Shown: piece after piece, positions 1 to 64,000 of the stretch
Layout of the letters: each line of letters starts with the position of its first letter
How positions within the stretch are numbered: position 1 is the first letter of the stretch
Assembly: GCA_024642505.1 (NCBI GenBank)
Contig: JAHEAZ010000004.1
Span: forward strand, 21,841 to 85,840
DNA: 64,000 bases
Reading direction: 5' to 3'
From: Gammaproteobacteria bacterium
GTDB taxonomy: Bacteria; Pseudomonadota; Gammaproteobacteria; Steroidobacterales; Steroidobacteraceae
Translations under genes and position numbers: made by a program
The notes under the pieces: model-generated
Told to the model about the DNA's origin: nothing
Databases searched by the model: none
Seen by the model: only the letters and a program-made list of their open reading frames with translations

Positions 1-111
1 ACCCGCGGACTGGTGATGGTATTGACTGCACTTCGTGCGATGAACAAGGCTAACATTCAAACAACATCGGATGTCTTACTAATAGGAACAGTTGGTGAAG
101 AAGGTTTGGGC
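1..111 (+). pseudogene. 3'-truncated M20-family metallopeptidase remnant
   Basis: Reading from base 1 gives about 37 residues matching the core of M20/M25/M40 metallopeptidases: a helix ending LRAMNKANIQT followed by the strand GTVGEEGLG, where the Glu-Glu pair is the metal/catalytic motif. After GEEGLG the family normally continues with a D-L-R-G-like stretch, but here the frame runs into unrelated sequence and stops at 361-363, inside potF in another frame. The upstream part lies outside the window. Codons such as TTA, CTA, ATA and ACA are frequent here and rare in the neighbours, so the piece looks foreign. It is probably a gene remnant left by a rearrangement. A mis-joined contig is the alternative. 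The family call rests on motif recall. Confidence 0.55.
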
Positions 112-193
112 GTTTGCGGGTGTTATAGTAGTGTTTCGATGGCGACCCCGGATCGGCTCCGGCCGCGGGCCGTCGATAATAATCATGAGAGAC

Positions 194-207
194 GCCGGGT
201 AACCGGC
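194..207 (+). promoter_or_regulatory. Small GNRA-type hairpin just before the potF ribosome binding site
   Basis: GCCGG-GTAA-CCGGC forms a perfect five-base-pair stem closed by a GTAA (GNRA-type) loop, three bases ahead of the GGAGG at 211-215. It could stabilise the potF leader or tune access to the ribosome site. A role is inferred from position only. Confidence 0.3.
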
Positions 208-220
208 CGTGGAGGAAACG

Positions 221-1354
221 ATGCGGAATATCTACAAGTCCGGCCTGCTGGTCGCGGCGCTTGCAGTCGCCGTCGCGGGCTGTGGCAAGAAAGAAGAGGG
301 CGAGAAGGCCGCCGGTCCGCCGGCGCCCGAGGAGAAGATCCTCAACGTCTACAACTGGTCTGATTACATCGCCGAAGACACGATCGCCAACTTCGAGCAG
401 CAGACCGGCATCAAGGTCAACTACGACGTGTTCGACTCGAACGAGGTACTGGAGACCAAGCTGCTGGCCGGCAAGACCGGTTACGACGTGGTGGTGCCCT
501 CGGCCTCGTTCCTGGAGCGGCAGATCAAGGCGGGCGTGTTCATGGCGCTGGACCAGGCCAAGCTGCCCAACCTGGTCAACATGGATCCCGAGATCATGCA
601 GCGCGTGGCGCTCCATGACCCGGGCAACGAGCATTCGGTGCCTTACCTGTGGGGCACCACCGGCATCGGCTACAACCCGGAAAAGGTCATGGCCGCGCTC
701 GGTACCGACACCATAGACAGCTGGTCCACGATCTTCGACCCGGCGAACGCCGCCAAGTTGAAGGATTGCGGCATCGTGATGCTGGACGCGCCGACGGAAG
801 TGTTCGATTCCGCGCTGATATATCTCGGCAAGGACCCGAACAGCGAGAGCGAGGAAGACCTCAAGGCGGCCTCGGACCTGATCATGAAGATCCGTCCCTA
901 CGTGCGCTACTTCCACTCGTCGCAGTACATCAACGACCTGGCGAACGGTGAGATCTGCGTGGCGCTGGGCTGGAGTGGCGACATCCTGCAGGCGCAGGCG
1001 CGCGGGGCAGAGGCGGAAAAGCCGGTCAACGTTGCCTATGCCATCCCCAAGGAAGGCGCGATCATCTGGTTCGACATGCTGGCCATCCCGGCCGACGCGC
1101 CGCACCCGGACAATGCGCACCAGTTCGTCAACTACATCATGGAGCCGGCGGTCATCGCGGGCATCAGCGACTACGTCGCCTATGCCAACGGCAACGCGGC
1201 GTCATTCGAGATGATCGACGAGGCGGTGCGGACCGATCCTTCCGTCTACCCGACACCCGAGGTAAAGTCGAAGCTCTACCCCTCGCTCGCGGAGTCGCAG
1301 GAGTACAGCAGACTGTCCAATCGGGCCTGGACCACGGTCCGAACCGGGCAATAA
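221..1354 (+). CDS. potF: Putrescine/spermidine ABC transporter substrate-binding lipoprotein
   Basis: Binding protein of a polyamine importer, which hands putrescine-type ligands to the PotH/PotI permeases. The ATG at 221 is chosen because GGAGG lies six bases upstream; the in-frame GTG at 209 has no such site. The first residues form a signal peptide ending in a lipobox (VAGC), so the protein is probably a lipid-anchored periplasmic protein, unlike soluble E. coli PotF. The mature part begins with the family pattern LNVYNWSDYIAEDT and continues through GYDVVVPS and WGTTGIGYNP, typical of PotF/PotD periplasmic folds. Length (377 aa) is normal. It opens a potFGHI operon, and a hairpin at 1372-1401 may lower expression of the downstream genes relative to this one. 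The exact ligand (putrescine or spermidine) cannot be read from sequence. Confidence 0.93.
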   Translation: MRNIYKSGLLVAALAVAVAGCGKKEEGEKAAGPPAPEEKILNVYNWSDYIAEDTIANFEQQTGIKVNYDVFDSNEVLETKLLAGKTGYDVVVPSASFLERQIKAGVFMALDQAKLPNLVNMDPEIMQRVALHDPGNEHSVPYLWGTTGIGYNPEKVMAALGTDTIDSWSTIFDPANAAKLKDCGIVMLDAPTEVFDSALIYLGKDPNSESEEDLKAASDLIMKIRPYVRYFHSSQYINDLANGEICVALGWSGDILQAQARGAEAEKPVNVAYAIPKEGAIIWFDMLAIPADAPHPDNAHQFVNYIMEPAVIAGISDYVAYANGNAASFEMIDEAVRTDPSVYPTPEVKSKLYPSLAESQEYSRLSNRAWTTVRTGQ

Positions 1355-1371
1355 AAGCAACTGGACAAACG

Positions 1372-1401
1372 GGCCCCGGATGGCGATAAGCTTCCGGGGC
1401 C
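1372..1401 (+). terminator. Intercistronic hairpin (potF-potG), partial terminator or mRNA stabiliser
   Basis: GGCCCCGGA (1372-1380) pairs perfectly with TCCGGGGCC (1393-1401) around a 12-base loop and is followed by TTGTTG. The strong GC stem has only a weak T run, so it may act as a leaky terminator or protect the 3' end of potF mRNA. That would fit the usual need for an excess of binding protein over transporter. Confidence 0.5.
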
Positions 1402-1422
1402 TTGTTGCGTAAGGGCCAAGCC

Positions 1423-2574
1423 ATGGCAAACGTCCGGCCGGAGCACAAACTCGAACCCTGGAAGGACCCGTCCGCGGAACCCTACATCCGGATCGAGAAG
1501 GTCACCAAGAAGTTCGGGGACTTCGTCGCCGTGGACGACGTCTCGCTGAAGATCTACCAGGGGGAGATATTCTGCCTGCTGGGTGCGTCCGGCTGCGGCA
1601 AGACCACCCTGTTGAGGTTGCTGGCCGGCTTCGACGAGCCCACCGCGGGCAAGATCTGGATTGACGGCGCCGACATGGCGGGTATTCCCCCCTACCGGCG
1701 GCCGGTCAACATGATGTTCCAGTCCTACGCGCTGTTTCCGCACATGAGCGTGGAGCAGAACGTGTCCTTCGGCCTCAGGCAGGACAAGCTGCCGCGGGGC
1801 GAGATCAAGGACCGGGTCGATGCCATCCTCGAACTGGTGAAGATGACGCAGTTCGCCGGGCGCAAGCCGCACCAACTGTCGGGCGGCCAGCGCCAGCGCG
1901 TGGCGCTGGCGCGATCGCTGGTCAAGCAGCCCAAGCTGTTGCTGCTGGACGAACCGCTCGGCGCGCTGGACAAGAAGCTGCGCGAGCACACCCAGTTCGA
2001 GCTGGTCAACATCCAGGAGAAGCTTGGCGTCACCTTCGTGGTAGTGACCCATGACCAGGAAGAGGCGATGACGCTGGCCTCCCGGATCGGGGTCATGAAT
2101 CACGGCGAGATTGTCCAGGTCGGGACGCCGGGCGACATCTACGAGTACCCGATTTCGCGTTTTGTTGCCGACTTCGTCGGCTCGGTCAACTTGTTCGAAG
2201 GCGCGTTGATCGAGGACGAGCCGGACTACGTGCGTGTATCCGCGAAGGAGCTGGGCGGCCACTTCTTCGTCAATCATGGCGTCAGCGCGCCACCGGACGC
2301 CACGGTCTGGGTGGCACTCAGGCCGGAGAAGATTGTGATCTCGCGCGATCCACCGGTGATGGAGGGAGAGGACAATCGCGTGCAGGCGGTGGTGAAGGAA
2401 ATTGCCTATCTCGGCGACGTCTCGGTTTACCTGGTGCGGCTGCCGTCGGGGCGCATGGTCCGCGTGACCCGCCCCAACATGCGCCGGCAGTCGGCGGCAG
2501 TTGACCGCATCACCTGGGACGAGGAAGTCTGGCTGTCCTGGGATGCCTCGAGCCCGGTGGTGGTCACGCAGTGA
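1423..2574 (+). CDS. potG: Polyamine ABC transporter ATP-binding subunit
   Basis: Cytoplasmic ATPase that drives polyamine import with PotF, PotH and PotI. The ATG at 1423 follows an AAGGG ribosome site; an in-frame TTG at 1402 lies inside the preceding hairpin and is unlikely. Visible motifs are Walker A GASGCGKTT (about residues 54-62), the Q-loop around MMFQSYALFPHMS, the signature LSGGQRQRVALARS, Walker B LLLLDEPLGALD and the switch His in VVVTHDQEEA. The last hundred residues form a TOBE-type domain as in PotA/PotG. Length (383 aa) fits. Its TGA overlaps the GTG of the next gene, so translation is likely coupled. Confidence 0.94.
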   Translation: MANVRPEHKLEPWKDPSAEPYIRIEKVTKKFGDFVAVDDVSLKIYQGEIFCLLGASGCGKTTLLRLLAGFDEPTAGKIWIDGADMAGIPPYRRPVNMMFQSYALFPHMSVEQNVSFGLRQDKLPRGEIKDRVDAILELVKMTQFAGRKPHQLSGGQRQRVALARSLVKQPKLLLLDEPLGALDKKLREHTQFELVNIQEKLGVTFVVVTHDQEEAMTLASRIGVMNHGEIVQVGTPGDIYEYPISRFVADFVGSVNLFEGALIEDEPDYVRVSAKELGGHFFVNHGVSAPPDATVWVALRPEKIVISRDPPVMEGEDNRVQAVVKEIAYLGDVSVYLVRLPSGRMVRVTRPNMRRQSAAVDRITWDEEVWLSWDASSPVVVTQ

Positions 2575-3572
2575 ACGCTGGGCCCGCCCGGCTGCGCCGC
2601 GAGCCGCCGATGTTGCTGGCGGAACTGATGGCCTGGATCCGTGCCTTCGGCCCCTACCGCTGGGCGAGCCATCGGTTGTTGAACTGGGGCATCACCGGTC
2701 GTACGGCCGTGATCGGGCTGCCCTACCTGTGGCTGATCCTGTTCTTCCTGATTCCCTTCATCATCGTGCTCAAGATCTCGGTATCCGACATTCGTCTCGG
2801 CATGCCGCCCTACGAGCCGATGGTGCATTGGATCGAGCACCAGGTCGTGGCGCTGCAGATCAACTTCGGCAACTACGCCTTCCTGTTCAAGGACGCGCTC
2901 TATCGCAACGCCTATATGAACTCGATCCTGGTGGCCGCGGGGTCCACCGTGCTGTGCCTGCTGGTCGGCTACCCAATGGCCTACGGCATTGCGCGCACCA
3001 GCCCATCCTGGCGGAACCTGCTGCTGATGATGGTGATGCTGCCGTTCTGGACCTCGTTCCTGCTGCGGGTTTACGCCTGGATCGGCATCCTCAAGAACAA
3101 TGGGCTGATCAACAACGTGTTGATGGCGATGGGAGTCATCGACGAGCCCATCGTCATGCTGCAGACCGACTTTGCCGTCTACGTGGGCATCGTCTATTCA
3201 TACCTGCCGTTCATGGTGCTGCCGCTGTACGCTACCCTCGAGAAGATGGACCTGACGCTGCTGGAGGCGGCTGCAGACCTCGGCTGCCACCCGACCAAGG
3301 CCTTCATGACCATCACGCTGCCGCTGTCGGTGCCAGGCATCGTCGCCGGCAGCATGCTGGTGTTCATCCCGGCGGTAGGCGAGTTCGTCATCCCGGCGCT
3401 GCTCGGCGGACCGGATTCGCTGATGATCGGTCGCGTCCTGTGGGAGGAGTTCTTCCACAATCGTGACTGGCCGGTGGCCAGCGCGGTGGCGATCGCCATG
3501 CTGATCCTGCTGGTAGGGCCAATCATGATCCTGCAGTACAACCAGGGCCGGCAGGCGGGGGCGCACCGATGA
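2571..3572 (+). CDS. potH: Polyamine ABC transporter permease (PotH type)
   Basis: Inner-membrane permease, one half of the polyamine translocation pore. It starts with GTG overlapping the potG stop (GTGA), which suggests translational coupling; an in-frame ATG at 2610 is the alternative. The protein (333 aa) has an N-terminal hydrophilic tail, about six hydrophobic segments, and the cytoplasmic EAA loop LLEAAADLGCHPTKAF that docks on PotG. The segment GSMLVFIPAVGEFVIPALLGG is typical of the PotB/PotH permeases. Its end overlaps potI by four bases (ATGA). Confidence 0.92.
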   Translation: MNAGPARLRREPPMLLAELMAWIRAFGPYRWASHRLLNWGITGRTAVIGLPYLWLILFFLIPFIIVLKISVSDIRLGMPPYEPMVHWIEHQVVALQINFGNYAFLFKDALYRNAYMNSILVAAGSTVLCLLVGYPMAYGIARTSPSWRNLLLMMVMLPFWTSFLLRVYAWIGILKNNGLINNVLMAMGVIDEPIVMLQTDFAVYVGIVYSYLPFMVLPLYATLEKMDLTLLEAAADLGCHPTKAFMTITLPLSVPGIVAGSMLVFIPAVGEFVIPALLGGPDSLMIGRVLWEEFFHNRDWPVASAVAIAMLILLVGPIMILQYNQGRQAGAHR

Positions 3573-4411
3573 TCGGGCGGCGCTCCTTCCTGGTGACGAC
3601 GATGATGGCCTTCGGCTTCGCGTTCCTGTACATCCCGATCCTGTCGATGATGGTTTTTTCGTTCAACGAGTCCCGGCTGGTGACGGTCTGGGCCGGCTTC
3701 TCGACCAAGTGGTACGTCGAGCTGATACACAACGACCAGATCATCAACGCCGCCAAGCTGTCGCTCAAGATCGCGGCCATCAATGCGACCGGCGCCGTAA
3801 TCCTGGGCACGCTGGCAGGCCTGGCGCTGACCCGCTTCCGTCGCTTCAAGGGTCGCACCCTGATGACCGGCATGACCACGGCGCCGCTGGTCATGCCAGA
3901 GGTCATCACCGGGCTGTCGTTGCTGATGCTGTTCGTGGCCATGGAGCAGATCTTCGGCTGGCCGGCGGGCCGCGGCGTCACGACTATCACGATCGCGCAC
4001 ATGACCTTCTCCATGGCCTACGTGACCGTGGTCATCCAGTCGCGCCTGTCGACGCTCGACGAGTCGCTCGAGGAAGCAGCGCTGGACCTGGGAGCAAGGC
4101 CGGCCAAGGTGTTCTTCCTGATTACCCTGCCGATCATCTTCCCGGCGATCCTCGCCGGCTGGCTGCTGGCCTTCACGCTGTCCTGGGATGACCTGGTGAT
4201 CACCAGCTTCGTGTCGGGCCCGGGTTCGAGCACGCTGCCACTCGTCATCTTCTCGAAGGTGCGCCTCGGAGTCAGCCCCGATATCAACGCACTGGCTACG
4301 ATCATGGTTTCGCTGGTGGCGATCGGCATAGTCACGGCCGGCTTCTACATGCAGCGGCAGGAGAAGCGGCGCGAACGCGATATCCAGGCGGCGCTGGCAA
4401 TCAACCAGTGA
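3569..4411 (+). CDS. potI: Polyamine ABC transporter permease (PotI type)
   Basis: Second inner-membrane permease of the polyamine importer. The ATG overlaps the potH stop by four bases. The protein (280 aa) shows six hydrophobic segments, the family N-terminal stretch YIPILSMMVFSFNES, and the EAA loop LEEAALDLGARPAKVF for contact with the ATPase. The segment SWDDLVITSFVSGPGS is characteristic of PotC/PotI. It is the last transporter gene; a glucokinase follows after seven bases and is probably on the same transcript. Confidence 0.93.
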   Translation: MIGRRSFLVTTMMAFGFAFLYIPILSMMVFSFNESRLVTVWAGFSTKWYVELIHNDQIINAAKLSLKIAAINATGAVILGTLAGLALTRFRRFKGRTLMTGMTTAPLVMPEVITGLSLLMLFVAMEQIFGWPAGRGVTTITIAHMTFSMAYVTVVIQSRLSTLDESLEEAALDLGARPAKVFFLITLPIIFPAILAGWLLAFTLSWDDLVITSFVSGPGSSTLPLVIFSKVRLGVSPDINALATIMVSLVAIGIVTAGFYMQRQEKRRERDIQAALAINQ

Positions 4412-4418
4412 GGCAGGC

Positions 4419-5156
4419 ATGAGACTGCTCGGCATCGACACGGGCGGGTCGAGCCTCAAGGCTGCGCCGGTCGAGGTCACGACCGGTGTATTGGCGGCCG
4501 ATGTCGTCAGTTTTCCGACGCCGTCGCCCGCCACACCGGCGGCCATTGCCGCTGTGGTCAAGCGGATCGCCGAGTCGTTTCCCGAGCTAGGCGGGCCGGT
4601 GGGATTCGCCTTTCCGAGCGTGGTCAGGGCGGGCGTTGCCTGCACCGCAGCCAATGTCGACCAGGGCTGGATCGGCACCGACGGCGCGCGGCTGGTGCGC
4701 GAAGCGACGGGTCGGCCGGCCGCGTTCCTCAACGACGCCGATGCCGCCGGCCTTGCGGAAGTGAGGGTCGGTGCCGGCGGCGGGCAGGACGGCACCGTCA
4801 TCATGCTTACCTTCGGCACCGGCATCGGCAGCGCCATCTTTCACGACGGTCATCTGATGCCCAATACCGAGTTCGGGCACATGGAGATCCGCGGCATGGA
4901 GGCCGAGCACCGCGCCTCGGCACGCGTGCGCAAAGTGGAGTGTCTAGGCTGGCCGGAGTGGGCGCAGCGGGTCAACGAGGTGCTCGCGTGCATGCATGCA
5001 CTGTTCTGGCCCGACCTGTTCATCCTGGGCGGCGGGGTGGTCGAGAACTGGGCATCGTTCGGGCCGTTGCTGGAGTCGCCCACGCGGGTCGTACCGGCAG
5101 AGCTTGGTAATACCGCCGGTATTGTCGGCGCAGCGCTGGCCGCCAGCGAACTCTAG
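4419..5156 (+). CDS. ppgK: Polyphosphate glucokinase (ROK family)
   Basis: Predicted to phosphorylate glucose to glucose-6-phosphate using inorganic polyphosphate, and possibly ATP. It belongs to the ROK sugar kinase superfamily: the first phosphate-binding motif is [11 protein letters not shown] near the N-terminus, the catalytic Asp lies in FLNDADAAG, and [16 protein letters not shown] and PDLFILGGG follow in order. These blocks, the [12 protein letters not shown] segment and the short 245-aa length match polyphosphate-specific PpgK, best known from actinobacteria, rather than ordinary ROK glucokinases. It starts seven bases after potI and ends just before a palindromic repeat that may serve as terminator. 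A sugar kinase in a polyamine transport operon is unusual and suggests a transferred gene. Use of polyphosphate is inferred from family resemblance. Confidence 0.85.
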
Positions 5157-5213
5157 AAAAGAGGGGACGGCCCCTGTTTTTGCGACGCCAACAGGGGACC
5201 GTCCCCTTTTTTC
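5157..5213. repeat. Palindromic intergenic repeat, copy 1 (GGGGACGG...CCGTCCCC)
   Basis: A near-perfect inverted repeat: the left arm 5157-5178 (core GAGGGGACGGCCCCTG) pairs with the right arm 5190-5210 (core CAGGGGACCGTCCCC) across an 11-base loop and runs into TTTTTT. It resembles REP-type elements in which each arm carries a small GGGGAC...GTCCCC motif. A second copy lies at 6394-6474, on the other side of the next gene. The hairpin plus T run could also end the pot-ppgK transcript. Confidence 0.75.
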
Positions 5214-5246
5214 GACTGCTGGTAGCTATCTACGCAGACCTGAACC

Positions 5247-6392
5247 ATGCAAATTCGGTCCAAACTTCCCAATGTTGGTACGACCATCTTTACGGTGATT
5301 TCGCGCCTGGCGGCGGAGAAGGGCGCGGTCAACCTGGGGCAGGGGTTCCCGGACTTCGAGCCGCCGGATGAATTGCTCGATCGCGTTGCTCATCATCTGC
5401 GCGCGCGGCACAACCAATACGCGCCAATGGCTGGCGTACCTGCCCTGCTCGAGCAGATTGCGTTCAAGATAGATCGTCTACACGGGGTCCAGGTCGACCC
5501 GCAGGCGGAAATCACGGTCAGTGCCGGTGGTACCGAGGCGATCTTCTGTGCCATCCAGGCGGTCGTGCATCCGGGCGACGAGGTGATCCTGCTCGATCCA
5601 TGCTTCGACTGCTATGCGCCGACCGTGGAGCTCGCGGGTGGAACTGTCGTCCGAGTGCCGCTCACAATGCCCGACTTCCGGATCGACTTCGAGCGGCTCG
5701 GCGCGGCGCTGTCGCCGCGCACCCGGTTGGTAGTGATCAACACTCCTCACAATCCAAGCGGCGCACTGGCTGACGCCGACGACTGGGCACGGATTGGATC
5801 GTTGCTGCACGGAACCGACACGCTCGTCCTGTCAGACGAGGTTTATGAGCATCTGGTGTTCGACGGCCGGTCGCACGTTTCCGCATTGTCCAACGAGTCT
5901 CTGCGCTCGCGCGCCTTCGTGGTATTTTCGTTTGGCAAGGTGTTCAATGCCACTGGGTGGAAAATCGGGTATTGCGTGGCGCCGCCCGAGATGACAGCTG
6001 CGCTGCGCAAGGTCCATCAGTTCGTGACCTTCTCCGTCTCGACGCCAGTCCAGCACGGACTGGCCGACTATCTTGAATCCAGTCCCGAATTCTTCGGTTT
6101 GCTGTCCGATTTCTACCAGGCCCGCCGCGACAAGTTCATCCGGCTGCTGGCGGGATCACGCTTCACGCTGACGCCGTCGCACGGAACCTACTTCCAGCTG
6201 GTCGACTACTCGGCGGTCTCGCAGGCGAGCGACATCGAGTTCTGTCGCGAGCTGGTCGATCACCATGGCGTGGCGGCCATACCTGTCTCGCACTTTTGCG
6301 AGACGCCGCCCGACTGCCGCCTGCTACGTTTCTGCTTCGCCAAATCGGACGCAACCCTCGAGACTGCAGCGGAGCGACTCCACGCCGTATAG
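5247..6392 (+). CDS. PLP-dependent aminotransferase, methionine aminotransferase (YbdL-like)
   Basis: Fold-type I aminotransferase (381 aa), probably acting on methionine or aromatic amino acids and their keto acids, as known for YbdL/MtnE-type enzymes. Visible motifs are VNLGQGFPDFEPP near the N-terminus, the PLP-phosphate site SAGGTEAIF, NTPHNPSG, LSDEVYEHL, and the PLP-lysine block SFGKVFNATGWKIGY, which is very close to YbdL. No clear ribosome site precedes the ATG at 5247; an alternative start is not obvious. The gene stands alone between two copies of the same palindromic repeat, so it may be a separately acquired unit. Substrate is inferred; kynurenine-oxoglutarate aminotransferases share these motifs. 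Confidence 0.82.
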   Translation: MQIRSKLPNVGTTIFTVISRLAAEKGAVNLGQGFPDFEPPDELLDRVAHHLRARHNQYAPMAGVPALLEQIAFKIDRLHGVQVDPQAEITVSAGGTEAIFCAIQAVVHPGDEVILLDPCFDCYAPTVELAGGTVVRVPLTMPDFRIDFERLGAALSPRTRLVVINTPHNPSGALADADDWARIGSLLHGTDTLVLSDEVYEHLVFDGRSHVSALSNESLRSRAFVVFSFGKVFNATGWKIGYCVAPPEMTAALRKVHQFVTFSVSTPVQHGLADYLESSPEFFGLLSDFYQARRDKFIRLLAGSRFTLTPSHGTYFQLVDYSAVSQASDIEFCRELVDHHGVAAIPVSHFCETPPDCRLLRFCFAKSDATLETAAERLHAV

Positions 6393-6393
6393 C

Positions 6394-6474
6394 AAATGGG
6401 GACGGTCCCTTTTTCGCAGGTGGTCGATTCTGGCTGCGTCTGAACCAGGCTGGTAAAGGGCCTGTCCCCATTTT
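6394..6474. repeat. Palindromic intergenic repeat, copy 2
   Basis: AAATGGGGACGGTCCCTTTTT (6394-6414) is matched in inverted orientation by AAAGGGCCTGTCCCCATTTT (6455-6474), with about 40 bases between them. The core GGGGAC-G-G-CCC is the same as in copy 1 at 5157-5213. Two related hairpins on both sides of one gene indicate a dispersed repeat family rather than two independent terminators. Copy 2 also lies directly after the aminotransferase stop and may end its mRNA. Confidence 0.72.
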
Positions 6475-6575
6475 CTCCCTTATGTAGAAACGGGGACTGG
6501 TTCACCGACCTGGCAGAGGAATTGCCGCACATTTGCCCCATCTTCAGGCGAGAGACGCGCTTGTAAGGGGCACCA

Positions 6576-7442
6576 GTGAACATAATCTTCGAGTCCGGCC
6601 AAGTTCCGTCGGGCCTCGGAAATGTCCGGACGGAAGTTTCCGGACTGATCCGCTATGAAAAGCTCGAAGTTCCGGCCTTGCCCGAACATGCCCTGCGGCT
6701 GGCCGCAATCGCGGGCAAGACGCGCAGCGACGTACGGCTGCTGACGCGGCTCGTTCAGGCGGACCGGCTGGTCGAGGCGCGAGTGCTGAAGGTGTCCCAG
6801 TTCGCCGCCTACCAGCCCAGCGCTCCCATCAACTCACTTGGTGAGGCGATCTCCTGGCTGGGGGCCGGTGAAGTGGCGGACATGGCGTTCACCGCCTCGA
6901 TTCAAACCCTGCTGTTTGACCCGGTGCGGGGTAAGGGCCGGATCGAGCAATGCTGGAAGGCGTCCATTGCGGCGGCAATCTGGGCCCGTGAGATTGGCGC
7001 CGTATCGCGTCGCCGTTCGGTTGCGACCTACCTCTGCGGCCTGTTGCATGACATCGGCGCACACGCCGCAAGGCTCGCCTGCCAGGATACGGCCGCCAAG
7101 CTTGGTGTGCGCGTGACAGAGGCAGAGCAGGACTCGTTCGTGCAGGAGTTCCGCATGGCGTTCGGCGAGCTGATTGCCGAGCGCTGGTCGTTGGCGGAAC
7201 CCGTCAGTGCCTGCATGCGTGGCTGGAAGGACTGGACGCCCGCCAGCGAGGGCAGCGAGCAGGTCGCGGTGATTCACCTGGCCCACCACCTCGCCGAGAT
7301 CGTCACGCAGCAGGGAGCGGAGTTCGCCCGCGAGGCCTTGTCCGGCAACCAGGCGCTGGATACCCTCAACATCACGCCCGATCGCTTTACCGCACTGCTC
7401 GATCGCACTGCCTGGGTCATGAACCAGGTGCGGGCCTACTGA
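6576..7442 (+). CDS. HDOD domain protein
   Basis: Signal-transduction protein of the HDOD family (288 aa), related to HD phosphohydrolases. Such proteins act in regulation of motility, cell cycle or second-messenger signalling, usually without a proven catalytic role. The N-terminal third (LPEHALRLAAIAGKT, then VLKVSQFAAYQPSAPINSLG) and the motif CGLLHDIGAHAARLA place it here; the HD pair is present in LLHDIG. No receiver or GGDEF domain is attached. The GTG at 6576 is supported by AAGGGG five bases upstream. The 3' end overlaps the convergent YffB-like gene by seven bases. Confidence 0.8.
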   Translation: MNIIFESGQVPSGLGNVRTEVSGLIRYEKLEVPALPEHALRLAAIAGKTRSDVRLLTRLVQADRLVEARVLKVSQFAAYQPSAPINSLGEAISWLGAGEVADMAFTASIQTLLFDPVRGKGRIEQCWKASIAAAIWAREIGAVSRRRSVATYLCGLLHDIGAHAARLACQDTAAKLGVRVTEAEQDSFVQEFRMAFGELIAERWSLAEPVSACMRGWKDWTPASEGSEQVAVIHLAHHLAEIVTQQGAEFAREALSGNQALDTLNITPDRFTALLDRTAWVMNQVRAY

Positions 7443-7786
7443 TCGAAGGCCCGGTCGAACTCGTCCGCGTCGAAGCCGACGAGCAGCTTCTTGCCGCATT
7501 CAACCACCGGCCGCTTGATGGCACTCGAGTTGGCCTCAAGCAGCTTCAGGGCGCGAGCCTGGTCCAGGCCCGTCTTCGCGTGTTCCGGAATCTTTCGCCA
7601 GGTTGGCCCGCGCCGGTTGGCGAGTCTCTCCCAGCCAACCACCTTGGCCCACGCGGCGAGTCGCTCGCTGGGGACGCCTTCACGCTTGTAGTCGTGGAAG
7701 CGGTACTCGACGCCATGCTGGTCGAGCCAGGCAAATGTTTTCTTGATGGTGTCACAGTTCCTGATGCCGTAGACAGTCACTTTCAT
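7436..7786 (-). CDS. ArsC/Spx-family thioredoxin-fold protein, YffB-like
   Basis: Small (116 aa) cytoplasmic thioredoxin-fold protein of the ArsC/YffB/Spx group. The N-terminus MKVTVYGIRNCDTIKK carries the single redox Cys (residue 11), and the C-terminal SAIKRPVVECGKKLLVGFD is the YffB-type block. YffB proteins have been linked to glutathione-dependent thiol reduction; arsenate reduction is not established for them. The ATG at 7786 overlaps the stop of the upstream gene (ATGA), so the two are probably translated together; a 45-base longer frame has no better start. Its stop overlaps the convergent HDOD gene. Confidence 0.82.
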   Translation of the reverse strand: MKVTVYGIRNCDTIKKTFAWLDQHGVEYRFHDYKREGVPSERLAAWAKVVGWERLANRRGPTWRKIPEHAKTGLDQARALKLLEANSSAIKRPVVECGKKLLVGFDADEFDRAFDQ

Positions 7787-9003
7787 TCTTGAGATTCCTC
7801 CACAGGCGAAGCCAGGCGTACATCCGCCCACACCAGTCGGTGATCCGACAGGGGAAATGGATAGGTCCCGACCAGCGCGAATGACGCTTCGGACGACTCG
7901 GGCCAGAACACGCCGGATTTCTCGATGGGCAGGTCGACCGACGGCAGCACATAGTCGAGCCGCAGGTTGCCCGCATTGCGATCGTCGAAGTCTGCGGTGT
8001 CAAGGGCCGGGTTGCCGGTCTGGCTCGTATTGACGCCGGCCTGCAGGCGCGCCTGCTCCACGCCGCCGCTGCTCCGCGGAACCGGTGAATCCTGCAGGCG
8101 AGGGTTTGCCAGCAACTCGCGGATCGCGCCGTGGCGCGAGTCGCCATCCACCGGGTCCGAGTTCAGGTCGCCCATGATCACGAACGAGGAGTCCGCCGGC
8201 AGGCCGCCCGCGCGACCGCTGTCATCGACCAGCCAGGCGGCATCGGGCTGCTCCAGGTACAGGGACCAGAAACGGATCTCGTCCGCGTTGCGCGCCCCAT
8301 TGCGATCCTCCGGCCCGTCGAAGGTCGGTGGAGTGGGGTGGCTCGCCAGTACGTGCACGACCCGCTCTCCGACACGAACCGGCACGTCCACATGATTCTT
8401 GGAGGACAGCCGCAGCACTGCCAGCGCCTCGGGCGAATACCAGTCCACGGGAATCAGTGCGCCGGGCATGTCCTTCCAGCGCAGCAGGCGGAACGTCCGG
8501 ATCAGCGCGGTGTCGATCGGGTAACGCGACAGGATTGCAAAGCCGTATTGACCAGGGAACTGGCCGAAACCGAATGCATCGCCGCCGTAGGCGCGCGAGC
8601 CTGGTCTGCTGCTCACCGTGCCGTCGAGATCCAGATCGAAACCCGAATGCACGCCGGTGTTGGTCAACGGCACGTAGGCATATGGGTAGTCGAGCGGCTG
8701 GTGTCCGTCCCGGCCGATCGCGAGAAAGTTCTGCCTGAACAACCGGATCGCCTCGCCGTCGCCATCCCAGTCGAACTCGTTCAGCAGCACGACGTCCGGC
8801 CGTAGGTCCTGCAGCACGGCAGCGGCAAGTCGTGCCTGGGTCATTTGCGGGTCGGTGAGGTCGTCTCGTAACTGGCCTGCGGCCTCGCGAAACATCGATA
8901 CGTTGAAGGTAGCAAAGCGAACGGTCGCGGCGGCTGCGGATGATTCTCCCATGGCGTCCCGAGCCCAGAACAGCATGATCATGACGATAACGAAACAGCG
9001 CAT
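7783..9003 (-). CDS. Secreted endonuclease/exonuclease/phosphatase family protein
   Basis: Predicted extracytoplasmic hydrolase of the EEP (DNase I-like) superfamily (406 aa). The ATG at 9003 starts a signal peptide (MRCFVIVMIMLFWARDAMG); the frame is open further upstream but into the promoter of the divergent gene. Family motifs are RFATFNVSMF, VVLLNEFDWDGDGE with the metal-binding Glu, IMGDLNSDPVDG, and the C-terminal DHRLVWADV with the catalytic Asp-His. Long acidic loops fit the large secreted EEP proteins that are often seen in marine bacteria. Whether the substrate is DNA, a phosphodiester or a phosphate ester cannot be told. It is coupled to the YffB-like gene and divergent from phhA. 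Confidence 0.83.
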   Translation of the reverse strand: MRCFVIVMIMLFWARDAMGESSAAAATVRFATFNVSMFREAAGQLRDDLTDPQMTQARLAAAVLQDLRPDVVLLNEFDWDGDGEAIRLFRQNFLAIGRDGHQPLDYPYAYVPLTNTGVHSGFDLDLDGTVSSRPGSRAYGGDAFGFGQFPGQYGFAILSRYPIDTALIRTFRLLRWKDMPGALIPVDWYSPEALAVLRLSSKNHVDVPVRVGERVVHVLASHPTPPTFDGPEDRNGARNADEIRFWSLYLEQPDAAWLVDDSGRAGGLPADSSFVIMGDLNSDPVDGDSRHGAIRELLANPRLQDSPVPRSSGGVEQARLQAGVNTSQTGNPALDTADFDDRNAGNLRLDYVLPSVDLPIEKSGVFWPESSEASFALVGTYPFPLSDHRLVWADVRLASPVEESQE

Positions 9004-9033
9004 GTCGTTAGTGTAGCCTTGTAGTGCAAGGGG

Positions 9034-9063
9034 TTGCCGGCCGGGTACGGGTGGGCATATATA
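9034..9063 (+). promoter_or_regulatory. Possible phhA promoter, near-leaderless
   Basis: TTGCCG (9034-9039) and TATATA (9058-9063) are separated by 18 bases, resembling -35 and -10 boxes. Transcription from here would start within a few bases of the phhA ATG at 9072, and no ribosome site is visible before that ATG, so the mRNA may be leaderless. Seen by eye only. Confidence 0.35.
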
Positions 9064-9071
9064 CTTGCCAG

Positions 9072-9998
9072 ATGACAACCCAATTCGACTACAGGCGCAT
9101 CCCGCCGATGCCACCAGAGGTCTACGTGGCGCCGCTCAGGAGGCCGGCCGGCCTCGCCGACGACTGGCTGGAGCCAGCCCAGCGCAGCTACGGTCGCGAG
9201 GAGCACCGCATCTGGGACGACCTCTACGCCCGCCAGATGAACCTGATGCCTGGCCACGCCTGCAAGGAGTTCATGCACGGGCTCGAGAAGCTTGATCTCG
9301 GCCAAGGCGGGGTGCCCGACTTCAACCAGATGAGCGAAGAGCTCAGCAAGCTAACGGGCTGGAGCGTGGTGCCGGTGCCCATGCTGATCCCCGACCATGT
9401 CTTCTACTATCACCTCGCCAACCGCCGCTTTCCGGCCGGCAACTTCATCCGCTCCAGGGACGAGTTTGACTACATCAAGGAGCCGGACGTCTTCCACGAC
9501 GTGTTCGGCCACGTGCCGCTGCTCACCAATCCGGTATTCGCGGACTACATGGAGGCCTACGGTAGGGCAGGGTGGAAGGCACTGAAGTACAACCGCCTCA
9601 AGGCGCTGTCGGCACTGTACTGGTACACGGTGGAGTTCGGCCTGATTCTCGAGGACGACCAGCTTCGCATCTATGGCGCCGGCATCCTGTCGGGGCCGAC
9701 CGAGACCGTATTCGCCCTGGAGGGCAGGTCACCCAACCGCATCCACCTGAACGTGGATCGCGTCATGCGTACCGACTACACGATCTCTGACCTGCAGGCG
9801 ACCTACTTCGTGATCGAGTCGTTCCGTGAGCTCTTCCACCTGACCGAGCAGCGCGGTTTCGAGCCCATCTACGAATCGCTCGCGCCCGCATTCCAGTATG
9901 CCAAGACCGCCGCGCTCGACACGGACCACATCTACCACCGTGGCACGCAGGAGTATGAACTTCGCGGCGGCCGCGGTTCGGGAGCCAGGCCGGTCTAG
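9072..9998 (+). CDS. phhA: Phenylalanine 4-monooxygenase
   Basis: Non-haem iron, pterin-dependent enzyme that hydroxylates phenylalanine to tyrosine, the first step of phenylalanine breakdown. The iron ligands are visible: His142 and His147 in DVFHDVFGHVP and Glu188 in YWYTVEFG, matching the order and spacing of bacterial PAH. FIRSRDEFDYIKEPD and SGPTETVFAL are further family blocks. Length (308 aa) fits bacterial PhhA, with no regulatory ACT domain. The ATG at 9072 starts MTTQFDYRRIPP; a longer frame to 9024 has no support. The pterin dehydratase phhB is not next to it. The convergent Lrp-family gene may regulate it. Confidence 0.94.
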   Translation: MTTQFDYRRIPPMPPEVYVAPLRRPAGLADDWLEPAQRSYGREEHRIWDDLYARQMNLMPGHACKEFMHGLEKLDLGQGGVPDFNQMSEELSKLTGWSVVPVPMLIPDHVFYYHLANRRFPAGNFIRSRDEFDYIKEPDVFHDVFGHVPLLTNPVFADYMEAYGRAGWKALKYNRLKALSALYWYTVEFGLILEDDQLRIYGAGILSGPTETVFALEGRSPNRIHLNVDRVMRTDYTISDLQATYFVIESFRELFHLTEQRGFEPIYESLAPAFQYAKTAALDTDHIYHRGTQEYELRGGRGSGARPV

Positions 9999-10002
9999 CA
10001 GA

Positions 10003-10029
10003 AGCCGAGACGATCGTCGTCGGTCGGCT
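10003..10029. terminator. Bidirectional hairpin between phhA and bkdR
   Basis: AGCCGA-GACGA (10003-10013) pairs with TCGTC-TCGGCT (10017-10021 and 10024-10029) with a two-base bulge, giving about 11 base pairs between two convergent genes. No long T run follows. Likely a shared terminator. Confidence 0.4.
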
Positions 10030-10059
10030 GGTGGCGCGCGGGCCGCGGCGTGGACCGGG

Positions 10060-10545
10060 CTAGTCCCGCGATAGCGGCAGCACGGTCGACTCCTTGATCA
10101 CCGTCACCGCGATCGAGGAGTTCACCGATTGCACGTTGGGGATCTTCGACAAGTGATCGAGGAAAAAGGCTTCGTACTCCTTCATGTCGCGGGTGACGAT
10201 GCGCAGACAGAAGTCCCACTCGCCGGTCAGCGTGTAGCAGTCGAGCACCTCGGGTCGGTCGCGAATCGCCTGGTCGAACTGCGCGATCGCGTCGCGTCCC
10301 TGAGTTGACAGGCGCACCTGCACGAACACCACGACATCGAGTCCGAGCTTGCTGCGATCGAGCAGTGCCACCCGCTGCTTGATGACACCGGACTGCTCGA
10401 GCTGCTGGATGCGTCGCCAGCAGGTGGTTGTGGACAGTCCGACTTGGCTTGCGACGTCGGCTGCGGACAATGAGCCGTCCCGCTGCAGGGCGTCGAGAAT
10501 GCCGCGGTCGATGCGATCGACTTCGACGTGCACTATTTTTTTCAC
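10060..10545 (-). CDS. bkdR: Lrp/AsnC-family transcriptional regulator, BkdR-like
   Basis: DNA-binding regulator (161 aa) with an N-terminal winged helix-turn-helix (VDRIDRGILDALQRDG, then SQVGLSTTTCWRRIQQLE) and a C-terminal RAM effector domain (VLDCYTLTGEWDFCLRI). It is divergent from the bkd operon; in Pseudomonas an Lrp homologue, BkdR, activates that operon in response to branched-chain amino acids, and the same arrangement here supports the name. The start is GTG at 10545. The intergenic region holds an 8-base inverted repeat (10548-10555 and 10601-10608) that may be its operator. It could also act on the neighbouring phhA. Confidence 0.82.
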   Translation of the reverse strand: MKKIVHVEVDRIDRGILDALQRDGSLSAADVASQVGLSTTTCWRRIQQLEQSGVIKQRVALLDRSKLGLDVVVFVQVRLSTQGRDAIAQFDQAIRDRPEVLDCYTLTGEWDFCLRIVTRDMKEYEAFFLDHLSKIPNVQSVNSSIAVTVIKESTVLPLSRD

Positions 10546-10547
10546 TA

Positions 10548-10608
10548 ATGTTGATCTTGGTTAACGGATATTGCGTATTTGTGCATGACAGTACGAAAAA
10601 ATCAACAT
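10548..10608. promoter_or_regulatory. Candidate BkdR operator (inverted ATGTTGAT ... ATCAACAT)
   Basis: Two perfect 8-base arms, 10548-10555 and 10601-10608, lie 45 bases apart in the 125-base divergent region between bkdR and the bkd operon. This local stretch is clearly richer in A and T than its surroundings. Spaced half-sites on one DNA face suit the multimeric Lrp proteins. A weak promoter for the rightward operon may overlap the right arm (TCAACA, 18 bases, TACGAT at 10626-10631). Confidence 0.4.
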
Positions 10609-10670
10609 CTCGAGGCCTCTGGACGTACGATATCGGCCATAAATCCGGCGAAAACCCATAGGCGATCCCG

Positions 10671-11909
10671 ATGAGACCTTCCCGCCTGCACATTCCGAAG
10701 CACCACTCTCGGCCGGGCGAGACGCCCGATTTCAGCTATCTCGAGCTGGCGCCCGCCGGCGCCACCCAGCGACCCGACATCAACACACGCGTGCGCGACA
10801 TGAACGGACTGGCCTTTGAGTTGGTGCGCGTCATCGATGACGGGCACACGGCTGTCGGTCCCTGGAACCCGCACCTCGATCCGCCGGAGCTGCAGGTAGG
10901 GCTCAGGCACATGATGCTGACCCGGGCTTTCGACGACCGCATGCAGCGCATGCAGCGGGCCGGCAAGACCTCCTTCTACATGCGCTCCCTGGGCGAGGAG
11001 GCGGTCGCGGTGGCGCAGGGCATGGCACTGCGGCCCACCGACATGTTGTTCCCGTCCTACCGGCAGCAAGGGCTGTACGTGGTCCGTGGCCGACCGCTGG
11101 TCGACCTGATGTGCCAGTTGCTGTCGAATACCCGCGACATGTGCAAGGGTCGCCAGCTGCCGATCATGTACCACTGGCGGGACGGCAATATCTTCTCGAT
11201 CTCCGGAAATCTCACGACGCAGTTCCCGCAGGCCGTCGGCTGGGCGATGGCGGCTGCAATCAAGGGCACCGACGACATCGCCGCGACCTGGATCGGCGAG
11301 GGCTCGAGCGCGGAGGCGGATTTCCATCACGCGATGTTGTTCGCGTCGGTCTACGAGGCGCCGGTGATCCTGAACGTGGTCAACAACCAGTGGGCGATCT
11401 CGACTTTCCAGGGCTTTGCCGGCGGCGAGCACCGGTCCTTCGCGGCGCGCGGACCGGGTTTCGGCATGGCGGGACTCCGGGTCGACGGTAACGATTTCCT
11501 GGCCGTGTACGCGGTTACGCGGTGGGCCGCCGAGCGCGCGCGCAACGGTTTCGGGCCGACCATCATCGAGCATGTCACCTATCGTGGCGCCGCGCACTCG
11601 ACCAGCGACGACCCGGCTCGCTATCGCCCGAAAGACGACTACGAACGCTGGCCGCTGGGCGATCCCGTTGAACGCCTGAAGAACCACCTGATCGACCTCG
11701 GCGAGTGGTCGGAGGAGCGCCACGCAGCGCTCGCGAAGGAAATGGACGAGCATGTCGTGGCCTCGTGGAAAGAGGCGGTGACCTATGGGACCCTGACCGA
11801 GGCGCCCAGGCTCGACGCGCACCTGATGTTCGAGGACGTGTTCAAGGAAATGCCCGAGCACCTGAAGAAGCAGGAAGCCGAGCTCAGGGCCGAACGGGCG
11901 GAGAAGTAG
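10671..11909 (+). CDS. bkdA1: Branched-chain 2-oxoacid dehydrogenase E1 alpha subunit
   Basis: Thiamine-diphosphate-dependent alpha subunit of the complex that oxidatively decarboxylates the keto acids of leucine, isoleucine and valine. The TPP motif starts at GEGSSAEADFHH (about residues 209-220) and ends at NVVNNQWAIS (about 235-244). The substrate-side blocks GKTSFYMRSLGEEA and FPSYRQQG, and the 412-aa length with an N-terminal extension, match BkdA1 rather than pyruvate dehydrogenase. First gene of a four-gene operon. The end (KKQEAELRAERAEK) is a charged helix as in the family. Confidence 0.93.
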   Translation: MRPSRLHIPKHHSRPGETPDFSYLELAPAGATQRPDINTRVRDMNGLAFELVRVIDDGHTAVGPWNPHLDPPELQVGLRHMMLTRAFDDRMQRMQRAGKTSFYMRSLGEEAVAVAQGMALRPTDMLFPSYRQQGLYVVRGRPLVDLMCQLLSNTRDMCKGRQLPIMYHWRDGNIFSISGNLTTQFPQAVGWAMAAAIKGTDDIAATWIGEGSSAEADFHHAMLFASVYEAPVILNVVNNQWAISTFQGFAGGEHRSFAARGPGFGMAGLRVDGNDFLAVYAVTRWAAERARNGFGPTIIEHVTYRGAAHSTSDDPARYRPKDDYERWPLGDPVERLKNHLIDLGEWSEERHAALAKEMDEHVVASWKEAVTYGTLTEAPRLDAHLMFEDVFKEMPEHLKKQEAELRAERAEK

Positions 11910-11913
11910 AGCC

Positions 11914-12933
11914 ATGGCACAGATGAACATGATCCAGGCGCTGAATTCGGCCATGGACATCATGCTGGGCCGCGATCCCGGCGTCGTCATCCTCGGCGAG
12001 GACGTGGGTTTCTTTGGCGGCGTGTTCCGCGTCACTGACGGCCTGCAGCGCAAGTACGGGGAACACCGCGTGCTCGATACGCCGATCGCGGAGGGTGGCA
12101 TCGTCGCCGCGGCCATCGGCATGGGCGTCAACGGCTTGAGGCCGGTTGCGGAGATCCAGTTCGCGGACTACATCTACCCCGCCTACGACCAGATCGTCAG
12201 CGAACTCGCGCGCCTGCGCTACCGGAGCGCGGGCGAGTTCTTCGCGCCGGTGACCATACGCACGCCCTGCGGCGGCGGCATCCGCGGCGGCCAGACGCAT
12301 TCGCAGAGCCCGGAGGGCGTGTTCGCCCACGTATCGGGCCTGAAGGTCGTCATGCCGTCGAACCCCTACGACGCCAAGGGACTGCTGATCTCGGCGATCG
12401 AGGACGATGACCCAGTCGTGTTCTTCGAGCCAAAGCGCATCTATAACGGTCCCTTCGACGGCGACCCGAACAAACCCGCCGTGCCCTGGAGCACGCACCC
12501 GAAGGGTGATGTTCCAGAGGGCTACTACACGGTGCCGATCGGCAAGTGCGACGTGGTGCGCGAGGGCGGCGATGTCACCATCGTCACCTATGGCACCATG
12601 GTGCACGTCTGCGAGGCGGCGGCGCGCTCGCTTGGCCTCGACGCCGAGATCATCGACGTGCGCACCATGGTGCCACTTGACGTCGAGACGCTGGTGAATT
12701 CCGTGCAGAAGACCGGCCGCTGCGTCGTTGCCCACGAGGCGACCCGATTCGGCGGCTATGGCGGCGAGCTCTCGGCCACCATCCAGGAGGAGTGCTTCTG
12801 GCACCTGGAGGCGCCGATCCTGCGTGTGGCTGGCTGGGATACGCCGTATCCTCATGCCTTCGAGTGGGAGTACTTTCCGGGCCAGGCACGCGTTGCCGCG
12901 GCGCTAAGGACCGTGATGGAGGCCGCCGCATGA
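11914..12933 (+). CDS. bkdA2: Branched-chain 2-oxoacid dehydrogenase E1 beta subunit
   Basis: Beta subunit of the E1 decarboxylase; it pairs with BkdA1 to form the active site. Visible family blocks: MIQALNSAMDIML at the start, VVILGEDVGFFGGVFR, EGGIVAAAIGMG, and EIQFADYIYPAYDQI, with VAHEATRFGGYGGE near the C-terminus. It starts four bases after bkdA1, and its TGA overlaps the E2 start by four bases (ATGA). Length 339 aa is normal. Confidence 0.94.
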   Translation: MAQMNMIQALNSAMDIMLGRDPGVVILGEDVGFFGGVFRVTDGLQRKYGEHRVLDTPIAEGGIVAAAIGMGVNGLRPVAEIQFADYIYPAYDQIVSELARLRYRSAGEFFAPVTIRTPCGGGIRGGQTHSQSPEGVFAHVSGLKVVMPSNPYDAKGLLISAIEDDDPVVFFEPKRIYNGPFDGDPNKPAVPWSTHPKGDVPEGYYTVPIGKCDVVREGGDVTIVTYGTMVHVCEAAARSLGLDAEIIDVRTMVPLDVETLVNSVQKTGRCVVAHEATRFGGYGGELSATIQEECFWHLEAPILRVAGWDTPYPHAFEWEYFPGQARVAAALRTVMEAAA

Positions 12934-14180
12934 GCCGCTTCGTCTTCAAGATGCCGGACCTTGGCGAAGGCACGGTCGAGGCAGAAGTCGTCGAATGGAA
13001 GGTCAGGGTTGGCGACGTGGTCCACGAGGACCAGGTCATCGCCGAGATCATGACCGACAAGGCTGCGGTCGAGGTGCCATCGCCGGTGAGCGGCACGGTC
13101 GTCTCGATGACTGGCGAGCCCGGCGAGATGATTGCGGTCGGCTCGGAGCTGATCGTGTTCGATACCTCGGCAGAGGTGCCGGCGAAGGCGGCAGCCGCCA
13201 GGGCACAGCCATCGGAAACCGTGAATGCTGCGGCAGCCCCTGCGGCCTCCGTCGTAGCCAGTGCGCCGGCGGTGCCGGCAGTCCCCGCGGCGGCAGTGGA
13301 GCCAGCCGGACGCGTGATGGCCTCGCCCGCAACCCGTCGCCGTGCTCGGGAGGCGGGCGTCGACCTGTCGCGGATCGCGGGCTCGGGACCTGGCGGGCGA
13401 ATCCAGCCGGCCGACCTCGATGTCCTGATCTCCGAGGGGACGGTTGCGACGCGGCACGGGGCGGCCAGGGTAGCCCGCTCCGGCACCGAGGAAATCAAGG
13501 TCATCGGCGTCAGGCGGGTCATCGCCCAGCGCATGAGCGAGTCCAAGCGCAACATTCCACACTTTGCCTACGTCGAGGAAGTCGACGTGACCGAGCTCGA
13601 GTCACTGCGCCAGCACATGAACGCCCAGCCGAAGGCGGGGCAGGCGAACCTGACCCTGCTGCCTTTCATCGTGGCGGCGCTGACGCGGGTGCTCGAGGAC
13701 TTCCCGCAGTGCAACGCACTTTACGACGAGACCCGTGGCGTGATCGTCCGACATCGTGCCATCAATGTCGGCGTCGCGACCCAGACTCCGGATGGCCTGA
13801 AAGTTCCGGTAGTCAGGAACGCCGAGGCCCTCAGCCTGTCGGAATTATCGGCGGAGATTCGCCGCGTCTCCGAGGCAGCGCGCGCCGGCAAGGCGAAGAA
13901 GGACGAGCTGTCCGGCTCGACCATCACCGTGACCAGCCTCGGCAAGCTCGGCGGCATCGTCTCCACGCCTGTCATCAATGCGCCCGAGGTGGCCATTGTG
14001 GGGGTCAACAAGGCCGTGGAGCGGCCGGTGGTACAAAATGGTGCCATCGCGATCCGGCGGATGATGAACTTGTCTTCTTCCTTCGATCATCGCTTCGTGG
14101 ACGGCTTCGATGCGGCCTCGATGATCCAGGCCCTGAAGGACCGCCTCGAACACCCCGCAACCATCTTCATCCAGGATTGA
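12930..14180 (+). CDS. bkdB: Dihydrolipoamide acyltransferase (E2) of the branched-chain 2-oxoacid dehydrogenase
   Basis: Core of the Bkd complex; it passes the acyl group from E1 to CoA. The ATG at 12930 overlaps the bkdA2 stop; the frame is open earlier but inside bkdA2. Domain order: one lipoyl domain (residues 1-76, lipoyl Lys44 in MTDKAAVEVP), an Ala/Pro-rich linker, a peripheral subunit-binding domain (ASPATRRRAREAG ... GSGPGGRI), and a catalytic domain ending with SSSFDHRFVDGFDAA, which supplies His387 and Asp391. Length 416 aa fits BkdB. No E3 gene lies nearby, so the complex presumably shares lipoamide dehydrogenase from elsewhere. Confidence 0.94.
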   Translation: MSRFVFKMPDLGEGTVEAEVVEWKVRVGDVVHEDQVIAEIMTDKAAVEVPSPVSGTVVSMTGEPGEMIAVGSELIVFDTSAEVPAKAAAARAQPSETVNAAAAPAASVVASAPAVPAVPAAAVEPAGRVMASPATRRRAREAGVDLSRIAGSGPGGRIQPADLDVLISEGTVATRHGAARVARSGTEEIKVIGVRRVIAQRMSESKRNIPHFAYVEEVDVTELESLRQHMNAQPKAGQANLTLLPFIVAALTRVLEDFPQCNALYDETRGVIVRHRAINVGVATQTPDGLKVPVVRNAEALSLSELSAEIRRVSEAARAGKAKKDELSGSTITVTSLGKLGGIVSTPVINAPEVAIVGVNKAVERPVVQNGAIAIRRMMNLSSSFDHRFVDGFDAASMIQALKDRLEHPATIFIQD

Positions 14181-14187
14181 TCAGACC

Positions 14188-15210
14188 ATGAGCGCCCAGC
14201 CACAGACCCAGACGACTCCGCGCCCCGCTTTCGGCAGTGTGCTGACCGACACGATGGCGGTGGCGACCTTCAGGAATGGCCAGTGGTCGGACCACGAGGT
14301 CAGGAAGACCGGCCCGATCGAGATCAGTCCGGCGGCGCATGTCCTGCATTATTCGAGCACCTGTTTTGAAGGCTTCAAGGCCTACAAGTGGGCGGATGGC
14401 AGCGTCAACGTGTTCCGCATGAGCAGTCACATCGAGCGGATGTGCCAGAGCGCACGTGCACTCGCGTTACCCGAGCCGGATGCGGACCAGCTGGAGACGA
14501 TGATCGCCACCGTGATCGACCGCGTCCGCGACCAGGTGCCGGATGCGCCGGGTGCGCTGTACATGCGGCCAATCCTTTTTGGCACGACACCCAATATCGG
14601 TGCCGCAGCCTCACCGCCGGGCGAATTGATGCTGATGGTGCTGGCCAGTCCGGTGTGGGACTATTTCTCGGGTGGCATGAAGCCGCTGAAGATCTACGTC
14701 GAGACCGAGGCCACGCGCTGCGCTTCGCACCTCGGCATGGTCAAGACCGGCGGCAATTACGCTGCCGCCATGGGTCCGACGCTTGCGGCCAAGAAGAAGT
14801 ACGGCGTTGACCAGGTGCTGTTCTGCCCGGGCGGGGAAGTGCAGGAGACCGGGGCCGCCAATTTCCTGCTGATTCGCCAGGGCAAGATCCTGACCCGCAG
14901 CCTCGACGCGACCTTCCTGCATGGGGTCACGCGCGATTCGCTGCTGCGTATCGCGCCGGCGATCGGCTATCAGGTCGAGGAGCGCGTGTTCACTGTCGAC
15001 GAGATGCTGGCGTGGGTAAAGGATGGCGAGGCGGCGCTGTCGGGCACGGCCGCGGTGCTCGCTGGCGTTGGTACGTTGGTGCGCGACGGCCGCGAGCACA
15101 AGGTGGGCAACGGTGACGTCGGACCGCACACCATGAAGCTTCGCGCCGCGCTGGTGGGCATCCAGCAGGGCGAAATCCCCGATACTCACGGCTGGCTGCA
15201 CAGAATCTAG
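14188..15210 (+). CDS. ilvE: Branched-chain amino acid aminotransferase
   Basis: PLP fold-type IV aminotransferase (340 aa) that interconverts leucine, isoleucine and valine with their keto acids, feeding the dehydrogenase encoded just upstream. It belongs to the longer, eukaryote-like subgroup: SSTCFEGFKAYKW, ALYMRPILFGT, and the PLP lysine in GMVKTGGNYAA (about Lys186), then EVQETGAANFLL. It begins seven bases after bkdB, so it is in the same operon, where a degradative role is likely although the enzyme is reversible. The next gene is convergent. Confidence 0.92.
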   Translation: MSAQPQTQTTPRPAFGSVLTDTMAVATFRNGQWSDHEVRKTGPIEISPAAHVLHYSSTCFEGFKAYKWADGSVNVFRMSSHIERMCQSARALALPEPDADQLETMIATVIDRVRDQVPDAPGALYMRPILFGTTPNIGAAASPPGELMLMVLASPVWDYFSGGMKPLKIYVETEATRCASHLGMVKTGGNYAAAMGPTLAAKKKYGVDQVLFCPGGEVQETGAANFLLIRQGKILTRSLDATFLHGVTRDSLLRIAPAIGYQVEERVFTVDEMLAWVKDGEAALSGTAAVLAGVGTLVRDGREHKVGNGDVGPHTMKLRAALVGIQQGEIPDTHGWLHRI

Positions 15211-15231
15211 AAAGGGAACAGTCGCAATTTC

Positions 15232-16395
<1,164 letters not shown>

Positions 16396-16502
16396 GGGCC
16401 TGTGACGTTTTTCCCGGATATGGCTGGCGCCAGGCTCCCATTGTCGCCGACAATGTCCGGACTTTGTAGGCCTTTTGAGCCTCGCCCGCCAGGTAATTCC
16501 AG

Positions 16503-17675
16503 ATGAAGGACCGGACCCGCGTCATTCACCAGCCCGTGGCCAAAATGTCTGCGGACAACCGGCCGCTGGTCGCACCGATCTACCAGTCGGTGAAGTTCGA
16601 GATGGATGGCATCGATGAGATGCTGCGGGCCTTCCGCGGCGAAAGGCCCGGCTACTTCTACACGCGCACATCGAATCCGACCAACCGGCAACTGGAAGAT
16701 CTCCTGGCCGGCATGCAGGGCCGCGAGGATTGCATCGTCTCCGCTTCCGGGGTGGCCGCCATCAGCAGTTGCCTGTTGTCGCTGTGCAAGTCGGGCGATC
16801 ACATCCTGTCCTTCGTTGAATCCTACGGGCCGACCCGATACCTGATCAGGCGCCTGCTGGCCAAGTACGGCGTCGAACATACGATGCTGTCGATCGAGGA
16901 CGATGAAGGCATTGAACGGGTACTGCACGAGCGGCCGACCCGACTGGTGTTCTTCGAGAGCCCGACCAACCCGGTGAACAAGATTGCGGATGTCGAGCGT
17001 ATCTGTGCCGCTGCGCGCGCCGCCGGGGCGCTGTCGGTGATGGACAATACATTTGCCGGGTTCCACAACCATGGCCAGTACGAAGTGGACCTGTTCCTGC
17101 ACAGCCTGACCAAGTACGCCTCGGGCCATAGCGACGTCATGGGCGGGGCGATCATTGGTAGTCGCGCACTGGTCCAGTCGATGCGTCAGGATGCCTCGAC
17201 GCTCGGGCCGGTGCTTGATCCGCACGCCGCCTTCCTGATCCTGCGCGGCATGAAAACCTACTTCCTGCGCTACGACGCGCAGGCAGCGGCGGCGATGACG
17301 ATCGCCAGCTGGCTCGAGGCTCACCCGGCGGTCGCGCGGGTACACCATCCGGGCCTGCCGAGCCATCCCCGGCACGAGCTGGCCCGTCGGCAGATGCGGG
17401 AGTTCGGCACCATGATCGCCTTCGACCTGAAGGGTGGCATGGACGAAGCTCGTGTCGTTGTAGAGGGCCTGGAGCTGTTCGCAATAACCGCGAGCCTCGG
17501 TTCGGTCGAGTCACTGGTCATGCCGCCGCACTTCATGCAGCCGAAAGACTTTACCGCAGAGCAGCTGAGCATCAGTGGGGTGACGAAGACTACGATCCGG
17601 CTATCAATCGGGGCCGAGGATCCGGACGATCTCATTGCCGACCTGCAGCAGGCCTTCGCAGGGATTCAGGTATAG
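16503..17675 (+). CDS. Cys/Met metabolism PLP-dependent enzyme (trans-sulfuration family)
   Basis: Fold-type I PLP enzyme (390 aa) of the cystathionine gamma-synthase / methionine gamma-lyase family. Motifs: PGYFYTRTSNPTNRQLE, the PLP-binding ASGVAAISSCL, VFFESPTNPVNKIAD, the PLP lysine in SLTKYASGHSDVMGG (about Lys204), and SLGSVESLVMPPH near the end. These blocks are shared by synthases and lyases, so the reaction (gamma-elimination, beta-elimination or sulfhydrylation) cannot be assigned. It sits next to amino-acid catabolic genes, which leans toward a lyase. The ATG has no strong ribosome site. It is divergent from the acyl-CoA dehydrogenase. Confidence 0.83.
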   Translation: MKDRTRVIHQPVAKMSADNRPLVAPIYQSVKFEMDGIDEMLRAFRGERPGYFYTRTSNPTNRQLEDLLAGMQGREDCIVSASGVAAISSCLLSLCKSGDHILSFVESYGPTRYLIRRLLAKYGVEHTMLSIEDDEGIERVLHERPTRLVFFESPTNPVNKIADVERICAAARAAGALSVMDNTFAGFHNHGQYEVDLFLHSLTKYASGHSDVMGGAIIGSRALVQSMRQDASTLGPVLDPHAAFLILRGMKTYFLRYDAQAAAAMTIASWLEAHPAVARVHHPGLPSHPRHELARRQMREFGTMIAFDLKGGMDEARVVVEGLELFAITASLGSVESLVMPPHFMQPKDFTAEQLSISGVTKTTIRLSIGAEDPDDLIADLQQAFAGIQV

Positions 17676-17685
17676 GAGGTTCCGG

Positions 17686-17744
17686 GCAGAAGACGGGTCA
17701 GTCCCACTTTCTGCAGTGCCAATGAGGGTAGCTATCCCCTCATT
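17686..17744. terminator. Two hairpins between convergent genes; first resembles the dispersed repeat
   Basis: GCAGAA (17686-17691) pairs with TTCTGC (17709-17714) around GACGGGTCAGTCCCAC, a GGG...CCC palindrome that resembles the repeat at 5157 and 6394 in degenerate form. Immediately after, AATGAGGG (17721-17728) pairs perfectly with CCCTCATT (17737-17744) around an 8-base loop. The second hairpin abuts the aceK stop and is a good bidirectional terminator candidate. Confidence 0.55.
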
Positions 17745-19511
17745 CTAGAAGCTGCTGGCGACCCGCACGCGGTGTGGGTGATAGGGCAGCACCTCGACGA
17801 CGTCGCCTTCGGCCAGCCGTTCCTGCAGCTGGCGCCACCAGTCGGCTTCCAGGATCTCGCCGTGTTTGTCCAGGAACACCTGCTTCAGGTGCTCATCGAA
17901 GCCCAGGAAGTTGATGAAGGTCTCCGGGAACACGTCATTGTCGGCAACATAGAACCAGCTCTCGGCACGCATCTCGTCCTCGTAACTCGACGCCTGCGGC
18001 ATATCGCGGAAGCGGCAATCCGTCACCGCGCACAATTCGTCGTAGTCATAGAAGATTGCGCGGCCATGACGCGTGACGCCGAAATTCTTCAGCAACAGGT
18101 CGCCGGCAAAGATATTGGTATAGGCCAGGTCGCGAATCGCCTGCCCGTACTCGATGACGGCCAGTTCCGCCTGTTCCGGCGCAGCGCTTCTCAGGTACAG
18201 GTTGAGCGGCGTCATCTTGCGCTCGATGTAAACGTGGTCAACGATGATGTTGTCATCCTCAACGTGCACCGTACTGGCGCACTCCCCGAGCAGTTCGTCG
18301 AGCACCTCCTGGTCGAAACGCGAACGTGGGAAGCGCACCCGCTTGAATTCCTGCGCGTCCACCAGCCGGCCGGCGCGATCGTGCTTGAACACCAGGTCGT
18401 ACTTGGCCATGACCTCTTCGCGCAGCACGTTCTTGACCGCCGGGAAACGATCACGAATGACTTTGAACACCACGTCAAAGGACTGCAGGGTGAAGCAGGC
18501 CATCACCATGCCCTTTTCACCCGGCGCCAGGACGAAGCGGTCTTCGGTCTCATCGAGGTGCCGGAAGATCTCCCTGAACCGCTCGGTCTTGCCCTGCTTG
18601 GCGCGGCCGAGCACCGTAAAGAGCTCCGAGACCGGCTTGCGGGGCATGAATGACTTGAGGAAAAGAACCGCCTCGCCAACGCGCTCGAGGTCGACGTGGA
18701 AGTAGGAGCGGGTGAAGCTGAACAGGACCGAGACGTCGCTTTCCTTCAGCATCACCGCGTCTACCAGCACGCCGCGCTCGCCGTTGCGAAACGCAATCGC
18801 CAGCGGTAGCGTGTAGCCCTCGCCCTTGATCTTGCCCACCACGTAAGCACGGGTCATCTGGTAGAAGACGGGCCGGATCACCTCGATTTCCCTTACCGGC
18901 CGGTGCTCGCCGCTGCGCTGCAGGTGCATGCGGATATCGGTGGCAACGTGCTCGACACTGCCCTCGAAGTCGCGCCAGGGGGTGCGGAACTTGAAATCCG
19001 ATAGCAGTTCCTCGATCAGCAATTCCAGCGCGCCGCGATTGGTATAGGTGTTGCTCACGACCTGCGAGGTGATACCGCGCAGGGGATCCAGGTCGAGGAC
19101 GAAGAATTCGACGTCCGAGTTGACCCCGACGGTGCCGAACATGCGCCGCGTTATCGAGCTGAAATAGGTCTTGAGGAATTCCGGGTCCGTCAGCTCTTCG
19201 ATCTGGTTTGCGAAACTCTGCTTTATCGCGCGCCATAGCGGCACGTCGCGGGCCCGCTCGCCCAGTCGGCGCTTGAGCTCGTCGAGCGCGCGGTTGACGC
19301 ATTCGGTGTAGAGGTCGAGCCGTTCGACCACGTCGCGCTGGGTGCCGGCCCAGTCGCGATTCTCGAAACGCTCGGGTGCGCGACGGCTGATCCCGCGGAA
19401 TTCCCGGTTGTAGTAGGCAAACTCGTCGACGATGACCCTGGCGCAGCGTTGCGCCAGGGTCAGGTCGGCGTCTTGCGGGCCGCCGTCGCCCAAGCCCGGC
19501 CGGCGCGGCAC
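17745..19511 (-). CDS. aceK: Isocitrate dehydrogenase kinase/phosphatase
   Basis: Bifunctional enzyme that phosphorylates and dephosphorylates isocitrate dehydrogenase, switching flux between the TCA cycle and the glyoxylate bypass. Long stretches match E. coli AceK: APGEKGMVMACFTLQSFD (nucleotide site), VYIERKMTPLNLYL, NIFAGDLLLKNFGVTRHGR and IFYDYDELC. The 588-aa length is close to the usual 570-600. The start is placed at GTG 19511, two bases after the icd stop; no ribosome site is clear and no better start is visible. It usually follows aceBA, but here it follows the gene for its own protein substrate. No aceA or aceB lies in the window. Confidence 0.93.
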   Translation of the reverse strand: MPRRPGLGDGGPQDADLTLAQRCARVIVDEFAYYNREFRGISRRAPERFENRDWAGTQRDVVERLDLYTECVNRALDELKRRLGERARDVPLWRAIKQSFANQIEELTDPEFLKTYFSSITRRMFGTVGVNSDVEFFVLDLDPLRGITSQVVSNTYTNRGALELLIEELLSDFKFRTPWRDFEGSVEHVATDIRMHLQRSGEHRPVREIEVIRPVFYQMTRAYVVGKIKGEGYTLPLAIAFRNGERGVLVDAVMLKESDVSVLFSFTRSYFHVDLERVGEAVLFLKSFMPRKPVSELFTVLGRAKQGKTERFREIFRHLDETEDRFVLAPGEKGMVMACFTLQSFDVVFKVIRDRFPAVKNVLREEVMAKYDLVFKHDRAGRLVDAQEFKRVRFPRSRFDQEVLDELLGECASTVHVEDDNIIVDHVYIERKMTPLNLYLRSAAPEQAELAVIEYGQAIRDLAYTNIFAGDLLLKNFGVTRHGRAIFYDYDELCAVTDCRFRDMPQASSYEDEMRAESWFYVADNDVFPETFINFLGFDEHLKQVFLDKHGEILEADWWRQLQERLAEGDVVEVLPYHPHRVRVASSF

Positions 19512-19513
19512 CG

Positions 19514-20812
<1,299 letters not shown>

Positions 20813-21004
20813 GGGTCGAGGACTCCTCAATGCCCGGATGTCATTGTTCGATAAAGAAAGTTTTGGGCGGAAAGTGTGAACTTTAGCACAGGGGGCAGGT
20901 CCTGAGAGAACGTCCGGGGCGCCCTGAATGCTCCGCGGATCCCATATCGGTGTTAATCCGTTTGACCCGGCGGGCCGCTCGCGAGTAGCGTGTCCTCAGG
21001 TCTG

Positions 21005-21016
21005 GAAGTCGACTTC
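21005..21016. promoter_or_regulatory. 12-base palindrome ahead of the copper efflux operon
   Basis: GAAGTC-GACTTC is a perfect palindrome a few bases before the first gene of the metal-efflux operon. It could be an operator for a metal-responsive regulator, but no such regulator gene is adjacent. If it is an operator, the later in-frame ATG at 21061 may be the true start of that gene. Confidence 0.3.
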
Positions 21017-21021
21017 AAGTA

Positions 21022-21459
21022 ATGACGCTTCTGCAGAGGTTCAGGCGGTCGCAGGTTCCGATGACGCGGGCACTCGCCGTGTTGTTCGTGACCGGCTGGC
21101 TTGGATTCGCCATCCAGCCATGTTTGGCGATGGATCATCCCGCGGATGCTGTCCATTCGGGCCACCCCATCCCGGCCGGTCAGATTGAGCATGAATGCCC
21201 CCACTGCCCGCCCGCGCTGGATCCGGGCGCTGGTGGTGGCCAGGGTGTCGTGCTGGCTTGCGGCGGCGCGGATGCACCGGTGCTACCCGTCCAGGATGCC
21301 AGGACCGCTCAGCCCGACCTGGTCCTGCTAACCGGCTTCGCCGCATTCCAGTCTCCCGCCTTCGGAGCGATCGCCGCCCCGGACCATCACCCGGATGCCG
21401 CCCCGTGGCACCCGCCGTCGGCGTCTCTGCAGCAGCGCTTCTGCATCTTCCTGAAATAG
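21022..21459 (+). CDS. Small secreted Cys/His-rich protein, DUF2946-like
   Basis: Secreted or periplasmic protein of 145 aa with a signal peptide (VLFVTGWLGFAIQPCLA) followed by a His-rich stretch and the motif HECPHCPP, a likely metal or thiol site. More His residues (APDHHPDAAPWH) lie near the end. Small proteins of the DUF2946 kind often precede copper or cobalt efflux operons, and this one starts 46 bases before a CusC-like gene. The start may be ATG 21022 or ATG 21061; the second gives the cleaner signal peptide. The function is unknown; a periplasmic metal-binding role is inferred from context. Confidence 0.62.
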   Translation: MTLLQRFRRSQVPMTRALAVLFVTGWLGFAIQPCLAMDHPADAVHSGHPIPAGQIEHECPHCPPALDPGAGGGQGVVLACGGADAPVLPVQDARTAQPDLVLLTGFAAFQSPAFGAIAAPDHHPDAAPWHPPSASLQQRFCIFLK

Positions 21460-21505
21460 CCCTTCCTGCCCGGTTCGTCCGATTGACGTTCCTGCAGGAG
21501 GAGGC

Positions 21506-22783
21506 ATGCCTTTATTTTTCGACCGTGGGGCGGGTTCGACAGCCCTGACAATCCTGATGCTCTGGTTCGCCTGCGCCGCGACGCCCGCGGCCGCCGAGCC
21601 ACTGACCCTTGACGCCGCGCAGCGAATCGCCATGGAGCGCGACGCCGGCCGGGAAGCCATGGAAAGCGAGTCATCCGCCATGCAGGACATGGCGGTATTC
21701 GCCGGGCAGCTGCCCGACCTCGAGGCGAGGGTTGGCGCGGTCAACGTGCCGACAGATTCCTTTTCCCTCGACGCCGTGGACATGACCATGCTCGAGGTCG
21801 GCGTCATGCAGCGGTTCCCGGCGGGCCACACGCGTGAGCTGTCCCGTTCCGGGTACGAGAGCCGTGCGCTGGTCAGCGACGCGGACGCGCGGAACCGCGA
21901 CCGGCGAGTCCGGCTCGAGGTGGAGCGCAGCTGGCGTGAACTCGACTACTTCGACCAGTCCCTCGCATTGCTGGCGGACGAGGCCAGGTGGGTGGCAGCG
22001 CTGGTGAACGGCGCCGAGGCAGCCTATACCGCAGGCGAGGGTGCCCAGACCGACTTGCTCGATGCGCGCCTGATGGTGCTGGAGATCGAGGAACGGCAGA
22101 TCGACATCGAGCGTGAGCGGGACATGGCGCGTGCCGACCTGGCTCGCTGGATCGGCGATGCGGCGTTCGGTGCACGTGCCGCTGCCGCCGGCCCTTCGCC
22201 GGCCAGCCTGCCGCCACTCGAAACGATGCTCGAGCGCCTGGATCGCCATCCAATGCTGCAATCGCTCGACCACGCGCGGGACGTTGCCACGAACGAGGCA
22301 GATCTCGCTGCCGAGCGCTACAAGCCGTCGTTCGGCGTAGACGTCTCCTATGGTTTCCGGCAAGGCAGCATGAATGGAGAGGCGCGGCCGGATCTGCTGA
22401 CCGCGATGCTGACTTTCGACGTGCCGCTCTTCACAAGTAACCGGCAGGACCGCGAGACGGGCGCGGCAAGGTCACAGGCCCGTGCAGCACAGGCCAGACG
22501 GACCGACCTGGCCCGCGAGCTGGAGGCCAGCCTGCGGGCGCAGTATTCCCGCGCGCTGCGACTGGGTTCGATCGTCGACCTCTACGAGTCGCGGATCCAG
22601 CGCATCGCCGGCGTCTCCGTGGAAGCCGCCCTCGCCAGCTATCGCACGAGCGCTGGCTCGTTGTCCGACGTGGTCAGCACTGAAAGGCGCGTGCTCGACG
22701 TGCGCGACCGCCTGACAAAGGCGCGTAAGGACCGGGCCGTAGCGCTTGCCGAGATCAACTATCTTGCCGGAGACCTGCCATGA
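21506..22783 (+). CDS. cusC: TolC-family outer membrane efflux protein (CusC/CzcC-like)
   Basis: Outer-membrane channel of an RND heavy-metal efflux pump. It has a signal peptide (LWFACAATPAAA) and the long alternating helices of the TolC family: LTLDAAQRIAMERDAG, then RVRLEVERSWRELDYFDQ, and GAQTDLLDARLMVLEIEE. At 425 aa it fits CusC/CzcC. The ribosome site is strong (GGAGGAGG directly before the ATG). No lipobox Cys follows the signal peptide, unlike E. coli CusC. It overlaps the next gene by four bases (ATGA). Confidence 0.86.
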   Translation: MPLFFDRGAGSTALTILMLWFACAATPAAAEPLTLDAAQRIAMERDAGREAMESESSAMQDMAVFAGQLPDLEARVGAVNVPTDSFSLDAVDMTMLEVGVMQRFPAGHTRELSRSGYESRALVSDADARNRDRRVRLEVERSWRELDYFDQSLALLADEARWVAALVNGAEAAYTAGEGAQTDLLDARLMVLEIEERQIDIERERDMARADLARWIGDAAFGARAAAAGPSPASLPPLETMLERLDRHPMLQSLDHARDVATNEADLAAERYKPSFGVDVSYGFRQGSMNGEARPDLLTAMLTFDVPLFTSNRQDRETGAARSQARAAQARRTDLARELEASLRAQYSRALRLGSIVDLYESRIQRIAGVSVEAALASYRTSAGSLSDVVSTERRVLDVRDRLTKARKDRAVALAEINYLAGDLP

Positions 22784-24177
22784 ACCGTCACAACTTCGCG
22801 GTCGTCACGCTGACCGCCTTGTCCCTGCTGTTGGGAGCCTGTGGCAAGACGCCGCCTCCGGCGGGGCCCGAAACCGTGCTCGGGCATGCGGCGAAGCATT
22901 TAGATGCCACCTATCAGTGCCCGATGCACCCGGAGGTGACCTCGGACGAGCCGGGCAAGTGCCCCATCTGCGGCATGACCCTGGTGCCGATCGAGTCCGC
23001 CGAGGCGGAGCCCCAGCCCCGACCCCAGGAACGAAGGCTTCTCTACTACCGTAACCCGATGAACCCCGCGGTGACCTCGCCGGTCCCCCGCAAGGACGAG
23101 ATGGGGATGGACTATGTGCCGGTCTACGTCGAGGCGGGAGACGACAACACGGGCACAATCCAGTTGTCTGCAACCATGGTCAACAACCTCGGGGTGCGCA
23201 CCGTTGCCGCCCACCGGGGGCAATTGGATACGGGCATCCAGACCATCGGCACCCTGGCCTACGACGAGCGGGGCCGGATCGAGGTCCGCGTGCGCGCGGA
23301 AGGCTATGTGGAGCGCCTCTCGGTCCGGGCCGAAGGAGAATCGGTCAGCCGCGGACAGTCGTTGTTTGCCGTGTTCTCGCCGAAGCTTGCCGCCGCCCAG
23401 CGCGAGTACCTGCATGCCATCGTGTTAGGTGACCCGGCGCTTGTCAGCGCCTCCGCCGGCCGGCTGCAGGCGCTCGGGCTCGATGCCGCAACCATCGAGC
23501 AGCTACGGGCCACGGGCAAGGCGGCCGAGCGCGTGACCTATCACGCGCCCGAGGACGGCGTGGTCACCATGCTCGGCGTACGGGAGGGCGCACTGGCAGA
23601 GCCCGGGATGAGCGCCATGACCGTGGTCCCCATTTCCAGGCTATGGGTCGTTGCCGAGATTCCGGAGGCAGATGCGGCGCGCGTGAGCAAAGGCGCGCCT
23701 GCGAAGCTTGCGTTCCCGGCGCTGCCGGGACAGCGGGTCGAGGCGCATGTGCTGGAACTGCTGCCGCAGCTGAATGAAGCGACGCGAACGCTGCAGGCGC
23801 GGCTCGAGCTGGACAACCCTGGTCGCAGGCTGGCGGCGGGCATGTTGGCGAACGTGACCATCGAGGGCGATGCTGGCGGCGAGTCCCTGATGGTGCCGAT
23901 CGAGGCACTGATCCGAACCGGGCGAGCCGAACGCGTGATCGTCGCGCTCGGTGACGGTCGCTTCGTCGCGCGCGACGTGACCTCAGGTCGGGAAAGTGGC
24001 GAGGACATCGAGATCGTAAGCGGAATACGGCCTGGCGAGGAAGTCGTCGTCTCCGGACAGTTCATGATCGACTCCGAGTCGCAAGTGCGCTCGAGCCTGC
24101 GTCGCTACGAGAAGCCACAGGCGACGACGGAGCATGCGGCGAATGATCAGGGCGCAATGCCGGAGCAGGGCAAATGA
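22780..24177 (+). CDS. cusB: RND efflux periplasmic adaptor lipoprotein with N-terminal heavy-metal-binding domain (CusB-like)
   Basis: Membrane-fusion protein (465 aa) joining the CusA pump to the CusC channel. The signal peptide ends in a lipobox (LLGAC, Cys21). Residues 46-70 form a heavy-metal-binding domain with CPMHPE and CPICGM, and a second, degenerate copy with NPMNP and DEMGMDYVPVY follows at 90-117; such Met/Cys pairs bind Cu(I) or Ag(I). The adaptor core follows: a lipoyl-like strand (RAEGYVERLSVRAEGE), helices, and a barrel (VTYHAPEDGVVTMLGVREG). It overlaps cusC and cusA by four bases each. The domain and partners point to copper/silver rather than zinc/cobalt. Confidence 0.88.
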   Translation: MNRHNFAVVTLTALSLLLGACGKTPPPAGPETVLGHAAKHLDATYQCPMHPEVTSDEPGKCPICGMTLVPIESAEAEPQPRPQERRLLYYRNPMNPAVTSPVPRKDEMGMDYVPVYVEAGDDNTGTIQLSATMVNNLGVRTVAAHRGQLDTGIQTIGTLAYDERGRIEVRVRAEGYVERLSVRAEGESVSRGQSLFAVFSPKLAAAQREYLHAIVLGDPALVSASAGRLQALGLDAATIEQLRATGKAAERVTYHAPEDGVVTMLGVREGALAEPGMSAMTVVPISRLWVVAEIPEADAARVSKGAPAKLAFPALPGQRVEAHVLELLPQLNEATRTLQARLELDNPGRRLAAGMLANVTIEGDAGGESLMVPIEALIRTGRAERVIVALGDGRFVARDVTSGRESGEDIEIVSGIRPGEEVVVSGQFMIDSESQVRSSLRRYEKPQATTEHAANDQGAMPEQGK

Positions 24178-27100
24178 TCGAAGCCATCATTCGTGCCTCG
24201 CTCGCCAACCGGCCGATGGTCCTGTTGCTGGCGGCGCTGCTCACGGCAGCCGGTGCCTGGGCGATGCTGCGGACGCCCGTCGATGCGATCCCGGACCTGT
24301 CCGACGTGCAGGTCATCGTGCGCACGCCGTATCCGGGTCAGTCGCCCCGCGTAGTCGAGGACCAGGTGACCTATCCCCTGACCACGGCCCTGTTGTCGGT
24401 ACCAGGCGCCACGACGGTGCGCGGTTACTCGTTCTTCGGCGACTCGTTCGTCTACGTCCTGTTCGAGGACGGAACGGACTTGTATTGGGCGCGTTCACGG
24501 GTATTGGAGTACCTGAGCCAGGCCGCGTCACGGCTGCCGTCGGGCATCAGCCCGGCGCTGGGTCCCGACGCCACCGGCGTGGGCTGGATCTATCAATACG
24601 CATTGGTGGACAAGAGTGGTCGGCACGACCTTGCCGAGTTGCGCAGCCTGCAGGACTGGTTCCTGAAGTTCGAGCTTCAGGCGGTCCCCGGCGTATCCGA
24701 GGTCGCGACGGTCGGCGGGATGGTCAAGCAGTACCAGGTGGTGGTCGATCCGATCCGGCTGCGGGGCCAGGGTGTGACGCTGGCCGACATCACGATGGCG
24801 ATCGACCGGGGCAACTCCGAGGCCGGCGGCTCTGTCATAGAGATGGCCGAGGCGGAATACATGGTTCGCGCCTCGGGCTACATCCGGGGCATCGACGACC
24901 TCAGGAACCTGCCGCTCAAGGTGGTCGACCGCGTGCCGGTGCTGTTGGGCGACGTGGCGGACATCCGCATCGGTCCGGAGATGCGCCGCGGTATCGCCGA
25001 GCTCGACGGCAAGGGTGAGGTGGCGGGCGGCATCGTCGTCATGCGCAGCGGCGAGAATGCGCAAGAGACGATTCGCCGGGTTCGCACCCGGCTGAATGAA
25101 CTTTCCGCGGGGCTGCCCGAAGGCGTTGAAGTCGTCGAGACCTACGATCGTTCGGCCTTGATCCAGCGGGCCGTGGACAATCTGCGCGGCAAGCTGGTCG
25201 AAGAATTCGTGGTGGTGGTGCTGGTTTGCGCCGTATTCCTGTTCCACTTTCGCTCGAGCCTGGTACTGATCATCACGCTGCCGCTCGGCATCCTGGCCGC
25301 CTTTCTGGTCATGCACCTGCAGGGGCTCAACGCGAACATCATGTCGCTCGGCGGCATCGCCATCGCAATCGGCGCCATGATCGATGCCGGTATCGTGATG
25401 ATCGAGAACGTCCACAAGAAGCTGGAGCACGAGGGCGATCAGGGCGGAGACCGCGGTGCACTGGTGCTGGAGGCCTGCCGCGAAGTCGGTCCGTCGCTGT
25501 TCTTCTCGTTGATGATTGTCGCATTGTCGTTCCTGCCGGTATTCGCCCTGGATGCACAGGAAGGCAAGATGTTCTCGCCGCTCGCCTTCACCAAGACCTG
25601 GTCCATGGTGGCGGCGGCTTTGCTGTCCATCACACTGGTGCCGGTGTTGATCACGCTGCTGGTGCGCGGGCGGATCCGCCCGGAAGGCGAAAATCCGGTG
25701 AATCGTGCGGCCATGGCGATCTACCGTCCCGCGATCGAACTCGCGCTACGGCATCCGTGGACGGTCGTCGCCGCGTCGGTCGTACTGGTGCTGGCCACGG
25801 CCTGGCCGATCTCGCAGCTCGGCAGCGAGTTCATGCCGGAACTCGACGAGGGCGACCTGATGTACATGCCGACCACGCTTCCGGGCGTCTCGGCCGATAC
25901 GGTCCGTGCGCTGCTGCAGCAGACCGACCGGATCATCAAGTCGGTGCCGGAAGTCGAGCGCGTGTTTGGCAAGGCCGGGCGGGCCGAAACGGCAACCGAC
26001 CCAGCGCCGTTCGAGATGCTGGAGACCACGATCAAGCTGAAGCCGCGCGAAGAGTGGCGCGAGGGCATGACGCCGGAAAGGCTGCGCGAGGAATTGGACC
26101 GCGTGGTGCAGGTCCCAGGGCTGGCCAACGCATGGGTTCCGCCGATCAAGACCCGCATCGACATGCTGGCCACCGGCATCAAGACGCCGGTGGGTATCAA
26201 GATCACCGGCACGGACCTCGCCCAGATCGAGCGGATCGGCCTGGACATCGAACGCACGCTCAATGCGGTGCCAGGCACGGCGTCCGTCTATGCGGAAAGG
26301 GCAGCCACCGGCCGCTATATCGACGTCGACATCCGCCGTGGTGACGCCGCGCGCTACGGACTGAACATTGCCGACGTGCAGGAGGTAGTGGAATCGGCGG
26401 TCGGCGGGATGACGCTCGCCTACACGATCGAGGGGCTGGAGCGGTATCCCATCAACCTGCGCTACCCGCAGGACTGGCGCAATTCAATGGAACGTTTGCG
26501 ACAGCTGCCGATCGTGTCGCCATCGGGTGCGCAACTGACCTTGGGCGACGTGGCAACGGTGGGGATCACTGACGGGCCGTCCATGATCCGCAGCGAGAAT
26601 GCCAGGCCCTCCGGCTGGGTCTACGTGGACATCAAGGGCCGCGATCTCGGTTCCTACGTCTCGGAGGCACGGCAGCGCGTGTCAGAGCAGATCGAGTTGC
26701 CGGCCGGCTACAGTCTGCGCTGGTCGGGACAGTACGAGTACTGGCAGCGCGCGCTGGAAAAGCTGCGCGTGGTAGTGCCCTTTACCTTCGTAATCATCGT
26801 GCTGCTCTTGTACCTGAACTTCCGCCGCTTCGGCGACGTCGTGCTGATACTGGGCAGCCTGCCCTTCGCCCTGACGGGCGGCCTGTGGTTGCTGTACCTG
26901 CTCGGCTACCACCTGAGCATTGCGGTGGCGGTCGGTTTCATCGCCCTGGCCGGCGTGGCATCGGAGACGGGCGTGGTCATGCTGCTGTACCTGAACCAGG
27001 CCTGGCAGCGACACAAGGGGCTCGCCGCCAGTGAGGGACGGCCGGTAACCGAGACCGACGTGCGCGCAAGCATCGTCGAAGGCGCGCTGCTCAGGCTCCG

Positions 27101-27299
27101 ACCGAAGCTGATGACCGTGCTGACCATCATGGTCGGCCTGTTGCCGATCATGTGGGGATCGGGCACCGGATCGGAGGTCATGCGGCGCATTGCCGCGCCC
27201 ATGGTCGGCGGCATGATCAGCGCGACCTTGCTGACGCTGGTCGTGATCCCGTCGGTGTTCCTGCTGTGGAAGCGCCGTGGTCTCAGGGCACGAAGCTGA
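24174..27299 (+). CDS. cusA: Heavy-metal efflux RND transporter (CusA family)
   Basis: Proton-driven inner-membrane pump (1041 aa), normal for heavy-metal RND proteins. It begins MIEAIIRASLANRPMVLLL and has the usual two halves, each with one periplasmic loop and a cluster of membrane segments. The block GGIAIAIGAMIDAGIVMIENVHKK carries the acidic residues of the proton relay. KTRIDMLATGIKTPVGIKITG is very close to CusA, whose Met residues in this region bind Cu(I)/Ag(I). The last 17 bases overlap the 3' end of the convergent malic enzyme gene. Confidence 0.9.
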   Translation: MIEAIIRASLANRPMVLLLAALLTAAGAWAMLRTPVDAIPDLSDVQVIVRTPYPGQSPRVVEDQVTYPLTTALLSVPGATTVRGYSFFGDSFVYVLFEDGTDLYWARSRVLEYLSQAASRLPSGISPALGPDATGVGWIYQYALVDKSGRHDLAELRSLQDWFLKFELQAVPGVSEVATVGGMVKQYQVVVDPIRLRGQGVTLADITMAIDRGNSEAGGSVIEMAEAEYMVRASGYIRGIDDLRNLPLKVVDRVPVLLGDVADIRIGPEMRRGIAELDGKGEVAGGIVVMRSGENAQETIRRVRTRLNELSAGLPEGVEVVETYDRSALIQRAVDNLRGKLVEEFVVVVLVCAVFLFHFRSSLVLIITLPLGILAAFLVMHLQGLNANIMSLGGIAIAIGAMIDAGIVMIENVHKKLEHEGDQGGDRGALVLEACREVGPSLFFSLMIVALSFLPVFALDAQEGKMFSPLAFTKTWSMVAAALLSITLVPVLITLLVRGRIRPEGENPVNRAAMAIYRPAIELALRHPWTVVAASVVLVLATAWPISQLGSEFMPELDEGDLMYMPTTLPGVSADTVRALLQQTDRIIKSVPEVERVFGKAGRAETATDPAPFEMLETTIKLKPREEWREGMTPERLREELDRVVQVPGLANAWVPPIKTRIDMLATGIKTPVGIKITGTDLAQIERIGLDIERTLNAVPGTASVYAERAATGRYIDVDIRRGDAARYGLNIADVQEVVESAVGGMTLAYTIEGLERYPINLRYPQDWRNSMERLRQLPIVSPSGAQLTLGDVATVGITDGPSMIRSENARPSGWVYVDIKGRDLGSYVSEARQRVSEQIELPAGYSLRWSGQYEYWQRALEKLRVVVPFTFVIIVLLLYLNFRRFGDVVLILGSLPFALTGGLWLLYLLGYHLSIAVAVGFIALAGVASETGVVMLLYLNQAWQRHKGLAASEGRPVTETDVRASIVEGALLRLRPKLMTVLTIMVGLLPIMWGSGTGSEVMRRIAAPMVGGMISATLLTLVVIPSVFLLWKRRGLRARS

Positions 27300-28956
27300 C
27301 GTAACTGCCGTCGTACATCTGCCGCAGCATCAGTTCGTGCAGGTCGCCCGGCCGATCGATGCAGGCGAAGTCGTCGCGGAAAGCGATCTCGGCGACCGCG
27401 ACGGCAATCTGTGCCGATACTTCCCGGACCCGCGATAGCGCAGGGTAGAGGCTTCCCTGTGCGAGGTCCTGTTCGCTGACCGAGTCGGCCAGCGTGCGCG
27501 CCGCCACCATGAACATGGCGTCCGTCACCCGCGAGGACTGCACTGTCACCACGCCCAGTCCAACGCCCGGGAAGATGTAGGAATTGTTGCCCTGGCGCGG
27601 CACGTAGCGCCGGCCGGCCAGTTCGACCGGATCGAACGGGCTGCCGGAGGCAAACAGCGCGCGGCCGCCGGACCAGGCGTAGGCCTGCTCGGCGGTGCAC
27701 TCCGCCTTCGAGGTCGGGTTCGACAGCGCAAAGATGATCGGCCGCTCGTTAAGGCGGCTCATCGCCTCGATCACGTCCTGGTCGAACGCCTGCGGTGTTG
27801 CGCCGACGCCGATGAGTGCGGTTGGCTCAAGCGCGCGCACCGCGCCGAGGAAGTTGCCCACCGCAGCGTGCGGATGGGCATAGGGCCGCTTGTGCTCTGC
27901 CAGATCCCTGCGCCCGGCGACCACCAGGCCTTTCGAATCGACCATCCAGCAGCGACCCCGGGCGGCGGCCTCGTCCAGTCCGTCATCCATCATGGCCGCG
28001 ACCAGCAGGTCCGCGATGCCGGTAGCTGCCTCGCCTGCGCCGAGTGAGAGGAAAGTCTGCTCGGACATGCGCTTGCCCGTGACGCGAAGTGCCGAGAAGA
28101 TGCCGGCGACGGTTACCGAGGCCGTTCCCTGGATGTCGTCGTTGAAGCAGCAGATCTTGTCGCGGTAATTCCTGAGCAGGCGGAACGCATTGTGGTTGGC
28201 GAAGTCCTCGAACTGGATGACGATCCCCGGGAAGGACTGCTGCGCAGCCTCCACGAACTCATCGACCAGTTCGTCGAGCGCCGACCCGGACAGGCGCTTC
28301 TGGCGCAGTCCGATATAGAGCGGATCCTCGAGCAGGGCTTCGTTGTTGGTGCCGTAGTCGAGCATCACGGGAAGACAATGGCGGGGATGCAGCCCGGCAC
28401 AGGCGGTGTACAGCGCCAGCTTGCCGATCGGGATCCCCATGCCGTTGGCGCCGAGGTCGCCGAGGCCGAGGATGCGCTCGCCGTCGGTCACCACGATCAT
28501 GCGTGCGTCACGGTAGGGCCAGTTGCGCATCACCTCGACCATGCGGCCGCGATCGGCCGCTGAGATGAACATGCCGCGTGGCCGCCTGTAGATGTGACCG
28601 AACTGCTGGCAGGCCAGACCCACCGTGGGGGTGTAGATCACGGGCATCATTTCATCAGGGTTTTCCGTGATCACACGGAAGAACAGGGCCTCGTTCCGGT
28701 CGTGCAGCGCCTCGAGCAGGATGTAGCGGGACAGGTCGGATTCGAGTCGCCGGAAGTTCTCCAGTACCCGGTTGACCTGGTCCTCCTGGGTGATGACGTG
28801 CGGTGGCAGGAGGCCGCGAAGTCCCAGCGCGTCGCGCTCCCGCAGGGAGAATGCCGTGCCCTTGTTCAGCGTTGGGTCGCGCAGCAGTGCGGCACCGCGC
28901 GGGAACCATTCGGGCAGTGGGGTCAGCAAGGGGCGTTGCGGTCTCTTCTGGCTCAT
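27283..28956 (-). CDS. maeA: NAD-dependent malic enzyme
   Basis: Converts malate to pyruvate and CO2 with reduction of NAD. At 557 aa it is the large, SfcA/MaeA type. Blocks: VIYTPTVGLACQQFG, GERILGLGDLGANGMGIPIGKL, the Lys/Tyr active-site region, CCFNDDIQGTASVTVAGI, and the second nucleotide-binding motif FLSLGAGEAATGIADLL. NAD preference is inferred from the E. coli MaeA resemblance. It lies between the copper efflux operon and fadBA and is divergent from fadB; in a TCA/fatty-acid context it supplies pyruvate from acetyl-CoA-derived C4 acids. Confidence 0.93.
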   Translation of the reverse strand: MSQKRPQRPLLTPLPEWFPRGAALLRDPTLNKGTAFSLRERDALGLRGLLPPHVITQEDQVNRVLENFRRLESDLSRYILLEALHDRNEALFFRVITENPDEMMPVIYTPTVGLACQQFGHIYRRPRGMFISAADRGRMVEVMRNWPYRDARMIVVTDGERILGLGDLGANGMGIPIGKLALYTACAGLHPRHCLPVMLDYGTNNEALLEDPLYIGLRQKRLSGSALDELVDEFVEAAQQSFPGIVIQFEDFANHNAFRLLRNYRDKICCFNDDIQGTASVTVAGIFSALRVTGKRMSEQTFLSLGAGEAATGIADLLVAAMMDDGLDEAAARGRCWMVDSKGLVVAGRRDLAEHKRPYAHPHAAVGNFLGAVRALEPTALIGVGATPQAFDQDVIEAMSRLNERPIIFALSNPTSKAECTAEQAYAWSGGRALFASGSPFDPVELAGRRYVPRQGNNSYIFPGVGLGVVTVQSSRVTDAMFMVAARTLADSVSEQDLAQGSLYPALSRVREVSAQIAVAVAEIAFRDDFACIDRPGDLHELMLRQMYDGSYVSFVP

Positions 28957-29051
28957 GAATCACTCCCGGCGGGGCCGCGCGAGCCCGGCAAACGTGGATT
29001 ACCGAGTCGGCGCAGAAATGCGGTGCAGGCGATAATATCAACGGTTGCCGA

Positions 29052-29069
29052 TCCCCCGCATGCGGGGGA
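29052..29069. promoter_or_regulatory. 18-base perfect palindrome in the fadB upstream region
   Basis: TCCCCCGCATGCGGGGGA is perfectly self-complementary and lies about 70 bases before the fadB ATG, downstream of a possible -10 box (TAATAT, 29033-29038). It may be an operator controlling fadBA, or the divergent malic enzyme, or an mRNA hairpin in the fadB leader. It does not look like the FadR or PsrA sites I know. Confidence 0.4.
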
Positions 29070-29139
29070 CACGTAGTCCGGGTTGCCCGTGCGGGTCGCA
29101 GGGTGGCCTCACACCCCTGGAAAGGAACGGAGACTGCAC

Positions 29140-32501
<3,362 letters not shown>

Positions 32502-32510
32502 TCATCTCAA

Positions 32511-32519
32511 GGGGGGGGG
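32511..32519 (+). repeat. Run of nine G forming the ribosome site of copA
   Basis: Nine consecutive G occupy the whole interval up to the ATG at 32520, and provide the only Shine-Dalgarno-like sequence for copA. Homopolymer tracts of this length are prone to slippage; a change in length here would alter the distance from ribosome site to start codon. The count is also a place where sequencing errors are common. Confidence 0.55.
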
Positions 32520-34721
32520 ATGCAGTACACCTGTCCAATGCACCCGGAAATCCTCCGGGACGAACCCGGTATGTGCCCTCTGTGCGGCATGACGCTCGAG
32601 CCGGTCGCGGCGAGCACGTCCCACTGGACCTGCCCGATGCACCCGGAGGTACACGAACAGGGCCCGGGTCACTGTGGCGATTGTGGCTGTGCACTCGAGC
32701 CGGTGACGGTCACCGCGGTACTGGATGAGAACCCCGAACTCGTGGATTTTCGCCGGCGGCTGTGGCTGGCCGTGCCGCTGACGATTGCGGTACTCATTCT
32801 CGCGATGGGCCCCATGCTGCTGCCGTCACTCGCAGCGATCGAGCACGCGGGCTGGGCCCGCTGGGCCCAATTGCTGCTGGCCAGCCCTGTCGTGCTGTGG
32901 TCGGGCTGGCCCTTCCTGCGACGCGGCGTGGAATCGCTCCGGCGCCGACTGAACATGTTCACGCTGATCGCACTCGGTGTGGCGGCAGCCTATTTGTTCA
33001 GCCTGGCGGCGCTGCTCACTCCCGGCTCGTTTCCCGAATCGGCGCGGGACGCGATGGGAGTGGTGCCACTGTACTTCGAAGCGGCGGCTGTCATCGTCAC
33101 GCTGGTGCTGGCCGGACAGATCCTGGAGTTGCGGGCGCGGACCAGGACCGGCGCAGCCCTCAGGGCGCTGCTGGACCTGGCGCCCGAGGTCGCGGTGCGG
33201 GTCGCTGAAGACGGCAGCGAGTCCGAAGTGCCCGCGGCCGAGCTTCGCAAGCAGGACAAGCTTCGGGTACGGCCAGGTGCGCGTGTGCCGGTGGACGGTG
33301 TGGTCCTCGAAGGGACCAGCAGCGTGGATGAAGCCATGGTGACCGGCGAGTCCGTACCGGTACCCAAGGCACCTGGCGACCGCCTGATCGGCGGAACCGT
33401 CAACGGCAGCGGGTCGCTGCTGATGTGGGCCGAGGGGATCGGGTCGGAGAGTACGCTGGCGCGCATCGTTGGCATGGTGTCCGAGGCGCAGCGCAGCCGG
33501 GCGCCAGTGCATGCGCTGGCCGACCGCGTGTCGGCCTGGTTCGTGCCGGCGGTCGTCATCGTGGCGGTCGTTTCCGCGTTGCTGTGGTGGTGGTTCGGGC
33601 CGGAGCCGCGCCTTGGGCATGCGCTGGTCGCCGGCGTGACCGTGCTGATCATCGCCTGTCCCTGTGCGGTCGGCCTGGCGACGCCGATGTCGATGACCGT
33701 GGCCATGGGCCGCGGCGCCCAGACGGGTGTGCTGTTCCGCGAGGCCGGCGCGCTCGAGGCGCTGGCCTCACTCGAGGTACTGGTCTGCGACAAGACCGGC
33801 ACCCTGACGCAGGGACGGCCGACCGTGGACGGAATCCACCTGGCCGCAGGCGTGGAGGAGAAGGAACTGCTGCGCATGGCGGCCGGCATCGCGCAGCAGA
33901 GCGACCATCCGCTCGCCAAGGCCGTGGTGGCCGCGGCGCGCGAGCGCAGGATTCGCCCGCCGCTGGCCCGCGCCGTCGAGTCCGTCACCGGGTCAGGTAC
34001 GCAGGGCGAGATCGGCACCAGCCGGGTCAGGCTGGGCAGCGCCGAGTTTGCAGGCGCGGCGGATGCCTTTGCGGACGAGGCAAGCGCTGCGCAGGATTCG
34101 GGTGCCAGCCTGGTCTTCGTGTCGGTCGACGGCGAAGTCAGGGCGCTGCTGACTGCGCGCGATCCGATCCGCCCCGGAACGGCCGAGGCGTTGACGGAAC
34201 TGCGTGCACTCGGCCTGCAGATTGCGATGCTTACCGGCGATGGTGAGCGGGCTGCACAGCACGTCGCGGCCGGGCTTGGCATCGATCGTGTGGTGGCGGA
34301 GGTAAAGCCAGACGGCAAGGCCGAGGCGATCCGGACACTGCAGGCGGGCGGGCTGCGCGTCGCCATGGCCGGTGACGGCGTCAACGACGCACCGGCACTG
34401 GCGCAGGCGGACGTGGGCATCGCCATGGGACACGGTACCGACGTTGCCAAGCAGACCGCCGGCATTACCCTGGTGAAGGGCGACCTGGCCGCGATCGGCC
34501 GGGCGCGGCGGTTGAGCGTGGCCACCATGCGCAACGTTCGGCAGAACCTGTGGCTGGCTTTTGGCTACAACTCGCTCGGCGTGCCGATCGCGGCGGGCGT
34601 GCTCTACCCGTTGCTTGGATGGACCCTGACGCCGGCATTCGCTGCGGCGGCAATGTCGCTCAGTTCGGTGACGGTCATCACCAACGCGTTGCGGTTGGCG
34701 CGAACGCCGCTGCACGGCTAG
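32520..34721 (+). CDS. copA: Copper-translocating P1B-type ATPase with two N-terminal heavy-metal-binding modules
   Basis: Inner-membrane pump (733 aa) that expels Cu(I) using ATP. There is no classical HMA (GMxCxxC) domain. Instead residues 5-28 carry CPMHPE ... CPLCGM, and residues 40-62 a second module with CPMHPE but an altered CGDCGC. The ATPase core shows [13 protein letters not shown] (CPC in the membrane), [14 protein letters not shown] with the phosphorylated Asp, [13 protein letters not shown] in the actuator and [20 protein letters not shown]. The final membrane segments include YNSLG and [15 protein letters not shown], the pattern of Cu(I) pumps. It lies 18 bases after fadA, while the matching cus efflux operon is five kilobases upstream. 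Confidence 0.9.
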
Positions 34722-34735
34722 GTTATTGCCGGCAC

Positions 34736-34841
34736 GCTGCCAAGGCCACCAGTCGTTCCACGGGGGGAACGCCCAGAGCCACCAGGCAGCCAGTGTCGGA
34801 AAACCCCTGCGGGGCGCCATGCCTACAGGTTGCAGGCGCCC
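34736..34841 (+). promoter_or_regulatory. Structured leader upstream of agmatine deiminase
   Basis: Several helices can form. GCTGCC (34736-34741) pairs with GGCAGC (34785-34790), enclosing CGTTCC (34754-34759) with GGAACG (34766-34771). Two copies of GCCACCAG (34745-34752 and 34778-34785) flank the inner hairpin symmetrically. Downstream, GGGCGCC (34812-34818) pairs with GGCGCCC (34835-34841). This may be a regulatory RNA leader or attenuator for aguA, or the terminator of copA. No known riboswitch class is matched with confidence. Confidence 0.35.
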
Positions 34842-34894
34842 GGCGGAAGCCGCACCCACGGAAACCGCATACAATCGGTGCGGGAGGACACGCC

Positions 34895-36037
34895 ATGTCA
34901 CGAACCCGGAAGGGCACGCCGCGCCGCGACGGATTCCGTATGCCGGGCGAATTCGAACCGCACGCCGGCACCTGGATGCTGTGGCCGGAGCGCCCGGACA
35001 ACTGGCGGCTGGGTGCGAAACCAGCGCAGGAGGCATTCGCGGCAGTGGCCGCGGCGATCGCAGTGGCGGAGCCGGTGACGGTGGGAGTATCGGCTTCGCA
35101 GTGGGAGAATGCACGGCAGTCGCTGCCCGAGGCGATCCGCGTCGTGGAAGTCAGTACCAACGATGCCTGGGTGCGGGACACTGGTCCGACTTTCGTGGTC
35201 GATGGCCGCGGTCGGGTGCGCGGTGTCGACTGGGCGTTCAATGCCTGGGGCGGGCTCGAGGGTGGGCTCTATTTCCCCTGGGACCAGGATGATCTTGTCG
35301 CCTCCAAGATCCTCGACATAGAGAGAATCGATCGTTACCGTGCGCCTTTCGTGCTGGAGGGAGGGGCCATTCATGTCGACGGGCAGGGAACGGTGATCAC
35401 CACGGAGGAATGCCTGCTCAACCCCAACCGCAATCCTGGCCTGGGCCGGGCGGACATCGAGAAGGGCTTGCGCGACCATCTGGGCATAGAGAAAGTGATA
35501 TGGCTCGGCAAGGGAGTCTTCAACGACGAGACCGACGGGCATGTCGATAACCTCTGCTGCTTTGTCAGGCCTGGCGAGGTCGCGCTGACCTGGTGCGACG
35601 ATCGCGACGACCCCCAATTTGAAATCAGCCGCGATGCCTGGGAGCGGCTGAGGGAGGCTCGCGATGCGGGCGGCCGGCGCCTGAAGGTGCACAAGTTGCC
35701 CCAGCCGGGGCCCTTGCTGATAACCAAGCAGGAGGCCGCCGGGGTAGACACGTGCGAGGGAACCCGGCCGCGTCAAGCGGGGGATCGGATGGCGGGTTCC
35801 TATGTAAATTCCTACATCGCCAATCGCCGTGTGGTGATGCCGCTGCTCGACCCACGAACGGACGCCCGCGCCCTGCGCATCGTCAAGAGGCTGTTCCCGC
35901 GACGCGAGGTCGTGGGCGTCCCGGCCCGGGAAATCCTGCTCGGCGGCGGCAACATCCACTGCATCACCCAGCAACAGCCGCTGGCACGGGGAGTACGGCT
36001 GGTTGCCAGGGCGCGGCCCCGGCGCCGGGCGGCCTGA
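34895..36037 (+). CDS. aguA: Agmatine deiminase
   Basis: Hydrolyses agmatine to N-carbamoylputrescine and ammonia, a step from arginine to putrescine. It belongs to the guanidino-group-modifying (PPAD) family. The ATG at 34895 follows GGGAGG; the frame is open far upstream inside copA but without function. Motifs: [60 protein letters not shown] with the catalytic His, and [13 protein letters not shown] with the nucleophile Cys. Length 380 aa is slightly above the usual 365 because of a short basic C-terminal tail. The amidase aguB, usual next step, is not in the window. Together with potFGHI it indicates polyamine metabolism. Confidence 0.93.
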
Positions 36038-36071
36038 AGCTGTCGGTGGGTGACCAGGCCCAGTCGACGGT

Positions 36072-36120
36072 CCTTCACGTTGTCATGGAGTGCGGGAATC
36101 TCTGCCCGCCGCAGTGAAGG
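36072..36120. terminator. Nested hairpin between aguA and a convergent gene
   Basis: CCTTCAC (36072-36078) pairs with GTGAAGG (36114-36120), enclosing a second stem GCGGG (36092-36096) with CCCGC (36105-36109). Located between convergent stops, so a shared terminator is likely, although no long T run is present. Confidence 0.45.
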
Positions 36121-36131
36121 CCTTGAATCCG

Positions 36132-37562
36132 TCAGCCTTGATCGGCGGCACCCGTGCCGCGGTTGAGGCGATTGGCAACCAGCCGGTATGAAACCGTCGC
36201 GGCGAACGCCGCGACGATCAGCAGCAGCAGCCGCAGGAAAGCGTAGTCGACCAGTCCCCTGGCATGCTGGCCAATTTGATCAGCCTGCGCAGCGAGTTGT
36301 GGCGCCAGGCCATCGGCGCCATTTAGCAGGGTCTGAAACTCGCGCGCGGTGACCGCCAGCTCGACGATCGCGCGCGTGTACTCGTTAATGTCGAAGGGGC
36401 GCGCCGGCCCGGCCGGGGGCGGCGCATTTGGGTCGGGCTCGAAGCGTGCCATCAGCCGGTCGGTCGACTGGATCAGTGCGTCGAGCGACCCGGCCGTCAG
36501 CGTGCCAGCCTCCAGCGCGCCGCGTAACTGCGTGGCCAGCGCCAGCATGTCGTGTTGCTGTTGCTGCAGTTCTCCCATGAATTGTGCGATAGCAGCTTCG
36601 CGCTCGCGCGACAGGAATTCAGGCGCTTGTTGAACTAGGTGATCCATTGACGCCGACATGTCCCCGACTTGTTCCACAGCCTGGAGGGCGCCACGCACCT
36701 GTGGGTCGCTGCCGAACCGTGCGGCGGCCAGGCTGGTCTGCATACCGAGCAGCACCGGCAGGCGCTGTGCGTAGTAGACGGACCGCTCGGCCAGCTGACG
36801 GGCCTGCTCGACTTGCTGTACGGCCGGGTCGATGCCCGCCAACGGGTCCAGTCCGACGATGCCCAGGAGACCCGGCGAAACCGGGATCTTGGCTCGCGCG
36901 CCGGCTCCGGCAAAATCGGCGAAGCGGATGAACGCTGCGGAGCGCAGATCCGGGTATTCCCGGTACCAGCGGTCCAGCACCGACCGCAGTTCGGCTTGCT
37001 CCGCCTCCGTGCCGATGCCCTCCACCAGGCGCCACGCCTCTTTCTCCAGCGCGAGGTAGGTATCCAGCGCCGGCTGGGCACGGTCACCCAGGACTCCAGG
37101 CCAGGTGTTTTCGACGACATGCCGGCTCAGTGACACCATGACCACCATGTCGACGGCATTGGTGATCGGATTGGGCCCGGCCGCAATCTGCACCGCCGAC
37201 ATGGAGTTGGTGAAGCGCCAGTTAAGGATGTCGATCACCTGGTTCGGATTGCCAGTCTGTTGCGCCAGTATCTCGGTCACGCTCGATAGCTGCTCGACAT
37301 ACTGGTCGGCATAGCGCATGACTTTTTGTTGCAAGGCTTCGATTCGCTGTTTGGCTTCCTCCGCGCGAGCCTGTTTGCGGGCGGCCTCACCCGTCAGGCG
37401 CTCAACGATGCCGCAGCCGTTCAGGATAATCGGTACGACGAGCAGCGCTGCCAGCCAGTATCGCCGACGTAATAGCCTGGTCGCACGCCGGCGGGAGTCT
37501 GCCGGAATACCGATGACCCCGGTGGCCAGCTGCGCGCCTGCTTCGAAATGCACCTTAGTCAC
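36132..37562 (-). CDS. Membrane-associated protein of unknown function
   Basis: I do not recognise a named family for this 476-aa protein. After a basic N-terminus (RRRATRLLRRRYW) there is one hydrophobic segment (LAALLVVPIILNGCG), which could be a membrane anchor or a late lipobox. A long Gln/Glu/Ala-rich helical region follows, likely coiled coil (ARKQARAEEAKQRIEALQQ; later FMGELQQQQHDMLALATQ). A final hydrophobic segment (LRLLLLIVAAFAATVSY) near the C-terminus gives a second membrane pass. A Pro-rich linker (PDPNAPPPAGPARP) precedes the last helices. The layout suggests a periplasmic helical domain held between two membrane segments, somewhat like sensor input domains, but no signalling output is attached. 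It is convergent with aguA. Confidence 0.6.
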   Translation of the reverse strand: MTKVHFEAGAQLATGVIGIPADSRRRATRLLRRRYWLAALLVVPIILNGCGIVERLTGEAARKQARAEEAKQRIEALQQKVMRYADQYVEQLSSVTEILAQQTGNPNQVIDILNWRFTNSMSAVQIAAGPNPITNAVDMVVMVSLSRHVVENTWPGVLGDRAQPALDTYLALEKEAWRLVEGIGTEAEQAELRSVLDRWYREYPDLRSAAFIRFADFAGAGARAKIPVSPGLLGIVGLDPLAGIDPAVQQVEQARQLAERSVYYAQRLPVLLGMQTSLAAARFGSDPQVRGALQAVEQVGDMSASMDHLVQQAPEFLSREREAAIAQFMGELQQQQHDMLALATQLRGALEAGTLTAGSLDALIQSTDRLMARFEPDPNAPPPAGPARPFDINEYTRAIVELAVTAREFQTLLNGADGLAPQLAAQADQIGQHARGLVDYAFLRLLLLIVAAFAATVSYRLVANRLNRGTGAADQG

Positions 37563-37992
37563 GTCCAGGCTCCACGCTTGGCATCATGCCAGCAGACACG
37601 AAAATTCTCGATATGCACTTCAAACGACCTGGCCTGCTGGTGCCCGAGACTGAAGTATTTCTTTGGACATTGGACGCCCGAGGACAGGCGTCTTGCGGCA
37701 AGGCCGGGCGCCGGTGGCGGCGCGCGGTTCAAGAAAGGAAAAAGATATGGATTCTGGAGAAGTTGCACCCGCGCGGCGAAGATGTCCGCGTACCGGCTCT
37801 CGGAACCCAGCTCGGTAGCCGGTACAAACATTGCACTGATCGCATCTGCTGCCCGGGATGGGGGACCAGCGTAATTGCCGGAGCCCGACAGCAGCGACGC
37901 TCGGCTCGACGAAGCGTATACTAAGAGCGCGCTTGAATTGAAAATGTATATGAACAAGCGGGCAGTCCGGAACGGGCGAGCGAGGATTGATA
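37563..37992. other. 430-base gene-poor region
   Basis: No convincing gene. Open frames on both strands (37586-37924 plus, 37559-38008 minus) have no recognisable motif, no ribosome site and mixed composition. The right end becomes A/T-rich and carries the probable promoter of the next gene. The left end must hold the promoter of the leftward unknown gene. Confidence 0.5.
37917..37922 (+). promoter_or_regulatory. Possible -10 box for the barrel gene at 37993
   Basis: TATACT lies 70 bases before the ATG within a locally A/T-rich stretch, resembling a sigma-70 -10 element. No good -35 box is visible at the right distance. Confidence 0.3.
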
Positions 37993-38856
37993 ATGAAAAC
38001 TGTTGCATTGTCCCTCACGGGCTCGGCTACGGCCAGGCTGTGGGCGGTTGGCTGCGCCGTTACCTTGCTGTTTTTCGGGGCGGCACCGCAGGTTTTCGCC
38101 GCGGATTTCAACCTCATTGATCAGAAGGGCCAGGTCTCGCTGGGTACCTTCCTGAACCAGTCCGACCTCAAGATTCGTGTCGATGGTGACGCTGCGCGGG
38201 GCACCGAAATCAAGTGGGAGAGAACGTTCGGCAAGGGGGAGAAGAACCGTTTCCGGCTGGACGGTGTCTATCGGTTCACGCCCAGGCATCACCTGCGGTT
38301 GATGTACACGGACTACAGCACGTCGCGAAAAAAGACCTTGGATGAGGATGTCGAGTGGGGCGATGACCTGATTCTGGCGGGCTCTTCTGTCACCGGCTCG
38401 CTTGGCTTCACCGTTGCGGAGGCCGCCTACGAGTATGCGATCCGGACCAGGGAGAACCTGGAGTTTTCCCTGACCGCTGGCCTGCACTACACGACCTTTG
38501 AGGCGAAACTCGTCAGCGACGTCCAGACGCCAGGCGACAGCCTGGAGGGTCAGCTCGGCGGCAAGGCATCGGTCGACGCCCCGTTACCGGTGTTCGGTGG
38601 ACGCGCGATGTGGGGACTCGGGAACTCTTTCTACCTGGACGCACAAGCCCAGTGGTTCGCGCTGGCAATCGACGAGTACGACGGCAGTCTGCTCAACTAC
38701 CGTGCAAACGTCATTTGGCAGCCGAAAAGATCGGTCGGAATCGGCTTCGGCTACGACCTCTTCAACGTCGACGTGAAAGTCAAGAAGAGGCTCTTCACCG
38801 GCAAGATGAACTGGACCTACAAGGGGCCGCAGATCTTCTTCAACTTCAGCTTCTGA
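37993..38856 (+). CDS. Outer membrane beta-barrel protein of unknown role
   Basis: Predicted outer-membrane protein (287 aa). A signal peptide ends at PQVFAAD. The mature part is rich in alternating polar/hydrophobic strands and aromatic residues (RFRLDGVYRFTPRHHLRLMYTDYS; FYLDAQAQWFALAIDEYDG), and it ends IFFNFSF with the terminal Phe that outer-membrane assembly requires. About ten strands seem possible. ATG 37993 is preceded by GAGG; a TTG two codons earlier is less likely. No neighbour suggests a substrate. Confidence 0.72.
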   Translation: MKTVALSLTGSATARLWAVGCAVTLLFFGAAPQVFAADFNLIDQKGQVSLGTFLNQSDLKIRVDGDAARGTEIKWERTFGKGEKNRFRLDGVYRFTPRHHLRLMYTDYSTSRKKTLDEDVEWGDDLILAGSSVTGSLGFTVAEAAYEYAIRTRENLEFSLTAGLHYTTFEAKLVSDVQTPGDSLEGQLGGKASVDAPLPVFGGRAMWGLGNSFYLDAQAQWFALAIDEYDGSLLNYRANVIWQPKRSVGIGFGYDLFNVDVKVKKRLFTGKMNWTYKGPQIFFNFSF

Positions 38857-38895
38857 TTGCGTCTCGCGGCGACTGCTGACGGACGCCAGCACGGG

Positions 38896-39345
38896 CTATG
38901 CCGGTTCCCGCGAAAGTAGCACCACCCCGAGCACCACCAGCACGGCGCCTGCCAGGCGAAACCCGTCAACCGGCCGCTCCGGAAACCCCAGCGCGCCGAA
39001 GTGGTCGAGTGTCATCGCCCCGATCATCTGGCCGGCGACGATCAAGGCGATGAAGGCCGCGCCGCCGATCATCGGGCCTATGACGGCCGAACTGGCGACA
39101 TAGGTCGCGCCGGCAAAGCCGGCAAGCCAGGCCCACCACGGAATCCCGGACAGCTGGCCTGTCGTTGGGATCGGCGCGCGAGTAAACAGCAGCACGGCGG
39201 CTAGCGCGGCCGTTCCCACCACGAAGTTGATCAGGGCCGCGCCCGCTGCGCTCCCGACGTGCAGGCGAACGATCGAATTTAGCCCCACCTGTACGGCAAG
39301 TGCCGCACCGACGAGCGCGGTGATCAAGTAAGCAGTGGTGTGCAT
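38896..39345 (-). CDS. Small DMT-type membrane protein (YdcZ/DUF606 family)
   Basis: Inner-membrane protein (149 aa) with five hydrophobic segments. The blocks VQVGLNSIVR, AALINFVVG, PWWAWLAG and FIALIVAGQMIGAMTLDHFG are typical of the DUF606/YdcZ members of the drug/metabolite transporter superfamily. Single-copy members probably work as dimers; the transported compound is unknown. It lies immediately downstream of the TonB-dependent receptor gene on the same strand (36 bases), so the two may share a transcript. Confidence 0.82.
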   Translation of the reverse strand: MHTTAYLITALVGAALAVQVGLNSIVRLHVGSAAGAALINFVVGTAALAAVLLFTRAPIPTTGQLSGIPWWAWLAGFAGATYVASSAVIGPMIGGAAFIALIVAGQMIGAMTLDHFGALGFPERPVDGFRLAGAVLVVLGVVLLSREPA

Positions 39346-39381
39346 GGGTTTGTCCTAAGGCAGCTACAGGTTGGGTAGGAA

Positions 39382-41463
39382 TCAGTCGTGCCACCAGTTC
39401 AATTCGACGAAGACGGTTCGGCCGCGGCCAGGGAAATAGCGGTAGTTGCCGAAAGCATAGTCTGCCCGGTCGGCGTAGACAGCGTCAGCGAGGTTGGTCA
39501 GGCGCAGTGACAGGGTCATCTTATCCGTAAGGTCCAACCCGAGTCGCAGGTTCAGCAGGTCGTGTCCTGGATACCAAGCCGTATTGGAGGCGTTGGTCCA
39601 GTAGCCGCCGACGTGCAGCCATTCCAGTTCGGCATCGAACCGTCGGCCGGCGTAGCGGGCCCAGGTCGAAGTCAGGTGGCGTGGCGACGTGTCGACGTCG
39701 TCGCCGCGGGCCACCTGTTCGCCCTGCTCGATGCCGCCAGTGAATTCATACGTGTGCAGCGCCCAGGTGCCCGCGGCACCGAGGCTGAAGCCGCGCCCGA
39801 GATCCCAGCCCAGGCCATATTCCACACCGCGATGGTGGGTACGCCCACCGCTGACATTGAATCCGAAGGCGTCGCGCAGGATGACATTGTCCTTGTCCAT
39901 CCAGAATGCGGCCAGTTCAACCGATAGTGCATCGCCCCGGCGCCTCAGGCCGATCTCGACCGCGTCGATTTGCTCCGAGCCCAGATCGGCGGCCAGCTGG
40001 CCGCGCTGCAACCGGTAGAGTTCGGTCGCCTCGGGCGGACGGAAGCCACGCGATGCCGTGGTCCAGAGCGCCGTCGAATCCGACAGTCGCCAGTTGAGTC
40101 CCAGCCGGGGGCCCCAGTTGGTGAAACGGTCGCTGCGGTCCGGCGGGCGTGTGTACAGGCACCCGGCACCAGGGCAGGGAACGCCGTTCTCGTCGGTATT
40201 GCCGCTGAGCATCCGGTTGTCGTAAGCGTATTCCAGCCATTCCAGCCGCAGCCCGGCCGTCAGCGTCAACCGTTCCGCGAGCGATCCTTCCCACTGCAGG
40301 TAGGGCGCCAGCAGCGTCGAGTCGACCACGTAGTCGTAGTGTCTGCCCGCGGGCCTGATGACGTTGGCCACGGGTGGCCCGTCGGTGGTGGGGCCATCCT
40401 GCTCCTGCAGCAAGAAGCCCGAGGCCAGTTCGCCGTCCAGTCCAAGTATCAGCCGCGATCCGTCGCCGAAGCCAACCGAACGCGCGAGCAGTACCCCGAC
40501 GCTGTCCTGGCCGTTCTTCTCGAGCGGCTGGCCAAGCAGGAAATGCTGCAGGAATTCCATCCGCGAACTGCGCAGAACCATGCGCAGGTCGAACTGCTCA
40601 CCGTCTTCGAGCGGACGTCGGTAGTGGGCAGACGCCCGCAGGCTATGTGCCTTGCGATAGGCCTCGGGATTCGGATTCGAGCGGGCGACGGCCGGGTCCC
40701 TATAGCTGTCCTGGCCGACGATGAAGCCGGCCGTGTCCTGGTCGAGATGGGTGGCGTTGAGGCGCAGCGTCAGTTCGCCCGATCCTGCCGGCTGGGTCAG
40801 GCCGGCGGACAGCTTCTGTTCGTCGAAGCCCGAGTTGTCGCGCCAGCCGCCATCATGGGTCAGGTGCATGGCGAGGCCTGCCGCGCCGTTGCCGGCGGCC
40901 CCTGACAGGGCGAGCTTGCCGCGCAGGTACTGGTGGCCACCGGCCTCCAGCGCAAGACCGGCGGCAGGCAGGTCGGCCGGCGCGGGGTTCAGCACGTTGA
41001 CGATGCCGTGAACCGCGTTGGAACCGTACAGCGCACTGCCGGGTCCGCGCAGGATCTCGACTGCGGCGGCCTGCTCGAGGTTGGCCTCGAACAGTTCATT
41101 GACGTTACAGAAGCCGACCGGGCGCAGCGGGATGCCGTCCTCGAGGAACAGGAAGGCGCCGCAGGACCCGGCGCCGGTCAGCACCGGCGAGCGCAGCGCG
41201 GTCAGTGATTCCTGACCGCTGCCGCGCTGGATAAATGCGCCGGCCGCCTGGTTCAGCAATTCCGCGTGATGGGTGGCGCCCACATGGGCGATGGTGGGTG
41301 CTTCCAGGCGTGTGACGCTGCCGGCATAGGTCAGTAGCGAATGCTCCCTGCGTGTGGCGGTGACCAACACTTCACCGAGCGGCGCCGCGCTGTCGGCGAC
41401 TGCCGTCGTGGCGATGCAGCCAGCGGTCAGCGCAAGGATGATTCGAATCGGCCGCCTGGGCAT
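39382..41463 (-). CDS. TonB-dependent outer membrane receptor
   Basis: Outer-membrane active transporter (693 aa). The ATG at 41463 has GGAG upstream and starts a signal peptide (ILALTAGCIATTAVADS); the longer frame is rejected. A TonB-box-like EVLVTATRR follows at once. The plug domain contains GAFLFLEDGIPLRPVGFCN with a Cys pair, and EILRGPGSALYGSNAVHGIVN. The barrel closes with GNYRYFPGRGRTVFVELNW. Ligand unknown: features resemble vitamin/siderophore-type receptors, but none is diagnostic, and no cognate binding protein or metabolic gene is adjacent. It is divergent from the patatin gene. Confidence 0.88.
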   Translation of the reverse strand: MPRRPIRIILALTAGCIATTAVADSAAPLGEVLVTATRREHSLLTYAGSVTRLEAPTIAHVGATHHAELLNQAAGAFIQRGSGQESLTALRSPVLTGAGSCGAFLFLEDGIPLRPVGFCNVNELFEANLEQAAAVEILRGPGSALYGSNAVHGIVNVLNPAPADLPAAGLALEAGGHQYLRGKLALSGAAGNGAAGLAMHLTHDGGWRDNSGFDEQKLSAGLTQPAGSGELTLRLNATHLDQDTAGFIVGQDSYRDPAVARSNPNPEAYRKAHSLRASAHYRRPLEDGEQFDLRMVLRSSRMEFLQHFLLGQPLEKNGQDSVGVLLARSVGFGDGSRLILGLDGELASGFLLQEQDGPTTDGPPVANVIRPAGRHYDYVVDSTLLAPYLQWEGSLAERLTLTAGLRLEWLEYAYDNRMLSGNTDENGVPCPGAGCLYTRPPDRSDRFTNWGPRLGLNWRLSDSTALWTTASRGFRPPEATELYRLQRGQLAADLGSEQIDAVEIGLRRRGDALSVELAAFWMDKDNVILRDAFGFNVSGGRTHHRGVEYGLGWDLGRGFSLGAAGTWALHTYEFTGGIEQGEQVARGDDVDTSPRHLTSTWARYAGRRFDAELEWLHVGGYWTNASNTAWYPGHDLLNLRLGLDLTDKMTLSLRLTNLADAVYADRADYAFGNYRYFPGRGRTVFVELNWWHD

Positions 41464-41612
41464 GGCTCCACGCTGGTTTGTGCCGGCACTGCGGTGTGCT
41501 GCGCCGGTCTCTGGGACCGCCGGATTATCGGTTACAGCGAGCTTTACGGCCACCTCGAAGCCGGCTGCCGGGTGCGTGCTAACATCAGGTGCAGCAACGC
41601 TGCACCGACTCG

Positions 41613-43856
41613 ATGAACTCTCCGCAACGCCTGTTCGCCGCCCTGCTGGCATCCTCGATGCTGTGGCCGACATTGGCGAGCGCCAGCGACCTGCCGCCGG
41701 CCGAATCGCCGGGAAAGCCGCGGCCGCGCATCGGATTGGTGCTTTCCGGTGGCGGTGCGCGGGGCCTGGCCCACGTCGGCGTGCTCAAGGTGCTCGAGCG
41801 CATGCAAGTGCCGGTGGACGCCATCGCCGGCACGAGCATGGGCGCCGTGGTCGGCGGACTCTATGCCTCCGGGATGTCGGCCAGCGAAATCGAGACGCTG
41901 GTGCAGACGCTCGACTGGCGATCGGCATTTCTCGATCGATCGCCGCGGCGTGACCTGGACTACCGGCGCAAGCAGGAAGAGCGACAGTTCCTGGTGAGGC
42001 TGCCGGTGGGCTTCGATCGCGCAGGCTTCCGGCTGCCGCGCGGGCTGATCCAGGGCCAGAAGCTGACCCAGGTGCTCCGGCAGAACACCCTTCCGGTGGC
42101 CACGATCGAGGATTTCGATCGTCTGCCCATTCCGTTCAGGGCGGTTGCCACGGACATCGAGACCGGTCACATCGTCGTTCTGGCCAGCGGCGACCTGACC
42201 GGGGCCATGCGCGCCAGCATGTCGGCTCCCGGCGTCTTCTCGCCGGTCGAGCTGGGCGGCCAGTTGCTGGTGGACGGTGGCCTGGTCAACAACCTGCCGA
42301 TCGACATTGCCCGGTCCATGGGCGTGGACGTCGTCATTGCCGTGGATGCCGGATTCCAGCCGCAACCGCGTGATGAGCTCGACTCCGCCATTGCGTTGTC
42401 CAACCAGATGATCGCGGTGATGCTGCAGCGGGAAACGGAGCGGCAGCTGGCTCTGCTCGGTGATGGCGACATCCTGATCAAACCGGACCTGGGCTCGCTA
42501 TCGTCGATCGAGTTCAACCGCGTCGGGCCGCTGCTTCGCAAGGGAGAGCAAGCCGCGCAGTCGCTGGAATCGAGATTCCGGCCGCTGGCTGTCGGTGCGG
42601 CGCCATGGCAGGCCTACCTGGCTCGCCGCAACATCCGGCAACGGCCGTTGCCGCAGGTGGAGTTCGTGCGCGCCGATCGGGATTCGTCCGCTCATGCGGC
42701 ACGTATCGAGTCAGCACTGGGAGCACTTGCGGGCGAGCCGCTGAACCCCGGCCAGGCGGCACGCGGCATCACCCGTCTCTACGGCGATGGAACCTTCGAG
42801 ACCGTGGATTACAGGCTGGTCCATGCAGGGGAGCTGGCGGGTGTGGAGGTCTCCGCCAGGCGCAAGAGCTGGGGCCCGAACTACGTGCGATTCGGCCTCG
42901 AGTTGCAGGACGACTTCGAAGGAGAGAACAACTTCAACGCCGGCATGAGGCTGCTGTTCACCGAGGTCAATCGTCTTGGCGCGGAATTTCAGCTGGATAT
43001 GCAGGTCGGCGAGGAGCCGACGCTGTTCGCCGAGTTCTACCAGCCGCTGGGCCCGGCTTCCCGCTGGTTCGTTGCGCCACGGTTGCGATTGGATCGCCGC
43101 AGCTTCGACATCATCTCGAATGAAGTCCGGCTGGTGGAGTACCGGGTACGCAGCGAGGAGGCTGGATTCGACTTCGGTCGCGAACTCGGCAATTGGGGCG
43201 AGGTACGACTGGGACTGCTGAGGGCAGCCGGCAGCAACAACCTGAGGGTGGGTGACCCACAGGGCGGGCTGCCGCGCCGCGTGGACTTCGAGCGCGGGGA
43301 AATCTCGGCGCGATTCGGTCTCGACCGGCTGGACAGTGTGTATTTCCCCCGTCACGGCGAGATCTTCTCGCTCGAATGGAACGGTGGGCGGGCGTCGCTG
43401 GGTGCGGACTACGACTCGGACCGGGTGGCCGTCGACTGGCTGCTGGCCCGCTCAAGTGGGCGCAATTCCTATGTGCTGTGGCTGACCGGCGGTAGCAATG
43501 TCTCCGCGCCGGCTTCTGCGGTGCAGGATTTCTACACGCTCGGTGGGCTGTTCAACCTCTCGGGCAAGGTCGCGGATTCCATTGCCGGCCCGCACTTCGC
43601 CATCGCACGCGGCATCTACTATCGCCGCATTGGCCGCGGGGGGCAGGGATTCCTGAACGTGCCGACCTACGCGGGTGCGTCGCTCGAACTGGGCAACGTC
43701 TGGGACAGGCGCAGCGAGATGGGCTTCGACAGTGCCAGGGTAAACGGGGCAGGATTCATTGGCCTGGACACGCCCCTCGGGCCGGTCTACTTCGCGGTCG
43801 GCTTCGATGAGGGCGGCGGAAGCTCGTTCTACCTGCTGCTCGGCCGAATCCGCTGA
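41613..43856 (+). CDS. Patatin-like phospholipase with outer-membrane barrel (PlpD-like, type Vd autotransporter)
   Basis: Secreted lipase fused to its own outer-membrane barrel (747 aa). A signal peptide (LFAALLASSMLWPTLASA) leads into a patatin domain with the oxyanion loop GGGARG (46-51), the nucleophile Ser75 in GTSMG and the dyad Asp221 in DGGLVNN. A POTRA-like stretch (about 310-380) and a barrel of the Omp85/surface-antigen type follow, ending SSFYLLLGRIR. This order and length match PlpD of Pseudomonas aeruginosa, a phospholipase A1 carried by a type V secretion barrel. Substrate lipids are inferred from family. No regulatory signal is obvious. Confidence 0.86.
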   Translation: MNSPQRLFAALLASSMLWPTLASASDLPPAESPGKPRPRIGLVLSGGGARGLAHVGVLKVLERMQVPVDAIAGTSMGAVVGGLYASGMSASEIETLVQTLDWRSAFLDRSPRRDLDYRRKQEERQFLVRLPVGFDRAGFRLPRGLIQGQKLTQVLRQNTLPVATIEDFDRLPIPFRAVATDIETGHIVVLASGDLTGAMRASMSAPGVFSPVELGGQLLVDGGLVNNLPIDIARSMGVDVVIAVDAGFQPQPRDELDSAIALSNQMIAVMLQRETERQLALLGDGDILIKPDLGSLSSIEFNRVGPLLRKGEQAAQSLESRFRPLAVGAAPWQAYLARRNIRQRPLPQVEFVRADRDSSAHAARIESALGALAGEPLNPGQAARGITRLYGDGTFETVDYRLVHAGELAGVEVSARRKSWGPNYVRFGLELQDDFEGENNFNAGMRLLFTEVNRLGAEFQLDMQVGEEPTLFAEFYQPLGPASRWFVAPRLRLDRRSFDIISNEVRLVEYRVRSEEAGFDFGRELGNWGEVRLGLLRAAGSNNLRVGDPQGGLPRRVDFERGEISARFGLDRLDSVYFPRHGEIFSLEWNGGRASLGADYDSDRVAVDWLLARSSGRNSYVLWLTGGSNVSAPASAVQDFYTLGGLFNLSGKVADSIAGPHFAIARGIYYRRIGRGGQGFLNVPTYAGASLELGNVWDRRSEMGFDSARVNGAGFIGLDTPLGPVYFAVGFDEGGGSSFYLLLGRIR

Positions 43857-43864
43857 ACCGGCGC

Positions 43865-44140
43865 TCAGCGCGCAGCGGCGGGCCTCTCGATCTTCTCGAA
43901 AACCAGTGCCGGCTGGTCGCCGATCCGCGAGAAAGGGTGGCGGCTGCTCATCTCCGCCAGGGCCCCGTCACGCTCGCGCTCGGTCGGGTACCAGTGCTCC
44001 CGCCGCCAGTCGCTGCCGACCAGATTGGCAAACGGGTCACCCGGCTTCAGGCTGACGCGAATACCCAGGAGGCACTGCGAAGGCGCGGGATGGCCGAGAT
44101 TGTGCGGGTGGCAGACTTGCATGCTGAGGCGAGACTTCAT
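43865..44140 (-). CDS. Small conserved hypothetical protein
   Basis: A 91-aa protein without signal peptide or membrane segment. The segment CHPHNLGHPAPSQCLLG and the charged, aromatic-rich centre (GSDWRREHWYPTERERD, then RHPFSRIGDQPALVFEKIE) read like a real conserved fold rather than chance translation: they are compact and end in a plausible beta strand. I recall similar small proteins in gammaproteobacteria, without known function. Start is uncertain (44140 or Met7 at 44122). The gene is convergent with the patatin gene, eight bases apart. Confidence 0.55.
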   Translation of the reverse strand: MKSRLSMQVCHPHNLGHPAPSQCLLGIRVSLKPGDPFANLVGSDWRREHWYPTERERDGALAEMSSRHPFSRIGDQPALVFEKIERPAAAR

Positions 44141-44197
44141 CCGGCAGGGGCCGACAAGATAACCGAAAGCATGGGAGGTTCCAAAGCCTCCGGGACT

Positions 44198-44851
44198 TCA
44201 GCGCAGGCTTCGGTCCCCTGCACCTTCGCGATCGGCCCAGCCGAGGAGCCGCCGGGTGACGAACAGGTAGGTGGGCTTGCCGGTCGCCATCCAGGCACGG
44301 GACATCAGCGACGGGGTCGAAAGGATGCGCTTCTGGCGCGCCGATAGCGCATTGGGGCGGTAGCTGTGCTTGTGCTTTAGCAGGTGACGCAGGTCCTCGC
44401 GAGCGAGCGTACGGAAGAGCCGTCCGCGACTGCGATGTACGATCGCAAGTTGGAAATCGACGAGGGCAGGGCGGCCGTCGGGTTGCACCAGCCAGTTAGT
44501 TTCCTTGGCCAGGTCGTTGTGGGTTACGCCGGCACGATGAATACGGTGGAGCAGGGCCAGTGATTCGCTGTAGTAGTCCGCATGCACCGGCCTTGCGCGC
44601 TGCATGGGCTCGCCGGCAATCCATTCCCGGATCAGTACGGCGCCGTCGAAGCTCACGAGCCGCGGCGTCCCGGTCATGCCGGCGAGCCTGTCGAGCGCGC
44701 GAGATTCACGACGGGCCAGATGGCGCGCCAGCCATCGCAGCCAGGAACGTGCCGGGCGGGTATCGCGCAGGATGAAGGTATCGATACCCGACCCGGTGCG
44801 GCTGACGGTGCCGAACAGGTCCGCCTTCAGCAGGGCCGTCCCGCCGTTCAC
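44198..44851 (-). CDS. Small serine/threonine (RIO/WaaP-like) kinase
   Basis: Predicted protein or sugar kinase of only 217 aa. The catalytic loop is GVTHNDLAKETNWLV (HND in place of HRD) and the metal-binding motif is in RPALVDFQLA, where Phe replaces the usual Gly after Asp. The N-terminal lobe is short, with Lys in FILRDTRPARSWLRWLA region not clearly assignable. This resembles the lipopolysaccharide kinase (WaaP/KdkA) and RIO-like families. The start is GTG 44851, which overlaps the stop of the upstream methyltransferase (GTGA). The open frame continues far upstream to 46288, but antisense to another gene, so it is not used. Target is unknown. Confidence 0.7.
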   Translation of the reverse strand: MNGGTALLKADLFGTVSRTGSGIDTFILRDTRPARSWLRWLARHLARRESRALDRLAGMTGTPRLVSFDGAVLIREWIAGEPMQRARPVHADYYSESLALLHRIHRAGVTHNDLAKETNWLVQPDGRPALVDFQLAIVHRSRGRLFRTLAREDLRHLLKHKHSYRPNALSARQKRILSTPSLMSRAWMATGKPTYLFVTRRLLGWADREGAGDRSLR

Positions 44852-45450
44852 GGCAGCCTGAACCAGGCTTGCCAGGCGCCCTGCATGCGTAGCGCATCCA
44901 GGGCTACGATCAGCAGCCAAACTCCGAACATGGTCGCGGCATCCAGGAAAGCCTTGCGATAGACCGCAAGATCCACTGCGCGATGGCCCGACGCCGCAGC
45001 GCGACCAAATCGCGGCCAGATTGCCGGGACGCGGCTGCGATAGGTGGCCCAGGCCCGGTCGTGCCGGTCTTCGAGATTGCGTTCCTCGCGTCGCGCCGCC
45101 AGCCAGAAAAACGTGGCGAGCGTTGCCGGGAGGACCAGCGTCAGCACCAGGCTCCGGGTCGTAAGCGCCAACCCGAGTCCCACCACCAGTGACCCTAGAT
45201 AGAGAGGGTGGCGGCAACGGGCATAGGGGCCGGCATCCACCACTTCGGCGTCCTTGCGCCCGGCGATGAAGACCGAGGTCCAGACACGCCAAAGCGTTCC
45301 GGCCGTCACCAGCACGAATCCAGTGGCCTGGGCCGCGAGCCCGCCGAGTCCACCGAAGGTCCGTCCGCCGGTAACTGCTACGGCGAGCAATATCAAGAAA
45401 TATAGTGCCTGGGTCCGACGGATTCGGGAGGTGCTCTGGGAAGCGGTCAT
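44848..45450 (-). CDS. Isoprenylcysteine carboxyl methyltransferase-like membrane protein
   Basis: Integral membrane methyltransferase (200 aa) of the ICMT/phospholipid methyltransferase superfamily. Several hydrophobic segments surround the signature YARCRHPLYLGSLV and the SAM-binding pair of Glu in ARREERNLEDRHDRAWATYRS. Bacterial members act on unknown small molecules or lipids; protein prenylcysteine is unlikely. Translation of the kinase downstream is coupled to it by a GTGA overlap, so lipid or polysaccharide modification followed by phosphorylation is a possible joint role. Confidence 0.82.
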   Translation of the reverse strand: MTASQSTSRIRRTQALYFLILLAVAVTGGRTFGGLGGLAAQATGFVLVTAGTLWRVWTSVFIAGRKDAEVVDAGPYARCRHPLYLGSLVVGLGLALTTRSLVLTLVLPATLATFFWLAARREERNLEDRHDRAWATYRSRVPAIWPRFGRAAASGHRAVDLAVYRKAFLDAATMFGVWLLIVALDALRMQGAWQAWFRLP

Positions 45451-45583
45451 GGGAGGATTCTAGTGTGGGGCGCAAGCTCATTGGGCATTCGTGCAGCCGG
45501 CGGTAGATAATTGGCGGGACATCGAGCTTTGTAACCCATGCCTTGGGGCCGCTGGTTCGAGGCAAAACGCAGGGAGCCTCTGC

Positions 45584-46204
45584 ATGATTCGACCCATTTC
45601 CACCTTGGCGCTTTGTCTGGTGGTGCTGGCGCCAGCGGTACAGGCGGCGGAGCTGACCCGATTCCAGGTCGTGCCCCAGGCCGGATTCAGGTTGGGCGGC
45701 AAATTCGTGGACGCTGAAACCGACGCAGGTCTGGATCTCGCCGACACTGGAAGTTTTGGTGTCGGGCTGGAGTGGCGGGTCGGCAACGAGAACCGCTGGT
45801 GGCAGCTCTGGTATTCGCGGCAGGGTTCCGAAGTGAAAACGCCGGATGGGGCCATCGATGTCGAGGTTGAGTACCTGCATGTCGGCGGCACGGCCCCTAT
45901 CGACGACGAGGGCAAGGTCCACAGCTATGTATCGGCCGGAATCGGTGCGACCCGGTTGCTGCCCACAGGTGCCGGGCTCGACGATGCGACCAAGTTCTCT
46001 GGATCGCTCGGGATCGGGCTCTCGATGCCGCTGTCGCCCCGCGTTGCATTCCGTGTCGAGGCGCGTGGTTACCTGACACTGGTCGATTCGGACACGTCGA
46101 TCTTTTGCCGCAGCGACTTTGGTGAGGGCGCCTGTCGCATCGTGACCAGTGGCTCGTCGCTGTTCCAGGCGGAAATCACTGCGGGGATCGCTTTTGGCTT
46201 CTAG
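45584..46204 (+). CDS. Outer membrane beta-barrel protein
   Basis: Small predicted outer-membrane barrel (206 aa). Signal peptide LALCLVVLAPAVQAAE, then strands with regular alternation (FGVGLEWRVGNENRWWQLWYS; VEVEYLHVGGTAP; YVSAGIGATRLLP), ending AEITAGIAFGF with a terminal Phe. It resembles OmpA-like/OmpW-size porin folds, around eight strands. AGGGAG lies before ATG 45584; the longer frame is not needed. A Cys pair near the end (IFCRSDFGEGACR) is unusual for such barrels and may form a disulfide. Function unknown. Confidence 0.7.
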   Translation: MIRPISTLALCLVVLAPAVQAAELTRFQVVPQAGFRLGGKFVDAETDAGLDLADTGSFGVGLEWRVGNENRWWQLWYSRQGSEVKTPDGAIDVEVEYLHVGGTAPIDDEGKVHSYVSAGIGATRLLPTGAGLDDATKFSGSLGIGLSMPLSPRVAFRVEARGYLTLVDSDTSIFCRSDFGEGACRIVTSGSSLFQAEITAGIAFGF

Positions 46205-46344
46205 AGCTTGACAGCATGGCCATCGGCCGAGAGCCACACCGACCTGCTGGACTGTAGGGCCAACAATTCGGCAGGCCTCGCCATGCAATATGATCCCGGT
46301 CCGTCCGGTCTCCTTTGATGCCGTGACATGCAGGAGTTTTGACC

Positions 46345-46989
46345 ATGGGATTTGCAGGAAGAAAGGCGACGATGCCGGGACGCTCCGGGGCCTTGCCGGG
46401 CCGTGAAGAGACCATGCCGGTGCCGTCGCGACACTTTGTAAATGGCAACCCCCTGCAGCCGCCGTACCCGGCCGGTGCGCAGGTTGCGTTGTTCGGCCTC
46501 GGATGCTTCTGGGGTGCGGAGCGCCGTTTCTGGCAGCAGCCCGGCGTCTACGTGACAGCCGTCGGCTATGCGGCAGGCTTTACGCCCAACCCGACGTACG
46601 AAGAAGTCTGCTCGGGCCGCACCGGCCATTCTGAGGTTGTCAGGGTGGTGTTCGATCCGGCGCTGGTTTCCTACGAGGACCTGCTGAAGGTGTTCTGGGA
46701 GTCGCATGACCCGACCCAGGGCATGCGGCAGGGCAATGATGTCGGCACCCAGTACCGATCCGGCATCTACTTCGAGAGCGAGGCGCAGCGGCTGGCCGCC
46801 AAAGCCTCGCAGGATGCGTACCAGCGGGCGTTGATTGCCGCAGGCGCTGGCGAGATCACCACCGAGATCCTGCCCGCGCCCGCGTTCTACTATGCCGAAG
46901 ACTACCACCAGCAGTACCTGGCGAAGAATCCGGGCGGCTACTGCGGCTTGGGGGGACGCGGGGTCGCTTACGCTCCCCGGGCCACCTGA
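46345..46989 (+). CDS. msrA: Peptide methionine sulfoxide reductase MsrA
   Basis: Repairs oxidised proteins by reducing methionine-S-sulfoxide. Catalytic Cys54 lies in [12 protein letters not shown]; other blocks are [43 protein letters not shown], and [12 protein letters not shown]. The C-terminal GGYCGLGG keeps the first resolving Cys, but the second Cys of the E. coli enzyme is replaced (GVAYAP). AGGAG precedes ATG 46345. It has an extra N-terminal 25 residues compared with the shortest MsrA, similar to E. coli MsrA (212 aa). Cytoplasmic; thioredoxin is the expected reductant. Confidence 0.94.
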
Positions 46990-47008
46990 GGCGTGCCCTG
47001 GGGCTCGC

Positions 47009-47974
47009 TCAGCAGGCCTGGTAGAACTCGAACAACTCCTCGTTCGGTCCCTTTGCCAGCATCACGAGGCGGTTCCCGGGCCAGCCGCCGACGCGCGTCG
47101 GCGGATTCAGCACCACATGTCCGGCATTCAGCAGAGCACGGTGCAGCGCCGCCAGATCGTCGGTTTCGTGGGTCAGCAGCGAGAATCCGAGCCGCGAGGG
47201 ACGCATGCGGTCTGTCAGGCGCCGACCGGTACGTTCGTAGAAGTGCACCAGCAGTATCTTGCCGCTGGCCTCGCCGTGTTCCGCGTACAGCCTGAACTGA
47301 ATGCGCGTTTCGTCCGGGACGCCGGTCAGGGTGTTCACCCGGTTGCGATGCTCACTGTCGGTCTCGGCGTCGACCAGGGCATTCATGCCAAGGATTCCCT
47401 CGTAGAAGTCCCGGCTGGCCGACGGGTCGCCGCAGACGACCGAGATGGTCGCGATCTCGCTGTAGGGACCGTTGGCCAGGCAGCCCGGTCGCTGCTCGGC
47501 GTCACTGTGACGGTGGCCAACCATGATCAGGACCGGCACTCCATCGGGCCCCGAGAACAGGCATTCCTCGCTTTCGGTGTTGCCGATGACGTGGCGCACA
47601 GGCGGTGAACGGAACCTGTATCCGGCGCTCTCGATTTCCCTGATTCGCGGCACGATCGGGTCGGCGACGTAGAAATCAATGGCCTTGGGGCCGACGTCGG
47701 TCGGCGAATCCGCGCCCGAGTGATCCAGCCTCACGAATTCCTGCGCCGGTGGGTCGTGTTGCAGCAGACGCAACCGGCCCACGGGATAACCGCCGGCTGA
47801 AAGCTCCAGGAACTGCGTTCGAATCGCATCCGGCAAATGCAGCGCGCGCGCATGGTCCACCGCCACGGTCCCGCGAGCCTCGGCACGAAGGCCCATCACG
47901 CCTGAAAACAGCACTTCGGCTGTGGCGAGATCACTCACGCCGACGGTGCAGGAACGGATCGCGCTGACTTTCAT
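47009..47974 (-). CDS. VOC-family (glyoxalase/dioxygenase fold) protein
   Basis: Metal-dependent or degenerate enzyme (321 aa) with two vicinal-oxygen-chelate modules: residues 1-150 (CTVGVSDLATAEVLFSGVMGL) and about 160-315 (ATISVVCGDPSASRDFYEGILGM). Possible metal ligands are His20-type residues replaced in the first strand, and the Glu of EELFEFYQAC at the end. Two-domain VOC proteins include extradiol dioxygenases and lactoylglutathione lyase-like enzymes; the reaction cannot be assigned. No operon partner: it is convergent with msrA and divergent from the SDR gene. Confidence 0.78.
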   Translation of the reverse strand: MKVSAIRSCTVGVSDLATAEVLFSGVMGLRAEARGTVAVDHARALHLPDAIRTQFLELSAGGYPVGRLRLLQHDPPAQEFVRLDHSGADSPTDVGPKAIDFYVADPIVPRIREIESAGYRFRSPPVRHVIGNTESEECLFSGPDGVPVLIMVGHRHSDAEQRPGCLANGPYSEIATISVVCGDPSASRDFYEGILGMNALVDAETDSEHRNRVNTLTGVPDETRIQFRLYAEHGEASGKILLVHFYERTGRRLTDRMRPSRLGFSLLTHETDDLAALHRALLNAGHVVLNPPTRVGGWPGNRLVMLAKGPNEELFEFYQAC

Positions 47975-48068
47975 GGGGACCTCTTTGAGGGACCGCCGGC
48001 GCGGTCGCTGCAGCTGCTACTCTAGCGGAACTGCGCCATGCTGCGGGCACGGCGCCTGGTGGGGAGCG

Positions 48069-48794
48069 ATGGTGATTACGCAAGGCGGCAGGCGAAGGAT
48101 CGTTGTCTTCGGCGGGACCAGCGGCATCGGCCTGGCCTGCGCGGAACGGCTGGCGCGCCGGGAGGCAGACCTGTGGGCCGTTTCGCGCTCGCCGCAGCGT
48201 GCCGAGAAAAGGCTCGCCGCCCTCTCGAACGTCAGGCTGGCGGCCGTGGACGCCGTGGACGACTCAGCCGTTCAGGACTTCTTCAAGCAGCTCGGCTTCT
48301 GCGACGACGTGATCGTCTCGATGGCGGGCGGGGCTTACATCGGCCCCTTCACCGGCCTCGGCGACGAGGAGCTCGACCGGTCGATTGGTTGCAAGCTGCG
48401 CGGCTACATCCACGTGGCGCGTGCCGCGCTCGCGGTGTTGGCGCCGTCGGGTTCACTTACGCTGGTTACCGGGCTCACGGCGAGTCGTCCTGTCCCCGGC
48501 GCCGCCACGCTCGCGCTGTTGAACGGCGCCCTCGAATCGCTGGTCCTGACGCTGGCTGTCGAGTGTGCGCCGCGGCGGGTGAATGCAGTGTCGCCGGGCA
48601 CCACTGCCACGCCCGCCTGGGACCGGCTGCCGACTGAGGCCCGGCGCTCGCTGTTCGACGGCGCAGCGGCGCGTACGCCGCTAGGTCGAGCGGCCGCATC
48701 CGACGATATCGCGGCGGCAGTCGCGGCGCTGCTGGATGCGCCCTTTGTGACTGGCGTAGTGCTACCCTGCGATGGTGGCGCGCGCCTCGCCTAG
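48069..48794 (+). CDS. SDR-family oxidoreductase lacking the catalytic Tyr-Lys pair
   Basis: Short-chain dehydrogenase/reductase fold (241 aa) with the nucleotide motif VVFGGTSGIGLACAERL and the structural stretch RRVNAVSPGTTATPAWD. The active-site helix reads PGAATLALLNGALESL, where ordinary members have Tyr-x-x-x-Lys; here the Tyr is replaced by Leu and the Lys by Asn in the natural alignment. It may bind NAD(P) without classical catalysis, or use other residues. The start is placed at ATG 48069; GTG 48072 has better spacing from GGGGAG. Function unknown. Confidence 0.75.
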   Translation: MVITQGGRRRIVVFGGTSGIGLACAERLARREADLWAVSRSPQRAEKRLAALSNVRLAAVDAVDDSAVQDFFKQLGFCDDVIVSMAGGAYIGPFTGLGDEELDRSIGCKLRGYIHVARAALAVLAPSGSLTLVTGLTASRPVPGAATLALLNGALESLVLTLAVECAPRRVNAVSPGTTATPAWDRLPTEARRSLFDGAAARTPLGRAAASDDIAAAVAALLDAPFVTGVVLPCDGGARLA

Positions 48795-48856
48795 GTAACT
48801 GCGTCGCCCGTCCACGGGCGCCTTGCCCGCGAATACAGTTAGCCGTCCTGTCCAGA

Positions 48857-49651
48857 CTAGGCGCGGTCGCGTATGTGCTCGATGGTCGGGACCGAGACCC
48901 CGAGGCGTGCGGCCGACTGGGCGCATTGCTCGGCGGCCTTCAGGAAGGGATTCGGTACCCGCACTCCGTGCAGCGCCTCGCGATTGGCCAGCATGCCGCC
49001 GATGTACTGATATACCGGCGTCGGGAACAGCGCCTGGGTGACGATACCGGTGAACTCACGCGGATCCACCCCCGCCGCATGCACCAGCGCCGTGGCATCC
49101 CTGAGGCTCTCCACGACCGAGGCCATGAGGAAATTCCCGGCGGCCTTGACGACGTTGGCCGCGGTCGGGTCCTCGCCCAGGTAATCGGGCCTGCCGAGGG
49201 TGTCCAGTACCGGGCGAATGCGCTCGTAGGCGGCGCTGGGGCCGGCCACCGGAATCAGCAGGCGGCCCGAGATCGCTGCTTCCGGGGCGCCGAACACGGG
49301 CCCGGAGAGGTAGGACTGCCCCAACTCCCCGTGGGCGGCCGCGAGGCGCAGCGCCAGCGTGTCGCTAATGGTGCTCATGCACAGGTGAATGAGCCCCGGA
49401 ACGCCCGCCGCAACGAGGCGGCCCTCCTGGAAGATGATCGACTCGAGGGCGGCATCGTCGCTGACCATCGTGATGATCAGTTCCGACTGGCAGGCCTCGG
49501 CCGGGCTCGAAACCGGCACCACCATGTCCGTTGCCAGCCGTTCCATGCGTGCCCGCGTGCGGTTCCAGCCGATCACCTCGTGGCCCGCGCGAGCCAGCCT
49601 GCGCGCCATCGGCTGGCCCATGGTTCCGAGGCCGATGAAGCCGATTTTCAT
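48857..49651 (-). CDS. NAD(P)-dependent beta-hydroxyacid dehydrogenase (HIBADH family)
   Basis: Oxidoreductase (264 aa) of the 3-hydroxyisobutyrate dehydrogenase family. The Rossmann motif is IGFIGLGTMGQPMARRL, Arg31 after WN suggests preference for NADP, the substrate block is YLSGPVFGAPEAA (usually DAPVSGG), and the catalytic Lys169 lies in NVVKAAGNFL. Substrate is uncertain: succinic-semialdehyde/glyoxylate reductases and HIBADH share these features, and a role in valine breakdown is possible given the bkd genes elsewhere. ATG 49651 is the natural start; longer frames have no signal. Next to the SYLF gene on the same strand. Confidence 0.83.
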   Translation of the reverse strand: MKIGFIGLGTMGQPMARRLARAGHEVIGWNRTRARMERLATDMVVPVSSPAEACQSELIITMVSDDAALESIIFQEGRLVAAGVPGLIHLCMSTISDTLALRLAAAHGELGQSYLSGPVFGAPEAAISGRLLIPVAGPSAAYERIRPVLDTLGRPDYLGEDPTAANVVKAAGNFLMASVVESLRDATALVHAAGVDPREFTGIVTQALFPTPVYQYIGGMLANREALHGVRVPNPFLKAAEQCAQSAARLGVSVPTIEHIRDRA

Positions 49652-49673
49652 GGGGTGGCGATCCGGGTTCGCT

Positions 49674-50495
49674 TCAGTTGGGCTCAGCGCCCGGATTCGG
49701 GTCTGCCATCGGGAACGTCTGTGCATCAGCGGGTGGCGCTGTGGGCGGTGCGGCCACCGCGGGCGTCGCCGCAGCGGCTTCTGGCGCAGCCGGAGCCGCG
49801 CCATCAGCAGCCGGTGCCGCGGAGGTGATACGAGCCACCTCCTGGATCAGTGCCGGCGCGGGTTCCGGGGCAAGTGGTGTGCCGGGCGCGATGATGTCGG
49901 AGGCAATCACACGGCTCTTGCCGTAGAAACGCTCGTTGGCGCCATCACGGATGAACAGGACGCTGCCCTCGAGCGACACGCCAGCAAACAACCCCTTGGC
50001 TCGTGAATAGGAGTAGATCTCGGCGTCGAGGGTGACGCTGGTCGCGGCGGAGGCCGACCGCCCCACGGGACCCGCTACCGCGGAGGCGTCGCCGCCAAGG
50101 GTAATCTTGCCGTCGGTGATCCCCTCGATACTCTTTCGGGTCGTGAACACCAGCACCACGTCGGCCGCCTGCACGCCGAACTGCCAGCCGATGCTGCCCG
50201 CGCCTATACCGATGAACAGCGGGTTGCTCCAGTCACCTTCGCTCTGCCTGACCAGCAGTACGCCAGTTCCTCCGCGGCCGCCGACGAAGGCGCCGGCCTT
50301 GACGACCTCGGGCAGGATGGCGATCCCTTGTGCCCGCTGCAGCAGCCAGTCCGGGACCTGCAGGTCCGGCATCGCCTGCATTTCGGTCAGTACCTTGGCC
50401 GAATTCTGGATGATTTCCGCCTCCCGCTCCTGGGCGTAGGCCGGGCCGGCGGCGAGTGCCACGGCAATGATCGTGCTGAACGCAATCTTGCGCAT
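49674..50495 (-). CDS. Secreted SYLF-domain (Ysc84-like) lipid-binding protein
   Basis: Periplasmic or surface protein (273 aa). A signal peptide (IAVALAAGPAYAQ) precedes a SYLF/Ysc84 domain (about residues 30-200): GIAILPEVVKAGAFVGGRGG, SNPLFIGIGAGSIGWQFG, TLGGDASAVAGPVGR and SYSRAKGLFAGVSLEGS. SYLF proteins bind phosphoinositides in eukaryotes; bacterial ones have unknown ligands. The last 60 residues are a low-complexity Ala/Pro tail, possibly a surface or wall-spanning linker. It is divergent from the ApbE gene. Confidence 0.85.
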   Translation of the reverse strand: MRKIAFSTIIAVALAAGPAYAQEREAEIIQNSAKVLTEMQAMPDLQVPDWLLQRAQGIAILPEVVKAGAFVGGRGGTGVLLVRQSEGDWSNPLFIGIGAGSIGWQFGVQAADVVLVFTTRKSIEGITDGKITLGGDASAVAGPVGRSASAATSVTLDAEIYSYSRAKGLFAGVSLEGSVLFIRDGANERFYGKSRVIASDIIAPGTPLAPEPAPALIQEVARITSAAPAADGAAPAAPEAAAATPAVAAPPTAPPADAQTFPMADPNPGAEPN

Positions 50496-50628
50496 CTTTG
50501 GTGTCCTTCCTGGTTTCCGGGCTCCGCGTCAGCTGACTGCGCAGGTCGGTACAAGTTCCATATTAGTGTAGCCCGTAGCCGACACTGCGGTCAGCAATTC
50601 CTTGGCCGGGCCGACTATCATTGGACGC

Positions 50629-51612
50629 ATGCGAGTCTCAGCGTCACGGTTCCGCAGCATCTTTTTCGCCGTCATTTCGCTGACGGCGATGGCTGCCCAT
50701 GCCGACTGGTACCACCGCGAGGCAGCCATCATGGGCACGCGGATTGCGGTGGAGCTGTGGCACGAAGACGCCAGCGAGGCGGAACGGGCCATCGAGGCCG
50801 TGCTCGGGGAGATGCGCCGCGTGGACGCGCTGATGTCCCACTACAAGCCGGAAAGCCAGCTATCGCAGATCAACGCCCGGGCGGCGCTCGCTCCGGTGGC
50901 CGTCGATTCCGAGCTGGCGTCCCTGATAGAGCGTGCGGGGAAGTTGTCGGCGCTGACCGGGGGCGCCTTCGATATCACCTACGCCAGCGTCGGCTACCTC
51001 TACGACTACCGTGCGCATCAGAGGCCGACCGATGAGCAGATCGAGGCGGGCCTGGGCGCCGTCAACTGGCGGCACGTGGTCGTTGACCCCAAGGACTCGA
51101 CCGTGCGTTTCACCCGGTCCGGGGTGCGGATCGACCTCGGTGGAATTGCCAAGGGCTATGCGGTTGATCGGGCTATCGCCATCCTCGAGTCCCACGGGGT
51201 GCGGCACGCGAGCGTCACGGCGGGCGGCGACAGCCGGATTATCGGCGACCGCTTCGGCCGGCCGTGGATCATCGGGATCCGCCATCCAGATGACGCCGAC
51301 CAGGTAATCGCGCGGATCCCGATGATTGATGCCGCAATTTCGACTTCTGGCGACTACGAGCGGTATTTCGACGAGGACGGCGAGCGCTTCCACCACATCA
51401 TCGATCCGCATACTGGCAAGAGCGCCAGTAAACTGCGTTCGGTAACCATCATCGGAGCGGACGCGACGACGACGGACGGCTTGTCCACCAGCGTCTTCGT
51501 CATGGGCCCCGAACGCGGAATCGAGCTCATCGAGCGGCTTGGAGATGTCGACGCGGTGGTCGTGAAGAGCAACGGGAAGGTGCTCTACTCGTCGGGGTTG
51601 GCGCCGCCGTGA
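50629..51612 (+). CDS. apbE: FAD:protein FMN transferase (ApbE), secreted
   Basis: Attaches FMN covalently to Ser/Thr of extracytoplasmic redox proteins. A signal peptide (FFAVISLTAMAAHAD) places it in the periplasm (327 aa). Family blocks: EAAIMGTRIAVELW, SHYKPESQLSQIN, GAFDITYASVGYLYDY, the Mg/FAD motif DLGGIAKGYAVDRA, HHIIDPHTGKSA and TTDGLSTSVFVMG. ATG 50629 is preferred to a TTG at 50602. It is convergent with the DUF3570 operon, whose products lack the usual flavin attachment motif as far as I can see, so its target may be in the truncated gene at the right end or elsewhere in the genome. Confidence 0.93.
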   Translation: MRVSASRFRSIFFAVISLTAMAAHADWYHREAAIMGTRIAVELWHEDASEAERAIEAVLGEMRRVDALMSHYKPESQLSQINARAALAPVAVDSELASLIERAGKLSALTGGAFDITYASVGYLYDYRAHQRPTDEQIEAGLGAVNWRHVVVDPKDSTVRFTRSGVRIDLGGIAKGYAVDRAIAILESHGVRHASVTAGGDSRIIGDRFGRPWIIGIRHPDDADQVIARIPMIDAAISTSGDYERYFDEDGERFHHIIDPHTGKSASKLRSVTIIGADATTTDGLSTSVFVMGPERGIELIERLGDVDAVVVKSNGKVLYSSGLAPP

Positions 51613-51636
51613 GCGGAGGAGGGGCGGGCCTCCGTT
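51612..51636. terminator. Hairpin at the apbE 3' end
   Basis: CGGAGG (51614-51619) pairs with CCTCCG (51629-51634), extended by two outer pairs, directly overlapping the apbE stop. It lies in the 75-base gap to the convergent operon. Confidence 0.4.
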
Positions 51637-51687
51637 GACACGCGGACTGTCTCCTCCTGCCAAAGGGAAGCCTGGCCCCGCTGATGC

Positions 51688-52821
51688 CTAGAACCACCCG
51701 GAAAAGAACAGCTGGATGACGTTCGCGTCAAAGCTGTACAACGGCTCGGTGCCCGGCTCCAGGCTGGTTACGCGCAGGTCGCGGAAGTCGTCGTACTTGA
51801 ACATGATCAGGTCGTACTTCAGGTTGACGGTGCTCTTCCTCAGGAACTTGAGCCACGGCATCGTGAACTCGTAGCTGGCTCCCACGCCCACGGTGTGACT
51901 GCTCATCGTCGCGAGTTCCTTGTCGCGCGCGAGGAAGTTCTGGTAGTTCTGCCGCGGGAACAGGTCATTGTAGAAGTCGGCGCCATCCTGAGTGTGGAAG
52001 CGGTAATGGGCGTCAAAGGTCCACTTCTCGCCCCAGGGCTGCGTGTAGCTGAGCTCCGCGGTATGAGCGCGAATGTCCCAGTCGTCGGTGTAGTAACGGT
52101 ACTCGCCCTGCAGGGCGGCCCGGTATGGCAGGAAGTAGCGGGCACGCATCGCCAGCGCGGTGCCGGTACGCGTTTGCGGATAGCGCTCCGGTTCGTAGGC
52201 ATAGCCGCTTGCCGCCTCGGGATCGAGGTAGCGAACCGACCGGTACGGGTTGTTTAGGAAACCTTCTTCGGTCACCGTCTCCAATGAAAACCCCAGGATC
52301 AGCGCTCGCGTCGCGATCTGCGACAGGTCGATACCGTAGACGCGCCGGTCGACCTGGTCGCTGAAGAGGTCATCGCCACGGCGAAACACCTTGTCCCAGC
52401 CGCGGGCAAAGGACAGCGATACCGTCGTCAGGTCGCCGAACATGTCCTGGCTGATCGAGGCACGTGCGGTATTGGCCTCGTAGTCGCTCTCCTTGCTGTT
52501 GGAGAAGCCCAGGTTGTAGGTGATCTTGTCGCGCAGGTACTCAAAGCCGAGCCCGTATTCCTTGCGTTCTTCCTTGTAGGGACTTGCCGTGGTGACCACG
52601 TCGATTGACGCGCTCGACACCATGTCGATGTAGTAGCTCGCGCTGACCGCATATTTTTCGGCGAACTTCTTGCGCACCAGTAGCGACGGTCCATCGATGG
52701 TGACGCCCCCGCCATCGTAGCGGTGGTACATGATGTCCGCGCGGTCGTCGTCGAGCACTCCGGCCATGGCCGGAGCAACTACAGAGAGGCAAGCAACTAC
52801 GGTGACGAGACGGCAAAACAT
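51688..52821 (-). CDS. DUF3570 outer-membrane beta-barrel protein
   Basis: Predicted outer-membrane barrel (377 aa). Signal peptide VVACLSVVAPAMAG, then a DUF3570-type start (DDDRADIMYHRYDGGGVTIDGPSLLV) and many strands with Tyr/Phe at alternating positions, ending QLFFSGWF, a clear assembly signal. ATG 52821 follows GAGG. DUF3570 genes are often found with DUF4266, ApbE and thioredoxin genes; that is the case here. It is the last gene of a six-gene leftward operon. Confidence 0.85.
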   Translation of the reverse strand: MFCRLVTVVACLSVVAPAMAGVLDDDRADIMYHRYDGGGVTIDGPSLLVRKKFAEKYAVSASYYIDMVSSASIDVVTTASPYKEERKEYGLGFEYLRDKITYNLGFSNSKESDYEANTARASISQDMFGDLTTVSLSFARGWDKVFRRGDDLFSDQVDRRVYGIDLSQIATRALILGFSLETVTEEGFLNNPYRSVRYLDPEAASGYAYEPERYPQTRTGTALAMRARYFLPYRAALQGEYRYYTDDWDIRAHTAELSYTQPWGEKWTFDAHYRFHTQDGADFYNDLFPRQNYQNFLARDKELATMSSHTVGVGASYEFTMPWLKFLRKSTVNLKYDLIMFKYDDFRDLRVTSLEPGTEPLYSFDANVIQLFFSGWF

Positions 52822-52829
52822 GATGGTCC

Positions 52830-53057
52830 TCAGTTGCAGCCGCAGCCGCCGCCCGCGCCGCCCATGCCGCCGCGCGCACCCTCGCGCGACTCGTACACGT
52901 GCCGGACGTAGGAGGAGGAGACCGGATTGCGGTCCCAGTCCATGATCGGATCGGCCAGGTGTTCGCGCTCGTAGGGCTTGACCCAGGGCTCGAGCTGCCC
53001 GCAGCCGGCGGTCGGCAGCATGAGTACCACCAGCAGTCCGCTGCACAGGCGCTTCAT
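52830..53057 (-). CDS. DUF4266 small lipoprotein with Cys-rich C-terminus
   Basis: A 75-aa lipoprotein with lipobox TAGC (Cys19). The middle (VKPYEREHLADPIMDWDRNP) is the DUF4266 core, and the C-terminus is Gly-rich, ending GGGCGCN with two Cys one residue apart, possibly a metal or heme-delivery site or a partner for the thioredoxin encoded just upstream. Its start overlaps the thioredoxin stop by four bases (ATGA), and DUF3570 starts nine bases after its stop. DUF4266 and DUF3570 are usually paired. Function unknown. Confidence 0.88.
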   Translation of the reverse strand: MKRLCSGLLVVLMLPTAGCGQLEPWVKPYEREHLADPIMDWDRNPVSSSYVRHVYESREGARGGMGGAGGGCGCN

Positions 53058-53566
53058 GGCGTCTCCCTCAGCATGGCGCGCACCTGATCCAGGTACTCGT
53101 TCTCGTCGCCGGGCTTGTAGGCGCGATGCATCCAGCGGACCTGGCCCTTGCGGTCCACGATCAGGGTCGTGGGCATGGCTGAAACGCCGTAGACCCCGCT
53201 GACCTTGTTGTCTGCGTCGTAGGCAATGGGAAAGGACGCTGGCGTGCTGGCCAGGAAGCGCTCGGCGTCGGTCCGGTCACTCTCGACGTTTACGGCAAGC
53301 AAGGTGAATCCCATCGGCTTGTATTTGCGGTACATCTGGTCCAGTACCGGAAATTCCTGCCGGCACGGGCCGCACCAGCTGGCCCAGAAGTTGATCATCA
53401 CCACCTGCCCTCGCAGGTCCTCGAGCCGTACCTGGCTGCCACTACGGGTCGGGAGTTCGAAGTCAGGAGCGTCGGCGCTCACTGCTGAACCCGGCCGGGC
53501 CGGACTCGCAAGGAGCGAGGCGCCCAGGGTGACTGCAACCAAGGTGACGATGCGGCTGGCAAACAT
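53054..53566 (-). CDS. TlpA-like periplasmic thioredoxin
   Basis: Periplasmic thiol-disulfide protein (170 aa) with signal peptide (AVTLGASLLASPA) and the active site WASWCGPC (Cys65, Cys68), followed by cis-Pro in AMPTTLIVD. The TlpA/ResA-type start (APDFELPTRSGSQVRLEDLRG) is clear. ResA-like proteins reduce apocytochrome c Cys before heme attachment; in this operon the diheme lipoprotein or the Cys-rich DUF4266 protein is a likely client. ATG 53566 follows GAGGA. It overlaps the DUF4266 gene by four bases. Confidence 0.9.
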   Translation of the reverse strand: MFASRIVTLVAVTLGASLLASPARPGSAVSADAPDFELPTRSGSQVRLEDLRGQVVMINFWASWCGPCRQEFPVLDQMYRKYKPMGFTLLAVNVESDRTDAERFLASTPASFPIAYDADNKVSGVYGVSAMPTTLIVDRKGQVRWMHRAYKPGDENEYLDQVRAMLRETP

Positions 53567-53585
53567 GTCTCGTTCCTCGCGTGAT

Positions 53586-54260
53586 TCAGAAGAACGCAGT
53601 AAGCGACACAGTGGCCTCGAAGTTGTGCGTCTGCTTGCTCTTGCCGACGACGTCCACCTCGAGAATGTGATCCCTGATGTCCAGGTGTGCTGCCAGCCAG
53701 TCCTTGACCAGTACGCGCGCACCGGCGCCCAGCGTTACCGTGAAGCGATCGTCACCGGCAAAGCGGGTGCTGCCGGCGCCGGCGGTCAGGTAGACCGCGC
53801 TGTTATAGGCCCGCGTGCCGCCGAGAAAGACCTCGCCGGGCAACACGTTCCAGCCGAATCCCAGGCTGTAGTAGCGGAACTCGCGTTCACTGTCGGTCAG
53901 TAGCGGTGCGCTTCCCGACAATCGCTCGTAGCTGGAGATGCCTGCGTCCGACATGCCGTAGAGCGCCTCGGCGAAGAAGTCCTCGCTGATGTGATAGGCG
54001 AGCCTCGCCCCGTACACCACGTTGACCTCGAAGTCCTCGACCGACAGCGAGCCGATGTAGGCACCGGCCTCCCAGTTCTCCGTGTCGATGTCAGCCACCC
54101 GGACCTCGCGACGCTCGACCTGTGGCGTGATCACGGACGAAGAGTCGACGCCGCTTCCGGTCGTCGCGGACCCGCTCGCGGGCTCCGCGCCTCTCGTCGT
54201 GGCGCAGCCGGACAGGGCCAGCAGTCCGCTCAAAAGAAAAATGCGAATCCGAGTTTCCAT
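53586..54260 (-). CDS. Outer-membrane beta-barrel lipoprotein
   Basis: Predicted lipoprotein (224 aa) with lipobox LSGC (Cys19) and a Ser/Thr/Gly-rich linker, followed by an eight-strand-like barrel (YGARLAYHISEDFFAEALYG; YYSLGFGWNVLPGEVFLGG), ending EATVSLTAFF. It resembles the outer-membrane barrel family first noted in myxobacteria (OMP_b-brl type). The ATG at 54260 lies 31 bases inside the upstream gene, in a different frame, so translation is coupled. Confidence 0.78.
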   Translation of the reverse strand: METRIRIFLLSGLLALSGCATTRGAEPASGSATTGSGVDSSSVITPQVERREVRVADIDTENWEAGAYIGSLSVEDFEVNVVYGARLAYHISEDFFAEALYGMSDAGISSYERLSGSAPLLTDSEREFRYYSLGFGWNVLPGEVFLGGTRAYNSAVYLTAGAGSTRFAGDDRFTVTLGAGARVLVKDWLAAHLDIRDHILEVDVVGKSKQTHNFEATVSLTAFF

Positions 54261-54958
54261 TCGTTGGCTTCCTCGTTGTCGTCACGGTCGGTGAAAACGA
54301 CGTACTTGTTGTATTCGGCCCGGAAAATGAAGCGACGGGACAGGTAGGCCTTGATACCGGCGCCGACGTAGGCAAGCTGGTCGGTGCGGTCGGGGGTCTG
54401 CACCAGGGTTGCCTTGGGCTGAATGTGGATCATTCCGGTGCCGATCGACACGAATGGCTGTACGCGCCAGTCCGGACGGAAGACGTGGGTTAACCCCAGT
54501 GCGGCGATCGTCCCGTCTGACGAATTGCCAAGCAGATGCGATAACCTCAATTCGGCCGCCAGGTGGGGATTGAAGGCGTAGGAGCCATAGGCCGTAAGGA
54601 CGTTTGCGCCCTCGAGGTCGCCGGCCAGCACGCCGACTTCGCGCTGATGCTCCCCGAACTGCTCACGACTGGGATCGTTGATCGCCAGCGCCGTGCCGGC
54701 CGGGGTCAGGGTGGTGGCCATCTGGTCGCGGTGGGCCCAGCCTTCGCGGCCGCGGTCGTCGCGGATCTTGAACCAGTCGGTGCGCCGCTTCAGCACGCTG
54801 ACTTCCTCTCCGCGCGCCACGACGTGGGTGATCGGATAACCGCGGCCCGGTCCGGTGTGCAGCTCGAGGTAGGGATCCGCCACGCTAACCGTCACCGGCG
54901 CCGCATTAAGTCCGGTTGGCAGGACGCAGAGCAGCAGCGCGAGCATCAGGCATCTCAC
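54230..54958 (-). CDS. SH3b domain plus outer-membrane barrel protein
   Basis: Secreted protein (242 aa). Signal peptide LLLCVLPTGLNAAP, an SH3b domain at about residues 22-82 (VADPYLELHTGPGRGYPI ... GREGWAHRDQM), then a barrel (ELRLSHLLG; YVGAGIKAYLSRRFIFRAEY) ending KLGFAFFF. The SH3b may bind peptidoglycan on the inside, as in other SH3b-barrel proteins, while the barrel sits in the outer membrane. It starts three bases after the HzsA-like stop and overlaps the next gene by 31 bases. Confidence 0.8.
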   Translation of the reverse strand: MRCLMLALLLCVLPTGLNAAPVTVSVADPYLELHTGPGRGYPITHVVARGEEVSVLKRRTDWFKIRDDRGREGWAHRDQMATTLTPAGTALAINDPSREQFGEHQREVGVLAGDLEGANVLTAYGSYAFNPHLAAELRLSHLLGNSSDGTIAALGLTHVFRPDWRVQPFVSIGTGMIHIQPKATLVQTPDRTDQLAYVGAGIKAYLSRRFIFRAEYNKYVVFTDRDDNEEANEWKLGFAFFF

Positions 54959-54961
54959 GGC

Positions 54962-57655
54962 TCAGTCCGCCGGTGCTGCGAAGGGATCGTTGTAGTACTG
55001 CGCACCGATGTCGAGCCATTCGGCGACCAGCCGCAGTTCCGCCGGGCTCAGGTAACCGGCATGGCTGCCGCCGGTTTCGAAGCGGCTGAAGAAGCGACTC
55101 GAGGCTAGCGCACCGGCCGGGCTCATGGCGGCTGGAACGGCCACTGGTACCTGGGTCGGCAAACCGGTCACCGGGTCGGGTGGGCCCGGCACCAGGATGT
55201 CCTGCAGCGCGCCCATCACCAGCTCCTGCTCGTTGTCCCCGAACAGCAGGTCCCTGTAGGAGACGAAGTGATCGGCTTGCTCGGGAGACGGATCTCCGCT
55301 CAGGTCCAGTTGTCCCGCTGGCACACGTGGCAGGTCCGCCGCATCGCGCGGGCTGTGGCAGGCCAGGCAACTATGGTCCTCGAGCACGGTAATTCCGTCA
55401 GTATCCAGTACGAGGCGTTCAAGGTCCCACAATGGCTGGATGTGGTCCGGGTAATGGATCACGATCCGGCACAACGACGACCAGGACTGCTGGCAGTCCG
55501 GGCGCGCCGGCGCAGGCGTCTGCAGGTCGCTGTAAAGGTAACTGATCGCGACATCCGGCGCTCGTCCGGCGGCGACCGGGTCGGTCCAGACGTCCTGGAA
55601 CACGACGTTGACGGAGGGCACGATCGCGGCGCAGTCCGTCTGGCAGCTGATTCGTGCGCGGGTCTCGGCCATGGACTCGCCCTGGTCTGCGAACAGGGCA
55701 GGGTCCGTGTTAGGAAACGGCTGGCCAGTAGTCGGTGCGCCCGGATTGACCGAGGCAAACAGCTCGCTGCGGCCGTGCGACAGCGCGGGAACCGCAGCCT
55801 GGGCTGCCGCCGGGACGTGGCAGCCATCGCAGGTCCGGGTCTCGCCGGCCCGTAGCTGCAGCCAGTTGAGATGCCGCGGCGAGATGCGCCGACCATCACG
55901 ATCGGTCACGCTCACCGCGAAAGGCACGCCGGCCGGCACCTTCACCATCACCGACCCGTCCGGCTCGATCGGCGCATAGGCTAGAATTTCCCGCATGCCC
56001 AGTCCGCCCGCTGCCCCAAATGCCGTGCCGCGAATGTCGCGTACTTCGTCGTCAGGAATGCCGACCGCCTTTTCGATCCGCAGGAAACGTGCCGGCCTCT
56101 GGTCGGCAGTGGTGAGGGCCGGGTCGCGAAGCGTTGCGATGCCACCAGGCGCCGCGTCGACACCATCGAGGTCGTAGACGCTGCGGATGTGGAGGATGCC
56201 GACGTTCTCAGTCGCCAGTTCGGTGTCATAGTCGACGCCGGCAACGGCATCCAGGATTACCGGCGGCAGCGGCGAGCGCGGCGCCAGCGCCGCCACGTCG
56301 GTGAACATCACGCCTTCCACCGGCTCGAATACCGGCCTTTGCGTACTGTCGCGCGGGTCCCAGATAAATATCCCGTAAAGCGGCGCCGCGGGAGTGTTCG
56401 CTGGGTTGGCGAGTCGCTCACTGGTGCAGGGCTGTATCCGCCCCTGCTCGACAACCCGGCACAGCGACCAGCTGACCAGCAGCCGGTCGGTGCCGTCCCA
56501 CAGTGGATAGGCCGCGGCATAGCGACCGCCCGGTGACGGACCCGGTACGGTGCGAACGTCATTCGACGTCAGGCGTGCCTGTGCCGGTCCGGCGAGACCG
56601 GCACTCGCCAACGTCGGCTGTGAATTCTCGACATAGGTGCCGGTGTCGATGGCCACGGGATCGCCGCCAAGCTCCGTGTCGCCGAAGGGACGGACCAGGC
56701 TCACCACCTTTCCGTCCGGTCGTGCACGCGGCGTGGTGAACTGGATGATCGAGTTGCCGGATCCGGTATCGTGGCTGTTGACCCCGTAAAGCAGCTCGAG
56801 GCCGCTGCTGTCCGGCCGGACCGCGTAAAGGTGTATGGCACTGCCTGCGGCGTTGTCCCAGCGCGAGAAGACGATGCGTCCATCCGGCAGGACCGACGGA
56901 TCGAGGTCGTGGCTCTGGTTGAAGGAGATCTGCCGGATGCTGCTGCCGTCCGCGCTCATCACGTGCAGCACGAAGGCCCACTCGTTGCGGTCCTCATCGA
57001 GTGCGGAAAACTGCGGCTTGCCCTCGTCGGTGAGCGTCCCTCTCGACTGGCGCTGGCGGCTCGATGCAAACACGATGCGGCCGTCCGGCAGGTAGTGAGG
57101 TGCTACGTCGTGACCTTCCTCGGCGACGAGGTCGGAGGTGATCACCCGCCGTAGCGAACCTGCGCTGTGGTCGTACTCATATATGTTCCAGGTTGGCTGC
57201 TCGCTTTCCTGCGCACCCTCGATCAGTGGTGCACGCATCGCGAACGCGAGCTTGCTTCCATCGAAGGACACGTCAAGATCGCGCACGTCCCATTCACCGT
57301 TGGTGATGCCGGCCGTGAGGTTCCGGTCCATTGCGGCGGGCGCCGCACGGTCGCGCAACCAGACGTCGGCGCCTCCCTGGACGGTCCGCAGTTCGCGCAG
57401 GTCTTCGTCACCGGTTGGCAGTGCGCGCTGGACGTAGGCGATCGGAAAGTCCAGGACGATGGGGTCGGCGGCCTGTCCACTGCCAATGTTGACGTCTCCC
57501 TGGCCGCCACTGCTGCATGCGCCGAGCGTGGCCACGAAGAAAATGACGCCAATCGCCGAAAACGTGATGCGCGTCGCACGCGAGCCCACGCTGGCGCAGC
57601 GGTTGCCGCGAGGGTCCACCGAATCGCCACCTGCGTCACACTTTCCGTCCTTCAT
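54962..57655 (-). CDS. HzsA-like diheme c-type lipoprotein
   Basis: Large lipoprotein (897 aa) with lipobox LGAC (Cys47), a PD40/WD40-type propeller in the first half (DLDVSFDGSKLAFAMR; LPDGRIVFASSR; LPDGRIVFSRWD), and a C-terminal part with two c-type heme sites: CDGCH (609-613) and CLACH (763-767), plus a third Cys pair CQTDC. Propeller plus two hemes resembles the hydrazine synthase alpha subunit family; members outside anammox bacteria are of unknown function, so hydrazine chemistry should not be assumed. The ATG at 57655 has AGAGGA upstream; a GTG at 57589 gives a shorter signal peptide. First gene of a six-gene leftward operon. Periplasmic face of the outer membrane or cell surface is likely. 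Confidence 0.82.
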   Translation of the reverse strand: MKDGKCDAGGDSVDPRGNRCASVGSRATRITFSAIGVIFFVATLGACSSGGQGDVNIGSGQAADPIVLDFPIAYVQRALPTGDEDLRELRTVQGGADVWLRDRAAPAAMDRNLTAGITNGEWDVRDLDVSFDGSKLAFAMRAPLIEGAQESEQPTWNIYEYDHSAGSLRRVITSDLVAEEGHDVAPHYLPDGRIVFASSRQRQSRGTLTDEGKPQFSALDEDRNEWAFVLHVMSADGSSIRQISFNQSHDLDPSVLPDGRIVFSRWDNAAGSAIHLYAVRPDSSGLELLYGVNSHDTGSGNSIIQFTTPRARPDGKVVSLVRPFGDTELGGDPVAIDTGTYVENSQPTLASAGLAGPAQARLTSNDVRTVPGPSPGGRYAAAYPLWDGTDRLLVSWSLCRVVEQGRIQPCTSERLANPANTPAAPLYGIFIWDPRDSTQRPVFEPVEGVMFTDVAALAPRSPLPPVILDAVAGVDYDTELATENVGILHIRSVYDLDGVDAAPGGIATLRDPALTTADQRPARFLRIEKAVGIPDDEVRDIRGTAFGAAGGLGMREILAYAPIEPDGSVMVKVPAGVPFAVSVTDRDGRRISPRHLNWLQLRAGETRTCDGCHVPAAAQAAVPALSHGRSELFASVNPGAPTTGQPFPNTDPALFADQGESMAETRARISCQTDCAAIVPSVNVVFQDVWTDPVAAGRAPDVAISYLYSDLQTPAPARPDCQQSWSSLCRIVIHYPDHIQPLWDLERLVLDTDGITVLEDHSCLACHSPRDAADLPRVPAGQLDLSGDPSPEQADHFVSYRDLLFGDNEQELVMGALQDILVPGPPDPVTGLPTQVPVAVPAAMSPAGALASSRFFSRFETGGSHAGYLSPAELRLVAEWLDIGAQYYNDPFAAPAD

Positions 57656-57826
57656 TGGTCCTCTGCTCCGCTTCGTGCGCGGTGCACACGCGCGATTCCA
57701 TGCTGAACGAGACTAGCCTTTGCACGCAGACACGGGATGTCGCTGTTTGGAGACATTACCGGCGCTGAATCGCGCCGATATAGTCGGCCCCGAGCTCGCA
57801 TCACCGGGCGTGTGTGGAGCACAGAA

Positions 57827-59008
57827 ATGGAATTCGATCGACGCAGGCAGTTATCAAACGCGACCCGCTGCACATTGACGGCACTGGTAGCTACGACGCT
57901 GCTGGCCGGTATGGCGGAGGCCGGGCCGCGCGAACAAGCGAGGCGCATCCACGACCGCATCGCGGGCGTCCCGCCCGATGACACGGTTCTCGGGTCGATG
58001 GAAACGGAGATTGCCGCCGGCCGGATCACCCAGGCTGCCTACCTGGCGATGGAGAGCCCGTACTTCTACTCGGTGACGCTCAAGAACCTGGCCACGCCGT
58101 GGACCAATCGCGACCGCACTGTGTTTGCGCCACTCAACGACTACACCGCCACGTTTATCGGCATGGTCCGCGACGACGTCCCGATGAACGGCCTGCTGTC
58201 CGAGGACGTGCTCTATGTCGGCCGCAGCAGTCTCGGTCTGCCGGCAGCCTCGCCGTCCGGCAACGATCACTACGAGGAAATGGAGCGGCGGCATGTCGAC
58301 CTGAAGGCGGATCTGGTGCGGAGCACCCAATCGGCGACCTATGGCCTGCCACCACAGGCGGCCGCTGGCGTCATGACCACGCGCGCTGCCGCCCAGGCTT
58401 TCTTCGTCGCCGGCACCAACCGCGCGATGTTCCGGTTCACCGTGCTGAATCACCTCTGCCGCGACCTCGAGGAGATTCAGGACACCGCTCGTCCAACCGA
58501 CCGGATTCGCCAGGACGTCAGCCGCAGCCCGGGTGGTGACAGCCGACTGTTCCTGAACAACTGCGTGGGATGCCACTCGGGGATGGACCCGATGGCCCAG
58601 GCCTTCGCCCACTACGACTACGACGAGGCCCAGGGACGCTTGGTCTATAGCGGCGGAACGGTGCGGCCCAAGTACTACAACAACGCCGAGACCTTTAAGC
58701 CCGGCTACGTAACGCCTGATGACCGCTGGCAGAACTACTGGCGCTACGGCCAGAACGCGCTGCTCGGCTGGGACGCGAGCTTGCCGGGCTCCGGCGCCGG
58801 CGCCAGTTCGCTGGGTGCGGAGCTGGGCAACAGCGAAGCATTCGCCAGCTGCCAGGTGGAGAAGGTCTTCCGGACGGTATGCCTGCGCCCGCCCAACGAC
58901 TCGGCCGACCGTGCCCAGGTGGGCTCCATGGTCGCCTCATTCCGTTCCGGCGGCTACAAGCTGAAGCAGGTCTTTGCCGAGTCGGCAGCCTACTGCCAGG
59001 GCGAATGA
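57827..59008 (+). CDS. Monoheme secreted protein, DUF1592/DUF1588/DUF1585-like
   Basis: Secreted protein (393 aa); signal peptide TLTALVATTLLAGMAEAG. Central GVMTTRAAAQAFF and VLNHLCRDLEEI resemble DUF1588; LFLNNCVGCHSGMDPMAQAF contains one c-type heme site (Cys246-His250) with the MDP motif typical of this group, and the end (CQVEKVFRTVCLRPPNDSADR ... GGYKLKQVFAESAAYC) resembles DUF1585. Such proteins are usually encoded beside a DUF1501 or DUF1552 protein, as here, best known in planctomycetes and myxobacteria. This copy is shorter than typical members. GGAG precedes ATG 57827. Function unknown; redox role inferred from the heme. Confidence 0.75.
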   Translation: MEFDRRRQLSNATRCTLTALVATTLLAGMAEAGPREQARRIHDRIAGVPPDDTVLGSMETEIAAGRITQAAYLAMESPYFYSVTLKNLATPWTNRDRTVFAPLNDYTATFIGMVRDDVPMNGLLSEDVLYVGRSSLGLPAASPSGNDHYEEMERRHVDLKADLVRSTQSATYGLPPQAAAGVMTTRAAAQAFFVAGTNRAMFRFTVLNHLCRDLEEIQDTARPTDRIRQDVSRSPGGDSRLFLNNCVGCHSGMDPMAQAFAHYDYDEAQGRLVYSGGTVRPKYYNNAETFKPGYVTPDDRWQNYWRYGQNALLGWDASLPGSGAGASSLGAELGNSEAFASCQVEKVFRTVCLRPPNDSADRAQVGSMVASFRSGGYKLKQVFAESAAYCQGE

Positions 59009-59018
59009 GGAGACGGAC

Positions 59019-61484
59019 ATGACAGGCAAGCTGATCCGTCTCCTTGGCCGCGCGCGCGCGGCGTTACCAGCCGCGGCGCTGGCCATCTTCGTGGCAGCCT
59101 GCGGGGGCGGTGCCGCCACCGAGCAGAACCCGGTGATCTCTGCGCCGCTGCCTGCGGGTTACCAGGGGCCGCCGCCGGCCAGCCAGGACGTGCAGGCATT
59201 CAAGATCAACGTGTGGGACAACCTCAACGGATCGAACCGTTGCGGCTCCTGCCACGGGGCCGGTGGACAGTCCCCGCAGTTCGTCCGCGGAGACGACATC
59301 AACCTCGCATACCAGGCCGCCAACTCCGTGGTGACGCTGGCCGATCCGGGTGGCTCGCTGATGGTCAGCAAGGTCGGTGGTGGCCACAATTGCTGGCTGG
59401 CCAACGACTCCGCCTGTGCGGACCAGCTGACTGTATGGATCCGCAACTGGGCCGGTGCCACGCTGGGAGGAACGCGGGAAATCCAGCTCATCGCGCCGCC
59501 ACTGCGTGAAGTCGGCGCGACCAAGTCGTTCCCGGCAAACTCCGGCGCCTTTGCCTCGACGGTGCATCCGATACTGGTCGAGTACTGCTCCCGCTGCCAC
59601 TCCTCGGCAGCCACGACGCCACAGTCGCCGTTCTTCGCGGAGAGCGATCCGGACATCGCCTACGCGGCGGCCCGGCCGAGGATCAATCTGGACTTGCCCG
59701 AGGAGTCCCGACTCGTCCTCAGGTTACGCAATGAATTCCACAATTGCTGGAGCGATTGCTCGCAGAACGCAGCGGAGATGGAGCAGGCGATCCGCAGCTT
59801 TGCCGACCAGATTCCGCTCAGCCAGATCGACGCGAGCCTGGTGCTGTCGAAGGCCCTGGCGCTCTACGACGGCACCGTCGCCAGCGGCGGTAGCCGCCAT
59901 GACAGCGCGCTGGTGGCCTTGTACGAGTTCAAGACCGGCACCGGCACGATCGCCTACGACACCAGCGGCGTCGAACCTGCCCTGAACCTGAACATGAGTG
60001 GCGACGTAGCCTGGGTCGGCGGCTGGGGCGTGAACGTGCGCGCCGGCAAGCTGCAGGGGCCGACTTCGTCCAGCCGCAAGCTGCACGACCTGATCACGGC
60101 CAGCGGCGAATATTCGATCGAGGCCTGGGTTGCGCCGGCCAACGTCGTACAGGAGAACGCCTTCATCATCGGCTACTCCGGCGGCACGACCACCCGCAAC
60201 TTCACGCTCGGCCAGACGATGTACGACTACGACTTCTTTCATCGCAGCAGCACTACGGGTGCGAACGGTTCGCCCGAGTTCTCCACGCCCTCGGCGGAGG
60301 AGGTGCTGCAGGCTACCCTGCAGCACGTTGTCGCGACCTATGACCCGGTAGACGGCCGCAAGCTGTACGTGAACGGCGCCCTGGTCAGCGCGGGGGACCC
60401 ACAGGCCGGCGGCACGTTCGCGGACTGGAACGACACCTTTGCACTGGTGCTGGGAAACGAGGTGTCGAGTGACCGGCAGTGGCAGGGCGTGATCCGCCTG
60501 GCAGCCGTTCATAACCGCGCGCTCTCTGCCGGGCAGGTCCAGCAAAATTTCGACGCCGGTGTCGGCGAGCGCTTCTACCTGCTGTTCAGCGTCGCCCACC
60601 TCGTCGACGTGCCGCAGTCCTACGTCATGTTCGAGGTCAGCCAGTTCGACAGCTATTCATACCTGTTCGACAAGCCGGTCTTCATCAGCCTCGACGATAC
60701 GGTGAGTCCGGATGGCCTGCGCATCCGCGGAATGCGGATCGGCATCAATGGCGCCGAGGCGAAGGTCGGCCAGGCCTACGTGCCGCTCGACGTGGTGGTC
60801 AATGCGAGCGGCTACGCCCCGGCCGGCGGCTTTGCGCTCTCCAGTGTCGGGACCATCATCGCCCTCGACAAGGGGCCGGCGCTCGACCAGTTCTTCCTGA
60901 CTTTCGAGCAACTTGGCGACCAGACCAACGTGCGCACCGAGCCCGCACCGCTGGCGCCGCCCCCGCCACCGGACGGCGTGCCGCTGCCCGCGATTGGATT
61001 GCGGACCTTCGATGAAATCGCTGCCTCGATGGCCACGATGACCGGGGTGCCGCGCAGCGATCCGGCGGTTGCCGAGACCTACGAACGCGTGCGCGAACAG
61101 TTGCCGACGGTCGAGAACATCGACGGCTTCCTGTCCGCGCACCAGGTCGGCATCGCCCAGCTGGCCATCGAGTACTGCAATTCGCTGGTGGATGACCCGG
61201 TGCGCCGCAGCGCCTACTTTCCGGGTTTCGACTTCTCCGCGCCGGCGGGACAGGCCTTTGACACGGCAGCGGAACGCGACCTCATCGTCGTTCCGCTCGT
61301 CACCAGGGCCGTCGGCACCGGACTTTCCACCCAGCCAGCCTCCGCCGAGGTTCGAGCTGAACTCGACGGCCTGATCGGCCGGCTCACGGCCTGCGGTGCG
61401 GGCTGCGACTCCAGTCGTACCCCAACCGTGGTCAAGGCCAGCTGTGCCGCGGTGATCGGCGGCGCCAGCACGCTGCTGCAGTAG
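59019..61484 (+). CDS. Diheme lipoprotein with LamG domain
   Basis: Large lipoprotein (821 aa), lipobox VAAC (Cys28). The first 270 residues hold two cytochrome-like repeats, each with a heme site (CGSCH 75-79; CSRCH 190-194) followed by an HNCW motif (123-126 and 241-244). A LamG/concanavalin-like domain occupies about 297-512 (LVALYEFKTGTGTIAYDTSG ... GVIRLAAVHNRALSAGQVQQNF), commonly carbohydrate- or protein-binding. The rest is of unknown fold with a Pro-rich linker (APPPPPDG). GAGGAG precedes ATG 59019, ten bases after the previous stop. It probably acts at the outer membrane as an electron carrier attached to a ligand-binding module. Confidence 0.82.
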   Translation: MTGKLIRLLGRARAALPAAALAIFVAACGGGAATEQNPVISAPLPAGYQGPPPASQDVQAFKINVWDNLNGSNRCGSCHGAGGQSPQFVRGDDINLAYQAANSVVTLADPGGSLMVSKVGGGHNCWLANDSACADQLTVWIRNWAGATLGGTREIQLIAPPLREVGATKSFPANSGAFASTVHPILVEYCSRCHSSAATTPQSPFFAESDPDIAYAAARPRINLDLPEESRLVLRLRNEFHNCWSDCSQNAAEMEQAIRSFADQIPLSQIDASLVLSKALALYDGTVASGGSRHDSALVALYEFKTGTGTIAYDTSGVEPALNLNMSGDVAWVGGWGVNVRAGKLQGPTSSSRKLHDLITASGEYSIEAWVAPANVVQENAFIIGYSGGTTTRNFTLGQTMYDYDFFHRSSTTGANGSPEFSTPSAEEVLQATLQHVVATYDPVDGRKLYVNGALVSAGDPQAGGTFADWNDTFALVLGNEVSSDRQWQGVIRLAAVHNRALSAGQVQQNFDAGVGERFYLLFSVAHLVDVPQSYVMFEVSQFDSYSYLFDKPVFISLDDTVSPDGLRIRGMRIGINGAEAKVGQAYVPLDVVVNASGYAPAGGFALSSVGTIIALDKGPALDQFFLTFEQLGDQTNVRTEPAPLAPPPPPDGVPLPAIGLRTFDEIAASMATMTGVPRSDPAVAETYERVREQLPTVENIDGFLSAHQVGIAQLAIEYCNSLVDDPVRRSAYFPGFDFSAPAGQAFDTAAERDLIVVPLVTRAVGTGLSTQPASAEVRAELDGLIGRLTACGAGCDSSRTPTVVKASCAAVIGGASTLLQ

Positions 61485-61521
61485 CGGGTCCTTCAACCCA
61501 AGTCATCCAAGGACACAGGGA

Positions 61522-63123
61522 ATGTTCAGTAAACGCAGGCGCGGAGCCCTCCATCCGGACGAGCCGCTGAGGCATCCGGACCACCCGATGCCGGTCACGC
61601 GACGGCAGTTCATCTCGCAGGGCCTGATGGGGGGCGCAGCAACGGTCTTCGCCCCGAGCGTGCTTGGCCTGTTCGCCAACCCGAGGGCGGCCGAGGCAGC
61701 GCTGTCCGCCGACCTCGAGACGCTCAAGCAGAGCTGCGGTATCGCCGTGCAGGGAGCCGGAAAGATCCCGTTTATCTGCATCGACCTGGCCGGCGGCGCC
61801 AACATGGTCGGTTCAAATGTGCTGGTGGGCGGCCGCGGCGGGCAGCTCGACTTCCTTAGCGCCGCGGGCTACGCCAAGCTCGGCCTGCCGGGCGACATGG
61901 TCCCGGACGCGCCCAATGCTGGCAGCGCCAGCAACAACTGGATCGACGAACAGCTGGGGCTTCGCTTCCATTCCGATAGCGCCTTCCTCCGGGGTATCAT
62001 CGACCGCGTGACGCCGCTCACCGCAGCGGGAATCAACGGAGCGGTCATTCCGGCGCGCTCGGAGAACGATACCGGCAACAATCCGCACAACCCCATGTAC
62101 GGAATCTTCCGCGCGGGTGCGGACGGCGAGTTGCTGACACTGGTCGGATCGCGCAGTTCGGAATCCGGCGGCAACTCGATGGCACCTGCCGGGCTGATCG
62201 ACCCTGCCGTCCGTCCTACCAAGATCGACCGGACCAGCGATGTCACGGGCCTGGTCGATACCGGCAAGCTGGTGGGCCTGCTCGACCAGGACGATGCGGT
62301 GGCTGTCATGGAGTCGATCCAGCGCCTGTCAGACCGCAAACTGGGACGGGTCGACACCGGCATCACCCGGGATGCCGTCATCAAGGACCTGGTGCGCTGC
62401 AACTACGTCAAGGCGGCCGACCTGACCGACCGCTATGGCGACCCATCGGCCCTGAACCCGGAACTCGATCCCGACATCGTCGGCGGCAGCGGCATCTTCA
62501 GTCGCGCCGAGTTCGACGGTGATGCCGAATTCCGCAAGACGGCGGCCGTCATGAAGCTGGTGGTCAATGGCTTTGCCGGCGCCGGAACGATCACCATGGG
62601 TGGCTACGACTATCACGGGCAGGGCCGGGCGACCGGCGAGCTAAGGGATTTCCGCGCCGGCCGCTGCATGGGAGCCTGCCTCGAGTACGCCGCGCGGCGC
62701 GGCGTGCCGTTGATGCTGTACGTGTTCAGCGACGGCTCTCTGTCGGCCAACGGACAGGTGGACAACTCGGCCGATGGTCGGGGCAAATTCATGTGGACCA
62801 GCGATAATCAGCAGACGGCGGCGTCCTTCTTCCTGGTCTACAATCCACGCGGCCGGCCGCAGCTCTATGCAGGGGATGGCCGCCCGCCCGACCAGCACCA
62901 GCAGATCGGCTGGTTCCGCGCCGACGGTTCGGTAGAGACTTCATCCACGCCGGCCGCCAACAACGTCAACCTGCTGGTGGAAACGGTGGTGCTCAACTAC
63001 CTGGCGCTGCACGGCGAGCAAGGCCAGTTCTCGTCTTTGTTCCCGGTAAACGGCCTTGGCGCCAGTTCGCTGCAGGACAGCCTGATAGCATTCAATCCGG
63101 TCGTTAACGGCCGCATCGTCTGA
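61522..63123 (+). CDS. DUF1501-like Tat-exported protein
   Basis: Protein of 533 aa with a twin-arginine signal (TRRQFISQGLMGGAATVFAP, Arg27-Arg28), so it is exported folded. The mature part contains FICIDLAGGANMVGSN, ARSENDTGNNPHNPMYG, and TMGGYDYHGQG, positions where DUF1501 proteins (alkaline-phosphatase superfamily fold) have metal-binding Asp/His. DUF1501 proteins accompany DUF1592/DUF1585 cytochromes, and the same pairing is seen here. AAGGA precedes ATG 61522; an inner ATG at 61588 would also keep the Tat motif. Reaction unknown. Confidence 0.8.
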   Translation: MFSKRRRGALHPDEPLRHPDHPMPVTRRQFISQGLMGGAATVFAPSVLGLFANPRAAEAALSADLETLKQSCGIAVQGAGKIPFICIDLAGGANMVGSNVLVGGRGGQLDFLSAAGYAKLGLPGDMVPDAPNAGSASNNWIDEQLGLRFHSDSAFLRGIIDRVTPLTAAGINGAVIPARSENDTGNNPHNPMYGIFRAGADGELLTLVGSRSSESGGNSMAPAGLIDPAVRPTKIDRTSDVTGLVDTGKLVGLLDQDDAVAVMESIQRLSDRKLGRVDTGITRDAVIKDLVRCNYVKAADLTDRYGDPSALNPELDPDIVGGSGIFSRAEFDGDAEFRKTAAVMKLVVNGFAGAGTITMGGYDYHGQGRATGELRDFRAGRCMGACLEYAARRGVPLMLYVFSDGSLSANGQVDNSADGRGKFMWTSDNQQTAASFFLVYNPRGRPQLYAGDGRPPDQHQQIGWFRADGSVETSSTPAANNVNLLVETVVLNYLALHGEQGQFSSLFPVNGLGASSLQDSLIAFNPVVNGRIV

Positions 63124-63276
63124 GATAAGCTGGACATCCGCAGCGCGATTCCGGCGCCGTGCGGCGGCGACCGGCGCTGTGACGCGCCGCTCCATCGCGA
63201 CCCATTGCCGGCCCGCGTCGCCGAACCGCGACACGCCTCGCATCCGCGGCGGCTGCAGCTATGGCAGTTTTACGGA

Positions 63277-63792
63277 ATGTCTACCAACTCGTGTCGACTG
63301 GGGTATGCATTGCTTGCCGGGCTGGCCCTCGGTCTCGCCGGATCGTGCCCGGTGACTGCCGCGGCGGAGGCGCCCGGGCTTGCGCCTGACTTCGCCCTCA
63401 AGGCGCTTGACGGGTACAACTACCGACTGTCCGAGTACCGTGGCGAGGTGGTCGCGGTGGTCTTCTGGGCCAGCTGGTGTGGCGGATGCCGACACGAACT
63501 GGAGCGCCTGCAAGGCTTGAGCGGCGTCTACGGCAATGCAGGGATGAAGATCCTGGGTGTGACGGTCGACGAGCAGCCTGATACGGCGCGCGCCGTCGCG
63601 GCTGCCATCGGTGCAGATTTTCCGCAACTGCTCGACTCGGGCAAGTCTGCGAGCAAGGCTTACCGCCTGGAGTCCTTGCCGACGACGCTGCTCATCGACC
63701 GGTCGGGGATGCTGCGCTACGCCTATGGTGAACTCGACGCGCGCGGCGAGAGTGAGATGCTCGGCCAGTTGCGCATGTTGCTGGATGAATAG
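63277..63792 (+). CDS. TlpA-like periplasmic thioredoxin (second)
   Basis: Periplasmic thiol-disulfide protein (171 aa) with signal peptide (LLAGLALGLAGSCPVTAAAE) and active site WASWCGGC (Cys68, Cys71), the second position being Gly where the other TlpA here has Pro. AESLPTTLLID-like LESLPTTLLID supplies the cis-Pro. It probably serves heme or disulfide chemistry of the rightward operon, parallel to the thioredoxin of the leftward one. ATG 63277 is chosen for the signal peptide; a longer frame exists. Gap to the DUF1501 stop is 153 bases, so it may have its own promoter. Confidence 0.88.
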   Translation: MSTNSCRLGYALLAGLALGLAGSCPVTAAAEAPGLAPDFALKALDGYNYRLSEYRGEVVAVVFWASWCGGCRHELERLQGLSGVYGNAGMKILGVTVDEQPDTARAVAAAIGADFPQLLDSGKSASKAYRLESLPTTLLIDRSGMLRYAYGELDARGESEMLGQLRMLLDE

Positions 63793-63802
63793 GGAGCCCT
63801 AA

Positions 63803-64000
63803 ATGTCCATAGACAGTCCGGGAATTGCCCAGGCCTGGTTTGCCCAAGACAGGCGCAGACGCCGGCCCGAAGAGGCACCTGCGACACACCGGCGTCGGTC
63901 GGTGGTGGTCGCCTGCCTGCTTGCCGTCGTGATCTGCGTGGCAGCCCTGGCCGACGACGCAGCGGCGCCGCCGGATGCCACGCAGCCATCCTTCCAGGGA
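63803..64000 (+). CDS. Membrane-anchored or secreted protein, cut by the window end
   Basis: Only the first 66 codons are present. ATG 63803 has GGGAG six bases upstream and follows the thioredoxin stop closely. The N-terminus is basic (RRRRRP, then HRRRSVVVACLLAVVICVAALAD), giving a long positively charged region before one hydrophobic segment, so it is either a signal anchor or a late signal peptide; an Ala/Pro/Asp-rich stretch follows. No domain is visible. It is probably part of the rightward redox operon. Confidence 0.6.
   Translation, partial: MSIDSPGIAQAWFAQDRRRRRPEEAPATHRRRSVVVACLLAVVICVAALADDAAAPPDATQPSFQG

Follow-up and report, generated by a model that had tools for sequence, protein, structure and literature searches.

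The question raised by the right-hand part of the window (the whole stretch of 64,000 nucleotides that was analysed) is whether two operons facing away from each other, both rich in redox proteins, form one system and what this system would serve. From the letters alone, an earlier note had described them as an electron-transfer route across the periplasm and the outer membrane. The gene content that it listed is real, as profile matches were obtained for ApbE, DUF3570, DUF4266, two TlpA-type thioredoxins, an SH3b+OMP barrel, a barrel lipoprotein, and the HzsA-like and LamG proteins (see table). The left operon comprises the genes for the HzsA-like dihaem lipoprotein, two small barrels, a TlpA, DUF4266 and DUF3570, and the right operon those for the monohaem protein CytP, the LamG dihaem lipoprotein, the DUF1501-like Tat protein and another TlpA. 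The ApbE gene does belong to the cluster, but it lies on the + strand, where it is transcribed towards the left operon, and is therefore outside the transcription unit of this operon here.

Genes of the redox cluster and start of the operon that follows it (positions in the window; CytP and X211 are labels of this analysis)
Gene product	Position	Strand	Profile match and remarks
ApbE flavin transferase	50602..51612	+	PF02424 E 2.9e-85; likely ATG 50629
DUF3570 barrel	51688..52821	-	PF12094 8.9e-43; candidate flavinylation sites SSAS, TTAS
DUF4266 small lipoprotein	52830..53057	-	PF14086 3e-23; C-terminal GGGCGCN (CxC)
TlpA-type thioredoxin, left operon	53054..53566	-	PF00578 3e-29
Barrel lipoprotein, TIGR04565 (OMP_myx_plus)	53586..54260	-	159 bits, cut-off 60
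SH3b domain + OMP barrel	54230..54958	-	PF08239 1.5e-11, PF13505 3.9e-8; TIGR04565 28.8 bits, below cut-off
HzsA-like dihaem lipoprotein	54962..57655	-	PF18582 2.1e-11
CytP, monohaem protein	57737..59008	+	weak PSCyt3/PSD2 (DUF1588/DUF1585) likeness
LamG dihaem lipoprotein	58974..61484	+	PF13385 2.1e-20; likely ATG 59019
DUF1501-like Tat-exported protein	61522..63123	+	alkaline-phosphatase-superfamily-like fold (predicted); RR invariant 29/29
Second TlpA-type thioredoxin	63205..63792	+	PF00578 1.9e-24; likely ATG 63277
X211 start	63803..64000	+	first gene of Agl-Glt-like operon

The five CxxCH motifs that the earlier note had counted on three proteins were all recovered, two in the HzsA-like protein, one in CytP and two in the LamG protein. 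They are not chance occurrences, since each of their cysteines and histidines is invariant in the alignments of 35 HzsA-like, 30 CytP and 29 LamG proteins. The CxxC of the left-operon TlpA-type thioredoxin is also invariant (28/28). Regarding the export signals claimed for all the proteins, four of them are backed by conserved motifs, namely the lipobox cysteine of the HzsA-like (35/35), LamG (29/29) and barrel (30/34) lipoproteins and the twin arginine of the DUF1501-like protein (29/29), whereas the remaining signal peptides were assessed by visual inspection alone. All these conservation counts (35, 34, 30, 29 and 28 members) include the window protein. Together, these data support the reading of the two operons as redox genes for exported proteins, three barrels included.

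According to the earlier note, the two operons were to be regarded as separate systems if they were found apart in most genomes and responded to different conditions. On the contrary, the HzsA-like and LamG genes are divergent and within 2.6 kb of each other in 59 of the 65 genomes of the order that have both, and they are on different contigs in the other six (including G146, with a 54-residue fragment, and G086, with a LamG-domain-only match). In the class sample, they are divergent and adjacent in 21 of 29 genomes; in G297, G362, G373 and G204 the LamG match is on the same contig as the HzsA-like gene without being divergent and adjacent, and in four further genomes it is on another contig. 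These counts omit the secondary LamG-domain-only rows and the secondary HzsA fragments, and the class count was made without G000 and G030. Similarly, DUF4266 lies at most 3.7 kb from the HzsA-like gene in 69 of 75 cases, the remaining six being on different contigs. The left and right operons are thus one conserved unit.

The reading of this redox set is changed by a neighbouring TolQR-like motor operon located beyond the right edge of the window. Starting with X211 at 63803, it runs on the same contig to about 72614, in the order X211, TPR630, TPR1057, X126, TolQ, TolR, TolR and AgmX. With it, the proposed system would comprise 19 genes in this genome. The TolQ-like gene and the two TolR-like genes matched MotA_ExbB (1e-30) and ExbD (1e-14 and 9.7e-14), respectively. 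The C-terminus of AgmX reached 64 bits with NF033768 (AgmX/PglI; cut-off 40) and 32 bits with the GltG equivalog (cut-off 650), and the GltE model gave 36.5 bits (cut-off 225) in the comparison with the two TPR proteins of the operon. The adjacent pair of small barrels was compared with TIGR04565 and scored 159 and 28.8 bits (cut-off 60). Judging from such profiles and from gene order, this operon resembles the core of the Agl-Glt machines and would encode a proton-driven envelope machine akin to the gliding motor of Myxococcus, a genus in which Agl-Glt and Nfs machines move surface cargo. A gammaproteobacterial Agl-Glt "core complex" of unknown function is already on record in the available text of Luciano et al. 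2011 (PMC3169522), where a TolQ-like gene, two TolR-like genes, a TonB-like GltG protein and TPR proteins are clustered, as they are here. In contrast to the core described in that text, the present one is accompanied by ApbE/TlpA and the redox module, and by a small barrel pair, one member of which is clearly TIGR04565; according to the same text, gltA/gltB occur in Myxococcales and Bdellovibrionales only. In M. xanthus, GltA, GltB and GltC bind one another (PMC4488436).

The two operons form a conserved haem/flavin set that nearly always occurs with an Agl-Glt-like core, and stands beside it in many genomes. We consider it probable that all these genes make one system, in which a flavin/haem electron-transfer module is dedicated to one lineage of Agl-Glt-like machines. 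The observations behind this reading concern the genes present, their conserved haem and CxxC motifs, the order in which they lie, and how often they occur together and co-linear with the core. With X211 as the core marker, and using the best row per genome, X211 was found in 78/78 order genomes with the HzsA-like gene vs 5/69 without it, omitting the genomes with only weak matches (G034, G039, G083 and G098); when these four are counted, X211 occurs in 87/147 genomes and still in 78/78 of those with the HzsA-like gene. The corresponding values were 38/39 vs 22/235 in the class sample, where 20 of the 22 X211-only matches are weak (no better than E 8e-40), and 4/4 vs 3/176 in the phylum sample, two of the four genomes (G000 and G299) also belonging to the class sample. 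The co-occurrences in the order and in the class sample were evaluated by Fisher's test, which ignores phylogeny, and shared descent explains part of the co-occurrence. G194 has the HzsA-like gene without X211, and G020, G026, G128, G145 and G157, in the order, have X211 without an HzsA-like match. The HzsA-like absence from G128 looks like an assembly gap.

Alternatively, following the earlier note, the haem, flavin and thiol proteins with their export signals could form an independent route of respiration or extracellular electron transfer, and the Agl-Glt-like core would be a neighbour with a separate job. Two observations are in line with this. First, X211 is at most 15 kb from the HzsA-like gene in only 31 of 78 order genomes, the two blocks being farther apart or on different contigs in the other 47 (the class-sample distances were computed without G000 and G030). 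Second, in 10 of 11 loci with a diverged copy of X211 and the core, redox genes were absent from the neighbourhood (in L161 the contig breaks off immediately upstream of X211, and L163 shows just X211 and one TPR gene), so that a core does not need the redox genes. We nevertheless regard such a route as unlikely, given the HzsA-like/X211 co-occurrence and the following lines of evidence. Where the core is apart from the HzsA-like gene, ApbE adjoins the core in at least 29 of 47 genomes (counts of ApbE positions are lower bounds), and in many relatives ApbE heads the Agl-Glt-like operon. In the three genomes of loci L154-L156, which lack an HzsA-like match, the barrel pair still adjoins the core. 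Furthermore, no window protein has more than two CxxCH motifs, so that none of the genes read encodes a multihaem conduit.

Gene order was followed in loci that were chosen and not drawn at random. The TolQ/TolR/TolR trio was found, using phmmer against the proteins of the own genome, in 19 of 20 chosen core loci, the contig of the other (L140) ending after TolQ. Fifteen of these 20 loci show the order ApbE-TlpA-X211-TPR-TPR-X126-TolQ, and 14 of the 15 continue with TolR-TolR-AgmX. All 12 chosen loci from outside the order have HzsA-like, barrel, X211 and TPR genes together, and seven loci (L068-L070, L085, L173, L179 and L181) combine the left operon and the core with no right operon near. 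In the loci of relatives DUF4266 was recognised by its C-terminal CxC tail, and this search did not detect it in L154-L156 and L181.

The ApbE-DUF3570-DUF4266-thioredoxin part of the set is already known from Meheust et al. 2021 (PMC8238504), the available text of which reports 316 such clusters without DsbD, names the thioredoxin-like member as PF13899 and calls the role of the system uncertain. The statement of the earlier note that no named system has this exact content overlooks this part. On the combination of the redox set with an Agl-Glt-like core, our literature search found no paper. The present cluster shares with the described system the four kinds of genes and the CxC tail of DUF4266, and its thioredoxin matches PF00578/PF08534. 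Flavinylation has been shown for a DUF3570 relative (literature), and the DUF3570 of the window has two candidate sites (SSAS and TTAS) of the form D-x-x-[S/T]-x-A-S. The putative acceptor serines are residues 71 and 79 of the 376-residue reference, numbered with the initial Met left out. Unlike in the published system, the canonical [S/T]GA[S/T] pair is missing: none of the 31 HzsA-linked DUF3570 proteins carries both sites, and the first site is canonical in 6/31, while D-x-x-[S/T]-[S/G]-A-S is kept at site 1 in all of them. With Ser, Thr, Gln or Asn in the place of Gly, these candidate ApbE targets are naturally occurring motif variants that lend themselves to testing. Another difference is the linkage to HzsA-like, LamG, CytP, DUF1501-like and Agl-Glt-like genes, none of which we found in the available text of PMC8238504. 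As that text counts the iron transporter VIT1 in 25 DUF3570-type clusters, thiol/flavin-driven reduction or assimilation of a metal such as iron, suggested for some of these clusters, might be the function here also; we find this improbable, there being no iron transporter among the 19 annotated genes, a weak argument that extends to those genes only.

The HzsA-like protein has a TolB-like propeller, an HZS_alpha middle domain and a C-terminal haem domain, and its predicted structure (pLDDT 78, pTM 0.73) gave a full-length fold match with the hydrazine synthase alpha chain 5c2v_A (Z 32.3, 596 aligned, 3.9 A), which has the same propeller, middle haem and C-terminal haem domains. The modelled fold would agree with a hydrazine-synthase-like nitrogen enzyme built round this protein. 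It is worth noting that Tyr591 ligates haem alphaI in hydrazine synthase (PMC12607021), whereas no HzsA-like protein has a tyrosine at the fourth position past the histidine of the first CxxCH (0/35). In addition, the hydrazine_alpha equivalog gave 36.5 bits (cut-off 800), and, unlike hydrazine synthase alpha, the HzsA-like protein is a lipoprotein with another gene context. The missing tyrosine largely refutes hydrazine chemistry, and such an enzyme is very hard to credit; the name "HzsA-like" holds for the fold, and not for the tyrosine ligand of the active-site haem.

The name "DUF1501" also holds at the level of the fold only. Membership by sequence was rejected, as PF07394 (DUF1501) matched none of 19 DUF1501-like members at E up to 1, nor any protein of the own genome at E 0.001, and profile-profile comparison (hhalign) gave a probability of 3.8. 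The predicted structure (pLDDT 74.8, pTM 0.80) appears to be of the alkaline phosphatase superfamily type (best Z 11.7, 4.8 A, 244 aligned, among chains selected beforehand with Foldseek, in which the best E was 8e-3), the best 50 rows being alkaline phosphatases, sulfatases, NPPs, phosphoglycerate mutases and related enzymes. CytP weakly resembles the planctomycete PSCyt/PSD proteins, below the Pfam cut-offs (PSCyt3 16.1 bits, cut-off 27; PSD2 18.1 bits, cut-off 25.8); at E up to 1, PSD2 was found in 17 and PSCyt3 in 14 of 19 family members. Neither for CytP nor for the DUF1501-like protein did a sequence search of the PDB return anything useful. According to the available text of a Verrucomicrobia genome study (PMC5615132), PSCyt proteins are predicted to be periplasmic or cytoplasmic, their genes may also encode carbohydrate-binding modules including pfam13385 (LamG), and sulfatase genes are close; here, in contrast, LamG is on a separate haem protein.

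Returning to one system that joins the redox module to the Agl-Glt-like core, we infer the location of its parts, the order and direction of electron flow, the substrate and the coupling of motor and redox chain as follows. The core would comprise a TolQ/TolR/TolR proton motor, an AgmX/GltG-like link of the TonB type, TPR proteins and the pair of small outer-membrane barrels. Reducing equivalents would enter the periplasm via the TlpA thioredoxins. The proposed acceptors after these are DUF4266, the lipoprotein with the CxC tail, and DUF3570, a barrel of the outer membrane presumably flavinylated by ApbE at the two candidate sites, and there would be exchange with CytP and the HzsA-like and LamG dihaem lipoproteins. 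A surface substrate resembling a glycan might be bound or processed by the LamG and phosphatase-fold proteins, and moved or assembled by the motor. That the flavin/haem chain oxidises or reduces the very surface substrate that the TolQR-type motor is moving is a tentative proposal, which we hold to be possible rather than probable. If true, it would give the gammaproteobacterial Agl-Glt core its first assigned role, and define a novel type of envelope machine coupled to redox chemistry.

Through the near-strict co-occurrence, one lineage of the gammaproteobacterial Agl-Glt core acquires a specific hypothesis on its function, together with a set of partner genes. This form of the machine gains a testable link to electron transfer, and the DUF3570 flavinylation system is placed next to an energised envelope machine. 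A scan of a genome contig collection yielded one locus (L106), in a Gammaproteobacteria MAG.

The two divergent operons of the feature and the neighbouring apbE gene are described in the table. Within each operon the genes overlap or are separated by gaps of about 40 bp or less, with the exception of 80-150 bp before the second TlpA gene, and the divergent intergenic stretch spans 81 bp between the ORF starts, or more if CytP, the monohaem protein, has a later start. Of the CxxCH haem sites reported by the earlier note (at least five), five were confirmed, all five motifs being invariant across the aligned homologues.

Features of the redox module, the core operon and related loci (window positions, unless a locus or contig is named)
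Feature	Position	Strand	Content or remark
ApbE, left and right operons	50602-64000		
ApbE		+	
Left operon		-	HzsA-like, SH3b barrel, barrel lipoprotein, TlpA, DUF4266, DUF3570
Right operon		+	CytP, LamG dihaem, DUF1501-like, TlpA
X211	starts 63803		first gene of the core operon
Core operon after X211	L086		630-aa TPR, 1057-aa TPR, 126-aa protein (X126), MotA/TolQ/ExbB, two ExbD/TolR, AgmX/PglI C-terminal domain protein
Ysc84/SYLF protein	49674-50495	-	PF04366, 4.4e-38; adjoins ApbE
Second ApbE	G000:C79:5036-5887		in the window's own genome
Small extra protein	L068:10810-11328		lipoprotein with CxxxCH

Among the 147 genomes of the organism's order that we searched, the HzsA-like protein, the LamG protein and DUF4266 were matched in 78, 66 and 81, respectively. 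The HzsA-like and LamG genes were divergent, their matches 1.3-2.6 kb apart, in 59 of the 65 order genomes having both; they lay on different contigs in six (two with weak or partial LamG matches) and in another arrangement on one contig in none. Across 274 sampled class genomes (HzsA-like in 39, LamG in 35), they were divergent and adjacent in 21 of the 29 genomes with both (G000, the window's own genome, and G030 left out), otherwise arranged on one contig in four and on different contigs in four. Because of this divergent adjacency in both samples, the operons are not apart in most genomes that have both, and the earlier view that they go together is not refuted. DUF4266 occurred 1.5-3.7 kb from the HzsA-like gene in 69/75 order genomes, and on a different contig in the remaining six.

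The clustering of neighbour genes pointed to 19 kb rightward on the same contig (L086), which carries an operon resembling the genes of the Myxococcus gliding motor. The set of one TolQ, two TolR, a GltG-like protein and TPR proteins in this core resembles the Agl-Glt core complex, as presented in the accessible part of Luciano et al. (PMC3169522), where the core including gltC, D, E and G is noted as a single cluster of unknown function in gammaproteobacteria. A role as basal transport machinery has been suggested (PMC3858216, in the portion available). By description, rather than by direct sequence comparison, the left operon's two small barrels resemble the GltA/GltB pair of M. xanthus, paralogous outer-membrane barrels which bind the TPR protein GltC (PMC4488436, in part).

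X211 served as the marker of the core, with a good match in 83 order genomes (87 counting weak matches). First, within the order, X211 was present in all 78 genomes with the HzsA-like gene versus 5/69 without it; G128, one genome scored as lacking that gene, has contig ends where it should be (L168, L169). Second, the corresponding class figures were 38/39 versus 22/235, and 20 of those 22 matches were no better than E 8e-40. Third, in 180 genomes of the phylum they were 4/4 versus 3/176, the four being all from the same class and two already in the class sample. Fourth, X211 lay within 15 kb of the HzsA-like gene in 31/78 order genomes and in 26/36 class genomes that carry the two genes (again without G000 and G030).

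The HzsA-like, X211 and TPR genes were together in all 12 hand-chosen loci from outside the order, ten of which show, on one strand, the succession HzsA-like, barrels, TlpA, DUF4266 (not detected in L181), DUF3570, X211 and TPR genes. ApbE stands between DUF3570 and X211 in two of these ten, and TolQ-TolR-TolR was seen in seven, the fetched stretches of L172, L177 and L178 ending at X126. L176 and L180, like the window, have the core after the right operon; there ApbE lies in between. In L173, L179 and L181 ApbE precedes the HzsA-like gene and no right operon is near by. At least 29 of the 47 order genomes in which the blocks are apart have ApbE adjoining X211, and 15 of the 20 core loci read (L137-L151) begin with ApbE and TlpA, while L152 and L153 begin with TlpA only. 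In L154-L156, from genomes without an HzsA-like match, a barrel pair points away from the core, and two of the three also have DUF3570 and TlpA. A diverged X211 copy (32-41% identity) heads a core in 10/11 loci read (L157-L167), and since no redox neighbours were found in 10/11 of these loci (L166 has TlpA; L161 is cut upstream), the redox module is tied to one lineage of cores.

The content, conservation and linkage of the redox genes and the core are established, and the redox genes and the core very likely form one functional system. We propose that the thioredoxins would be the electron donors for DUF4266 and for flavinylated DUF3570, that the haem lipoproteins would be the outer end of this route, and that the LamG and phosphatase-fold proteins would contact a surface substrate moved by the motor. 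This particular electron order and substrate are offered tentatively; taken as a whole (one system, order and substrate), we regard the proposal as fairly probable. A literature search of mostly open-access main texts found one paper on DUF4266 and DUF3570 and none on ApbE with Glt and gliding. Of 36 papers with at least two of the terms ApbE, flavinylation, AglR, GltC and GltG, the 12 listed included none that joined ApbE or flavinylation to AglR, GltC or GltG, and among the other papers listed none connected the parts in its title or opening abstract lines; the linkage may already be given in supplementary tables or subscription papers.

An AlphaFold2 model of the HzsA-like protein (pLDDT 78, pTM 0.73) matches hydrazine synthase alpha along its length (Foldseek E 3e-26; Z 32.3, 596 aligned, 3.9 Å), and the next match, to TolB, covers the propeller. 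Haem alphaI of hydrazine synthase is ligated by Tyr591, which lies four residues after the CxxCH histidine, itself a zinc ligand (PMC12607021, in part), whereas the equivalent position is Tyr in 0/35 HzsA-like sequences. Distant hydrazine synthase homologues from Planctomycetota and Desulfobacterota also are without key residues, according to the accessible part of a 2025 survey (PMC12758564). In L067-L069 and L085 a C-terminal extension carries a third CxxCH, and in L067-L070 and L085 a small extra protein is encoded near by; the right operon was not seen in L068-L070 and L085.

A Chlorobium DUF3570 relative is flavinylated at two [S/T]GA[S/T] sites (PMC8238504, in part); flavinylation sites in general follow D-x-x-[S/T]-G-A-[S/T], and a Gly to Ala change kept about half of the flavinylation of one model protein (PMC12052999, in part). 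At site 1, all 31 HzsA-linked DUF3570 sequences retain Asp, Ala and the Ser acceptor, but Gly is found in only 6/31, and both sites are canonical in 0/31. Stand-alone TlpA-DUF4266-DUF3570 clusters (L077-L081, L083), with ApbE in five of six as read, encode DUF3570 far diverged from the window type; the canonical motif (TGAT/TGAS) is present in 5/6.

The DUF1501 identity given by the earlier note found no support by sequence and held at the fold level only, the structural model (pLDDT 74.8, pTM 0.80) resembling the alkaline-phosphatase superfamily (best Z 11.7, 4.8 Å, 244 aligned; Foldseek alone, E 8e-3). CytP shows a weak PSCyt3/PSD2 likeness. Some PSCyt genes of freshwater Verrucomicrobia carry carbohydrate-binding modules as well, LamG-type ones among them, and have sulfatase genes near by, and a role in carbohydrate metabolism was suggested (PMC5615132, in the part available). 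The PSCyt likeness and the LamG domain, the sole pointers here, hint at a glycan-like substrate.

The Ysc84/SYLF homologue occurs in 13/41 first-batch loci, 2/20 core loci, and 0/13 and 0/12 of the other loci read. In G194, a survey genome lacking X211, the HzsA-like match is partial (residues 34-486, in a frame of 630) and LamG is nearly whole; this HzsA-like locus is possibly decaying.
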